Shown here in pieces: positions 1-64,000 of a DNA stretch of 64,000 nucleotides. The DNA comes from Phlebopus portentosus (lineage: Eukaryota; Basidiomycota; Agaricomycetes; Boletales; Boletinellaceae). The stretch spans positions 1 to 64,000 of the forward strand of contig JAYXKI010000002.1 of the NCBI GenBank assembly GCA_037892935.1, read 5' to 3'. Position numbers and translations under genes: made by a program. The stretch's first letter is position 1, and every line of letters begins with the position of its first letter. The notes beneath the pieces are model-generated. The model did no database searches. It saw nothing but the letters and a program-made list of their open reading frames with translations, and was not told where the DNA came from.

Positions 1-101
1 CCTAACCCTAAGCCTAACCCTAAGCCTAACCCTAAGCCTAACCCTAAGCCTAACCCTAAGCCTAACCCTAAGCCTAACCCTAAGCCTAAGCCTAACCCTA
101 A
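1..101. repeat. Terminal telomere repeat tract (12-nt unit)
   Basis: About seven perfect copies of the 12-nt unit CCTAACCCTAAG are followed by a degenerate end. Read on the G-rich strand this alternates TTAGGG with TTAGGC. The C-rich strand runs 5' to 3' inward from base 1, as expected for a left chromosome end. Only about 100 bases are present, so the true terminus may extend further and may be pure TTAGGG. Confidence 0.95.
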
Positions 102-1059
102 TATAATATTACATAATGTGGTTATATAATATTATGTAATCATCTCTTTGTCAGCTTTCTCTGAAATTACATAATTTAAATGTAAATGTATTATGTAAGT
201 TTGTGTTTGTCAGCTTACTTCTAAATTAAGTAACTGTTTTAATTTCCTCAAATATATATACCTTTCCTTCTGGGGCATGTATTATCATTTTACTTCTGAG
301 ATTATATTACTTGTTTTTATCTTATCTAAATTTTACTCTGTTACATATTACTCTAGAACTTATATTAAATAACTTACTACAGATGCGTACATTAAGTCTT
401 TGGCACCTCTGCTTTAGGAAGGAGAATTTGCATACTTTATATGATATCATAAGTGTCAGATAGCACCTAGCTAACTTCCTTATATCGACAAAGATAAGAG
501 ATTATCTCATTTCGCAGTTATTTATTTTTTAAGAAGGTAACAGCTGGTTTAGAGAGTATAGTGAGGCTGCTTATTAGTATTTTGGTCATACCAATAATGA
601 TGACTTTTCTGTCTTCGAAAAGAATTTTGTACACTTGTAGCATAATAATATTCCTCAGCAATTGTAACTATAATCAGAAGTGATCAGGTCAGAAAGAAAC
701 AAGACAGCTATTGCCATACAATATGTACTAAGGCTGCACCCATTCTATTGCATGGTCAAAGAAAATCTGATGTCAGCCCTTTCATATTTTAAGCCACCAT
801 TGTGTACAAAAGGAAATAGATTGATATATGTAGTTGTCCATGTGAGCACTATGCAGTCGAGTCAGAAGACTGGTTATAATGCTCTTCATATACTAGTCAT
901 GTGCTAGCAGTGAGATATGTCAAACTATCATTTAAAGCAGCTGGAAGCTCTAAGTATCATTAATTTTTAATAGAATTTGTTTTTGCTACACAATGACTAA
1001 AATACTTTTGAATTGTCCTATGCTTGATAATTCCGCGGCATATGACAAAGGTCTAAGAA
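102..1059. other. AT-rich subtelomeric sequence, no gene
   Basis: This is AT-rich, non-coding-looking sequence between the telomere and the first pseudogene. It shares blocks with 16531-17100 behind the interstitial telomere tract, such as TTATCTTATCTAAATTTTAC followed by a CTCTAG/CTTATAT stretch. The two are diverged copies of one subtelomeric element. The short open frames here are not convincing. Confidence 0.7.
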
Positions 1060-3080
1060 GGTGATCAAGACCAAGGATACTTCCTTTCTGCGCCTAGCTT
1101 GATGGTTGAAGAAGAAATAGTAAAAGCAATCAGTAATCGGCAGCAATTTCTCCACAATGTAGCTCCAGCATCTACGAGATAATTTGAAACACATAAGGAG
1201 TGAATTCTATCCGAGCAGTCAGTATGTGGCCAGGAAAAATGCAGGGGGTGTAGATGACTAACGGTCGATGTCCTGTAGTAAGATGATTGTGAACGGTCTG
1301 AAACAATGTTTCTCAAAGGTCGAAACCGACTCCGGAGACGTTGCGACGGTAAATCTACACACAGGTCTAGAACGATTTTTTACACGTACCTCGTTAGAGC
1401 AGATATGCTTTCAAACATGTACTAGTCAAATTTTCGATTGCTCGGAATCTTCGCGATTGCTCCAAGAGCGCCAATCAAACATTTTTGCAGAAGATTTTGA
1501 TAGGTTGGGACGAGCGTCGTATGGGCAATGAGTATGACACCTACACGGAGTAATTCAGATAAAGCCCAGAGGACAAAAAAGTCGCATATGCACATTTCGT
1601 CAAGTAGTCATTTTCCGCAATCTTCTCCAGCGACCCACCTGAACCCGACTCTAGAAAGTACAGCATTTAGAATTTCAGGTGCAACTTCGCGAGTGTCTTC
1701 TTGATTAGACCTACAATGACGTTGAGCTGGGATGCAGCGATAGCAAGCAGAGCTTCTTATAGTAATTGGGAGTTGCGCTTGATGACGAGGATCCGTTCGA
1801 TAGTTGTCGCGGCGTACGTATAAGTGACGCAATTGGAAGAACCGAGATGACACGGGAGGAGCGGAAGGACGGAAACAAGCTATTCCTCTGCGAGTTGCAA
1901 TGATGCCGTCGATGAGACTCTTCAAAGGTCAAGAGGAGTATAATGAACTTGCCTGGTTTCGGAAAGAGTACAGGAAGCGAATCGAATCAACTTGAAGGAT
2001 CGGATGCACAGCGCCGGAATCGGCTTGTAGGTCCTGGAATACGTTTACGACGTCAACCAGAGCATTTGTGCTCGTCGCTCCTTGCTGCGAGGTGATTAAA
2101 AAATGAGGAGGCAGGTCGACAGAATAAAGCATCTTACCTGAGCGGTAGCTCCAAGCGTTGCGTCAGCAGTGAGAAGATATACACTCCGATCTTTCCGCTT
2201 CTATCTTCACCTCGTGGATCGGACGCGTGCTCCTGTAAGCCTAATCCAATCCATCTGACAACAATTTCTGTCGTAACTGCCTCATATCCGCTCTCAACAA
2301 GGGCGCGCAGAACATCTGCAGCGGCTTGGTACCGTGACATTCCTTCTGTAGTCAAACCGCCAGCAATCGCAACCGAACTTGCACTAGCAGATGAGAAATT
2401 GAGACGCACATATTCGAGAGGGTCGTCTTCAAACCGCTCTACTTCATAAGTCCTCAGCCACACATTGAGTACGACAACGCGTTGAACAAGGCCGTCGACA
2501 GTCTCTCGGCTCTCGAAAATCTCTCGATCATTCCCAGAGCGGATAGCCGTACTAAGAAAACGGAGTGATTGGCTTACAAGGCCTCATAGGCGACCCCAGA
2601 CCGCTGACCACCGCTCGACTGAATTTGAGCTAATAAGCAGCTCCAGATACCGATGAGTATACGCTTCAGCGAGCTCAAAAATAGCGGTCTTTATTTGAGA
2701 AGAAACGCTAGCCATTGGTTCGTCCGGATCAGTTTGCAGCTCAAGGGGGTCCCACAAAACAAACCGGATAAACATCCCGTTTTCCGCGCCGAAGAACTCG
2801 GTGTGAGCGTCTTCAAGCGTCCTGGCAGACAAGGTCATAGAAAATATCGAGGAGGACGACCATTGCTTGTGCAACAGTCTCCGCGTCTTTGTTTGGAGAC
2901 AATGGACTGTCGAGGAGCATCCCTGCAGTGTAACGGAGGGCTTGTAGGAACAGTTCTGTGAACTGGGCCGGGACGAAGTTGATGACTGTGCATAACTCGT
3001 CAGTGCGCATCTCAGACCGCCATCGTCCAAATATAGAGTGCGCAGCTTCAAGAATTGAGAGATTGATTGCATATGACGCA
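1060..3080 (-). pseudogene. CSE1: CSE1/exportin-2 pseudogene fragment, copy 1
   Basis: Translated on the minus strand in shifting frames, this reads as the first two thirds of exportin-2 (CSE1/CAS), the nuclear export receptor that recycles importin alpha. Recognisable pieces, in order from 3080 downward, are ILEAAHSIFGRWRSE, SSQIKTAIFELAEAYTHRY, VERFEDDPLEYVRL, YQAAADVLRALVESGYEAVT, and near 1.3 kb FRPFTIILLQDID and MLELHCGEI. Intron-like gaps remain, so the copy came from DNA rather than mRNA. Frameshifts and stops break it throughout. It begins at about residue 150 of the family and stops at about residue 700. Residue positions are estimates from memory of the family. Confidence 0.8.
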
Positions 3081-3716
3081 ATCGGAAGAACCGAGATGGC
3101 GCAGGAGGAGTGGAAGAACGGAAACAAGCTGTTCTTTTGTGAGCTGCAATGATGCCATCGATGAGACTCTTCAAAGGTCAAGAGGAGTATAATAAACCTG
3201 CCTGGTTTCGGAAAGAGTACAGGAAGCAAATCGAATCGACTTGAAGGATCGGATGCACGGCGCTGGAATCGGCTTGTAGGTCCTGAACACGTTTACGACG
3301 TCAATCGGAGCATTTGTGCTCGTCACTCCTTGCTACCAGGTGATATAAGACTGAGAGAGGCAGGTCGACAGAATAGAGCACCTTACCTGAGTGGCAGCTC
3401 CGAGCGTTGCGACAGCAGCGAGAAGATATACACTCCGGTCTTCCCGCTTCCAGCTATCTTCACCTCGTGGATCGGACGCGTACTCCTGTAAGCTTAATAC
3501 GATCCATCTGAGAACAATTTCTGTCGTAACTGCAGCATATCCACTTGTAACAAGGGCACGCAGAACATCAGCTGCAGCTTGGCGCCGCGTCGTTCCTTCT
3601 GCAGTCAGACTGCAAACAATCGCAGCCGAGCTTGCACTAGCAAACGAGAGATTGAGACGCACATATCCGAGAGCGTCGTCTTCAAACTGCTCTACATGAG
3701 TTGGACGCGTACTCAT
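3080..3716 (-). pseudogene. CSE1: CSE1/exportin-2 pseudogene fragment, copy 2
   Basis: This is a second partial copy of the middle of exportin-2. It runs from VEQFEDDALGYVRLNLSF (3.68 kb) through RRQAAADVLRALVTSGYAAV and SWKREDRSVYLLAAVATLGA to a QLTKEQLVSVLPLLLRHL-type segment near 3.13 kb. There, around 3080, it is joined to an earlier part of the same gene (copy 1), so the order of coding segments is scrambled. A GT...AG gap at about 3.33-3.39 kb matches an intron position kept in the other copies. It is not translatable as one protein. Confidence 0.75.
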
Positions 3717-5094
3717 GTAAGCCTAATCCAATCCATCTGAGAACAATTTCTGTCGTAACGACCTCATCCGTTTGCAACAAGGGCACACGAGATATCTGCA
3801 GCGGCTTGGTGCCGTGTCGTCGCAATTGCACCAAGAATGCCAATCAGACGTTGCAGAAGATTTTGATAGGTGAGGACGGGCGTCGTACGGGTAGTAAGCA
3901 TGACACGCTTGACACCTACACGGAGTAATTCAGATAGAGCCGGAGGACAAAAGTCGCACACGCACATTTCATCAAGTAGTCATTTTCCGCAATCTTCCCC
4001 GGCAACCCATCTGACTCGACTCTAGAAGGTACAGCATTTAGAATTTGAGGTGCAACTTCGCAAGTGTCTTCTTGATTAGACGTTGAGTCGAGATGTGTGA
4101 TACAGCGATGGCGAGCAAAGCTTCATATGGTAATCGGGAGTTGCGCTTGATGGCGAGGAGACGTTCAATAGTTGTCGCGGCGTATGTATAAGTGACGCAA
4201 TTGGAAGAACCGAAATGACACAGGAGTGAAAGAACGGAAACAAGCTGTTCCTTTGTGAGCTGCAATGATGCCGTCGATGAAACTCTTCAAAGGTCAAGAG
4301 GTGTATAATAAACCTGCCTGGTTTTCGGAAAGAGTACAGAAAGCAAATCAAATCGATGGGATGCACGGCACCGGAATCGGCTTGTAGGTCCTCGAACACG
4401 TTTCGCGAAAAGAAGTCTACAACATCAACCAGAACATTTGTGCTCATCACTCCTTGCTACGAGATGATATAAGTCTGAGAGAGGCAGGTCGACATAATAG
4501 AGCACCTTACCTGAGCGGTAGCTCCGAGCGTCGCGACAGCAGTGAGAGGATATACACTCCGGCCTTCCCGCTTCCGTCGTAAACTGCCTCATATGCGCTT
4601 GCAACAAGGGCACGCAGAACATCTACATCATCTTCGCGCCGTGTTATTCCTTCTGCAGTCAAACCGTCAGCAATCGCAACCGAACTTGCACTAGCATCGC
4701 AATCGATCTTGCACTAGCAAATGAGAGATCGAGACGCACATCACATATCCGAGAGCGTCATCTTCAAACTGCTCTACTTCATGCATCCTCAGCGATACAT
4801 TGGGTACGACAACGCCTTCAACAAGGCCATCGATAGTCTCTCGGCTCTCGAAATTTCCTCGAAATTTCCCAGAGGGGAGACCGTACTAAGACAACGGAGT
4901 GACTGGCTTACGACGCCATCATAGGCGACCCCGGACCGACCATTGCTTGTGCAACAGTTTCCGCGTCTTTGTTTGGAGACAATGGACTGTCGAGGAGCAT
5001 CCCTGCAGTGTAACGGAGAACTTGTAGGAACGGTTCTGCGAACTGGGCCAGGACGAAGTTGAGGACTGTGAATAACTTGGCATAACTCCTCGAA

Positions 5095-5095
<1 letters not shown>
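3716..5095 (-). pseudogene. CSE1: CSE1/exportin-2 pseudogene fragment, copy 3
   Basis: This is a third partial exportin-2 copy. It starts at the Hsp70 junction with [19 protein letters not shown], skips about 100 residues to [17 protein letters not shown], then continues with FEDDALGYV, VDVVDFFSRNVFEDLQADSG and CVTYTYAATTIERLLAIKRN. It ends with LLQRLIGILGAI. At about 3.81 kb that last segment is spliced in sequence to an earlier one (RHQAAADISCALVANG). Internal deletion, stops and a second head-to-middle junction make it a pseudogene. Confidence 0.75.
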
Positions 5096-5680
<585 letters not shown>

Positions 5681-5689
5681 GGACGAGAT

Positions 5690-6184
5690 GATTTGTAGGT
5701 GCTGGGGGTCGATAGAGTACTAGTGGTGGCAAGAGACAAAGCCGACAAATGCATCCAAGTTCGACACTCGTCACTCGCAGTCTCGCTCGCAAATACAAAT
5801 CTAGTCTAGTTCTTATATATCAACTCTCAAAATCTAATCAAGCACATCTACACTGAAATGCGTATATCTGTGTTCCTAATGTATTTTGTTCTACACAAAT
5901 TTTCTGTGTGATGTAAGACAGATTTTTGCATAGATTTCCTTATCTTAGGTACGTACGGCTACACAAGTATGTGTTAGGGACCTCCAATATGCAGTGATTC
6001 TATGTATTAATGTCAAGTGTTTTGTATTGGGTGTTCAAAGGACCGGTATTTGCCTGTAGTGTAATCATCTGACTTTGACCTAAGTAACCTCTTCGCAATG
6101 AATGCCTTGACATTATATTCGTCCCAAGCGGATCGCAACCGTAGTCTACAAACGTCTATGTACAAAGCTTACCTACTAATAATT
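5690..6184. other. Intergenic, AT-rich; nothing recognised
   Basis: No coding or repeat signal was seen. It lies downstream of the helicase gene (minus strand) and upstream of the Hsp70 fragment, and probably contains the helicase 3' end and terminator region. Confidence 0.5.
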
Positions 6185-9100
6185 CTACTTCCTTTTACGA
6201 CCCCGAATTGCAGCCTTTGTTAATTTCGGAGCTTCTTCAAGACCTGGCCTCATTTTATTCTTCAGTTTCCACATATGGCCAGCCGTCAATCCTCCTTTCT
6301 TTCTCTTGTCTTCCAGAACCCGACTAGGTCCAGCGCAGCTATTTTCCACTTGCTTCTGCTTGTTCCTTTGTATCTCAACTGTAGTGGGCCCGGGTCCAGC
6401 AAGTGCATTTTCCGCTTGCTTCTGCTTGCCCTTCGTAGTTGCTTTAGCGGACGCTGCCTTTTGCTCTTGCACATCAATATGGTCATCAAACGCCGCAATG
6501 TCATAGTCGAATCCACCGTCATCAAATCCGCCGAAATCATCATAATCACCGCTCCTGCCCGTTTTGGGACGGAGCCTGTTGAGGATTTGTAAATCGTTCC
6601 CAAGCAAGCACATAATCTGATCACTGACTTATCTAGTGGCATGTTATCTTCCTCGCTATCGCTGGATTCAGACTCTTCCTTATCACCCGCCTTCGTTTCG
6701 CCCTTGCTCGATTCGTGGGTCTGTCGTGTAGTGATCTTCGCATCATTGCTCTGGCCTTCGTCCTCATCCTCGTCAGACTCAGGTTCCTCTTCCTCGCTGT
6801 CGCTGGATTCAGACTCCTCCTTATCACCCGCCTTCGTTTCGCCCTTGTTCGATTCGTGGGTCTGTTGTGCAGTGCTGTGGCCCTCATCCTCATCCTCGTC
6901 AGACCCAGCCTCCTCTTCGTCTTCCTCTTCGTCTTCTGCAGCGCCCTTCGAGCCGTTGCTCTGGCTTTGGCCCTCGGAAGACAAAACGCTGCTGGTGTTG
7001 GCCTTCTTCGACATATCGTAAGAATCCTCAGTTGGAGGTGATGATTCCGGTTCTGGTGTGTACGAATTCCGGCCATCACTGATGGCGTAGCACTCTGGGA
7101 ATATATCGGGGTCTCGCGCGTCATACGGAAGTGAGCTCGTGCGCCGGCGAGGTCGCAACAATACGACTTGTTCCTTACCCGAATCTGAACCATCCGAGTC
7201 CGAGTCCGAGCTATCGTCAGAGGATGACGCTGTCGCGGTCTGTACGTCCCTCGGCGTCGTCGTTCGCTTTTGCTGTGACTGTGGTGTCAAGCCTGCGACG
7301 GCTGGTTTCGAGGAGGAACGCGCTGTCGACTGCACTGTCGTAGTACGAACGGCGCTCTTCGCGGCTGGCTGTGCTACAGAACGCGGAGTCGCTTGTGTTA
7401 TCGCAGTACGGTTGACCTTCGGTGTGATGGTTTTCTTCCCGCGTCGTGTTTTCGCATCCTCGACATGCTCTTTTCTTGCCTCCTTATCGCGATGTCCCGA
7501 TCTTGTTTCCATATCAATGTCGTCGTAAATCGGCGCGTCATCGTAATCCATTGAGACAAAATCAGGTGAAGCTCTCGCCTTCGTCTTTATTCCCCTCTTC
7601 ACTTTCGCCGAAGATTTCTCGACTAGCAAAGCTGTCGATGGCTCCACGGTATGAACATCTGCTTCCTCGTCAGATCTACCGGATGCCTCTGTCTGAGTGC
7701 TCGAAACTGGCACAGTTGACGGAGTAGACCTGTTGCTTCCTTGACGGGAACGTTTTGCTGAAACCTGTGATGCAGGTTCTCCTGCCTTCCGTTTTGGTCG
7801 CTGACTGGACGACCAAGAACTTTCCTCGGAATCTTCAATCTCGTCTTCTTCGTCTTCGTCGTATTTACCTTATCAAGAGTGAGTGCTATGCAATGATGCC
7901 GTCCTTGGTAACCCGAACTCACCGACAAAAATATTCAGGAGGCGCTCCTTTGTCATAGACATCCTATTTAAGATTTCATCCGTCGTATTCTCGATGCAAG
8001 GCAGGTAAACATGAACCAAATTCTTTTGAGGCTTTCGATGAAGTCTGCCGATGATTTGAGTCCTCTCCTGACCTGTCCACCCGATGTCTGCAAATATGAG
8101 ATGCTGCGCCACATGCAGATTCAGACCAATGGTGCCAACGGCAGAGAGGATTAGAATGCGATGGTTAACTCTGGGATCAGAGAACTTCCGGAGGACCTCA
8201 GCACGCCTCTTCGGAGTCATGCTTCCCTTGCATTCCAGATAATCCAAGCCGTGTAGCTTCAGAGCGCTCCCTAGAGCTGGAAGTGTCTTGACGAACTCGA
8301 CGTAGATGACAACTTTGCACTTCGCCTTCGGATCTTCGTTCACATCAGGGAGGACTAGTTTGTCGTCCTCGTCCACGTAGGGGAAGGGTCCTTCGTCATT
8401 GCGCAAGATACCCATCAGGAGTTTAATGATCAGCTTCCACTTCGTGCTCGACCTCTCCTCAAAGTCTTGCAGGGTTTTATACTCTGGATAAGAGGATTCG
8501 CCCATTTTTATTCCTCGGCATCCAATCCTGCAGCGATACTCAGAAAAGAAACTCTGTTCATTGCGGTTTGGTGGTGCAATTGTTTGGATATTCACGAGCG
8601 ACTCACGTTCGTGAGCAGATCCACGCTTGTCGAAGTGTCATCTCTTCAAATGAAACCGTCCGTTAGCTCAAAGGAGGTGGGAGACGATTTTGCATACTTA
8701 CACATTTGCAACTCTGCGCGCCTCGGCGTCGAATTCCCGACGCTCTTCTGGTTCCATAGCTGCTTTAATGTGGATGATCTCTGGCGCCGCCAACCCGCTG
8801 ATCAATGCCCCATCGAGGCGTTTGGACTCTGCTGTCCTTCGTATGACATACTCTATGAGATATTCGCGCATTTGAAGGACGTGTCGCCGTCGGACGAGTA
8901 GCTTCGCTGCCTCCCTGCCTTGACTGTTGAGAGCCGAATAGTAGTTGGAAAACGAAGCTTCCCCAATTATTGCTTTACGAGCTGCCTCTCTAATCTCTTC
9001 GTCTAAATCACTGTATTCTTTCGATCGGTTGACGCGTCCGATCTCGCGGGCAAGATCTTTCTCCTCCCGGGTCAGTTCATCAACATGCTCGACACCGAGT

Positions 9101-11764
9101 GCGATGCCCAGCGAAACCAAGTCCTAGAATAGAAGACCAACATCAATGTCGTCACCGAATCATCGACAAGTGTCACATACCTTCTCTGCGTTGTGTAGAG
9201 GGGTCGCCGTCATCAACACCAGTGAGGCAGTCCTGAATCGGAGCCCGTACACGGCTCGAAGCATTTGGTTCTCAGAGCGAAGAACGTGAGCCTCGTCAAC
9301 AAACACCAGACTCCATTCTCTCCCGAACACTGTTTGCGACGCACGGGGCTTCATGTCGGGCATCTGGTTTGGGCCGTAATCTCGAGCCTTCTTGTCGGGC
9401 AATGCGACCTTCGCGTCTTCTTGAATAGCCTTGGGTTGACAGTCAGGCAACGAACACGAAACCCATGAATTTTTGAAACGTACCGGATAAGTGCAGATCA
9501 AGATAGTATACGTAGCTTCGTCCTCCATCTTCGCTTTCCATAATTTTTCCCAAAAGTCAGGAATGTCTGCTCTCTTCGATGGATAGACGAATATGTTCCA
9601 AAGGCTATTCTTCAGGAATCGCCTTGCTTCGGTCACCCATTGAGCCGCGAGTGTGGTAGGAACAATGACAAGGATATGACCAGAAGGCAACGTGGATTTC
9701 GGTCTCCAGCCCAGCTTGCCGTCTTCGGGAACTGAACATTCGTCTGTCAGTAAGAGCGGTATGGTAGTCTAGACGTCATTACTTACCTGTAGTAAAGTAA
9801 AGTAGTATGAAAGAATAGAACAAAAAACGAAAGTCAGCATAGCATGTCTTTTGCTTAGCGACATCACTCACCTAAAGATCACGAGCGAAGTTTTACATAC
9901 AGGGTCAATGAAACAGCCGTGTTGTTGGGGACACGACGCACTCACCTTAGAAGGAATGTGAAGTTAGATCAGATCGATCATCAGTGATTCTGTGACATAC
10001 CTAATGGGGGAAGAAACGCCTTCGTGTCGGCTTTAGTTGGACTAGTCAGTAGGTTGTCGTTCTCCTGATGAGATTACCGACTCACTACTTTGAGCACGGT
10101 ATAATCTGACCAAGCTCATCATCATGAATGCTTGCAATGTCTTCCCAACTCCGACTCCGTCTGCAAGAAGGACGTTCTGACCACGAAACATACGCCTGAA
10201 GGCCGATGCTACGCCCACGTATTGGTGCCAATCAGGTTCCAGTCGTCGCAATTGATACTTTTCCACCGCTTCTTCCTCAGTCAGGCCTGCGTCGTTATCT
10301 AGCTCGTCGAAATTCTTGATCTCTGATGGAGCAAGTGCATTGTCGTGAATAAGTTGATTCATGTAAGGAAACCGAACATCATTTGGGGATATCCCGAGTA
10401 ACCCGCGCAGTTCGTCTACGGTGCTGTTACGGAACTCTTCGACACCGATGTCACCGTGTTCGTCTATCCACCCTGAGCCTGTCTCCTCGACCTCTCGTAA
10501 GATTTGCTGTGCTGTAGGTTGGACCCGCTCAAATGTTTCCACGTAAGCTTTCTCAAGCTCGCGAACTGTCTGGGAATCATGCATAGTCTCAAGAATCTTT
10601 TCGAGTTCTTTTCCCAGGCCTGGTTTCAACAAGCAGCCGTTAGAACAACAATACTCCTGATCAGCCCATCTTACCTGTCAGCTCAGCATCTAGATACGAC
10701 CGTTAGAATGGTCTGAATAGTGCAATTAAGATGCTCACCTTTTTCTCCTTTCACGAACTTCACGATTCCGAGCATGTCGCCCTCCATTTGATTCAACTGT
10801 TCCTTCTCGCGTCCGGCAACGAACCTCGATTTGTTGTCCTTCAGCTTCTGGACCTCGGCCATGAGTTTTCGAACAAGCCGGGCTTTTTCCTTACGGTTGC
10901 CGTCCTTCCCGAGTGCCATCAGATCGTTTTTCGTGTTTGTCACGTCGCCTTCCATCTTGTCCGCGACCTTTAGCATACGCTTTCCTTTCTTCAAAAGGCG
11001 ATCCCAGGCCTGCTGTATGACAGTGCTCGCTAGAAAGCCGAGAGGGAAAAGGACCGACTCGAGGTCATCAGATAATGCTTCTGGTCCGAGAAGGAATTCC
11101 ATGAGCTGAGGGTGCAGGTGTGATACGGAAGCTGTCCCTATCGTTTTCTTCGCCGGATCGCGGAGAGGATCCTGTTAAGGACAAGTAAGATGGATTCTTG
11201 TTAATATGAGTGAGGACCACGTACCAATTTGCCCTTGACCTTCTCAGCTGGGTTCCAACTGTAGCCCTGCTTGGTCGCGAGTTGCCATGGAAGCCCATTC
11301 CACTCCTCCAGCTTCGCGTCAATCTTGAATGAAAGCTTTGCCTTTGTCCACATCTTCGCAAATACATCTTGGAAAATTTTCGCGCCTTCGTAGTATGTAT
11401 TACCGCTCGTTGCGGCCGGTTTGATCTTGATGACCGTTTGGAGCTTGCCTGAATCATGGCTTTTCACTGCCTCCTCGAACGCATCGAGGAATGCTCGAAG
11501 TTTTTTGAACTGGGTAAGGTTCGCCGCTTCAGTGCCTTTCAGAATCGGATCGTTCTCCTTCGTTACGGAGTCGATGAAGCCATCGTATGGCCAGCTTTCC
11601 TTTGGAATCCCGAAATGGTCTCTAAACGGTTCGAAACACCAAGGGGCAGGTTGCGACAACTCCCAAACGTCTTCTGAGTACATGCTGCTGTGTCTGGTAC
11701 GGGCCTCTACATAGAGGCAAGCAAAGCCGACTTTCCAGGTCAATTGCAGTGCAGAGGAAGACAT
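6185..11764 (-). CDS. SNF2-family helicase/ATPase, 11 exons, 1578 aa
   Basis: This is a superfamily 2 DNA-dependent ATPase of the SNF2 type, predicted nuclear and acting on chromatin or DNA. My exon model is 11764-11225, 11171-10739, 10689-10675, 10619-10089, 10030-10001, 9731-9484, 9429-9181, 9123-8704, 8641-8607, 8527-7923, 7868-6629 and 6575-6185. It totals 4737 nt with matching phases. Motif I DGVGVGKTLQ lies near residue 480, the DEAH box (VFVDEAHVL) near 645, and motif III LMTATPLHN follows. The C-terminal helicase domain has ILSAVGTIGLNLHVAQHLIF and QIIGRLHRKPQ near residue 1000. Residues 1035-1578 are an acidic/Ser-rich disordered tail with basic clusters ending RKRK. The N-terminal 450 residues are not recognised. 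No internal stop was found, so it looks functional. It could be a subtelomere-specific SNF2 paralogue. The substrate is unknown. Confidence 0.88.
9732..10000 (-). other. Composite intron: four head-to-tail introns with zero-length exons
   Basis: Between the 30-nt exon (10001-10030) and the next exon (starting 9731) lie three internal AG|GT points at 9945/9946, 9871/9872 and 9786/9787. Each follows a branch-like sequence and opens with GTGAGT or GTAAGT. The four pieces are 55, 74, 85 and 55 nt, each a normal intron size for this genome. The reading frame closes whether the block is removed once or in four steps. Confidence 0.7.
10675..10689 (-). other. 15-nt micro-exon of the helicase gene
   Basis: A 15-nt exon coding for about five residues (DAELT plus part of a Gly codon) is needed to join exon 2 to exon 4 in frame. 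It is bounded by CTAG upstream and GTAAGA downstream. Skipping it would also keep the frame, since 15 is a multiple of three, so it could be alternatively included. Confidence 0.6.
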
Positions 11765-12188
11765 GATGTAAGCAGGTAGATCAAAGCGGTGAAGTTAGGA
11801 GCAAAAGTAGGTACTGATGGGGCGTGGGCTTTTCTGTCTCCCCTTATATACATGAGAGTTTGTTTGGTGAACCAAATAAAAGAATCTAAATCTCGTGACT
11901 GAAAAGTTGGTTCTTGATGTGAAGAGTGTCCAAACTGGCTAGACCTAGCGCTTAACGGACTCTTCTTGTCGGCAGGCGGTTGACATCCGCTGCTTCCATC
12001 AATATCGAAGCAAGCGGAAATTAATAGATCTGCTAAAATGGGCCTAGATCGACAAAATGACTCGTTCTGTTGTATGGCCGATGATGTCAGATCAGGGAAG
12101 ACTTCTCAGAAAAAGAAGTTCTGTGAGCATTCTGTGGGCGTCTGAAGTGAAGAATCTCCTAAAAAAGAAGTAGATCTAAAAGCCGTGG
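11765..12188. promoter_or_regulatory. Upstream region of the helicase gene
   Basis: This is non-coding sequence in front of the helicase ATG (11764, minus strand). On the minus strand TGTATATAAGG-type sequence lies about 80-90 bases upstream of the ATG (plus strand CCTTATATACA near 11840), which could be a TATA element. The first palindrome of the array begins at 12189, about 425 bases upstream of the start codon. Confidence 0.45.
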
Positions 12189-12478
12189 CGTCGTGGAGGT
12201 GACGACATGTACGATAGGCGACCGTCGCTTCCCAAAACAGATAGACGCCCAGGCTAAAACACGCGTCATTATCCGAGAATAGTCAACTACAGATTGTCAG
12301 AATTATCGATAAACAAACGACATGCTGAATTTGAGAAATCCTTTGATTCATAAGTTGTGTTACCCGTGTCGTGGATTTAGCGACATACATACGTTTGTCC
12401 TCCTGTTTTGAAGTCCTGATATAAAACAATGTGGATAAGAGAAGGTACATTTAGATCAGTAATTTCGAGATAAGGATT

Positions 12479-12740
12479 GGCACTAAAAAAAGTTGCTTTT
12501 GCCACAGTGTCGTGACTCTAACGACACTGGGCACATAGATGATTTTCACTAAAAAAAGATGCACCCGCCACAGTGTCGTTGCTCTAATGACACTGAGCAG
12601 TGCACGAGACGAATACACCAAAACTAAAAAAAATGTTGCATTTGCCATGGTGTCGTAACTGTAACGACACTGGGCAGTGCACGAGATAATTGGCATTAAT
12701 AAAAGTTTCATCTGCCACAACGGTGTCGTAGTTCACTTCA
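12479..12740. repeat. Four tandem units of about 67-74 bp
   Basis: Units start at about 12481, 12548, 12622 and 12692. Each has an A-rich run (CACTAAAAAAAG), a TGC...GCCA segment, one TGTCGT dyad (the fourth keeps only a half-site) and a GGGCAGTGCACGAGA-like tail. Spacers of the dyads differ between units. Confidence 0.7.
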
Positions 12741-13076
12741 CTTTGTGAAGTTCTTTTCTTCGCCTCTGTAGCCTCTGTAACAGTCTTCCAAATATGAAGT
12801 TGGTCAAGACATAGGATCACGCAGACAAGGCCTTCGTTGCTGTAGCGACACTAGTGTCAATTCAACTTTTGAGTGGGGGGATGTTTATAAAATAAGCTAC
12901 ACAAACATGTCGTCACTACAACGACACTGGTATAGTGAGTGGGGGTTCATGAAACGAGAGTGCAATAGAGCGTGGCTTCTTGAGAAGGGAGTAAGACGGA
13001 GAAATGTTCGAGGCCCAAACACGTTGTCGTGAGTGGAACGACATTGGTCTTGTTCAAAGAGAAAGCAGATCTGGCC

Positions 13077-13603
13077 TTAATACCTTGCGCGCGGTTGGTA
13101 ACGCTGATCGTCTTCATCCTCATCCTCTTCCTCCTCGTACCTGGTCCTTTTCACGAGAGCATTGCTGTTCACGTTACCAAGTACCGTTCCCTTCCTAGGG
13201 AAGTACACCTCGTTTGTGTAATCCATACGCGACTTGTACTGTGGATTGAAAACAAGAACAATTGCCGGACCATTGATTCTTGAAGCAGGATAAACGCCTT
13301 GCCGTGTGGTCTGTCGCGTATCGAACGGTCGTTCCTTCTGCGCTAGAGGAAGCCATGTGAACTTCTGGTCGATGACTTTCAGAATTTGATTTCGGAACGC
13401 GAGGAAGTCGTTCTGGTTCCTGGTAGTCTCTTTGATAGCATGGTACCATTGGAGATACCGAAGACCTCCCCATCCTTGAGCGACATAGGGTTTGGTCCCA
13501 ACTGAGTAAACACGTAAAATAATTTGTTTGTGAAGAAAAGAATAATAGGGGGGTGGTGCGTCGTCGGGGTGACATCATGACACTCTGAGACTAGCACTCC
13601 CAT
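13077..13603 (-). CDS. Small protein of unknown family, acidic tail
   Basis: I do not recognise this protein. The final exon (13501-13077) is a strong open frame that includes KPYVAQGWGGLRYLQWYHAI, FTWLPLAQKERPFDTRQTTR, GPAIVLVFNPQYKSRMDYTN and a C-terminal tail EEEEDEDEDDQ. A pyrimidine-rich 3' splice site at 13502-13504 joins it to an exon ending at 13582. The first usable ATG is at 13603, giving 148 residues. The exon continues open to 13636, so the true start may be further upstream. A TATA-like TTTTTATAGG (minus) lies near 13780, next to a dyad at 13742. The gene sits inside the palindrome array, between the helicase and exonuclease genes, which suggests it belongs to the same unit. Codon-like conservation was not tested. 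Confidence 0.5.
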
Positions 13604-13892
13604 TGATCGAGACACCCAACGTTCACGGAATCTTTCCTGTGAAGAGAAACGCAGTTGAGAAAAGGATGTTACATACTTGATACGACACTGATCCGGGAGA
13701 GAAATGACTCGACAAGAGCCAGAATGGAAAGATGACAAGTGTCGTTGAGCTAGCGACACTTCCTTTAGGCGCCTATAAAAATTGTAGCGTCAATGTGAAG
13801 AGAAGCCTCAGTCTAGAGAAAGACCCCACTGGTCTTCTAGTGACTTGAGACCATTTAGATCCGGGTGAGTAAATGACTCAACTTCGCGTGAA

Positions 13893-14700
13893 GAGCGGAA
13901 ATTAATCATAGAACTGCGCAATGTCGACCGATCAACGACACTGGATAAAAAAGGTCTTATAGACGCTCACTCGACTGCGCATGTCGTTAAATTGACGACA
14001 TTCATTTAGTTCCAGTCCATTTAGACGCCCATAAAAGAATTTCTCACCTTCTCATCGGTGACTCGACGACGACAACTGATCGCATCAAGAACTGAATGAG
14101 CGTCTACGCGCGTCGATGCGTTCACGACACTCCGATCAAGTGAAAGTTATTCCCCAAGAGGAGATCGAAAATTAGTCATAGAACTGCGCAGTGTCGTTCG
14201 ATCAACGACACTAGATAAAAATAGTCTTATAGACGCTCGCTTGCTTAGTTTTCTCAATTGATGTCCGTGATTCCTTGTACTTCTTTGATTTCGGACTGCG
14301 CATGTCGTCGAATTGACGACATTCGTTTGGTTCCAGACCACGTAGACGCCCGTGAAAAATTTCTCATCATCCATTGGTGACTCGATGACGACAACTGATC
14401 CGGGTTAGAAGTGAATCTGTAAAAAGTTGATGTGAAGAGCGAGCGTCCACTGGTGTCGTTGGATTCACGACACTCCTATCCTACATAAAATTTTCAAAAA
14501 AGAATGCCGCTGGATAAGAACTTCATAAACGCCGAGCCCTTGCTTGGTTTTCTCAATTGATGTCCGTGATTCCTAGTACTTTTATGATGTCGGAGAATGG
14601 ACGACATTAATTAGAAGCTCTTTAAGCGCTCCTCCCGATCTTTTTCATTTTTGCTGTGAAGAGAACCGCAGGAGAAGAATACGGCGTCGCTGATACAACG
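13893..14700. repeat. Direct repeat of about 190-240 bp, two copies plus a partial third
   Basis: Copy 1 (about 13893-14080) and copy 2 (about 14163-14400) share TCATAGAACTGCGCA, the dyads, TCTTATAGACGCTC, TTGGTTCCAG-like and GACGACAACTGATC segments. Copy 2 has an extra block with TTCTCAATTGATGTCCGTGA that recurs in a third partial copy at about 14518-14600. Each full copy contains two dyads. No gene was seen here. Confidence 0.7.
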
Positions 14701-14894
14701 ACATGAGTCGACTAACATATCCGAGTACAAAAGATAGATTCTCAGTGTATGTTTTTTCCATCATAATCTCAATCTCAATACCATGTGCTTTTTGTTTGGG
14801 AGCGCAAGTATCAGCTTTTTTCTTTATCAGACATTTCTTAGTTGATGTTTAGATTCGATTTCGCCGAAGATACACCGTGCGTGCTGCAGACGTC

Positions 14895-15784
14895 ATGTAC
14901 ATCACGACGCTGGAAGACGTCGAGCCAGCCGTATTCCGGCTTGTCTCGTCTTCCCCGGGATACATTGGGTTTGACCTGGAAAAAGGTGGCCCTTCCCGTT
15001 CTGTTGCAACTCTCCAGATTGCAACGTCCGACGTCGTCCTCGTCATTCAGACGGCAATGTTCTCTGGTAATTCCATTCGATCAAACTCTTAAACTCGAAC
15101 ACTGATTACTTTTTTGTGATCTATTTCACTTTTAGAGAGCCTGCCTCCCAAAACCCTCCCGAGTTGCCTCGTTGACCTTCTCAACAATCCCGAGATCGAG
15201 AAGGTTGGAGTCGGGATAAGAAGTATTTTTTATTTTTATTTATTTTTTTGGACTCGGACATTCTTGCTAACTGACTGTAACTAATAGGTGATGCAATGTG
15301 CTTGAAGAGGGACTTCGATGTCGACGTCATGGCCTGCATCGAACTGTCATATGTCGCGAAGTGCGTAGAGGCTGCATGGCCTTCAAGAAAAGTCCTTTTT
15401 CGTCGACGGCTGCAAACTCCGAGGTGGTGGTTCTCACCACCAAAAATCCGACCTTTTGCGCACGAGATCGCCCTAGCTGAACTTACCAAACATTTTTTGG
15501 AGGTTAAGCTGGACAAAACAAGGGGCGCGAAAGATTGGACAAGGGAGTTGACTGAGAGTGAACTCGATTGTAAGTATTTTAAATTGCTTCTGGATTGTGA
15601 GATTTTGTAATTGTTATGCATTTCTCATTTTACAGATGCTGCTTGCGACGCAGACGCTGGTTACGTCCTTTACAGCCATCTGCGGCGAAAACCTCGTTTC
15701 ACAGGTCTGCCACAGAGCAAATATAGATTTGACATTGTGGGAGGTAAGGCAATGTTGAACGGTCAGAAATGGAAACCGCGTTGA
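14895..15784 (+). CDS. WRN-type DEDDy 3'-5' exonuclease, 229 aa
   Basis: This is a DnaQ-fold 3'-5' exonuclease of the RNase D/WRN type, predicted to remove 3' nucleotides from DNA or RNA with two metal ions. The exons 14895-15066, 15136-15222, 15288-15569 and 15636-15784 total 690 nt with matching phases. Exo I is YIGFDLEKGG (Asp, Glu). Exo II is in KVGVGI...DAMCLKRDFDV. Exo III is DYAACDADAGYVLYSHL, giving the DEDDy Tyr-x3-Asp. All catalytic residues are visible. The protein is the bare domain, with no helicase, HRDC or zinc finger. ATG 14895 was chosen as the first in-frame ATG; an extra upstream exon is possible. It lies between dyad clusters and about 3 kb from the SNF2 gene, so nuclease and ATPase may act together. 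Confidence 0.88.
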
Positions 15785-16000
15785 ATGTCTAGATAAAAAT
15801 ATGAAATAAAAGTTGAGCTCAGATTTCAGGTTTTAATCAGCCACTTGATCAACGATCCTTGAATTTCATCATTGCCCACTTGACAGAACTTTTTTGTTAA
15901 TTCAGCAAGACAAGTGTAGAATTATATGATGTAAAGACATTGTGTAGTCAGAAAAATTGAAGTGACTTGACGGACAAGATTCACTCTAAAGAGCCATTGG
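15785..16000. other. Non-coding sequence after the exonuclease
   Basis: Short stretch between the exonuclease stop codon and the third dyad cluster. No open frame or repeat was recognised. Confidence 0.5.
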
Positions 16001-16501
16001 TGTCGTTGAACTCACGACGAAGGGAGAACAGGGTTCTTACAATTTATGTCAATCATACAATTAGTTCAGGTGCTGCTTAGAACTGTCGCACATTTAGCTT
16101 TTCTGCTTGTGTCGTTGGACTGACGACACCTCGCACAAGGTCGTTTGAAACACTTAAATAGCTAGAGCTTACATCAAGTCATTGTTAACGACTTGAACAG
16201 AGTTCTTGTTCTGATGACAAGGATTCACACCCGTAAGCGACCAAATCTTCTTACCTCAGTTTAACGGTTGTAAAACTATGATGGTATTTATTGACGGAGT
16301 TGTTCAATCCACAAGTGTCTGAATTCATAACCAAAGAGCACTCGTGTCGTGGACTCTACGACACTGAGTGCACAGGCCTTGTCGTTCAGGCTATGACGTG
16401 GAGAGGATGACACATGTCGTTTATTCCACACATTGTTTGTGCAGGCCAGTTCGGAGAGTCCGCGGCCTGTCTAAAGAACTTCTTGTCGCAGACAGTTCGA
16501 A

Positions 16502-16530
16502 GCCTAACCCTAAGCCTAACCCTAAGCCTA
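16502..16530. repeat. Interstitial telomere repeat, same orientation as the terminus
   Basis: Two copies of CCTAACCCTAAG plus CCTA, the same 12-nt unit as at base 1 and on the same strand. It directly follows the palindrome region (AGACAGTTCGAAG) and directly precedes AT-rich subtelomeric sequence resembling 102-1059. The orientation fits a buried former chromosome end rather than a head-to-head fusion. Confidence 0.9.
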
Positions 16531-17289
16531 TGTAATCGTGTTATATAATATGATTATGTAATCTTTTATAAATTGTTTTGTCATCTTACTTCCTGATTTA
16601 GTAATTATTCTATATTGTTTAAATATTTACATATACTTTCTTTTCTTTTCTAGGGTTACACTTTCTTTAACAATATTAAATATATTTTAAGTTATATTTT
16701 ACTCTATTTTATATATCTTTAATTTTTATCTTATCTAAATTTTACTCCTTTAAGTATCACTCTAGTTCTTATATCATATAATATAAATGTAATTAAATTT
16801 AAAACAGCTTATATTTTATACACTATATGCAAATATGTATTTCTTAATTTTCTACTTAATTAAGCTATTATATAAAGTCAGACAGCCACCATTATACTCA
16901 TGGAATTATTCTGCACAAAAAAAGTATATAAACTATCACATGTCACACTTAGTCACATCACAAATTGTAAGTCACTCTATCACCTTAGCTGTTTGTCACA
17001 CCCGATAAAACTGATATGGGAAAAATAGAATGTGTAGTCAGAATCTCTCAAGTCAGATAATTGTAAAGGCTCCTCTATTCATTGCAATTGCACATCTCTC
17101 TGTGCGACATCTCTCTGTGCCAGATCCTTCTGATGTCATTAACAGATTGGTCCACAGATATTTCTATGATATGCAAGTACTCCCGCAATACTTTGCACAT
17201 CATCTATGAACTCGTGAGCTGTGGGTAAGACGGCATTGTGCATATTTGGAATTCTGAAATGTGCGCAGTCAGCGGCCAATGTTCCTTCC
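16531..17289. other. Second copy of the AT-rich subtelomeric sequence
   Basis: AT-rich and without a gene. It begins TATGTAATC...TTATATAATATGATTATGTAATC, like the start of the terminal copy, and shares the TTATCTTATCTAAATTTTAC block near 16725. Beyond about 17.1 kb the CSE1 pseudogene begins. Confidence 0.65.
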
Positions 17290-19882
17290 CGACCCAAGCA
17301 AAAGCCGCTATCTTTGAGCTCACCGAAGCAGCTTAGACTCAACGGTATCCGAAGCTCAAATTCAGTCGAGGCTTTTCGTTCGCACCCTGTGGAATCTCCT
17401 CAGTGGAAGTCAGCGGTCTGAGGTCACCTATGATGGCCTCGTAAGCCAGTCACTCCGTCTTAGCACGGCTATCTGCTCTGGCAATTATCAAGAGCGGAGA
17501 GAACCGTCGGTGGCCTCATTGAAGGCGTCGTTGTACCCAGTATGCTGCTGAAAATTCATGGAGAGTAGAGCGGTTTGAAGACGACCCTCTCGAATGTGTA
17601 CGTCTCGATGTCTCATTTGTTAGTGCAAGTTTGGCCGCGACTGCTGGCAGTTTGACTACAGACACGGCGCCAAGCCACTGCAGATGTTCTGCGTGCCCTT
17701 GTTGCAACCAGATATGAGGCAGTCATGACAGAGAGAAATTATGATCGGATGAGGCTTACAGGAGCACGCGTCTGATCCACGAGGTGAAGATAGCTGGAAG
17801 CAGAAAGATCGGAGTGTATATCTTCTCACTGCTGTCGCGACGCTTGGAGTTACCACTCAGGTAAGATGCTCTGTTCTGTCGACCTGCCTCCTACAGTCTT
17901 GAATCATCTCGCAGCAAGGAGTGACGAGCACAAACTCTCTGGTGGTTGTCGTCGTAGACTTTTTTTCGCAAAACGTATTCGAGGACCTACAAACTGATTC
18001 CGATGCTGTGCATCCGATCCTTCAAGTCGATTCGACTCGCTTCTTATACTCTTTCCGAAAACAGGCAGGCATATTATACTCCTCTTGATCTTTGAAGAGT
18101 CTCTCTGATGGCACCATTATAGCTCACAAAGGAACTGCTTGTTTCTGTTCTTCCGCTCCTCCTGCGCCATCTCGGTTCTTCCAATTACGTCACTTATACA
18201 TACGCCGCGACAACTATCGAATGGATCCTCGTCATCAAGCGCAACTCCCCAAGTACTGTAAGACACGTTGCTCGCCGACGCCGCATCTCGACTCGGCGTC
18301 ATTCTGGGCTCATTCAAGAAGACATTCGCGAGGTTGCACCTCAAATTCTAAATGCTATACTTTCTAGAGTCGAGTCAGATTGGTCGCTGGAGAAGATTGC
18401 GGAAAATGACTACTTGATGAAATGTGCGTGTGCGACTTTTGTCCTCCGGCTCTATCTGAATTACTCCGTGTAGGTATCATGCGTGCCATACTCACTGCTC
18501 GTACGACGCTCGTCGCACTTATCAAAATCTTCTGCAATGTTTGATTGGCATTCTTGGAGCAATCACGAAGAGTCCGAGCAATCGAAATTTTGAAATATCT
18601 GCTCGAATAACCTTCGTAGGCACGGAGATTCCGCGAAAATCGTACTAGACCTGTGTGTAGGTTTATCGTCGCAACGTCTCCAGGGTCGCTTTTGACCTTC
18701 GAGAAAATTCTTTTCGGACTGTTCACAATTATGTTACACTTACAACAGGATATCGATCGTTAGCCATCAGCACCCCTGCGTATTTCCTGACCACATACTG
18801 ACTGCTCGGTTGAATTCACTCTTCATGTGCTCCGAATTATCTTGCAGATGCTGGAACTACATCGCGGAGGAATTCCTGCCGATCACCGGTCGCTTTTGCC
18901 ATTCCTTCTGCAACCGTCAAGCTGGGCGCAGAAAGGAAGTATTCCTGGACTCGTTCGACTCTTAAAAGCTTTCTTGCGTACAGAAGCCACAGAACTAGCA
19001 AGCACGGGACAATTCACAAGCATTCTAGCCGTTGTGCAGCAGAAACTAATCCCGTCGAGAATCAATAATACCTGGGGCTTTGAGCTGCTTCAAGCGATAG
19101 TCGACATACTCCTCCGCCAGCACTTGACCGGTACATGAAGAAAATCGTAACCATGCTTCTGACTCGGCTGCAAACTGCTCGTATGGACAACTACGTATAT
19201 CAGTTGATCTATTTCTTCTTGATTACGATGACTATAGACGTGGAAGGACTGACGCCGGATTTCCTTATCCGTGCAATAGAAGCGTGCAGCCTCAGTAAGT
19301 GTTGTACGGCAATAGCTGCCTCGTTTCTTTCTGACCTGACCACTTCAGGTTATGGTCGCAATTGCTGGGGAACGACATCGTGCCGCAGGTGCACAGGATT
19401 CTTCCCAAAGACAGAAAAGTCGTCATCATTGGCATGTCGAAAATGCTAATAAGCAGCCCCATTACGCTCTCTGAACCAGCTGTTACGCATTGGTGAATTT
19501 TTTCGTCAATCTGTTAATAAAAATCCTCAGGCCGACTGCATTTGCTGAACTCGCAAAGCTCTTCAGTGAATCCAAGCATCTACAAAGCGCACAGACGACT
19601 GCGGCGGAAGATCCCGATGAGGTTCTCCGAACGATTGACTTCGAGGAGCAAGGTGCAGGATACCAAGCCGCTTACTCGAAACTTGCTGCAAGCGAGGGTC
19701 TCCCCGCAGACCCGGTTAGCGAAGTAAGCAATTCTAGGGCATTTGTAGGAGAATCGCTCGTGTCGACCGTGAACAGAGAGCCACGCATCCGTTCGCTTGT
19801 CCAAGCGCAAGTCGTGGTGCGGGGGACACAGCAGTCGATGCTTTCGTTACAGAATCTCTCCGCGTCAGGTTATAGGATCTGA
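17290..19882 (+). pseudogene. CSE1: CSE1/exportin-2 pseudogene, longest copy
   Basis: Plus-strand exportin-2 sequence from about residue 280 to the C-terminus. It shows AKAAIFELTEA, LVSQSLRLSTAICSGN, VERFEDDPLECVRLDVSF, VDFFSQNVFEDLQTDSDAV, SLEKIAENDYLMKC, SIPGLVRLLKAFLRTEAT, WGFELLQAIVDILL, RLQTARMDNYVYQLIYFFLI, KDRKVVIIGMSKMLISSPIT and the family's C-terminal IDFEEQGAGYQAAYSKLAAS. The 5' quarter is missing. Frame is lost at about 17.5, 17.68 and 19.13 kb (before YMKKIV). At 19.29 kb a 1-nt loss at a donor site breaks the splice phase. The last third is well preserved, which suggests recent decay. A working CSE1, which is essential in yeast, must exist elsewhere in the genome. Confidence 0.85.
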
Positions 19883-20441
19883 AACAGTTTGTACCGATCC
19901 ACTTGTTATGTCTTGTCACATGTCGACTTAGATTAGCATTCTGACCTTGAATATCCCTTTGAGATGTGCATAACGGTGAGAGAAGACAATTCAATTTGAC
20001 TTTTCTTTCTCTACTTGGTCGACTCTACACACAGATTATGCAACACATGTCCAGATCTTCCGGACAAAAGATGCGTTGCAGTGGCACAAAATTGATTCGA
20101 AGCACATATACAAAGTACAGGGAAAGGAAGAAAGACAAGCCATTGCACGTTTTTCTCCTTTGAACTGAAGAATGTTATCTCAGAAGGCTCTGATAGAGCC
20201 TTGTCAGATAACCATAGGACGAAGTCAAGTATGAACTCTCGCCGCTTCCGTCTTCTGAGCCTCGCGTCCTAAGCGTATCTCCTTGTCTCCGTTGCGCGTT
20301 TGGATAGGAATGTTTTCAACATCAACGCTGATAGACCATCATAATCCGTCTTAGGTGAATGACGGCACACCAACATTCCGCAATCCGAGCATGCCGACAC
20401 CCGCTCTTCTAATTCGCGTGCTTCCTTCTCGCCTTAACCCT
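19883..20441. other. Intergenic; truncation breakpoint zone
   Basis: No gene was recognised. The CSE1 pseudogene ends on one side and the HIR1 remnant, which lacks its normal C-terminal half, ends on the other. A rearrangement breakpoint probably lies here. Confidence 0.45.
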
Positions 20442-22100
20442 TCACACGATCTCCACCGAGGTCGAAGGAGGCTGTAATTGTGTTGCTCCTACTGCACCGT
20501 CCACGTGTGTCGAGAACGTTAATAGGGACGGCCATGGACGACCCGGAATCCGAGGAGGAGGAAAGAAGGGAGGAAAGAAGCTCGTCGACGGCGCGCTCGT
20601 TTTAATATTAGCGGGCAGAGGTAGTTGTATGGAAATAGAAGTTAATGCTGAAGAGATGTCCGTTGTCGACTCCAAATGGACACTTGCCGCAGTTCCAAGT
20701 GAACGTACAACGGTAGGCTGCACGCGTCGTTGCCCGCGATCACGACCACGAATTTTGGGCGCGCCGGGCGACGAGCTGGGCGATTTGTTCACCTGATCGC
20801 GAGGATCCCGCACGACTGGATCCATGTTGCTGTTGCGCAGATGGAGGCGTTAAGGGAGGCACGGCTCGTCCCATTGCATGTCCGTTTACCAGCGACAGAC
20901 AGCGTCGGCTGAGCGGCAGAATGCAAGTAGCTATTTGGAGTAGGGAGGGAATAGGGAGAAGCCAAATTTGCTGAGATACTGGCGCTGAGCCTCAAGTTCT
21001 TCCTGGTCAAATGCAAGCGCACCGAAGGTGCTATCGCTTGATATTGCATACAATACCAGACCGTCTGCAGACCAGCTAAGGCCCATAATCTGTCTTCAAA
21101 GACCTCCCTTGCAATGGTGATCGGTCGCGCGTCCATGTATTGCGACAGATGACGGCCGCGGTGAATTCGTATCCATTGTTGTTTGTTGCGTTCGACGCTA
21201 TTATGTGCGCACCATCGGGGGACCGCTGAAGCGAATCCTATGAGCAGACAATTGAGAATATGACGAATGCAGACGCACCTCAGCCGACGGAAGAACGTAC
21301 TGCCCGGCGAGTGCTCAAAAAGTTTTGTGACTGTCGCCTCCAGGCCCCAGTCAGTAGTACTCCATATGCACACAGCGCGGTCGTCAGACTGAGTAGAGAG
21401 GTCCCAGACCCTCTTTATGCATGTCGAGTTTGGTGGGCCGTTACAGAGTGTAACCGCACCAGATCATGACCTGGGAATCAAGACCAGTCGAGGCAAGGAA
21501 ACGGTCCTCTGGAGCCCAAGCGAGATCTGTTACATCTAATAAATCGATAAATGCAATGGAACATGATTGCAATTCATACCGCTTTCATGACCTGGGAGAC
21601 GGTTGAAAGGCTTGCCTCCCGCAACGTTGACTTCGTCCGAGCCCAAAAACTTTCCAGAGTCTGTTCTGGCGGAGCTCGTGAGCACGGAATTCCTTCTGGT
21701 GTGAAAAGGCAAGGAAAAAAGCCCTACGTACGGTTTGAGATTCCAGATCATGATAATCTCGTCGTCGCTTTGCAAGCCAGCGACCTGAGTGTGCCCAACG
21801 GACAGTAAGGACGGGGCCAGTGTGCATGATGAGCGTGCAGAGCGACTTGGCGGTCTGTTAGCTGCGTCGTCTGCATCGTTGAGCAATAGGTTTCGTGCTC
21901 CATACGCGGATTTTCGCATCGAGTCCGCCTGTAGCCATGCGGGAGCCGTCTGGGTGGACGTGGACTGAGAATGTCGAGAGCCTATTTGCGTTCTCGCTGC
22001 ATGTCCCGTCTGCACAAAATATTAGAACATACACACTGGTTGCTTGCGTATATGAGCACGAGCCTTGGTGCATCACCCAAGATGGCTTTGTGAACTTCAT
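20442..22100 (-). pseudogene. HIR1: HIR1/HIRA histone chaperone, broken and 3'-truncated
   Basis: HIR1 is the WD40 subunit of the HIR complex that deposits H3-H4 outside replication. The start MKFTKPSWVMHQ is at 22100, followed by FSVHVHPDGSRMATGGLDAK, IRVWSTKPI, MHTGPVLTVRWAHSGRWLA, DDEIIMIWNLKPY, SDEVNVAGGKPFNRLPGHES, STGLDSQVMIW, SDDRAVCIWSTTDWGLEATV and SPGSTFFRRL. Frameshifts occur after STKPI, before MHTGP and after GRWLA. An internal deletion at about 21.4 kb removes part of a WD repeat. The C-terminal Hira domain is absent. Clustered assembly errors could mimic the single-base shifts, but not the deletion and truncation. I therefore call it a pseudogene. Confidence 0.75.
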
Positions 22101-22162
22101 CTTATCGCACCTGCTTGAGAGCAATGGCGACAACAACAACAACAACAAAAAAAAAAAAAGCA

Positions 22163-22560
22163 AGTCAGAAAGTGAGGAAAATACGTCGAAGGTGCGAACG
22201 GCAGATGGGACACTTCGCTTCTTGTCCAGAGCCCGAGAAGTGCATCTGCTCATCGCATAATTAGCCGATAATGTATGGAAATATTAATAAAAAATACGCA
22301 CGGAGTACAGAAAACATGGCCGCACTTGATACTGCTCACTGCTCAGTTCAAATATCCGGTCTACGTCCTGGTCAAGGCATACTGGGCATGTGTAACTGCT
22401 GCCCTCTCGCTTAGGCACTGGTGGGTCGACTGTCAGGATTTTGTTCGCTGGTGAGAGTGTCGGAGGAAGAGGATTGCTAATAACGCTCGGGACGCGAATG
22501 TAGACGTTTGTTGCCGAGAGACCGAGCCATGGGACGAACTCGATGATCTGATGGCGACTA
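22163..22560 (-). pseudogene. RING-finger coding segment (gene end, possibly broken)
   Basis: The minus strand shows SSYTCPVCLDQDVDRIFELS, then in another frame CGHVFCTPC, and after a short intron GQEAKCPICRSHLRRIFLTF and a stop. Together these are the C3HC4 zinc ligands of a RING-type E3 ubiquitin ligase domain. The switch of frame between the second and third ligand pairs needs either a 40-nt intron or a frameshift. Upstream IIEFVPWLGLSATNVYI is open. The stop lies about 60 bases before the HIR1 start on the same strand. Confidence 0.5.
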
Positions 22561-22729
22561 ACAAAGACTGGGAATCCGTGTCCGTGTCAATATTAATGGT
22601 TTGTTTGGGTTGCTCGGACGGCGGCTTTTCGTAGACGTGGCACATGGAATTCTGCTAACGATTGAAGGGCTGGCAATGACAAAGCAAGAGAACGCAAAGT
22701 CTACACACCTGCATCGAGGGATCATGAAG

Positions 22730-22995
22730 GCAATAGGTCCCGGAACAATGTTCTGCACAGCCTGTGCTGGAATTTGCACAGACTGCGAATGACCGTGACC
22801 ATGCCCATGTCCTCCATGGTGCGAATAGAATGACGAGATGGGACCCGATTCTAGCGGGAAAGCGGCTGCGCCTGGCCTTGTCATCCTTCTCCTTTTTATT
22901 ATCGGGACACAGGAGGTTGATAAACGTTCCACGGGTACATCTGCTCGTCATCCCAGTATTTGCGTTCTTCTGCAGATAACGAGCGCCATTGCTAG
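22730..22995 (-). pseudogene. Possible HMG-box protein fragment
   Basis: WRSLSAEERKYWDDEQMYPW resembles the last helix and end of a MATA/HMG-type DNA-binding box. It is followed, after a frame change, by a His/Gly-rich stretch HHGGHGHGHGHSQS. The first half of the box is missing and the upstream DNA belongs to the oppositely oriented GST gene, so this can only be a remnant. The assignment rests on a short match from memory. Confidence 0.3.
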
Positions 22996-23053
22996 CAAGC
23001 AACAATCACGTGCTATAAATTACAGTAAACGCAGCGTTTTCATCATATATCAG

Positions 23054-24187
23054 ATGACCTCATATATGTACAAGCCATCCATTGCTTGCCTTCGGCGAAC
23101 ACCTCTTCTTCGTTTACCTGCATTACTGCCATCCCAGCGTCTGTATAAATCCAGTATGTCCGGTGAATCAGCGAAGAAGAAGCCACGCACAGACGAGAAA
23201 TATCAGCTCTTTTGTCTGTCTTGCTGATGCGTTACTTAAACGTTGATGAGAGAACTGATGCCTGTTCTCAGACTGGCCCGGCATACCTGGGAGGGGGGAG
23301 CCTATTCGGCTCGCTCTAGAGGAGGCAGGAGCCCCATACGATGACGTCGCTTATACAAAGGGTGTCGGTGCTGTCACATCTCTCCTCAAGAGCGGTGCTC
23401 ATTTTGCCCCGCCTATCCTTCGTCACGGTGATCTGGAGATTTCCCAGCTACCCAATATCATGTTGTATCTCGGGCCAAAATTAAAGCTGGTGCCGGAGAG
23501 CGAAGAGTCTAAATACAAGATTAACCAATATTTTCTGACAATTATGGAGTGAGAGATTTGATCTTATCCTCTGGCTTGTCGGCTCATATTAGTCGCTACA
23601 TAGCTGTCAGAATGAAGCGCACGATGTCCACCATCCGATATCAGGTAGGTCCGAAAGAAAATTTCTTCACTCGAAATTATGGACCTGAGCATCGTTAGTC
23701 GCTCTATACTACGAGGATCAAAAGGAACCAGCCAAAGAGCGCGCGAAAGATTTCCGAGAGGAACGCATCCCGAAGTTCTTCAAGCATTTCGAATCCGTTC
23801 TCAATGCCAATAAAAAGAGCAATGGAGAATGGCTATACGGCTCTGAACTCAGTTATGCAGACTTAGCATTATTTCATTTAGTTGATGGAGTGAGCGGTTC
23901 ATGTACCTCCCGATTTTCTGGTTACTCAATTGCTGGATTTTTCTTGTCTCCAGCTTCTTTATGCATTTCCTCGAGCAGTTGCACGGATTCTGAAGGACTA
24001 TCCGAAACTTTTTGACCTTCATCGTCGTGTTAAAATTCGTCCACGCATAGCATCTTATCTCGAAAGTGAGCGGCGTCCTAAGTTCTCTAATGGTTTGTAT
24101 CGTCACTACGACGAACTTGATGCACCAAAGAAGGATCACGACGAGGCTGTACCCGGAGAGGGTGGAAAGCAGCAGCAGGCAGACTGA
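23054..24187 (+). CDS. Glutathione S-transferase-like protein, two possible starts
   Basis: This is a cytosolic-type GST that would conjugate glutathione to electrophiles. The exons 23054-23213, 23272-23548, 23604-23644, 23699-23889 and 23954-24187 close in frame and give 300 residues. The thioredoxin-like N-domain shows YWPGIPGRGEPIRLALEEAG, with the Tyr and Arg-Gly typical of sigma/alpha-like classes, and ISQLPNIMLYLG as the glutathione-binding segment. The helical C-domain contains SNGEWLYGSELSYADLALFH. The second ATG (23156) gives a 266-residue form. The extra 34 residues from 23054 are Arg/Leu/Ser-rich without acids, as in a mitochondrial presequence. It is intact and the first clearly normal gene inward from the telomere. 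Confidence 0.85.
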
Positions 24188-24459
24188 GTATGGTTAAGTA
24201 GGACCTGTAGATTTGTAAAATCACGAGAATAAGAAAGACTGCACTTGTACGTTTTCCCAGCGCGCGACTCTACAAGTAGACTGTAGACGCTCAGTGATTT
24301 GATTTGCATGCATTCACGTGCTCAGCTCCTCATCAGGAAGTCAAAGACCGTGACTTTCACTTCCTCTTTCTTGCGACCTACTCACACGCTCTTCAGTCTC
24401 AGCTCTTCAATGTTCCCTTAGAGAAATTTGAAAGTAATCGGAATACACCTGGAGCATAC

Positions 24460-27400
24460 ATGGGTCGATACAACTCTTATCCGGAATTTACTGCTCCTTC
24501 GCAGCCTCTCGAATCTGTCCTACGTGCTGGCCAGGTACGCATTCGTCCGTACAAAAGTGGCAGTGTGAAGCACGCACACATCGTCCTCAAGAAAGTAGGC
24601 GAGGAAGCGTACGAGGACTCCAATGGAAGGAGGCGTACTCGTGGAGTATATAGTTTTTTCGCGTCCAAGGTTATTAATTGCAAACCAGGTGAGTCGCATA
24701 GTCGGTTGGTAGCGCAAAACTACTCAAGTCGGAGGTAGGCAAGGAGATCTTCTTCGCGATAGATGACTATCTCGAGGAGAGGGTGGTAACGTTTGAGGCG
24801 GACTTGCATCATCCAGATGATACCGATAATGATGTTTTGACTTCTGCCAAAAGCGAGGAAACACTTGTCCATCACGAATCACAATCTCGTTCGTTGCCTC
24901 CAAAGATGCGGAAGATGTGGGCCCGAAAAGAAACGATTGCGGTTAAGCAAGGTAGAAAATCCTCGAGTCTTTAAGCTGACAGTCCTGACGTGGTTTCTTA
25001 GACATTCCTCACCGTGCAATTCAGGAGAAGACTACAATCGGAGTCCAAGCGAGCCCTATGTCTGAATCCGTCAGTGTTCAGACATCGCCTACGTCGAGAA
25101 ATAAGGTTAGTGGCGCCGAAGACCCATTTTCACTGTTAAGCGCAGGGGAGGACTATCTTTTATCGTCCTCTGTTGAGTCTCAGATAGAGGCCATTCGTCT
25201 CGAGGATATGTCCTCGGATGGTCTCCCCATGGTATTAGATACGTATCCTGTTAAAGGCTCCGAAGTTCACTGTCCACCATCTCCCGAACTCGTCTCATCT
25301 GTGATGAACGACATCAGCACGAAAATTGCTCTCCTACCGGAAACTGACTCTCGTAACTTGCGTGAAAGGAGCTTGTCACCAATGGAGTTGGAATCCGTAT
25401 CTTCTTCTCCTCAGAACAGTCCTCGAATTTCAGTGCCTAGCATACCCGACGTGAAGTCTAAGATGGATGATCATGCTTTGGAAATGCAACCTGAAGTACC
25501 CGGAGAACTTCGATGTGAATTGCCTGCTATGCTGGCTGAATCTGTTCCTATTGGTGAGTTTTACGCATCTTGAACTAAGTCCGCATTATTGATATCCAGC
25601 AGGCGTGAAGAAGGAGCCAGAAGAGATTGCATTACCGCCCCCACCGAAGCCGAAGCTAGAATCTCACTCGTTCCGCGCCCCAATATTTGTTCCGGCGCGT
25701 CATAATCCTTTTTATTCCGATACTGACGTCCAGGATGATGTACCTTTACATCCACCTGCACTTTCCAAAACTCCTATTACTGCGCGCACGGGAGTTGCTA
25801 TGGGGCAGCATGGCAAGCGAGAAGCCGCGATTCGACCGCCAAAGCCCGCTTCGCCCGCCACCAACTCCTCTTTCCCTCCTTCCCCTACATACTCGCCCCG
25901 GATTGTAAATGCCGAATTTCCTTTGTTTTCGACTGCTATACAATCTAGTAGCGGATCTGAGCGGGGAACTACACATCCTCCTCCTGCTCTCATTCATGAG
26001 ACACAGCTTTCTCAGAGCCTTGCTGTTCCGTCGTCACAGTACCTCGTACAACGAGAAGAGGAGGCTGATGCAACCTTGGAAAGCCGTGGATCTCGCTCGG
26101 ATTCTCCAAACGGGAATCCGACGGGACAGACTGACAGCATAATCAGAAAGCGCAAAAGAATGGATGGTATCGATGAACCTGTAAATCCTATAGAGTCACG
26201 AGCAGACGACATAGAGTCACCCGCCAAGAAATGGAAATCTGTCGTCAAACAGGAACCGAGCAGTCCTGTCCTATCGACTATTCCGTTAGCAATGTCGAAT
26301 TCGAATGGTGATAATCCTCATCGAGCTTCCATAATGCGCAGTTAAATTGATATCGTTTGCACAGAACGTTCAGAGTTAAATACTCCGTATCCGCCTGCAC
26401 TTTCAGTATCAATTCCAAGTTTTACCCCGACTTTAGTCTCGCCTTCGTCTTCTCAGCCCTTCTCTGGACAGATGTCAACACCTACTGCCCTGAAGGCGGA
26501 ACATATGGACCTCAGCTCATTGAACTTTGACTCTTCTATGCCTCGACCAGACCCCACTGCACCTTTTCATCGGGCACCTAGACCGTATATGGATCTCACG
26601 ACATCGTCCAGATCATATCAGAACACAGGTGAATCTACAATTACCGGATCGATGACATAGTTGCTTATCAAATGCTCTTTGAACCGACAGCCCATGCCTC
26701 TGCTCCAGTGAAGCAATTTAATCGGACGCGACGGCGCGTTGCGGGAATTTGCTCGAGTCTGCCCGTTATTGAAACGGCTCAGATAAAAATGGACACCGGT
26801 AGTCGAGATACCATTGGAGTAAGGGCGATAACCTTTGATCCCTCAGGTGATCGATTCGCAGTCATATGTAAGAGCACTCATTCTTGTGTGCCTCGTCTGG
26901 TGTTGCATCTGTCCTGATGTTTATTCCAGGCAGAGATAATACAGTCCGGATATGGGACAAAACCTTTCAAGAAATCGCAAAGCTCGCGCACAGTGCACCC
27001 GTAATCTCCATAGCCTGGATGGTTGACGACATTTGTAGGTTTTTCTCACACTCCGTGCCCCCCTCCCCTGCAGAACTCAATTCAAGTGTAGCTATCGCAT
27101 CATTGGGCTCAAACGGCATCGTCTCTAGGTGGAGCCTTGTTGTGAGTTTAGGCCCTTTTTATATCAATTAACTGTGACGCTCATATATACAGGGAAAGAA
27201 CAAGTGGATGTGGGAGATGCTTGCAGATTGTAGCGATACGGATCCGTCTTGTTTTGCATATTATCGACAAAATTTTGCAGTAGCGAGCCCGCATAGAGGA
27301 GTTAGAATTTGGGAATGTAAGAACGGTGCGCGATTCATAGTTACGTTCTAGGATGATGCGACGAACCTTTCTTGCAGGACTTTGGATGCAGATGCAGTGC

Positions 27401-28150
27401 GAGCTTCTTCGCAAGGATACTCTAACTATGAAATTCATCAATGATGGAAATGAGCTGCTGTGCGGTTGCTCAGATGGTAGTTTGTAAGGGACGGGTGACG
27501 CTTTCTCTTGCAACGATTTTAACTCTATTCTGCAGGATCCGATATAGCATCTCAACCTGTAGCGTGCAGCTGGTGATGGCTTTTAAGACCAAAGTGTTAG
27601 TATCTCCTTTGTACCTCATCTTGCCTCTTATTCGTCTGGAATCAGATTCCACGTTGATGCGGATGCCGCGAATTCTCACGCACTTGTCGCTCAAGCTCTC
27701 GGTAGCGCCCATCTCGTAGACCTTGCTTTAGGGAATTTGCGACCCTTTGACCGTGTCCTGCAAGATTATTCGCTTCGTGATGCTGAGCAACAATACGGCG
27801 CTCGTGGCGTGCATGGCTTCAAACCGATCTTCACAGACTATGGGGACGCTGTCATTTTTGGTGCGATTGAAGGACGCGTGCTCGTATGGGACCGACGAAG
27901 AGGGCAGATAATTTATGAAATGGATCACGGCAGTGGTTTGTTGAATAGCTCCTCTCCTCGGTGTGCATGGTTAACACGACTTCTAGACGTACATATACAG
28001 GCAGTTGCAGTATGTCATGGAATATTTACTTTTAATCAGAGCTGACATATATCATAGAGCTTCAACAGTGACAATGGCGACCAGCACCTCGTCAGTTGCA
28101 CAAAATATGGTCTCCTCACCTGGTGGAGGCTCCCCATCAGGATCTTTTAA
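24460..28150 (+). CDS. Large WD40-repeat protein with disordered middle
   Basis: I do not recognise the family. The start MGRYNSYPEFTAPSQPLESV (24460) is the first in-frame ATG. The N-terminal about 150 residues look folded (VRIRPYKSGSVKHAHIVLKK, GKEIFFAIDDYLEERVVTFE). Then come about 550 Ser/Pro-rich residues, with basic RKRKRMD and KKEPEEI patches. From about 26.8 kb there is a C-terminal beta-propeller: IGVRAITFDPSGDRFAVI, RDNTVRIWDKTFQEIAKLAH, VISIAWMVDD, ASLGSNGIVSRWSLV, FAVASPHRGVRIWE, GAIEGRVLVWDRRRGQIIYE and LVSCTKYGLLTWW. At least nine introns are needed. Introns at 24.97, 25.56, 26.29, 26.63 and 26.87 kb were checked for phase. The first intron is best placed at the donor GTTATT after FFASK. 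The basic middle suggests a nuclear scaffold. Confidence 0.8.
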
Positions 28151-28510
28151 TGCATGTCTTACATGACCGCGTCAGCCCAAATTCTGGGCTTGTTTACCCC
28201 TTTGATACATCCCTGTTCGCCTTTAACTTATTGTCTTATGTTTAGTATGAGTTCCTCGGCGTCTTTTCTCACTCTCAAGCAGGAACACCGACAGCGAGTT
28301 CAAGATCATATAAATGCATAATAGATTTGTTCATGCTTAGCAACAACAGAACGGATGGTGATTCTGCGACGAAACAAGGACAGTGGTTCGTTGATACATA
28401 AATCGATTAAGCTATTTGAGTCCATAAATGCGATTACGGTGAGTGTCCAACTGGCTATGAGAAAAAAACTACGTACGTATGCCATGCTACAAAGTGAGAG
28501 GAATTGTCCG
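28151..28510. other. Convergent intergenic region
   Basis: Lies between two gene 3' ends that face each other. Nothing recognised. Confidence 0.5.
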
Positions 28511-29887
28511 TTACATAATAATGCAATCTGGGGACTTTGATTTCGGACTTCTATGCTTTTTTGGCTTGTGGTGAGCCTCTGCATGCACGACGATCGCATC
28601 TGGTTTTATCTCGGGTGACTCCAAAACGACAACGTCCTTTTCTTGCGCGAAGATAAGATTCGTAGGTTCAAGGAAATGCCTGTTGCGTTCCTTCGAGATG
28701 ACGGTAACATCATCTTTCTTGTGCCGCCTCTTCTCGTAAGCATCCGCGCCTTTCTTCTTCGAATCTACCGTCTTCCCGCCTTTCGCCATCGCAAAGCTCT
28801 GTATCCCCATTTCCGCAAAAGTCGAAAAACGTGCTGTAGATGGAGGTGAAGATGTGCGAGATTCTGGTCCCGATTCTAGTTCTTCACTGGCATTATTGGA
28901 AGGGAGTCCCGTTTGCGGGCGGAGACTCGTGGTACATGCCCCAACATCTGACAACGTCCGCCTGCTTGCAGTAGGCGCGGTGACTGAGCCGAGATCCACC
29001 AGCGAGTATCGTCGTTGGTCGGACATAGGAAGAGGAGGGAAAAGAAGATAGCCAACGTCATTTGTCGGACTCACGTCGATAGCCAAATGCGTTCTTCCTG
29101 CTTTGCGACTGCGACCATCATCCGCTGTCACCGTGACACTGCTGACCAAACTAGACGATACGTCCTGAAGCAGTTCTGGCTCGTCGGTTTCGGGGAAGGG
29201 CGGTGTGAGAGGACGAACACTCTCGGAAGGACTGAAGGGGGAAGGCAGGGCAGAGGCAGCTTGACTGAGAGTCAATTTCAGCCTCTCACGTTCAGCGGAG
29301 TCCACCATAGGAGTGAGGTGCATCGGACTGGCTTGAGAGTCCAATTCTACATCATCATCGCTCTAATCATACACCATGATATGAGATTTAGAGCAGTAAT
29401 AAAGGTAAACAGTAGAACCAATGAAAGAAATCAAAACCGACCTTACCTTCTCTTCCACAACAAATGACGAATCTCTTTCCGCGAATGGCTTTTGCTCCGT
29501 TCTGGCATTTTCGTGCTGCAAATCCTCCTCCCGAAGAGATGATTTAGGAGCGAGTTCGGGACGCGGCTCCTTTCTCATTTTCCAGCCAAAGTCTGTTACT
29601 TCAAGCGGAAGCAAATCATCATATTCGGCGCGCTCGCTTTTGGTCGCTTCATTCGCTGATCCATTAAGTCCGTCGCTGCTGTTTGAAATGGTAGACTCGG
29701 GGAAAGCGAGCGTCGAAGATGAAGGCGAAGATGAAGGTAAAGGTGTGTTGACTTTTGGCTGAGATGGTGCGACGGTATCCTGCATGCCTTGCTTACGACT
29801 AGCAACGACGGACTCGGAGGACTGAATTGTCGCAGATTGCAAAGAAAGGGGTGTGGAAAACAGCGTACACGCGTTGACGGGCATCAT
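28511..29887 (-). CDS. Disordered Ser/Pro-rich protein of unknown function, 430 aa
   Basis: Two exons, 29887-29447 and 29362-28511, join in phase 0 across an 84-nt intron and give 430 residues with no internal stop. The composition is dominated by Ser, Pro, Thr and charged residues, with segments such as AAASALPS-like runs, RTSSPPSTARFSTFAEMGIQ and a Lys/His-rich end (HHKPKKHRSPKSKSPD). No catalytic motif, membrane segment or signal peptide is visible. The basic C-terminus could direct nuclear entry. I cannot assign a function. Confidence 0.75.
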
Positions 29888-30055
29888 AAGTAGAGTATCT
29901 ATCTAGTGCTGTGCAGGCGCCCAGCGCAGTCTGTCCTTCAACCATCTCACGTTACATCGCGACTGCGTCGCTTGAACAAAGCATTGTTTCAAATTGTTTA
30001 AGTCTGATCAGATTTAAATTGCTATGAAACTAACAACTACAAATATCCTTCATCT

Positions 30056-31239
30056 TCACACTTTCGGCAAAAGAGTCCAACGCTGATTGATGCTTTCCCC
30101 ACCAAGACATCGTGTACGTCCATCACGCTCTAGCTTCCTAAGATGAAGACCCACGCCATGCGCAGCGGGTAGCCACAGATTCTCCGGATACTCCTTATAA
30201 ATTTCACCAACGATCGCCCATATCGTCCACGTATCGCCTAACTTTCCGACTAATTCTCCTTTTTGGGTAGCAACGGGCCTGCTTAGAACGCCCACTATTT
30301 GATCTTCGCGTTCTCGCCTGTGTCTTATGTAAGTGGAAATGAGCTGCGGACCGTCAGCGACAACAGGGCCATGTCCAGGATATACCGCTTTGAAGCTCGC
30401 TTTGACGTTCCTCTCTTCGTGTAATGAAAGGAGGCGCTGCAAACTTTCGAGGTAAGTACTAAGGTCCTCAAAAACAGCCGTTCCTTGCCCAAGGACACTA
30501 TCGGCAGTAAAGAGCGAGTTCGGCTGCTCATCCACATCGGTTAGATCTCGCAAAAGCAAACAAATAGAGTCGGGCGTATGACCAGGCGTGTGGAGAACAG
30601 TAAGAGAAACGGTGCCATCTGAAGTTACAAAATTCTGCGACTCCCAGAGGTCATGGATGGGCGATCCAGCAGATGAAGGGATATAAGTGGAAGTAGGGAG
30701 AGATGACAGAATGGATTGCAAGTCACTCTCATGAGATAAGCTCTCCGATTTCGGAGGAGAAGGATACTTGTGTATCCGCGGCCGTACGAGATCTGCGTCG
30801 GCGTTCCCTTCCATGTGAATTCTCTTCAGGAGTTCCAACACACTCGGAAGGCCACCGAAGTGATCACGATGTCTATGTGTTATAATGATGTCCGAAACTA
30901 GACAATTAGAATATGGCGTAGACTGTGTTCGTGGTTGGCGCAAAGTGGCTTCCAGTAGAGGAAGAAATTCGTCGCGGCCCTCGCCTGTGTCTACCAGTAT
31001 GAAAGGGGGATGCCTGCCGATTAGGTAGGTGTTTGTCCCTTGCAAAGTGAACTTTCCAGGATTCTGAAATAATAGCACGTCAGATCATTTGTTCTGCTTT
31101 GCTTCAGGCTGTAAGCACCTGGCCCAGGATGCGAATGACGTAGTCATTTAACTACAGTCAAACAGTCAATGGTTGTAACGGAAACGTGTACTGGACGACT
31201 CACCTTTGAAACATTCAAAAGGGTTTCGAGAGTTTCCAT
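30056..31239 (-). CDS. Metallo-beta-lactamase-fold hydrolase, LACTB2-like
   Basis: This is a zinc hydrolase of the MBL superfamily, closest in layout to LACTB2-type proteins; the human member is a mitochondrial RNA endonuclease, and related fungal enzymes act in polyketide release. The exons 31239-31204, 31151-31119 and 31063-30056 close to 358 residues. The metal-binding motif is IITHRHRDHFGG (HxHxDH). Later ligands lie in VLHTPGHTPDSICLLL, SLFTADSVLGQGTAVFEDL and AVYPGHGPVV. The family's N-terminal NPGKFTLQGTNTYLIG is present. The start METLETLLNVSK was chosen because the two small 5' exons are needed to reach an ATG. There is no neighbouring polyketide synthase, so the LACTB2-like role is preferred. 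Confidence 0.9.
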
Positions 31240-31808
31240 AAGTTGATATCAAATATGTTGGCTCTTAGTCTACGTGGTTCGTTGCAGAGGCTGATGGTGT
31301 GTACCAGCGAAAGAAAGTATTACGGATGTGTAATGTAAGATCGGCAAGCACCGAACTGATCTTGAAATACAAGGCAACCAATCATGGCGCTGGGATGTGA
31401 AACAACATTGAGTCGCGAATGAGCATCCATAGTTTACATACATCTAAATGGATGAAGTTCACACGAATTCGGAAGTAATGCCATTCTAGAGAATGAAAGA
31501 TGCTACGGGAATTACAGTCCACAAGACGGAACACTCGGAGTGTGATTTGAAGGTTCAGCAAGGGGTCGATGTTGACTGCTGCTTGCATTCCGAGAAATTC
31601 GAGTGTAGATGTTGTAATCTCTTCATTTCGTATCTGCTTGTTCTCACGACGATAGATGAAGAGCTTCCGATGCAGGCCGTAGCGAAGAATATTGATGCCT
31701 CGATGTTTCTGATGCTGCCGTGACATGGGAGTATTCCGTGAAAGGATCTATTCTCTCAGTGTTGCTATTTGAAGATGGACGATGAAATGTATCAAGTCAC
31801 CTTCTAAG
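31240..31808. other. Intergenic; nothing recognised
   Basis: Upstream of the MBL gene and downstream of the secreted-protein gene, both on the minus strand. Open frames here (for example 31382-31726 minus) show no family features. Confidence 0.5.
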
Positions 31809-32653
31809 CTATAGACCGACGACCATTATCAAGCCAATGATGAGTATCGACGTTGGGACAATGGGCCCAACGAATAATCCTGCGTCTAGGTTGCTACCTA
31901 AGCTCGTCTGGGACGGGGCAGGCGTGAAGCTGGATGACTCGACACCAGTCGCACTCGAACTCGATGAGACTGACCCGCCTGAACCATCATCTGTTCTAAT
32001 AATCTCTCAAGACTTGTATCACAAAACGGGAACTCAGACATACGTGTACGTGATTGAGTCGAGCAAAACCAGTGCCTTTTGACCAGCGTGACCAGCCTCA
32101 AGTCTCACAGTGTGCTCGCCGAATGGCAAGTTCGTCGCAGAAAACACCGTGACCCCAAATTGATACGATGGATCGCCGTTGGGAGTCTTCTGGAAAACGT
32201 CCGCTGGATTGTCGTTGTCGTCGAGATAAAATGTCATGTCGGTATTTCCGTCTGGCGAGGTAAATGATCTTGTTAGTATGCAGTTTACGTATACGGCAGT
32301 ACCTGGGATGGTCGCACAATTAGCATAGTATCCGCAAAAGATCAAGTATTCAGCGTACCAGTGAATTGCGCTGAAGCTACGATGATTTGCCCAAGAGCAC
32401 TATTCGTGGCAGTATCGTTCGGGTTAAATGTTGCATCATGCCAAGTTCCTAACCAGGCGTCGCTTTCAGGGGATGGTTTAGCAGTGCAAGGCTGACAGCC
32501 ATCGCCTCTTTGCCAGGCGGTCGAAGGAAAATACTGGATCTGTCGACCATTCGTAGGGTCGCCAAAGGCATCGTCAATGGTGACGTTTATCATTCGGCTC
32601 GATATCGGCACGAGGAAAAATCCAAGAACTACCCAAAGGTACTGCAGTTGCAT
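31809..32653 (-). CDS. Secreted/membrane-anchored protein, 246 aa
   Basis: The exons 32653-32359, 32302-32044 and 31995-31809 close to 246 residues. A signal peptide (MQLQYLWVVLGFFLVPISSR) is followed by the segment VTIDDAFGDPTNGRQIQY, then LGTWHDATFNPND, VYVNCILTRSFTSPDGNTDM, GVTVFSATNLPFGEHTVRLE and AGHAGQKALVLLDSITYTY. This beta-rich layout recurs in many Agaricomycete cell-surface proteins of unknown function. A Ser/Thr-rich linker and one C-terminal hydrophobic helix (PTSILIIGLIMVVGL) suggest plasma-membrane anchoring with the domain outside the cell. The ATG at 32653 is preferred over an upstream in-frame one (32827) because it places the signal peptide first. Confidence 0.82.
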
Positions 32654-33106
32654 GGACAAATGCAAGGATGAACTGCGGGTCAGGACGTCGTTTCTGCAAG
32701 AGGGCAACTTGGCAGGGAATGAAGAAGAGGAGGTCTGCAAGAGATTGTTGATCGTTGCACTGCCGGTATGAATCATCCCGCCCAGCAACGTTCCATCTGC
32801 CAGAAGCTTAGTGGAAAAAATGGCCAATCAGAATGATCATCATCAAACCGAAAACCCATCAGCGATTCCAGCTCTATTCGGGATGTTGGCAAGGCCGGAT
32901 GGCTGTGGGAAATATAGAATGAGCGGCAGCCTTCTTGAGTAGTTTACAGTAAGTAACCGTATGATGACTCTCTGTAGTCAGAAGAAATCTAGCTTTATCA
33001 TGACTGGCTTGGTATAAAGCAATCAATTCTAGATTGTTGAAAGCAAAATAAATATATATGAAAGCGGACCACGACGCCAGAGCGCCTTTTAATTCTGTCA
33101 CCAGAA
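32654..33106. other. Intergenic; nothing recognised
   Basis: Between two minus-strand genes; presumably the promoter of the secreted-protein gene and the 3' end of WBP1. Confidence 0.5.
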
Positions 33107-34581
33107 TTATTCTGTTTTCTTTCCCTTCTTGACCTCCCTTTCTACACCGCCGCCTACAAGCCATAAGGTCGCAAATAAAACAAAACCAGCACTCGTGCTA
33201 ATAGTACCGGCATAATATGGCCAAGCGGCGCTCAAGAAACGTGGGTACTGGTCGTGTCTTGGTGGAATGACCGGGACCGTGATTGCGCTATGCAAGAAGG
33301 TCCAACCTCGGCGCTTGTAATCAAGGACGAATTTGAAGACTCCATGACGATCTGGAGCACGGAATGACGCACTATATGCTCCTGAGCATCGGCCACTAAT
33401 GCACTTGTCCGCGGGGAGCGCAGTTCGTATATGCGGGTCAAGCATCGTGAATTCCAGTTGCAAGTCACTCAGACCGGAGTACAGTTCCCATTCTCCCGTG
33501 TCAGGATTCCACTTGCTTATATATACAACGTATCGGACCTGGTCATTGATTTTATACCGCTCCGGAAAGACATCGGTCTCGTTAGCGTCTGCGTGGCGAT
33601 GGAGGGCGCCCTCAATGCGCAAGACGTTGGTCTCCTGAAATACCCACTTCGCAACGTCCTGCATAAAACGCAAGTTACCATAACCTTCCTTCTTGGCGGA
33701 GTCATCCGAGAAAAGTGATATGCTTCCCGCCCATACTGCTCGTCCATTTCCGTCACGAGTTTGAAACCCGGTAACAAGTCCCAACTGACTGCCTGCCCAG
33801 AGGCCTTCCCCCCCCTTCTCCGCAGCATCCACAATCGAGTCGGATCCACTGTCATTCTCCGAGTCAGATGCGAATGCTTCCGGTGGTGCACGAAGTATAG
33901 GAACCAAGAGCGGATTGAGTGCATATGCGTGAGGAACACCTTCGAATAGAACAGGAGGAATGTCAGGCGATAATACAGGATGATCCTGTGGAACAGATAC
34001 GCGGATATCAGTATGTGGACCATCGCCATCGCGTGCAGGAAAATGAGAGATAAGGGGTGTATTTGGCGGGGTCGGAATGAGCGAAAACTCGGACGCGAGC
34101 GCGGTCAGAGGTGTCTGTGTAGGCGAAAGTGTGAAAAGCATGTTAACGCCAGATGAGAGCAGAGACACGATGTTTTGCGGCGTTAGGTCAGGAGCAAAAG
34201 CTAATAGATGTCATAAGCTCCTGTTCAAAACCCAGAAAATATGTTGAGATGTACACACATTTGGTGGTGGGCGTAAAGAAAACGACATGCGAAAACTGAG
34301 GAACATCATCCTCAATGACCAATGGTGCCTTTGCCTTCGGCTCACGGAAGGTTAATTTAAATCCTCTTTCTGCATCGTTTAAAGACAGATGCTCAGAAAC
34401 CGATATGAGGTATGATAGAGGATAGCGCACCTTCAAGGCCGGCAAAGAATTTTGAGAACTGTTTCTTGTCGAGGTCCTTCTCGAGGACGACAAGCACTGA
34501 ATCACCAGTCGCCGATTTGGCATATGTTATTCCGATCGCATAGGTGAGTAGCGCGACAGCAAGAGCGAGCCAACGCCTCAT
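33107..34581 (-). CDS. WBP1: Oligosaccharyltransferase subunit WBP1/OST48
   Basis: WBP1 is an essential subunit of the ER oligosaccharyltransferase that N-glycosylates nascent proteins. The exons 34581-34431, 34369-34259 and 34200-33107 close to 451 residues, the usual family length. A signal peptide (MRRWLALAVALLTYAIGITY) precedes TGDSVLVVLEKDLDKKQFSK, ERGFKLTFREPK and IEDDVPQFSHVVFF. Later come APDLTPQNIVSLLSSGVNML, WAGSISLFSDD, YVVYISKWNPDTGEWELYSG, HGVFKFVLDYKRRGWTFLHS and PRFLSAAWPYYAG. A single membrane helix is followed by a short lysine-rich cytosolic tail (EREVKKGKKTE), fitting ER retention by a KKxx-like signal. It is a core housekeeping gene, showing that the essential chromosome begins before this point. 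Confidence 0.93.
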
Positions 34582-35262
34582 TGTCGAAGCTGTAGGGGTG
34601 GTAAATGGTGAAACTGAAAGCACAGTTGCTAGTCGACGCGTCGTGTCTACGTGTCGGTCATGTGACGACTGCGGACTGGCGACGGTCAAAATTATTGATT
34701 AATACATACTTTGTAATTGTCCAATATTATTGCTATAAAAATTGATCACTGTCTGTGTCTGGTGCGTTAGTACTGGGATTCGACAAGTGTATTGCTGGAA
34801 AAGTGGGATCGAGAGAAACGAGAAACAAGAAACAAGAATTGATGAGATACTTCGTAGAACGTTTGGACAAATAATTCAAGTGACAGACTCGGTACTTAGT
34901 ACTCTACAAAAGGCCATTGGATTACATGTTGAAATCTACCGCGAAATTGGGAACGGGATAGATTTCTCATTGAAGGTTAATTATGTAATGCCAATGCTTA
35001 CAAATATCGGATGCAAATTCTGAGCCTCCGAGCCGTTCCAGTGCCGAGTCTTCGCTCCTCATCGACATATTCAGTCCGCATCAGAGCATGTCCAATAGAA
35101 AGATCCATATTGAAGAGATTAAGGGACCTCTCCCATCAGACTGGCAATGATTCTCGTCTCGGCATAGGACGGAAGCAGTTCAATTCATACTTGTAACTTT
35201 CGCCGCTTCAACACCCTTCTCCTATTCACCATCACTACGCTCTCGACGTGCATCCCCGCAGC
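34582..35262. promoter_or_regulatory. Divergent promoter region between WBP1 and the P450
   Basis: The two genes point away from each other, so both promoters must lie in these 680 bases. Open frames inside (34742-35023) show no family features. No specific element was identified. Confidence 0.5.
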
Positions 35263-37794
35263 ATGACGTTGTCGGGAAATATTAATGTCTTCACCTTGGT
35301 AGACCTCACGAAACCCATGCTAGACTTCCGCTCACACAGAAATACACCTGTGTTTGCCGTGACAGCAACAGGAGTTATTGCTTGGGTATGCTTTCGTCTA
35401 CTCCAGCGTGTCCGCGTGAAGTCGCTCGTACGTGGCCTTCCGGGACCGGATAATCCATCATGGCTCACTGGTACGCTAAAGCTTCCCGGAAAGATGAAAT
35501 TTAAATTGCTTCTATCCAGGCAACTTTCCCGAGATATACGACGTGCTAAACGTACGATGGCATCACGAAGCTGTACGACGATACGGGAAATTATTCCAGA
35601 TCAACGGCATGTTTGGCGTCAGTCTCTGGCATTTTGAGGATAAGCATGCCAAATTGGACATCTGACTTTTTGAACAGGACGAACAGCTGTATATAACCGA
35701 CCCGCGTGCAATGCACCAAGTTCTCGTCAAAGAGCACTCCATATTCGAAGAGCCTCAGTCCCTTCTTGTGTAAGCGTCTCACCTCCGTTCGCGATGTCCA
35801 TTCGGGTCCTTTACAACCATATAGAATGAATCGTGCTCTCATGGGTGATGGACTCCTTGCTACTCTTGGTGGGTGTATACGCTTTCCGCAAACACCAGCA
35901 TTGTCTCAAGCTTATAATATGATATGAAGGCGAGCATCATAAGAAGCAGCGCAAAGTCCTTAACCCTGTCTTCTCGGTAAAGCATATGCGCGGTCTCCTC
36001 CCCATCTTCTGGCCGATCACTCAGAAGGTAACTAATAAAAGCCAATGATAGTCTCAAGGCCGTACTCATCCCATCTGCAGCTTATTGGCGTCTTCGAAGC
36101 TAAGATTGCGCGCTCGGAAACAAATGGTATCACTGAAATAAATGTATACGAATGGGCTGGCCGTACCTCTCTGGAATTCATCGCTCAGGGCGGAGTTGGG
36201 ACAAGCCTTGACCAATTAGTAGATGGGGTGGATAGCGAATATTCGAAACTTGTCAAGGAAATGGTGTATGCATCGTCCATCAGTTTCCCTTAGAGGTGTT
36301 TGATAATGTCGTTTTCTCACGGCAGGCCAACGATCTCCCGGCTGCATGTTCCAATGCAGCTATTACCGATCGTCTATCCATTTTTTCACTTGCTTCCAAT
36401 CAAATTACGAAGTCTTATACTGAGGTATTCGCCTCTACCTGCAGTAAGTATTTTGTTTGTTTGTTTGGTTGGTTGATTCTGTCTGCTCATGCAAGTCATC
36501 GTGGAAGGTCCGCAAACTAGTACAGATCACCGATCGTCTTGAAGATACTAGCCGCACAGTGTTAAAAAACAGGCGAACAGCGGTACTCGCAGAGCTGACT
36601 GGACGACCGACCGAGAAGACAGATGACGTAACGGTTCACCACGAGCCTTCTCGGGATGTTCTTAGCGTTTTGTGTGAGCATGCCTTTTTTTAATATAATT
36701 TTTGCGAGACACATCAGTTGGACTAAACAAAGTTGTCTGCAATTTAGTACGTGCACAGTATCTAGCATCTGAAGCTGATCATCTTCCGGAATCCGAGATA
36801 ATTAGCCAGATAACGTACGTGCTAAAAATGCAAGGGTTTACTATGTGTTTACGAAATTTCGAAGAACGCTTTTATTCGCGGCACAAGATACGACGTCGTC
36901 CGCCCTCTCTCGCACTCTGCAAGTTCTCGCCATGCATCCAGAAGCGCAAGTGCATCTTCGACAGGAAGTCCGTCATGCAAAAGAGGCGGCAGACAGTGAC
37001 GAATCTGCGTTCGGAGATTATGACTCTCTCATGCGACTTCCATTCTTGGATGCAGTTGTGCGCGAGACATTGCGTCTGTACCCCCCTGTGAGCTGGGGAT
37101 GGCGTGTTGCACGGGCTGTGACCACCCTGCCGTTGTACCGTCCCATCGAGCTAACGAAGGGCCCTCGTAAAGGTGAACTAATTACAAGTATTCCAGTTGC
37201 GAAAAATCAGCAAGTCGTGACTGGTATCGCTGCTGCGCAACGTGATGAAAATGTCTGGGGGGAGGATGCAGACGTCTGGCGACCAGAGCGTTGGCTAGAT
37301 GGTAGAGTATACGAGGACAATCCTGCGGAAGATGGGGACGAGTTCAAGACGGACTTACGTCCGGTATCCGCTCTGGTTGATAAGGATGCCCGCTATCCTG
37401 GTGTTTATTCTGGAATGTGAGCGAATCGCATCCTTCAACTCCCGCTTGCATATTCATCTGTTTTCAGGATGACGTTCTCTGGAGGTGCCCGCTCATGCAT
37501 GTGAGTGACCTGATAGTTTCAGCATCATCAGTTGAACTAACGCCCTTCATTCAGTGGATTCAAGTTTGCCTTACTTGCCTTAAGTGAGCCATCTCTTGCT
37601 TCTGCTGATCTGCCGCTCATCTCAATCTCATTTCTCTGTCAGAGCTACAGCTCGCAGCACTGGTTGACCGGTTCCAATTTGCGCTACCTGATGAAGAAAT
37701 CGTGTGGAATATGAATCACATCGCTGCACCTACCGTGCGGGGACGAGAGTCGGAAGGAGCGCAAATGCCGTTGAGGGTGTCGATCGCAGCGTGA
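35263..37794 (+). CDS. Cytochrome P450 monooxygenase (first)
   Basis: This is a membrane-bound fungal P450; its layout resembles multi-intron Agaricomycete families. ATG 35263 was chosen because a hydrophobic anchor (FAVTATGVIAWVCF) and the Pro-rich hinge GLPGPDNP follow. Then come IYDVLNVRWHHEAVRRYGKL, YITDPRAMHQVLVKEHSIFE and KQRKVLNPVFSVKHMRGLLP. The I-helix oxygen-binding segment is FAAQDTTSSALSRTL. The ExxR motif is VVRETLRLYPPVSWG, the PERF-like part is WRPERWL, and the heme loop is FSGGARSCIGFKFALL with the Cys ligand. More than ten introns are needed; all junctions inspected were standard. It ends SIAA. It looks functional; the substrate cannot be inferred and no biosynthetic cluster is evident. 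Confidence 0.9.
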
Positions 37795-39872
37795 TTATAC
37801 CGTGTATTCCGAGATATCATCCCAGCTCTTTTTGTGGCCTATATCTTCGTTAAAATTTACTGGGTAACTGTCATTATACTTCCGCCGAGCATGACGTCAG
37901 ATTGTAATAAATTTGTCATACAAATATTATTGATTGATTGTGCCTTGTCTAGAAAAAACATGGATACGTGCTAGCAGATATACGTATATAGTTCCGGGTC
38001 CGGAAGTAAATTGGAATTATTCTCCTTAGATATTTGGTGTCTGGCAGTTGACTAGCAGGGCTAATCCAGAGGGTTCTAGGTTGTAAAATAAATGTAAAGT
38101 GTAAAGATAAGGAGACTCCGACAAAGAAGAGGCGGAGTACCGGGGTCGGGTGGAAGATGGAGCGAATTTGCAAAACACGGGAAGAAAACGACGATCATCG
38201 CGGAGAACGGAGAAATATACTCACGGAGTGGGGTTTTTCTGGAAAGTTGTACAGAGATCAAGGGCTGAACGACGGTATTGAGATACAACAGACGTCAGTG
38301 GCAGAGCCATGCTGATAAGCCCCGTCCCCGTATTGTAGATAGCACTCGCAGTGACCACAATATCTGGTCAGATGAATTGACACATAAGATATATATATGG
38401 ATCGGTTCAATCGGACACAGCGAGGTCTGAGAGGCAGACAGGGAATGGAATGCGAGATTCCGGACCGAAAGAGCAATCTGAAAATGAAATGGAAAGGCGC
38501 CAAGCGTCACACTTGGTCACACGCATTGAAACAGGTCCGCCCAAATCTCCCTCAGGCTCAGCTCATGTCTTCTCCTCTCACTCTCTTGACCACCACTATA
38601 GCCTCCTCCTCCTTCTCGGGTCTTCGCTGCTTTGTAGTCTTTCAACGTGCCGACGCGTTCTTCACCCCGACGAGTGCGTTGACGCACGCTCGAAATCTGT
38701 CTTACCTCGGTCGGGCATCATTCCGAGCTCGCTCTACTGGTGCCCCGCCTCCAAGACTCTCTTACCGTTCTTCTCCGGTACCTGTCACCCTTATAGCGCC
38801 GACGTGGACCTGGATCCACCCTCGAGTTACCAGGACGGCGGCATTAACTATCTCAAGATTGACTGCCCGGAGGCCCAAAAAGCTTCGAGTGAAAGGGCGC
38901 AATAACAGTGTATGTCTGTCGGTATGCTTTGCTTTACATTCGTCCTGTTTCTATCGCTTGCTCGATGACATAGCACGCAAAAGCGCGCAGAAGCTAAATG
39001 CAAACTTCTCGAATAAAGTATCAAAACGTCCGAATCTGGACACTGCTCATACCTTCCGCTTTGCTTGTTTGCGCTTCCCCTCGTTTTATATCATCATGCA
39101 TATGATTTGTCTCGTATTTCTCTCTGCGACTTTCGTTAGCCTCGATACCCTTGTTCGTCCAGTATTGACTCATCTGTTTTCTCTAGCGACTGTACGAGTT
39201 CGTATTGACGAACAACTTTTTGGCACCAGTTGTGGCGTAACTGAGGTGCCCATAGTTCCCATTCCTTCCACGCGCTTTGTTCTACAGGAAATTTTGATTT
39301 GAACTGGTGAGTATCGCTTTTCAGTTCACGATTTGAATGTCAGCCATTAGTGCTTTGACTGGTCTCAGTCTTTTGCTCCATTCTCTGTCCTGGCTCTCCT
39401 TTGGCGTCAGCCGCGTTGTTTCATGCCCCATTTCTAACTTCCGGGACACTGTTTCGCCTGTTCATGCAGTCGATCGCGGCTCAGAGAATCTCCTTGTATC
39501 CGTAAAATTGAATTGACCTAGCTGAGTGGCGGCGGCGGCGGCATCGGCGGCGACGCGACCTCATCCTCATCTTTCACTTCACTTTCATCCAGCAGCACCG
39601 CACACATTATTCGCCTTGAACCGTCCCCGCCTACCCCAGACGCTCTTCGCTTTCCCTCATCGCGGTGGTCAACTTCTACCTTCCTCTTGTTTCCCGTGGC
39701 CGTCGCCTATTTTCGTTTCGCCCTCTTTCTTTCTTACTTCGCTGGATTCATTATCTCAATCAGAAGTGTTGCAGCGACACTGACGCTTCATATTTTTGCA
39801 GCTTTTGCAGGTGCTATCGGTCAATCATCGCTCATTGACACTTTTCTCGAATCTGGAGGAGATTCTACGAAT
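37795..39872. promoter_or_regulatory. Long upstream region of the GAC1-like gene
   Basis: Two kilobases without a convincing gene. A 301-residue open frame (38397-39302) is Arg/Ser-rich, has no domain and sits in pyrimidine-rich DNA, so I do not call it. A GGC trinucleotide run occurs at 39525-39540. Much of the last 400 bases is CT-rich, as in fungal promoters and 5' leaders, and a 5'-UTR intron is possible. Confidence 0.4.
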
Positions 39873-42800
39873 ATGCCGTATATCGTCCCGTCCACGTCTT
39901 CCTCCACTACTTCTAGCACTATAACCCCGCCACACTCTCCTTCTCGCCCACCGTTAGCGTTATCGATCGCACTGGCTAGTCCGGCACCCGTTCCTGCGCC
40001 GACACCGTTCAAGCCCTCCGAGATCCCTACTTCTCCCAGATCCAATTCATGTTTCGGATTCGGTCATCAATCCTTTGGTTCTGCTGACATTGAAATGTCG
40101 TCCCGAGGCCCAGTGCAACAACATCCACCGCTCATTAAGGCTCTGTCTGACTCCGGGACTCGAACCTCTGCGACTGTGACCAGTCCTTCAGATGACAAGG
40201 GCAGTTTGCCTCCTTCTCATTCGCCGCCCATGCGTCGTTCGGCGTCTGCTTCGAGTGCGTCTCCCATGCCTACTAGGTTGCAACAGTCCAATACAGCAGG
40301 GAATAGTTTACCGCATGTCCCCCGGCGCCGGACTGGTAGCCCATTTTCGATAGTGGAGGACTTGAGTTCGCCTCCCCGCGGGCGCTCGCGCTCGCGCTTT
40401 GTCCTTGGGAGTGAGGAAAGCGGCAGTAGTAGTAGCGAAGGGCGTAGAAGAGGCACAGCAAAGGCAAATTCTGGGAGCGCGGAAGGGTCAGGAGAGACGG
40501 AAGAACGCGTTGCTCGTAAGCGTCCTATAAGCGCTGAGCGCTCGTCGCTAAAGTTTACTTCTTCCCCTCTTCCTCTTTCCCCTTCTACTTGCCGGTCAGG
40601 CATCGTAGACTCCACCGCGTCAGATTCCGAGGCCTCTGACTGCATGACGCCCACTCAAAACCGAATAGCTCAAGGAATACACAAATTAGAGGTGGCAGTG
40701 AATATCAAGAATTCGCAGAACAAAGAAAATGGTCAATCTACTTTTGCTGGGATCGCACCTCGGGCTCGGAGAGGTCGTCATAAGGACTGTGCGCGACGAC
40801 TGACATTTGGGAGTGACTCAGAAGATGAGGTCCGTTCGTTCTGTTTGTTTTATTTCTTCTGTTGCTAATGGTCTAAATCAGGTCGGCCAATCAAAAAGAG
40901 AGACTTCAACCATTTCATTCCCTACTTCTAGTCCCCCGAGCCCTCCTCCGTGCATTGCGGTAAATACACCGACTCCAGAGATGTCCCCGTTTACGTCACC
41001 ACATCAAGATGGTAGTCCCAAGAGTTTTGCGGGAAAGAGGGCAAATGCAGGGTCCCTCCGTCTTGATTTTTCGTTTGGAGCTCGATCAGGAGAATCAGAT
41101 GGTACTGCCCTTGATAGAAGCAAACATCCGATTGAACATGGACGAACGCTTTCAGAGTCTGCGTCGTTGAACAGTATGCCGCTTATACGCAAGAAGTCGG
41201 GTGAAGTTGTTAGACCGTCGCTCAAAACACGCTCATCGTCTGCGAGTTCCGCTCGTCAACGTCCATCCTTCTCGCTTGGCGACATCTCTTCGCTGGCTAT
41301 GAGTAGCCCGAGTATCAGTGCGCCAGCAACGCCTTCTACTCCAGCGAAGATGGTCCACTTCGACGCGCAGCTTGAGCATGTAAGGGTTTTCAAATCCACG
41401 TCCCGGCCTGTAGCAGTGAGCCGCGATGGAAGCCCCACGTACGATGACACGACCAGTGGTGGAGAAGGCGATTCAGCGTCAGAGGGTCCTTCGTTAGCGG
41501 ACTTTGTTCCACGGCCTCGACCAAGACGTCTCGTGCCTGGCGGTACTGCAGGCGAAGAGAGGAGGCAGTCCGCCGCGTATTGATGATGCGTGTTCTTAAC
41601 ATGCCAAAACGTGATTTGAGTATGGATGAAGCAGATGTTCGCCTAGAGGGCTTGCATCTAGCCGATGACGCGGCCAGTGTCCAGGGCATCGTACGCGTTC
41701 GAAATATAGCGTTCGAAAAGACGGTCGCGGTGCGCTTTACCTTTGATGGATGGCAAACGACTAGCGAGGTACTTGCACGGTGGTCGGAATCATATGTGCC
41801 ACGAAATATTGTCATGTCTTCAGCGCCGAGAATCAGGGCAGTTTCGACCCCGGTACCCGGTTCGAAGACGGATGAAGCCTCAGTGCCGACGTTTGATCGG
41901 TTTACCTTCTCTATTCGTCTGGCCGATTTGCTTCTACGAATTGATGAGAAGACGCTTGTGCTTGCTATTCGTTATTGCTCTGCTGGTCGCGAGATATGGG
42001 ACAATAATGATGGACAAAACTATCGTGTCGTATTTGAGCGACGACCACAGCATTCGCTGACCCTTTCTGGCCCTGCAGTCGTCCCTCCGGGTCCTGATGG
42101 GTCTAAGGAAAAGAGTAAAGGTGCTGATGCTAACAATCGGCCTGGTGGTGCCGGCGCTGCCCCGTCGAATAGCGGCACCTCAAGCGGAGACAAATCAAGC
42201 TCGTTGAATTTTAGTGCTTCTATGTCATCAGATAAGGTCCCTGCTAATGCAGTCTCGAAGCTCAAGGACACTAGACCGCTCTCTTCTGCAAAGAAGATTT
42301 CCGACCTCTCGTCGCGCTACGACATCGATTCATCTCTCAAAAATCCGTCTACTTGGAAGCCGGCATTTGAGCAATTGCGCACATGGGCGAGCCCGCGTGA
42401 CGATACCAAAGTTACACGTCCAAAGATTCCATGGTCGACAAATGTATCATACAATCGTGAACCGTCAGGGAAGTTCGTGGCAGAATTCTTCAAGACACGC
42501 CCATTTGAAAGTCGCAATGTGAGCTTTGGCACTCGAGACATCGCACGTGGGTCGCCACGTGACCTTGATCGTGAATCGCTTAAGCTTGACGACTCGGATG
42601 TCGAGAGGTATGGCCGGGCACGCTGTGCTACTGCAAACGAAGCTTCTACTCCTATAGGCATACCTTTATCTCGCTTTCCTGGAGGCTCGACCGCGTTTGT
42701 CTCCCCTCCTTCGGGTTGGATCCACTCTGGTCAAGAGCATCATGTGCGGAACCATCACCGTTCTTCGTACTTTGACGATTGGGCATCATCTGGTTATTCA

Positions 42801-43594
42801 GCATCACACTTTGGTACAGGCAAGGCACGTTTGACGCCGCCTGGCACACCTGGCTCGCTCGCTGTTTCATTACTATCTGGTCCTGATATGGGTCCGTTGC
42901 AATTCGACTCTGCTTCGCATCCACCGTCGCATAGCTCGCGAGGATTATTGCACCCGTCTCCTGGACGTCGTAATTCATTCCCGCCATTACTGCCTGCTTT
43001 AAATGGGGTAGCTGGCGCCGGACTTGGCCTGATGACTTCAGATCCACTCACAGGCAGGTTACGCAATCTTGACCAGCCTCCGAGTGATAGCGAAGCTTCA
43101 ACGCCTTCGATTGCGTCTGTGTCTTCTCCGACGATGACTGCCTCACCTTCTTCACCTCCGGAGTTCCCCTCTATGGCGCCCTTAGTTCAGGTAGACTGGA
43201 CCGCTCCGGATAGTGCATCAATAGATACTAACAGCTATAAAGCCTTTGTGAATAGGTAAGGACGTCAAACACTAGATGCTTCAACTTTGCTGATGTACTT
43301 GGTTACTATAGCTTTTGTTTCTATCAGGGCAGTCTAGAAATACCTGGGTCAGAGATGCGACGGGCACACTCCGCATCAGAGGTTCAGGATCTACTTTCAA
43401 CTCCTCCTCCGTCGTCGGGAGAATCATATCCAATCTTTAAGGGCCCTGCTCCGGTTTCTTCAGGTTTTGGTTCTTGCACGACCACTCCCACCGCAAGCCC
43501 AGGGTCTCTAAGTCCCGTTGCCATTCCAGAACCTCCGACATCCGCAGGGCTGCTGGAGACCGAGGCTGGACTGTCGACGCAAGTCCGCTGCTGA
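39873..43594 (+). CDS. Protein phosphatase 1 glycogen-targeting subunit, GAC1-like
   Basis: This is a regulatory subunit that brings PP1 to glycogen and so controls glycogen synthase. The exons 39873-40829, 40882-41567, 41621-43255 and 43312-43594 close to 1186 residues. The first 550 residues are Ser/Pro-rich and disordered. A PP1-docking RVxF motif is visible as PAKMVHFDAQ (Lys-Met-Val-His-Phe). A CBM21 glycogen-binding domain follows: GIVRVRNIAFEKTVAVRFTF, GWQTTSEV, DRFTFSIRLADLL, LVLAIRYCSAGREIWDNNDG and QNYRVVFER. The rest is disordered, with a conserved-looking piece AFVNSFCFYQGSLE near the end. Two introns have unusual GTCCG donors, and without the second (41568-41620) the frame would be broken. 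It resembles yeast GAC1/PIG family order, motif then CBM21. Confidence 0.87.
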
Positions 43595-44929
43595 CCACTT
43601 GATGTTGGTCCTTGGATCTAGCACTCTAGTCTCCCCTTAAAGGATAATATCTTCGACTTTCCAGCGAAGATAACGATATCTTCATGAGAACATCACGATC
43701 CGCATGGCCTCTATCACCGTACACAATCTCCCAGAATCTATACTATTATCTCCCAAAAGTCTTGTTTATCACATTATCGATCTTTATTCAGCTACTGTTG
43801 TATGTTCCGTTTGTTTGTTTGTTTGTTGTACACATAGTAAGCGAGATATCGCCTTTCTATTCTTGGATTTCTTCCCCTCTCTGACTTCAGACACGAACAG
43901 TCTATCACAGCATTTCTTTACTATATTGACATCGTATGATGTAATCCATGGCATTCTACGACACGTATTTGTACGGCTCTGTAATGTGTATTTTTTTTTT
44001 CAACTACATGATGTCTTGTTGCGTTGCGAAAGAAAATCTGTAAGCTTGCGATAGCGACCGAAGGCGGAATTATCCGGCTTCCTTGCAAACTTCTAACCCA
44101 CCATGATCCTTCTAGCTTCGAACGTTATCTACCTCTTGGAATGTCGTGCACCTATACGAAATTAAAGTCCTTTCCCTCACAGATCCGCTCTCTATATCCG
44201 TGTAGGTGCCACTACTTATTGTATGTAGGATAAAGAGCACGTCGCGTGCGTACGTGTACAGTATGTTTTCATTTTTCTCTTAGTTCCTTCAAGTTATTCT
44301 GATCAGTCGCGAATAGCGAGTATCAAGCTCGTTACCGCCGAGTGTCTCCACTCCATCAAGGGCCTATAGGTCCTAGAACTATACTGTGTCCAGTTTTGCT
44401 ATCTACACCGGATCAGGCGTTTATTCGAAGATCAATGCCCAGCCCCTAGGTAAATTTACTCGACGCTATTTTGATATTTCCGACGAAGCTATGCCGCGTA
44501 CTGCTAACACTTGCATCATGACACAGTCCAACTGCTTGCTTGCCACGCGATGAACTTTACAGGCTGCTCCTCGTGATCCAATCGTTCTGTTCTCCGCTGT
44601 TCTCTTATTGCTAGCAAATCATCGTCTTGAGGTATATCTAGACTTTAACGGTGCCTCTTCTGTACTCGAGAAAGCAGTGCTCGGAAGGCGCTAACTTCAT
44701 CCGAGAGCAGCTAGGTCGCGATCTCCAAAGACGCCATGATAGAAGCCAGTGGGAAGACTACTGGCTCGGCGGGCATCGAATGTGGTCAGTGCTTCCTAGC
44801 GCTATGTATTCTAATTTGCACTTATAAGGTGAGCTTCAAAGCTCGACTTCTATTGACCATCGCGCCTCGCTCCCGCATATTGTTCTAGATACGCTAGGAG
44901 ACCCCCCCCACACACACACACACTTCCCC
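43595..44929. other. Intergenic, with a CA microsatellite
   Basis: No gene was recognised. A C-run followed by a (CA)n tract lies at about 44902-44923, immediately before the first DUF6533-type gene. TTTGT repeats occur near 43815. Confidence 0.55.
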
Positions 44930-46520
44930 ATGGCGTTGACTATCTCTCCGAGCATGGTCCCGACATTTGTCAAAGACTTTACCATATCCCAATATTTCCA
45001 GGGTGCGACCATGACTTGCCTGGTTTATGATACCTGTACGTCGTATGCATCGTTCGCTTCGTCGTGACGCTCAAGCACTTTCGCATAGTAATCACGCTTG
45101 ATCGAGAGGTATGCAGCCCTTCCTCTGACTTTGAAAACAGTTTCTGAACAGCTGCTAGGCGAAACACTTCTGGGTATGTACCCAGAAGCACTTTCACCGT
45201 TGCATCCGTGCCTTGCTTACTAGTTCGGCTTAAGACATCCCCTAAGAAACTCGTTTCAGTTGTATACTTCATGGTATGCCCATAGAAATCATTACTGCTT
45301 ACGCTAAATGGGTTCCTTAGAATCGGTATTCTGGTATCTTTGGAGAAATCGCGAGAATTGTCTGTAAGTGCTTTTTTTCTACCTGAAGTGTATATAAAGA
45401 ACTTCATGATCTTTGCTAAAGATTATACATATTCAAATACACGGGAAGTGTGAGTTCTGCGAGTCAGTTTTTATATGATGATACTAATATATTCTCCAAA
45501 GGTGTAAGCATAGTTATTTTCTCGTATTCACTCAGGATACAATGTGACAATGACCACAGGCAAATTTGCGATGTGGACCAGAGTCACTTCAGGCGGGTTT
45601 ACTCATTTCGATCCAAGTGCACGTTGGACTCACAGCTACCTCTCGCAGATCTGCTCACCATCATTCTGATAGATTGTAGATATCTTTTCTTGCAATTCTG
45701 TGAAATAGGATATGTATAATATTTCTGCAGATATCCTCATGATCCGTGTCATTGCGTTATATTCTCGAGGTGCGTTAAATATAGCCATGAGCGAATTATA
45801 TCTTTGCTGAAACCGGAGATAGCACGATTCTTAACACTTGTACTTCAAGTGCTTCTCGTTATAGAGGCGATCTTGATGCTTGGTATGATGGTCCACATCA
45901 GTCTAGCCGAAGGCCGTAAGTCAATTTTGCGTTTGATTCATAGATGTGGTTCTGATTAATCTCCCAAGTCACTATAAAAACGTTTGCAAAGGGGCTCACT
46001 GTATGCGGGGAGACGAACAATGTTGTTGGCTTTGGGATAGTATGGTGGTGAGCTCAGCATTGCAACATCGGCCTTCGCAGAGTTTAATGATGTATTTTCC
46101 GAGAAGGTCCATTCCGATGGTATATAGCGCCATCTTGTTCTTGTTGGCTCTGTATAAAGCAATCGTGTACTGGAAGGGAAATCGAAGCTTTGAAGGTTCT
46201 ACTCTGATCAGGGTGCTTATTCAAGATCAGATCATCTATTTCCTATTGTGAGTACGGTGTATTCTCTACCGGTGAAAGTCTCTAATGACGTTCCAAGAGC
46301 AATTACCTGCAACTTCCTCAACGTGCTGGAGTTCAAACTCAGGGTATCTAATGGCCTCCTATCTGCTTTGCTGGATACTCTCGGAAGTCCAGCATTCCTT
46401 TGTATCTTCGGGAGTCGTATGCTTCTGAATCTGAAGGAAGCGGCAGAGAAGGGGAACTATAGCACTGACCAGAATGAATTTACTTGGGAGACTGAGATGT
46501 CTACGATACGATTCTCGTAG
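44930..46520 (+). CDS. DUF6533-type multi-pass membrane protein, copy A (possibly decaying)
   Basis: Members of this Agaricomycete family have an N-terminal DUF6533 segment and about seven membrane helices; their function is unknown. The start MALTISPSMVPTFVKDFTIS at 44930 leads to YFQGATMTCLVYDT, then tiny exons VITLDRE and AKHFW. Further on are DLLTIILID, DILMIRVIALYSR, SIPMVYSAILFLLALYKAIV and TLIRVLIQDQIIYFLL. The last exon encodes NVLEFKLRVSNGLLSALLDT and ends near EMSTIRFS. The second and third helices after AKHFW cannot be placed without stops, so copy A may be a pseudogene. It is a tandem duplicate of 47478-49074, with near-identical last exons. Confidence 0.55.
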
Positions 46521-47477
46521 CTTTTATCTGGACCGAAATATTATTGTCATTGTTCATGGTGTAGTTCTCTAAAGATTTGCTGCAACAGTAGTATTCACTC
46601 TTCCCTTCTCTTTGAGCCTCATCCCCTGAATAAGACCGTGACACATAATTATAGTCCTGTATGTCCGTGTATGATGGGTAGATTAGTTAATGTGCCTATA
46701 TATCAGATTCACGTAATAAGAGCTATCTGTGTTCAGGAATTGATCGAAGGAAGATTTCATTCACGCTTACCAGTATGATCGCCGAATACTTGAATTTCCC
46801 ACAGAATATTTTCAAGCTCAGTCTCTCGTTTCTACTCCCGACCACACCGGCCTGTTCGTAAACGGCGTTGGTCGTCCATCTGCAATTCTACGTCGGTATG
46901 CGGAAGAATCCAGCGAAGCATCAGGACCGAAAGATTTACTCACAGAAGCGCCAGGTCACATCCAATCAAGATTCGTGTAGCAGCTATCTCGTTAACTCGT
47001 GCGACCTGTTGGGCACTTCATTCACCGGTCCGATTACAGGCATCGCCGTAATGCTCCTTTCTCATCGCAGGCGAACGAACGACAATGCTATATCCAGATT
47101 CCACGCGGCTTTGGTGAACACGCTGCATCATCGTCTTGATCGTTTCAAGCTATCTATGGTCATCGCAAGTGCTTTTCTCAGCCATGAAACTATCTCGCTG
47201 GTGCACTGATGTCTATCTGTCATCAGTCGCTTCAAAAGCTTGTATTTTTAGTAACTTCAGTGATTCTCCTAACTGTTAGGAGGAACGACAATGTGTGACT
47301 CGAACATCCAGGAAGCGGTATGGATCATAATCATGCTGCAGCCTGGATTCCAATGAGTTCGTCCGCTCTACTTCAAATGCGACCCTGGATGAAGACTAAC
47401 TATGCATCATCCCGACCCTCCCGCATTCAGGTGTCGCCTACTCTGTACTCTACCCAAGGACCTAGGCACAGGTTAAC
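46521..47477. other. Intergenic between the DUF6533-type copies
   Basis: No family features were found. An open frame at 46868-47209 lacks recognisable motifs. Confidence 0.45.
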
Positions 47478-49074
47478 ATGTCTCTCTCTCTCGCCCCCAG
47501 CCAGGTCCCCGTATTTGTGCAAGACTTTACTATTTCACGTTACTTCCAAGCAGCAGCAATAACGTCCCTGACATATGATGCTCGTGCGTACCACTCCATC
47601 CGTATTTAATTTGGGGGATTTTGCTGACAATATGAAGTCATTACGATGGATAGTGAGGTGAGCAAGATTCTTTTAGGTCGGGAAATGTGAATCTTGACCC
47701 TCGAATCCGCCAGGTTAAATACTTCTGGGTAAGCGCAAGAGCAATCTGCATTGATAATACCCAGAGCTCACTCAGACTTCCTGAAGAACTCCGCCTTCAG
47801 AGTTATCTCCTTCGTTTATTTTGCCGTTCGTTAACCGAAGAAACTTGCTGCTGCCCGTATCTGATGAATATTAGAATCGCTACTCTGGCCTTTTCGGAGA
47901 GATCACCAGAGTCATTTGTGGGTATTCAATCTTCCAGCAGCTTGTGTCTGACGCAGATTCGAAAAAGATTACTCTTATGACCTGAGTCCATCTGTGTACG
48001 TCACTAACATTCTCCGACTTTATTGCCCGACTGATCCACCGATTCAGGTGTAAGTGGTGCGCTACTACATATTCGCAGCAATTTGAACTATTTTAGGCAA
48101 ATTCGCGATGTGGACGAGGGTTGTCTCGAGTAGGTGACCTAAACTCTGCAATAAACACAAATTGACGCCCAAGCAGACTGGTTTACGATCGTCCTAATTG
48201 ACTGTAAGCGAATCCCCCTTTCTCTTCATTTTGATTTACTTAGGAATTGGTGACATAGACATCCTTATGATCCGAGTTACTGCGCTTTATTCTCGATGTG
48301 AGAAATTTTACAGCTCAATGATGATTAATCTGAACACGCAGTAGCAAAAATCCTGACAGCCGTTCTCCAAATATTGCTCGCGTTAGAAGTGGTGATAATG
48401 CTGTGGCTCTGCATTCACATCACTCTGATCGAAGGCCGTGAGATCTTTTTCAGTTGTCACGTCGATGATCGCCTAACAGTTATCTAGTTACGACTAAGAA
48501 CATCGCGGTGGGAATGACTGTGTGCGGCGAATCGCACAACGCGCAAGGCTTTGGAATCACGTTCTGGTGAGCAACTAGCGCATTACCGATATCATATATC
48601 TTGAGCGGTGTCCGATAGGTCTATTCCTATGGTGTACAGCACGATCCTCTTTTCACTGGCGCTGTACAAAGCAGTCGGATTTTGGATGATAAACCGGAGC
48701 TTGGAGGGTCTGACGCTTGTCAAAGTCCTCATTCAAGATCAGATAATTTATTTCGTCCTGTGAGGAATATCACATATGCCGGCCTTCAATTTTACTCACC
48801 TAATGACTTCTTTAGCGCTATCGCATGCAATATTCTCAATGTCATGGAGTTCAAGCTGAGAGTATCTAACGGCTTGCTCTCTGCCTTACTTGACACCCTC
48901 GGAAGTCCCGCCTTCCTTTGCATCTTCGGGAGTCGCATGCTCTTCAATCTAACGGAAGCAGCTGAGAAGGTTCCCGATGACGGCACTACCCTAAAATCAG
49001 AGACTCGCATGTCCAGCGTTCTCTTTGTTCGGGATGGCCCTCTTCGTGTAGAGGAAGAAAGTGGATTTGACTGA
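47478..49074 (+). CDS. DUF6533-type multi-pass membrane protein, copy B
   Basis: This is the tandem paralogue of copy A in the same orientation. MSLSLAPSQVPVFVQDFTIS (47478) is followed by YFQAAAITSLTYDA, VITMDSE, VKYFW, GKFAMWTRVVSS, DWFTIVLID, DILMIRVTALYSR, ILTAVLQILLALEVVIMLWL, SIPMVYSTILFSLALYKAVG, LTLVKVLIQDQIIYFVL and the last exon NVMEFKLRVSNGLLSALLDT. The C-terminal cytosolic tail is PLRVEEESGFD. Small exons and many short introns match family habit. The segment right after VKYFW is uncertain. The function is unknown; membrane topology is inferred from hydrophobic runs only. Confidence 0.65.
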
Positions 49075-51399
49075 TCGTGCTTCCCCTGTCCTGGTACTCC
49101 TTATTTATTTCCTTTGTAGAAGCGGTGGAGATCTAGCGATGGCTTATTATACGGCATTGAGGATGTCGCGAGTGTCTCTGACGAGTCGCACTCCTCTATT
49201 GACGAAGATGTTCTCCCTGGGTCACCTGTTATGACGGTGCACATCTCCGAGAATGTAAAAGAGTGCCTGTTTCGCACCGAATACATTCTGATATACGCTT
49301 CATCGAAAACTACTTGAACAAAACTCACGAACAAGCTCTGGTTGTCATAGCCACAGGACAGCCTACAATTGGTGAAAGCTTCTCCTTCACGTTGTGTTAC
49401 TTGTTCTTGGAGCCTCAACAGGAGAAAACTGTCTGGATGCACTGCTCCCTAACCCGCCATCCCACATTGTTCTTGACGGGTTGGTAATTACCCGTTTGAT
49501 GGCGTGAGAAAAGTACTGCCTGAAAGGTCGAATTTCCACCAAAAAGCTTCAAGTAATATCCCATGGTGCTTTGTTGATTCGGAGTCAGCACCTTTCGGTC
49601 CTCCTGTATAAGTCACCAATGCGGACCAGAGGGCATCCATCTAATCTATGTTTCCTCCCCGACCAGTTCACAGTGGAAAAGGTTTCATAAGACCAAAGCT
49701 CTTGCTATCGCAATCATGAATCCATAGTCATGGCAGGAGATCAGTTATGCGTGCGTGTTCGATAGACTTCTGAGCGTTAGTCGTGCCCTAATCTTTCACG
49801 TGTAGAAGCAGTGATTTCAACGTGGCCAGGAAAAGGCTAGTGCGAGATAGATTTGATAACTTAGAGCTGATGGCGCACGTCTGTTTCCAATGAATTTGTA
49901 TCGACATAGGAGGCAGAGGTTCCGGACTCTATCAATCAGGCAAACGAATATTGCGAACGTGATCTCGAAAATTGTCACCAATGCTCATAAACTACTCGAG
50001 AAGCAAGACGAAACCACCGTGGTGCTCCAACTATCGCATAATAATAATAATAAATTTGCCTGGCTCGACGACGGGGAGAGGTTGTCCCAAATAACCACGA
50101 TATGTTTTTCACGTCCGAGTACATCATGAACCTCTGTGCAGGAAGACTGGTGGAATCTTTTTTCAAAAGTATGGTGAAGTGAAAGGAACGACGGGTGCAG
50201 TCTTTGAGGCCCAGATATGCAATAAGTTCCAAGAGCAGATTGCAATCCTCGGCAAGTCGATGTTCCGATCCAAACAGAGCAAATATTATGCATCATTTTG
50301 TTTGCTCGAGGACATCCCAGATTGAGGAACGCTCGAAATGAACAACCTGTTTCAAATTTGTTTCAAATTGATTTGCAGACGGGCGATACCGATATATTCA
50401 TTGACGGGCCAGACGTTATTCATGTTCAGCGTACTATCAGCCTAAAAGGAAGCAACAGGTCCTGCTTGTTTGTTTCTTTGTTACGGAGATTATTTACACA
50501 TGTTGCAGATGACGGGAGGCATGAACCACGGTGTCAAAGACGTGCTCAAACCTTTTCTGGAGAAACTTGACCAAAGCCTGGAATATCAGTCGTGATGCTC
50601 TCCATGCTCAGGATTGATCCTCGCTTGTCACAAGGTCTAATGCTTGGCCATCCAGTTGATATGATCAAGTTTTCTTTACGCTATTTTTCGGTCGCACACT
50701 ATACCGGCTCCTTTGTACTTACTTGTACTGTGGCATTCTACTTCTGTCGTGATAAGTCTAGTGTTGATAATAAATGCGTTTGTTACAAAGTACATTGTAA
50801 AAATAGCACTGAGTTTAGTGGGACTTTCATTACCGATGATTATTATACAGATGTACAGACTGCAAAAGAAAAAACTGAGATATTCCCAAGTTGCTCATTG
50901 CGTCAGACTGCAAAGCAAATCAAGCAGCAAGAAAAGCTGTTCGGTGAAAACTCACACTGATACACTCGCTGGAGTGCTTTCAGGAACTTATGGTTATACA
51001 TGTACAATGACATGCAAGAGCTCTGTCGCGCCCCCTCGCAATAAAATGTTTTTGCTATGCTGTAAGTAGTAACACACCGAATCTGATCGTCGGCATTCCT
51101 CGCCGACATTTCGTCTGCCAAGTTCCCATTCAGTCTCTGAACCAACTCGTTACAACACACAAGCAATGCAAAAACAGATGGGCTGAATTGGTCGCTATGA
51201 TACACAAACTTTGCTGACGAACAAGACATCAAGGAGCTCTATCAGGAATTCAGGGACACGTATGCTGAGGAAACGGACGGATTGCTTTGCTTAAGGGATG
51301 AAATAAAGAACAAAATAATGGCCAAGGTTCGGCCAGGAAGTAGTGACAAATGAGGTTGCTCTGCTCGGATCGTACAGGTAACTCTTGGAGAACGAATAA
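49075..51399. other. Region with coding-like fragments, no assignable gene
   Basis: Several plus-strand stretches look coding by eye but cannot be joined or named: RQTNIANVISKIVTNAHKLL (49.95 kb), GTTGAVFEAQICNKFQEQIA (50.2 kb), GMNHGVKDVLKPFLEKLDQS (50.53 kb) and DIKELYQEFRDTYAEETDGL (51.23 kb). They may be exons of one diverged gene or its remains. Confidence 0.4.
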
Positions 51400-53325
51400 T
51401 CATATCGTGTGCACATCCTTCCAGTTGAGATGTACAAGGCATTCCGCATCGTGATTCCCCCATGGATGCTCAAGCTCTACGGAACGAATAAGAGCAGCGG
51501 TAGTCGGCGATCGAGGACGGGCATCGATAGAAAAAGGCTCCGGATGTCTAAAATACAGATGATCAGCGTCAACACAGAAGGAATGGACTATTTCAACGCA
51601 CGTTATAGTCCCAGGAACCCAACCTAGCCCTTCTGCAACGTTGATCTTGCTCAGGTCCATCCCTGCAGATGGTCGGATATCCAATGCGGCAATGCTCATG
51701 GCCACGAACATAAACAGACTTGCATCCGCGAGCTCACGTCCAGGACAAGCGCGTCTACCGAAGCCGAACACGTACTCTCGCACATCGCGCTCTGAACACA
51801 AGACTGCTCCGTGTCGAGCAAAAGACCCTGTCTTTGCTCCAATAGGTGATGGGGATGGGGATGAAGGTGATGACGGTTCTTGCAGGAAACGTTCTGGACG
51901 GAATTCGTAGGGAGAATCGTAGACAGAAGGATCATGAGCGTAATGCCTAGAGCAAATGACAGTCCATTTCAAGGGGAAAATAGATAAAGCAGCGAGTCTC
52001 ACCAAATATTCGGCATAACGATTGATGATTTGGGAATCGTATAACCCTCATACAAGACGTCTTCCGAGTTTACGTGAGGCAGTCCCATCGGAGCAACGGG
52101 AGCCCAGCGAAGAACTTCCTTACAGAGTGCATTTATGTATGGCAGTTTCTCCCTATCTGCAAATCCAGGTAGACGTGCACCGCGTGTTAAGGAGTCAATC
52201 TCTGCCTGTGCTCGCTCGAGTACATGCGGATGGAGTAGCATAGCGAGGAAAAATGCCTGAATCGCACTGACGGTCGTATCGGATCCTCCAGTATACAGGC
52301 TGCTCGCGCTCCACTTGATGACGCACTCATGCTCAGGACTAAGGACGCCATTCCCTTCTTTGTCGTATTTTTCCAGTAAGGAGGCGACATAGCTCGGCTC
52401 AGCAGTGCCATTTGCAATCTGCATCTTGACGAACGCGAACGGCTTCTCTACGAGCTCCGTGACAGTCTCTCTGAAATGTTTTGCGATCGCATGAAACCTT
52501 CTTGCACCGGGGAACCAGGTTGGAAGGTGGCGGAGGAACGGAAGAACATCAACGACAAATGCGCCCGGTTGCGCCGCCATACTGATTTGTTGGATTCCTC
52601 TGTCTGCCAGTGCATGGAGAGGATCGCGACCGGAAGGTTCGATAGCGTAACCGTAGGTTATTCGAAGGATAACAGCACCCGTAGACGTTTGGACATGTTT
52701 CTGAAGCTTGGTGGGATCGTTAAGGACGCGTAGTAGGAAGCGTTTGGCCTCCACCTCTATCAGTGGGTGAAATCGTGCGATGGCCACTGGGGTGCCAAGA
52801 ACCTGAAGGAAAATGAATTTAAAAAAAAAGGCAACTGGGAGGTAGTAAAATGCCACTCACCTGATGAAGTTCACGCCTAAACAGCTTGAAAGCTTCGCCA
52901 TATCGTTGCAAGGCCAGTGTATTTTCCCACCCGCACATTTCACCACCTTTGTCCAAGATCGTCATTCAATACAAGATGTGGAAGGATGAGTTTATACACG
53001 TACCAAATACCATTCTGGGTCTATCGCTGAAAACAGCGCTCCGCTTCTCAAATAACGCGGCAGCTGCTTGAGGATCGTGCAATACGACAATATTTGTGCC
53101 AAACACGCTCAGGCGCGAGAGAGCTCCGAACTTCTTCACGTGGGCTGCCCATCCCAGCCAGGATCTCCCTGTCGGGAAGTCAAACAAGTTTCCGATGAGC
53201 GGTTTCTGCGGAGGACAAGGAGGAAGAACAGTAGGTGGTCTAGTAAGGCGGCAGATGAGACGACGGAGGAGAAGGATGCCAAAAGCTGCAAGGAAGGCGT
53301 CTGCGATGTATAAAGCAGGGGACAT
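51400..53325 (-). CDS. Cytochrome P450 monooxygenase (second), CYP64-like layout
   Basis: This is a fungal P450 similar in arrangement to the large Agaricomycete group often annotated as O-methylsterigmatocystin oxidoreductase-like. The start MSPALYIADAFLAAFGILLL is a membrane anchor. Then come LPPCPPQKPLIGNLFDFPTG, GGEMCGWENTLALQRYGEAF, AVILRITYGY, the I-helix SSLYTGGSDTTVSAIQAFFL, the ExxR motif LCKEVLRWAPVAPMGLPHV, RPERFL and the heme loop FGFGRRACPGRELADASLF. An intron at 51548-51601 is 54 nt with no stop, so it can be retained in frame, but splicing restores the family ending ITxHPEPFSIDARPRSP. All key residues are present. A TATA-like TTTTTATAT lies about 65 bases upstream of the ATG. 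The substrate is unknown. Confidence 0.9.
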
Positions 53326-55760
53326 GGTGGAGGATGAGGAAGCAGAGCTGGGCGGAACTGAAAGTGAAGGTACTATGAGCGGCGGGAGATATAAAAACTA
53401 CGAGGATGTATATGATTACGTACGCAGGAGAAGAGTGATAGGCTTCAATATTTGCAAACGAAGTCGGCTAGATGTTTCATTTCGTTTTCAAATCAAATGC
53501 AAATGAAACGCCATTCTCGGTCAACAATCGCGTTCTATCGTCGACGAACCACCGCGGAGCCAGGGGACAATACAATACAAAGCGGGAAGAGCCAGCAAGC
53601 AATACAGACAGACGATCCATCCAACCATAGTGCCACGCGTACTCGGTCTTTATTCTTTTCGCATCACCAGCAGCAAACCTGCCCTGCCATTGCCAACTGG
53701 TTGTCATCCGAGTCCCAGTCGAGCTTAAGCTTGTAATAAGGACATGGACACTCCCACACATCTCCATCTTCGTACAGCGCTAGCTTCCAGCACACGAGGA
53801 CGACCAGAATACGCTACGGGTGGCGTTAGCCCCTCTCGACAGCCCTTCTTCTCCTTCTCCTCCTGCTTCTGATCTCATCCACTTATGAAAACTGCACCAT
53901 CCCATATACTTTCCTACGCATCTGTCGGAAAGCCGTTAGCATCTCATTCAACACCCTTTCTCTTGGAGACTCATAAATCAAACCTTTGATTCCCGCGGAC
54001 GCGTGTATATATCGAAGCAGAGGGACGAGGAAGGGAGTCGTCTACTCGCAGGCCTCGGCGATAATCAACCTTCCCAAAAGATCCCGCTCGTTCTTATGTA
54101 ATACCCGAGATTATCAATTACCCGGTTTGCCGGTCCTTGCGTCGTATCCATTCCTGCCTGGCAGGCTGGATACTCACAGCAGAACACTTACTTACGAGTA
54201 ATCTTCCATGTCCACAGGTACAATCAACCCACTGGCGTCTGTGCACGCATGCCTCCTTGAGCCACAGTTTCAGATGTGTACAACATTGCATTGCAGCTCT
54301 TCTCCCCCGCAACGTGCCGCGGACCATACTTTGTCTAGTAATTGCATTTCCTCATGACCTTCCATATCTCTCGGAACTTCCGTCATTCTGCCTCCGACAC
54401 TCGGATTTCTCCTTACTTTAAGCTTTGGAGCCACTCTCACTAGTCGGTCCGAAGTCGAAACCTCCTCAGATCGCCGTCCGTGACTAGGTCCTCGTCACGC
54501 TGAGGCAACCATAGTCCATCAGTATAGTCCCTTCATCCAACCAAGCCTCACGAATCTTGTCCGCAAATCTCCACCCCCATATCGCCTGAAACTGAATTTC
54601 AAAACGCATAACTTGCTCCGCAATTAGTTTCCAAGACGCGAAATAATTCGGCCAAACGGGGCGTTCTTCAAACCTCGACTCCTGTTCGGAGAAAAGGTCA
54701 CTTAATCTCCAAAACTTTGCTTTGTGCTGTACCGGAGCGGAGATACGCAGCGAGGCAACTTGACAACGAGTTTAAATTCAGATTCCCGCTTCGCTTCCCG
54801 ATCATAATTTATATTTCTGAACATCTCCGAGGCCTTCAGGCTTGTTCAATCAGTCTTCGTTGATACATTGCAATTGCGCCACAACTTCGTGCCCTGAAAT
54901 ACATGTTTTCGTCAAGACTCTACCTCCTGTTGAGAGACTGCGAAAGTCATGCCGAAACAACTTAGACAGAGAGAAATTCAGCTCCGATCTCTTCTTTCTA
55001 GCATCGTTCCTGGTTACCTTGGCGAGCGAAATAAATCTTGGGCATACAAACAGTGTCGCATTTTGACTTTGTCTAGTGAGAGCAAGGTAGACGTTGATTC
55101 AGATATCGGACCAAAGCTATTGAAGAACGTCTGTGGGCTATATTGAGGAATAGCTACGGAACCTCTCGCGTACCAATTTCATTGATGGTAAGCGATTCCA
55201 TGTTGAAGAGCTCAGCGTTAATGTAGAATAATTCATGGAAAGAACCGATACCGAAGTAACTGTCAGAATACAGGTTCATTGACAAGGCCGTCGGAGTGAT
55301 CTGCCCTTGTCGGATTTAGAATCGTTCATGTCCATACTGCAATAGTCATGCTTTGTTATCTCTTCAAAGGTTCTAGTGAAGTATCGCGCGGTGAAACTCA
55401 TAGAGGAAGAGCGTCTTAGAAGAGCGGGAGGTCCGAGAGTATGGTCAACTGTGCTAACCGGATTAGAGCGTGATGTCAAAGCCATTCCACTACTTATAAC
55501 GTCGGGACACAAGTTGCAAAACATAGTGTGCTCACTTTCGAAATACTTCTCTCGTTCCCCCCTCTGCTAGGCCGGAGATAGCTGCCTGGCGCACACACTT
55601 GAGATCGTGCACATTCTCTCTGTTGCTCGAAGTTTCAGAAGCAGGTCTTCTAGACTAGTACTGGCCGGGAAGCAAGACCCCTCGTGTTTGCGTCCCGTTG
55701 GGGTTAAGCAGCTCTACGTACAGATCCCGACCCGTCTTTCGCCCCACTGCACCAGGACTT
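53326..55760. other. Gene-poor region
   Basis: No assignable gene. Two plus-strand stretches look vaguely coding (54949-55146 and 55376-55570, the latter with VKLIEEERLRRAGGPRVWST) but have no recognised motif. The first few hundred bases contain the promoter of the second P450. Confidence 0.4.
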
Positions 55761-56243
55761 AGCTCCCGAAATGGCTGAAGCCCTTGCTGAAGCGGCCTCG
55801 ACGTATATTCTGAATCTGCCTTGGTCGACGTCACGGATCAGAAAGCCATGTCTAGTATCACGAAAAAGATCACAGAGAGGGTTGAGTCATCGTTTGTTTC
55901 GCATGTGCGGGCATCCTACAAGGCTATGACTGCCTCGAGTACCCAGCAGAGGAATTTGACAAAGTTATGAAGGTGAACATAAATGGGATCTTTTATACCA
56001 CCTAAGCAGCAGTACGCCAGATGGATCGGCTTGGAATAAGCAGCAGCATCATCGGTAGTCGCATCGGTGTCGGGAAGCATAACGATCAGAGTGCATACAT
56101 CAATCATTGTCCTGCTCTGACTGTGGTTACTGTAAAGAGCCAAAACCGAGTCGCATACAACTCCTCAAAAGGCGCAGTTCTAGATGGTGCTGGTATACTG
56201 TATATGGCATGCGACCGCCCAGGTCATGACTCTCGCGAGACTT
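55761..56243 (+). pseudogene. Short-chain dehydrogenase/reductase remnant
   Basis: Plus-strand pieces match the classical SDR fold. EMAEALAEAASTYILNLPW corresponds to the strand after the Gly-rich loop and VDVTDQKAMSSITKKI to the DVTD motif. AGILQGYDCLEYPAEEFDKV and MKVNINGIFYTT match the N-A-G and N-V-N-G-x-F regions. VAYNSSKGAVL contains the catalytic Tyr-x3-Lys. A stop follows FYTT, several frames are needed, and the Gly-rich nucleotide-binding loop is gone, so it is not functional. The layout resembles NADP-dependent mannitol/sorbitol dehydrogenase-type SDRs. Confidence 0.7.
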
Positions 56244-56901
56244 GATGAATACGTGGTGCCATATTCTAGCCAGCAAGCGATGCAAGCAGGTTCTGTACTG
56301 GTTCTGACATCCTCATTCTCATTACTGGGGGTCAGCACTCCTGGTAAGACAGACGTCACATAATCGCAGCAGCAAAGAGTGTTTTCGAGGCGACATCAAT
56401 ATCCACAGTTTTCGGTGCTCCCTGTGAACAGAACAGCAATTTACACATCGATAGATAGAACTCACATAAATGCGTATACCGCAGTTCAATTTCATACAGC
56501 GTGGAATGTCCAGTAAAGAAGTTATTAAGGAAGTTCGCCTTGAGGTAGAGTAGAAGTTAATTACATAAGGAGAGACTATTACAGTGACACTGAAGTTCCA
56601 AATGTGGCCGTGCAGCTCAATAGGTCGTGCACCGAGATTCCGCTTGAGCCGCTATTATGAGATTAACATGTGTAATCTGTTTCAATTCATAGAGCAGAGT
56701 ACGCTAGGAAGAATGAATGTCTGAGGCGCCACGTAATACTTCGGCTTACTTATACATTTGTATTCTCCGACAAACGTGATGACGCGGTCGGTCGGCAACT
56801 CGGCGTGACACGTAACGTCACGCGATTTTTCAGCAGCTTAAAAAGTTTGCGGATCGGATGATCGTCTCCCAACCGTGAAAAGTCTGGATCTACAGCCTCT
56901 C
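56244..56901. other. Intergenic; promoter of the MCP1-like gene
   Basis: No gene was recognised. ACGTGACG-like and GACACGTAACGTCACG sequences near 56800-56825 form a partial dyad that could be a bZIP-type site. Confidence 0.35.
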
Positions 56902-57696
56902 ATGTCCTCACCATCCTCTTCTCAAACAAATTCCATTCGCAAAACTTTACTTCCTTATCTTACCAAGGCGGCTCATCTTCCTGCCCCATTTATTTCAGCA
57001 TTTTTACTCGTGCATCTTTCCGCGCCAATCCTCGCAAATGTCGGAGGCGCGTCGCTATCTTCGTCGGTCATGGTTCGCAAATAAAATAAACTAGTATTGC
57101 TCGATAATTGACGCCTGGTTCTGTAGCTTCTAGGTCGAGAGTATTACCAAGGTTCCCCGCAAGAGCTCCTCTTGCTGTTTGGACCCCTCGGACTGCACGT
57201 CTCAGCCAGCGTCCTCAAGCGGTTGCTTTCGCCATACCCACCGCGTCCTATACGCTCTCTACTAAGCACAGCTGGATATACAGCACTCGCTATCATCCCT
57301 ATTCATATTCTGATTCAGCGTGTCTATCCGACCGACCCTGCATATCCGATCTCGTCCATAGGGCCTGCGCAGCTTGATTTTTCCTTTGTGCAGCATGCCT
57401 TACAGAAATGGCCGATCCGCAGTTTCCTTCTTTACGTTTCCCTGACGGCAGCAACCATCCTCCACGCTCTAGAAGGTTTCGCCTTGCTAAACGATCTTTA
57501 CTTGGTGAAGGGCGGGTCAGCAAAACGGTGGGACAAAAGCAAAGTACGAACACGAAGAATTGCTGCTGCTACAGGTATCTCGGCAGTGTTAGGTGGAGTT
57601 TTCATGCTTTGGAAAGAACCAATCATCATGCCCCTTCCTTCAATTCTCGCCCGATTTGACGCAGTTTTGCAGAAATCAATCATATATCGTTTATAA
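56902..57696 (+). CDS. MCP1-like mitochondrial outer-membrane protein (DUF1691)
   Basis: MCP1 in yeast is a mitochondrial outer-membrane protein that helps recruit Vps13 for lipid transfer. ATG 56902 starts a Ser-rich leader, then TKAAHLPAPFISAFLLVHLS. After an intron at about 57063-57132 come REYYQGSPQELLLLFGPLGL, HVSASVLKRLLS, TAGYTALAIIPIHILIQRVY, GPAQLDFSFVQHALQKWPIR, SFLLYVSLTAATILHALEGF and GISAVLGGVFMLWKEPIIMP. The repeated pattern of hydrophobic helices with His near their ends fits the MCP1 transmembrane family. The exact donor of the intron is uncertain by one or two bases. It appears intact and compact at about 240 residues. Confidence 0.75.
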
Positions 57697-57955
57697 ATAT
57701 CGTTCTAATAGATCGTCTTCTTATTCAACGTAGCTCGGACTCGACGGATCGGTATGCACAACTAGGAATCCGATCCCTCCCTCCGCAAATCATCTTCTCA
57801 GAAGCAGCGACCTCTTCTTGATTCCTGATCTTTCGCAATATGCTGCTACTATCAACCGAATTTCACCTTCTTAATTCATCGCGATGGAAAGCAGCGGTAG
57901 GCCCTGTATTCCGCTCTCGCTTCGGCATCAGTCTTAGTAACCCGTATCCTCAAAG

Positions 57956-58480
57956 ATGCCGAAATCCCGCACGCAAATCCACATAGACCCTGTATTTTCC
58001 AGTCATTTTTCAGGATTTCAGAATATTGGCAAGGATAACGAGTATTTTGATTTCCGAATTACGAATCGCTATAATGAAGGAGTGGAGCACCGCCTCATAC
58101 ACCTCGCCGAAACACAAGAGCATGGTACCATCTTCCTTAAATTCACGCGCGCGCTCAGTCGAGTTGCACACATTATGCTCCAGTTTCGGTCATGCACCGC
58201 AAATTCTTGGCTTTCAAGAGGTTCCCGGGGACTCAAATACGTTGGCAATGGAGTATTTCCCGCCAGGAGTGCGGCTTACTCGAACCCTGGAACTGGCTTT
58301 AATGAACTCTGGACACTCATACATACTTTCCACGAGAAGTGTCGAGTTCATGGCGATCTGCGCCATCCCGACATCATGAACGACAGCTAATGTTACTCGA
58401 CTCTGGCTGGGGAGGGTTTGAAGATAACGAAAGAAGACGACAACCGCATATTGGCGAATACGCTAAATACATTGCCTAGA
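57956..58480 (+). pseudogene. Kinase-like (phosphotransferase-fold) remnant
   Basis: Pieces in two frames match Agaricomycete kinase-like proteins. HGTIFLKFTRA is continued, one frame over, by RSVELHTLCSSFGHAPQILG and NTLAMEYFPPG. Then, back in the first frame, comes the catalytic-loop-like HTFHEKCRVHGDLRHPDIM (HGDLR instead of HRDLK). LLLDSGWGGFEDNE follows as the counterpart of the DFG/DxD region. A frameshift within ACGCGCGCGCTC and missing ends indicate a pseudogene. The original role is unknown. Confidence 0.6.
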
Positions 58481-60552
58481 TCGTAGCATTCTGTATAGCG
58501 ATCTCTATGACCCCTCTGTTATTTTGATATCCTAGTATGCTCGCCAAAATCATGTACACCATTTGATTTAATATCTGGAATGCATGCACCAGAGTTTCGT
58601 GAATAGTGTATCTTCTGGCCGAGGCTTTGTTGGGCCATCACATCTAATGCAAGCAACCATCCAAATGCTATTAATCCTCAGGTTTTCAAATTCATCGTCT
58701 CCGGGTTGGAGGTTCTCCGTGCAACGAAGGACGACAAGCTACGTATCGTGGTAAGGACGCGAGAAGGTTGGCTTGCGGTTACTCCCAGTTTTAATTAAAG
58801 GTTGAGTGGATAGTTTCACGACTGGTGGATAGACGATTTCTTCCTTGGTCACACTGTATGAGGCGACTCCCACAGGACTCAGAGACACGAAGCTCGTTAG
58901 ATGTGTTTCTTGGATTCTGTCCGTTTCACTAACGTGAAATCTAGCGAGGCATACAATGTCAAGGGATCGGATCTAATTGCTCGAGGTGATGAGCTGTTCA
59001 CTGCTGTGTACAGCGGCACCAGTGCAGTACTAGTCCCTTTTAAAATCTATCTATCCAGACATGGGTTAGTCCCTTTTCCGGCTTCTCTGTTTGAAAGAGG
59101 AAAGAGGAAGTTGATCATGGAATTTCCAACAGGCTGGTTCTCGAAGAACATTGCGTGCGGACATGTTTATAACGTTTTGAAGGTCCTTGGACAGCGAGAC
59201 ACCTCGTACGCTATTGTCGCGGCGCTTATAGCCATGGACACTCCCCGACAGATTGGCTGGCATCTAGCAAATTGTCGACGAGGAGGTGTGTGCTGTCCGC
59301 GACATTGCGATACAGGTAGCCAACATATGTGGAGTGAAATGGCGCGATGGCCTGGGAGTACCGGAGGCAAAAGATGAAGTGTAGAAGATGTATTCGAGAA
59401 AAGGAAGAGGGAAATCGATTCGTAATTACTTTCAGTATATAATAGAATTACTGGACAGAAGGTATTATAACAATACGCCCTCTTCGCCCATCTTGCTAAT
59501 TTGCCAAAAATATATACAACATAATCAAGGGCCCTATCTATGCTTACGTCATCAATTGCCGTCCTCCGACTTTTTCATGCCGCTCGGCTCTCTCGAGTCT
59601 CAGTCTCGACGGACTTGCACGACCGACCAATGAGATGCGAGAGCACGCTGCATGACGTCGATGCTGCTGCCTGCTTCTTTCTCTGTAATGTAATTTCTGG
59701 GCGATTACGTAATTCTGCCTTGATTCGACCCGCTTATCTCGTCTTGTCTCGAACCGAGACCGACTCGGTGACTCATTCTACGGGGACTCGGTCTGTTTAT
59801 GGATTCAAAACAGACTGTCTCGGCCCAACGAAAAGTAGGTGACAGACGATGATCGCGTCGAAGTTGCTTATCGGTCCTAGGCCTAGGATTGACCACGGGA
59901 GAATAGAAGACACAAGAGCCTCCGAGACTGTGACGATAGGGGCTTGTAATCGATAATAATAATACATTTCTACGCTCCAATCCATCGGTCACGAGCAACT
60001 GCTTTCTTTGCGCGGCATCCTGCCGAAACGTCTCCAGCGTGTGTAAGACAAGACAAGTACGAACCGTATTGCACTCCGACATTGCACGACACGTATGGGT
60101 ACATGCATCTTATATATTCGATGAATTCCTGCGAGTGCTCCACACAGCCTACGTCTTACCTTTGCTTCCTTTCCGCTTTCTCTTATGATCGTATCGGAGG
60201 TCAGCCTATCGACCGTATCTTCCGGTGTAACATCCAGGTCCAGTCGAGAGCAGCGAAAGTGCCACGCGGGTTTGCTTATCCTGGATTTCGGTAAACAGGC
60301 AGAGGTGGATAGAAGTGGTTGTGCGGTGTATAGCAGGAAAGGACGCCTCGGAAGCATTCATGAAACGGCAAAGATGCGACAGGACAGACTCGACTGCGCT
60401 CGACGACAGAAGAGTGGTTACCGTATGTCTTGGGAAGGTTCTCCAAGTCAGAGCGCGGGTCAGCACTCATCATCTTCGGAGACGATCCCAGTACGTGCGT
60501 TAAAAATTTGTCTTATGTTTTTGCTTACCAGAGTGGGCGATGAACGATACAG
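58481..60552. other. Gene-poor region with one unassigned open frame
   Basis: An open frame at 58901-59377 (plus) includes VKGSDLIARGDELFTAVYSG and RKLIMEFPTGWFSKNIACGH. It may be an exon of a further kinase-like or unknown gene, but no motif settles it. The rest shows nothing. Confidence 0.35.
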
Positions 60553-61233
60553 GTTCGGTCGCATGATCGGGCTCGGGCAGCGATTAAAATTCAAAGGGCC
60601 TACCGAGCTCATCGGGCAGTCCTTATACTCAGTAATTTCGAGAGACGCATCTTGGAGGCAGTCGGCCCCGCCCGAGACGCGCGAACCACTCTCTCTTACC
60701 TTCGCGCCCGTTCCGCGGAGTTCGCCGCCATGCGCACATTCATGGACGCTACACCTCACGTCTCTGACAATGCTAGAGTGAAAAAATCACTTCAGAATGT
60801 TTCCGAGACGATCAGATGCTCCATTGAGCGTGCTGAGAAGGAAGAGAGAGAACGTAAGGCCGGCGCCACTGTGGTCCATGCCTACGTATCGTCGTCGTCT
60901 ATCAGGAGCGCGAAAAAAGCATCACGCTCAGACTCAATGAAGCGTGCGAATGCGGCGTTAAGTGGCTCGGGATACCCGAGCGTCCCCGCATCCTCATCTA
61001 CTTCGGCTGCTATCGACGGCGGAGGCATAGAGATGTCGGGTACGAAGAAAATTGTTTGTGAAGCGATTGTGACGTCATCGACCCCATTTCATCCGAGCGT
61101 CTCTCAAAATGCAGAGTGTGTAACTGAGCTAGCCTCTGCAACTTCATCTGTCCCAAGACGGCGGTACTCGACGGTATCAAAAATCCCCACACTGATTACT
61201 ATTTCAGAGGATTTGGAATCTACTTCAGCTTAA
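60553..61233 (+). CDS. IQ-motif (calmodulin-binding) protein, 3' exon
   Basis: The exon opens after the acceptor GATACAG and runs 227 codons to a stop. Near its start AAIKIQRAYRAHRA is a good IQ calmodulin-binding motif (IQxxxRxxxxR-like), followed by a helical stretch SNFERRILEAVGPARDARTT and RKEERE-like charged residues. The rest is Ser/Thr-rich (VSSSSIRSAKKASRSDSMKR). Upstream exons probably exist at 60.2-60.49 kb (QDRLDCARRQKSGYRMSWEG, open), but I could not fix the joins or the start, so this entry is partial. The function is unknown beyond likely calmodulin binding. Confidence 0.55.
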   Translation, partial: VRSHDRARAAIKIQRAYRAHRAVLILSNFERRILEAVGPARDARTTLSYLRARSAEFAAMRTFMDATPHVSDNARVKKSLQNVSETIRCSIERAEKEERERKAGATVVHAYVSSSSIRSAKKASRSDSMKRANAALSGSGYPSVPASSSTSAAIDGGGIEMSGTKKIVCEAIVTSSTPFHPSVSQNAECVTELASATSSVPRRRYSTVSKIPTLITISEDLESTSA

Positions 61234-61476
61234 CTCTTCCCAATCACCTTTCTGTCATGTATCGTTGTAATTTGGATGGTCAAAACGAATTTGTATTTCG
61301 ATTCGGGTCCGAATGCCCTCGTGTAGCATATTTTGTTTCGTCTCGCTCTGCCGTATCTCATCTCTTTTCTCATTATCAGCGATAAGAGAAACTTGCGTAA
61401 TAATTTCACTTGCTGGTATCAACTCTCACCTGAGAATATTATCTTTCGGGTCAAGGGTAGACATGGTTGTTCATCT

Positions 61477-62988
61477 TTAGTTATCATCAATAAACTCCAA
61501 AGTATGCTCGACGGTATCTCCTTCATTCACATCAATAGGCATGCTCGAAGGACCGATTTCAAGATTATCCAATTCCATCTCTTGAATCATCTGGATATGC
61601 GCAGGAGATATGTCGCCACATCTATCAATGTATACTTTCACCTTGACATCTCTGTGCCGCTCAGTATCCTTCAGCACTCTCGCGAGTTCCTCAATGCTGA
61701 ACGCGTAGCAGTCAAGAAGGACTAGTGTCTTCAGGGTTCCGGAGAGTAGCGGGACGAGTCCGCGGATGATAGTCTCGTCGAGAAGACAATCTTCGAGCCA
61801 GAGACCTTCCAGATCTGGTGTCAAAGCAATCGAGGAAAGGAACGCAGTGTGAAAGCAGTCAATTTGCTCAAGGATGATGTGAGAGAGTGGTGGGTTGTTT
61901 CGCCGGAGAAAGCGGACGAGGTGATCCCATTCGCCTCCGGTGTCTGTATCGGGAAGGCGGCCCACTAATTCGAGCTCACGTAGTTCACGAGTTGACATTA
62001 CGTCCAGTAACGGTCCTGTGTTAGTCCAGTCTGCCCATGAGAGACTAAAACTCTTCAAGAATCGAAGTTCAACACTGTTAACCGTCAATGCATTGGCATC
62101 GGGGAAGTTGAAATCGATGTGTAAGGTGCAGTGTACCAGAAGTGGGAAGGAACTGAGGATACGAGCGGCTTCAGCGATTGAGAGATTCGTAAAGTCGTGC
62201 AAATCTCTGAGGATGAGGAATGTAAGCGAAGAAGCCCAGGGAAGGTATGGCTCGAGCACGAATGAGCCAGTTGCTACACGCAGAGCTCGAATGGTCACCA
62301 GAGACCCGACAACCTGTGGAGCTACGGGTGTATTTGCAAGAGCCATATATGATCCGCGTCGGTCATTTGCATCCGGGACCTGAGGTAATGCCGGACGAGC
62401 TGACCAGAAGTACCATTCTTCTCGCGTGGGACGTTCCTCCGTGCTCAATGCTTCTAGATGTGTCGCAAGGAAAGAGTCCGCAAGAGTCTCCGGAGGCCTG
62501 CACTCCCGTGCTCTACGCACTATCTGCTCGAAAAGACCCAGAACAGGCTGATAATACGAGAACAGATCAATGAAGTCCACATCGATGAACACCGGCAAAG
62601 ACTTGGAGCGTTCAAGATACAAAGCCGTCATATTTAACGCAGGTTCAAGTGCTGACTGCATTATTCTGACTTTTGTGTACGTCCAGAGCTGCGGGGATAT
62701 TGATGTGATTGAACGCCAGTGCTTGCAAACTTGACCAAGAGTAAGCGCAGCATGCGGGTGACATGAATCTTGATCGTCTGCTGTAGGTGCGCACCAGTAA
62801 AAGATCTCAGCGAGCACTTCCGGAGGAAGCTTGTTCATAAGCTCTCCCAGAGCTTTCCCGGAGTTCGTTAACGAAGACGAAGGTAAGCTGTCTCCGGACG
62901 ACGCCTTGGCGTCATCCTTAATTTTCAAGTCAGAAAGATCGAGATGTTCCAATTGTTGCTCAGTGCGCCATAGTTGGAGACTTCGCAT
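61477..62988 (-). CDS. F-box-like protein with leucine-rich repeat region, 503 aa
   Basis: This is a likely substrate adaptor of an SCF ubiquitin ligase. The N-terminal F-box-like segment is NKLPPEVLAEIFYWC...TLGQVCKHWRSITSISPQLW. It is followed by the SLPVFIDVDF pattern common in Agaricomycete F-box proteins, and then irregular Leu-rich repeats (SVELRFLKSFSLSW, STRELRELELVGRL, TPDLEGLWLEDCLLDETIIR, GTLKTLVLLDCYAFSIEELA). The coding part is a single exon. ATG 62988 is preferred because codons upstream run into a 55-nt intron (donor GTAAGT near 63094) with no ATG in the preceding exon. It is intact, and a member of a large expanded family in such genomes. Confidence 0.88.
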   Translation of the reverse strand: MRSLQLWRTEQQLEHLDLSDLKIKDDAKASSGDSLPSSSLTNSGKALGELMNKLPPEVLAEIFYWCAPTADDQDSCHPHAALTLGQVCKHWRSITSISPQLWTYTKVRIMQSALEPALNMTALYLERSKSLPVFIDVDFIDLFSYYQPVLGLFEQIVRRARECRPPETLADSFLATHLEALSTEERPTREEWYFWSARPALPQVPDANDRRGSYMALANTPVAPQVVGSLVTIRALRVATGSFVLEPYLPWASSLTFLILRDLHDFTNLSIAEAARILSSFPLLVHCTLHIDFNFPDANALTVNSVELRFLKSFSLSWADWTNTGPLLDVMSTRELRELELVGRLPDTDTGGEWDHLVRFLRRNNPPLSHIILEQIDCFHTAFLSSIALTPDLEGLWLEDCLLDETIIRGLVPLLSGTLKTLVLLDCYAFSIEELARVLKDTERHRDVKVKVYIDRCGDISPAHIQMIQEMELDNLEIGPSSMPIDVNEGDTVEHTLEFIDDN

Positions 62989-64000
62989 ACAACTGAGGAA
63001 ATTTGCTGAGGTTTCAGCTAAGTGGTTGTCTGTGGTTTTCACATATGTACACGTCAGTGAAGGAACCAGAGGGGATGTCCAGAGACTTACTGAAGGAGCG
63101 ACTCGGGTGAGCGAAGAAAAGAGCGTTAGGTAGAGTTCAGCAGAAACAGCAGTCTTGCTTCAGCAAGTGACCTCTCAATTGCGCGTTTATTGTAAGTAGG
63201 AACAGTACTAGTCTGGCGCGGAAGTCTCGAGGACTCATAGTAAGGTACTGGTTACTTTGCGGGATACAGGATATTGCTTGGGAACGTCGGAGTTTTACGC
63301 AAAGAAAGGACATATATTCACCAAGTGCTCCTAGGAAATTCCAGTCTCACGAGGGTCTTCATGAATGAATTCGATATTTCGACGGCATATGAACATTGGA
63401 GTCCGAGTCTTTACGCTGGCAGGCACGAAGCTGAGAGACGTGACTGTACTGTCGAAGTGACTATTTGTGACATAAGTGACCGAGAGAAGTCACAGTGGCA
63501 ACAAGGAACAACAGATCTCTTTACCCGACCTCAAGGCTCTCTCTCTCTGCACCGCTCCCTGTCCTCCTGTCCTTCTCTACTCTCTCCCTCTCCCTCTTTT
63601 CTCACATATTTGGTGAGTTTTTAGGGTTATTATCGCTATTATCTCGTTTTTGGCGGTGCTTGTGGCTTGCCTGTATGCAAAGTACAAGTCCATTTAGACG
63701 TTTGATGGTAAGGAAACGTCTGAGCTGCCCGCGAAGAGTCTAGGTTGGTTCGGCAAGGCTGTTTGGCTGTAGACTTCGATAGGCATGCGATGTCATACTG
63801 AGGTGATGGTGTGAAGACGTGGTCTACCGCGAGATGTCCAGGACAGCCGACGATAAACAGCAGCCTCGTTGTCGTGATAGGAACACAATATACAGAGCGT
63901 TTCACGAATCCTCTTCTCTCCAATCATCTGCCTCTTCCGTCATCTCCGTCTGACGAGTCGAGCGCTAATCTTCATTTTCCTCAGAACATCTCGTTTGAGC
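62989..64000. other. 5' leader of the F-box gene and unassigned end of the window
   Basis: Contains the probable 5'-UTR intron of the F-box gene (about 63040-63094), then CT-rich sequence at 63535-63600. The minus-strand open frame 63639-63923 could be an exon of a gene running off the window but has no recognisable motif. Confidence 0.4.

Follow-up and report, generated by a model that had tools for sequence, protein, structure and literature searches.

Among the closest described systems are the Y' elements of yeast and the telomere-linked helicase genes, to which the element studied here can be likened. It is likewise subtelomeric and multi-copy, carries a helicase gene, is joined at telomere or telomere-like repeats and has tandem copies at one chromosome end (here the right end of C3). 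To our knowledge, the upkeep of subtelomeric elements and their movement between chromosome ends are poorly understood outside yeast. The family of repeats in oriP of Epstein-Barr virus (EBV) has a 30-bp repeat with an 18-bp site. According to summary accounts of oriP, the element itself encodes a single dimeric protein that binds this array, with roles in replication, partition and transcription. Plant auxin response factors, as described in an excerpted source, bind as dimers to IR7 sites, in which two TGTCNN half-sites face each other across a 7-bp spacer (PMC10690724). In the fungal telomere-associated retrotransposons MoTeR and FoTeR, as excerpted, internalised telomere repeats and relics adjoin the element (PMC8381367).

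The window analysed is a stretch of 64,000 nt from Phlebopus portentosus (GCA_037892935.1, contig JAYXKI010000002.1, positions 1-64,000, forward strand). It opens with a terminal telomere tract recognised from its sequence (1..100, + strand), a repeated 12-mer CCTAACCCTAAG that was also seen at other contig ends among those listed. An SNF2-type helicase gene with several introns lies at 6185..11764 (- strand, ends approximate), with the Pfam domains SNF2-rel_dom and Helicase_C on separate exons and no RecQ family listed among its Pfam matches. The helicase is under purifying selection, as pN/pS between the window copy and the five other copies was 0.07-0.13 (the gapped exon piece h1 was excluded throughout, and h5 in one of the five comparisons). 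A 3'-5' exonuclease gene of 4 exons and 229 aa, with splice sites placed by reading, was found at 14895..15785 (+ strand; DNA_pol_A_exo1, E 1.1e-16). The element is truncated at a join with interstitial telomere repeats at 16500..16530 (+ strand), as judged from the sequence and from comparison with the C1 copy.

There are six units of this element at five chromosome ends, including the two in tandem on C3. The SNF2-type helicase and the 3'-5' exonuclease are present in each of them, exonuclease matches having been found in all six, and a further protein of ~974 aa is carried by two. In the other four, most of the gene for this protein has been lost and the dyad sites described below were kept. 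The first-pass annotation had placed an uncharacterised gene at 13077..13574 (- strand); the open reading frame does exist, but comparison with the other copies showed it to be a C-terminal remnant of a much longer gene. It comprises the C-terminal 134 aa of the ~974-aa protein and 31 aa from beyond a junction near 13479, where a deletion of 6.7 kb is taken to have occurred. A Pfam search with the ~974-aa protein gave no match above chance; of two PDB profile searches, one gave no hits and the other three at E 0.14-0.16, which were taken as noise, and structures predicted for exon 3 (pLDDT 29) and exon 2 (pLDDT 37) had no usable fold. No reverse transcriptase was seen in the part of the unit's ORFs that was scanned, and the viral contigs searched gave no match. 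A relic at the left end of C8 holds three exact dyads, with the adjoining C8:11030-11291 being 72-77% identical to three other units; no match to the helicase, the ~974-aa protein or the exonuclease was found in it. Another relic, at C8:1.41 Mb, has a possible small gene for which no relatives were found.

The dyad is TGTCGT-N7-ACGACA, a symmetric site of 19 bp with the half-site RTGTCGT. The 64-kb window contains ten exact dyads, where shuffles give 0.01, and 29 with up to two mismatches against 2.6 expected. Twenty-two of the 29 lie at 12189-16412 and seven elsewhere, five of these seven within the helicase gene. The twenty dyads reported earlier for this block were thus a fair count, although just ten are exact. 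The exact ones are at 12508..12526, 12651..12669, 12908..12926, 13025..13043, 13982..14000, 14192..14210, 14303..14321, 14454..14472, 16110..16128 and 16345..16363, the last being the first unit of an array with a 35-bp period. One mismatch is found at 12189..12207, 12367..12385, 12574..12592, 13740..13758, 13922..13940, 14588..14606 and 16001..16019 (3' of the exonuclease), and two at 12304..12322, 14111..14129, 14685..14703, 16380..16398 (35 bp after the preceding dyad) and 16394..16412, which overlaps it. A degenerate dyad with three mismatches is present at 12832..12850. The 12-bp palindrome GACACTAGTGTC at 12847-12858, noted previously for its opposite order of the arms, starts in the right arm of this degenerate dyad and hence is not counted as an element of its own.

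In the whole assembly, exact TGTCGT/ACGACA pairs number 84 at spacer 7, as compared to 14 for spacers 0-6 summed (7 lengths) and 30 for spacers 8-20 summed (13 lengths), a background of ~2 per spacer length. Within the 14.3-kb C16 unit, a scan for TGTCG-Nd-CGACA gave 27 occurrences at d=9, which is the N7 dyad, and no more than three at each other d between 0 and 60. The dyads are genuine and exceed chance by a wide margin; a chance origin is ruled out by the shuffle expectations together with the spacer controls, and enrichment at other spacers by the assembly counts and the C16 scan. The first of two genome-wide checks proposed earlier, enrichment at spacer 7 only, thus spoke for a dedicated system. 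The spacer sequences do not simply differ, as had been stated, but are non-random and lean to TGA-N-TCA. All 84 exact dyads fall within the six related subtelomeric units and one relic, and none elsewhere in the assembly: 81 are in units that carry the genes, which on the second of these checks also speaks for a dedicated system, and three are in the relic at the left end of C8.

In full-length copies the dyads crowd the introns and the intergenic DNA. The 44 sites of the C16 copy with up to two mismatches are divided among intergenic DNA (30), the introns of the ~974-aa gene (11, in 925 nt), its exons (2, in 2,924 nt) and an HSP70-like stretch (1). One exact dyad sits inside an intron of 63 nt. 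The scarcity in exons refers to the ~974-aa gene and the exonuclease, not to the helicase gene, which in the window has five weak matches with two mismatches (7336, 9652, 9845, 9920 and 10055), at least two of them in reading frames. The inner end of the element is occupied by the dyad array, complete in the five other copies, and its 35-bp period emerged both when the C1 and C16 arrays were autocorrelated and when site gaps were taken from five arrays. Inner joins of the units are formed by an interstitial telomere or a telomere-like tract, the exception being the outer C3 unit, whose tract continues into non-telomeric subtelomere DNA. The proposal of three clusters around three promoters was partly right; the third cluster, however, lies 3' of the exonuclease and is the truncated start of the array, and full-length copies also have intron sites. 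The window dyads do stop at the interstitial telomere, as was noted, but they do so because the unit itself is cut off at ~16500, and in other copies the array continues.

A diverged internal paralogue of the element, with a protein identity of 27-43%, was located at C8:1805-1815k. It has its own dyad, TTCGGCA-N3-TGCCGAA, with five sites within one mismatch in 14 kb, and none at this threshold in 20 shuffles or in 36 kb of its flanks. Three of the five are within intron 1 of its counterpart of the ~974-aa gene, exons 1 and 2 of which were placed by homology; the main family likewise has dyads in this intron. The outer half-site RTKTCG is common to both motifs at the same distance from the axis and the inner bases differ; twelve paralogue-type sites agree with the window motif over the positions 10 to 5 bp away from the axis, which read R, T, G/T, T, C, G. 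The genome holds 15 matches to the paralogue motif with up to one mismatch, nine of them in three clusters, one with the genes of the paralogue and two without them, which can be read either way. A Pfam search of the paralogue at a lax cut-off returned the expected SNF2 hit; a single SOUL hit, which at E 0.074 fell well short of the cut-off for that family, was regarded as noise. Judged from these sequences, the dyad site and the element have diverged together.

We consider it fairly probable that the dyads are bound by a protein, homodimeric or two-headed, which serves only this subtelomeric element. They would be operators, and the dedicated dimeric binder is probably encoded by the element. 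That a host transcription or chromatin factor binds them instead, for example at silencing or insulating subtelomeric repeats, the element having merely gathered the sites, appears unlikely. Subtelomeres are commonly silenced, and the persistence of dyads in units without the ~974-aa gene and in a relic without element genes would suit such a factor. However, a host factor should have host targets, yet every exact site belongs to the element family; moreover the inner bases are different in the paralogous element, whose motif is itself clustered, in one case with its genes.

It is very improbable that the dyads lack a function and are either mobile palindromic mini-elements or copies left behind by tandem amplification. 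Some of them do form a tandem array and flanks are common to some sites within a unit, but 33 sites can be selected that share pairwise fewer than 26 of 43 positions, core included, and three exact sites persist in the relic at the left end of C8. In addition, the arms change about five times less than the spacers. Between copies, arms differ at 22/1860 positions (1.2%), spacers at 62/1085 (5.7%) and flanks at 214/6141 (Fisher p 5e-12 and 3e-8), counts that are not independent because the copies have a common ancestry. Of 225 site pairs attempted, 156 could be aligned, the others presumably being mostly in the deleted part; a single pair had an indel and was excluded from the substitution counts. 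Polymorphism in deletion copies (arms 20/408, flanks 114/1360) and in full-length copies (arms 4/516, flanks 59/1720) is no more than suggestive of a relaxed constraint in the former (arms p 0.10, core p 0.055).

The earlier reading had left the choice between a symmetric protein site and a hairpin with a 7-nt loop. The 56 non-redundant sites compared have symmetric half-sites, and at none of the arm or loop positions was Watson-Crick pairing more frequent than in column shuffles (p >=0.35), with 39/56 pairs against 41.1 expected at arm position 1 and 15 against 19.0 at the loop edge. In some site sets, pairing was weakly raised at positions -2 and -3 of the flanks (p 0.007-0.11 before any correction). 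Because up to two arm mismatches were allowed when these sites were picked, double changes are disfavoured in the arms, though not in flanks or loop. The lack of covariation between the arms favours a symmetric protein site over a hairpin, in line with the symmetric half-site, the fixed spacing and the conserved arms. RNA hairpins or DNA cruciforms, processed for example from introns and untranslated regions, are thus very improbable: short stems can be folded from individual sites, as in four examples, dyads occur in introns and the flank pairing is slightly raised, but changes in the arms are uncompensated, an Rfam search of 11700-16700 gave 0 family matches, leaving no known RNA family as a candidate, and the paralogue keeps the outer bases while changing the inner ones, as fits protein contact.

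If the dyads are read by a dedicated protein, the ~974-aa protein would be the first candidate within the element. Such a binder must act in trans, because four of the six units have lost most of this gene and kept their dyads. It would control the element genes from sites in promoters and intron 1, and would load onto the 35-bp-period array at the inner end, thereby aiding replication, persistence or spread of the element from one chromosome end to another. In such spread, a damaged chromosome end may receive a copy of another end, with the copying begun at the telomere-like tract beside the array. A bolder version, which we hold to be doubtful, sees the element as an autonomous parasite of chromosome ends that has its own code for self-recognition. 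The ~974-aa protein would be a new DNA-binding family that marks the non-coding parts, including introns; the array would be an origin, a partition site or a fork barrier seeding the copying; and the families RTGTCGT-TGA and RTKTCG-GCA would represent separate incompatibility groups, produced as binder and site diverged in step. If an element-encoded protein does read a private code, it would provide a new DNA-binding family with two sites that show no cross-talk. The element has its own set of sites, exists in full-length as well as deletion copies and encodes a protein that fits no known family, and two diverged families of sites are present in the genome; this permits a direct test of the role of a private code in expression, replication or spread.

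The evenly spaced array of palindromic sites with outlying sites is likewise a property of the EBV family of repeats bound by EBNA1, as far as summary accounts describe it. The array here has a 35-bp period and a 19-bp site, is chromosomal and, as far as seen, not episomal, and no EBNA1-like protein was found. Inverted TGTCNN with a 7-bp spacer is true of the fungal dyad as well as of the IR7 sites of auxin response factors. A B3-type relative of these factors was only weakly rejected, since no B3 match was found in this genome and control genomes gave none either; the resemblance is likely to be convergence. Among the matches listed in literature searches, judged by title, nothing related to the dyad motif and nothing pertinent to SNF2 subtelomeric elements was seen, and we know of no fungal subtelomeric helicase element with such dyad sites. 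Internalised telomere repeats and relics lie beside this element as they do, in the excerpted account, beside MoTeR and FoTeR, but it encodes a helicase, an exonuclease and the ~974-aa protein, with no reverse transcriptase among the ORFs scanned. It agrees with the telomere-linked RecQ helicase (TLH) in its subtelomeric location, whereas its helicase is of the SNF2 type and not RecQ. To the plan of the Y' and TLH elements it adds an exonuclease, a 974-aa protein and a dense private set of dyads.

The dyad TGTCGT-N7-ACGACA occurs ten times without mismatch in the window, against 0.01 expected from shuffles. With up to two mismatches it occurs 29 times, against 2.6 in shuffles, and 22 of these dyads lie within 12189-16412. 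The 38.4-Mb assembly, whose size, short introns and gene content suggest a fungus, holds 84 exact dyads with a spacer of 7. Identical arms were found 14 times at spacers 0-6 (seven lengths) and 30 times at spacers 8-20 (thirteen lengths), so that the genomic background is about two per spacer length. All 84 exact dyads are confined to seven places: the left of contig C1, the left of C2 (the window), two tandem units on the right of C3, the right of C16, the right of C17, and a relic on the left of C8 with three exact dyads.

Sequence comparison shows a single element present in six copies, one per unit, and the long alignments among them are mostly at 87-99% identity, among the alignments listed. 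Five units retain a dyad array of 35-bp period, which continues into a telomere-like tract with the end CCCTATAACCC(T). Beyond this tract the telomere-adjacent DNA differs from copy to copy, except in the outer C3 unit, where the tract abuts subtelomeric repeat DNA of the inner C3 unit (the final match was judged by eye). In the window the array is incomplete: the copy breaks off inside it near 16500, and interstitial telomere repeats (16500-16530) follow. At C3:3036.4k no regular telomere separates the two tandem units; the outer one passes straight into the inner one's subtelomeric repeat, the kind of join that repair of a broken end would leave. The telomere itself is a regular 12-mer, TTAGGG and TTAGGC in alternation, seen at window 1-100 and at contig ends among the matches listed; no literature with this string concerned telomeres by title, among the matches listed.

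Helicase and exonuclease are present in all six units. The helicase exons match Pfam SNF2-rel_dom and Helicase_C, with no RecQ family among the matches listed; the element is not of the RecQ telomere-linked helicase kind. Between copies the helicase has a pN/pS of 0.07-0.13 (five comparisons) and is under purifying selection. The exonuclease, its four exons joined, matches DNA_pol_A_exo1 with E 1.1e-16; it has no match within the first 30 kb of C8. The first-pass annotation had taken the window ORF at 13077-13574 (-) for an unknown gene, and this turns out to be a remnant, residues 32-165 falling in a 501-aa open frame of C16 and the inner C3 unit. We interpret that frame as exon 3 of a gene encoding about 974 aa (exons at 4735-5190, 6053-7074 and 7138-8584 of locus L019, with splice sites assigned by reading). 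The C16 unit, the inner C3 unit and a diverged paralogue on C8 are the only places with exon 2. A Pfam search with the ~974-aa protein gave no match and a PDB comparison no convincing relative; for the 501-aa frame, a large database holds one protein at 49% identity and 91% coverage. HSP70-like fragments also lie in the subtelomere, at window 5138-5805 (an antisense Pfam match) and at C16:1332014-1332985, and in full-length units one such fragment is placed between the exonuclease and the ~974-aa gene.

The placement of dyads was counted in the C16 copy (C16:1327900-1339500, helicase left out, up to two mismatches). Of 44 dyads, 30 are intergenic, 11 lie in the introns of the ~974-aa gene (925 nt) and two, both with two mismatches, in its exons (2,924 nt); one falls in the HSP70-like stretch, and the exonuclease gene has none. 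A 63-nt intron of the ~974-aa gene encloses one exact dyad. The window helicase gene carries five weak dyads (two mismatches), at least two inside reading frames and some between frames.

Such dyads could be a hairpin or a symmetric protein site. Among 56 non-redundant dyads the half-site consensus is RTGTCGT with a near-invariant core GTCG, and the spacer prefers TGA-N-TCA. Watson-Crick pairing of mirrored arm and loop positions shows no excess; the largest value is at arm position 6, with 35 pairs observed for 34.6 expected (p 0.50). Selecting arms at up to two mismatches disfavours double arm changes, a bias that leaves flank and loop positions unaffected. A weak pairing excess is present at flank positions -2 (p 0.019), -3 (p 0.065) and -7 (p 0.077), and in two stricter dyad sets flanks -2/-3 give p 0.007/0.033 or 0.094/0.11, all uncorrected for 15-21 positions. 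Between copies, 22 of 1860 arm positions differ, 8 of 1240 in the core, 62 of 1085 in spacers and 214 of 6141 in flanks, with one indel in 156 dyads. The absence of excess pairing in arms and loop and this pattern of differences speak for a symmetric protein site and not for a hairpin.

A diverged relative of the ~974-aa gene and helicase lies on the minus strand at C8:1805-1815k (identity 30%, 29% and 27% for exons 1 to 3, 28-43% for helicase pieces). In 50 kb around it neither the exonuclease nor the window's motif within one mismatch was found; with two mismatches the motif occurs at two places. Within 14 kb the paralogue has five dyads of another family, B (TTCGGCA-N3-TGCCGAA), one mismatch each, three in intron 1 of its own counterpart to the ~974-aa gene and two past the 3' end of that counterpart, against none in 20 shuffles and none in 36 kb of flanks. 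Genome-wide there are 15 family-B matches at up to one mismatch, nine of them in three locations (the paralogue, five; C8:1412.9-1414.9k, three; C12:840.8k, one), and by arithmetic the remaining six are about chance level. The C8:1412.9-1414.9k cluster has seven family-B dyads at up to three mismatches and no match to the element's proteins. It adjoins an old interstitial telomere, the locus (C8:1412153-1414930) running from this relic into the seven dyads; a possible small multi-exon gene at C8:1414456 has no relatives among the loci compared. The C12 pair (840777 and 840853, 76 bp apart, up to two mismatches) has a telomere-like string about 300 bp off and no recognisable element gene within 2.5 kb. 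When twelve family-B dyads are superimposed on the window's dyads by their axes, positions 10 to 5 bp out read R, T, G or T, T, C, G in both families, and the inner bases differ (TTGA in the window's dyads, GCA in family B). T at 9 bp (17/24, p 2e-5) and R at 10 bp (19/24, p 0.003) both lie outside the family-B search pattern. Common outer and different inner bases argue that the dyad system is older than the window's copies and that site and element have diverged together. Related 22-mers in two pairs (TGTCGTTAAAC..., spacer 10) were seen at C4:1572979, C12:1540068, C15:130015 and C18:18208, and are perhaps a transposon.

We propose that the element has its own dimeric binder, which would occupy operator-like dyads in promoters and introns and also the 35-bp-period array at the element's inner end, which could be maintenance- or barrier-like. 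The element seems to spread when chromosome ends are copied in a repair-type process. The ~974-aa protein would be the first candidate for the putative binder, since both families have this protein and the helicase in common.

A literature search, judged by title, gave nothing on the dyad motif or the element, which does not prove absence from print. Y' elements are a subtelomeric comparison, and the likeness lies in the setting. The EBNA1-oriP type is alike in having an array with outlying sites. The IR7 sites of plant auxin response factors have a half-site geometry equal to that of the dyad, a likeness that is probably convergence.
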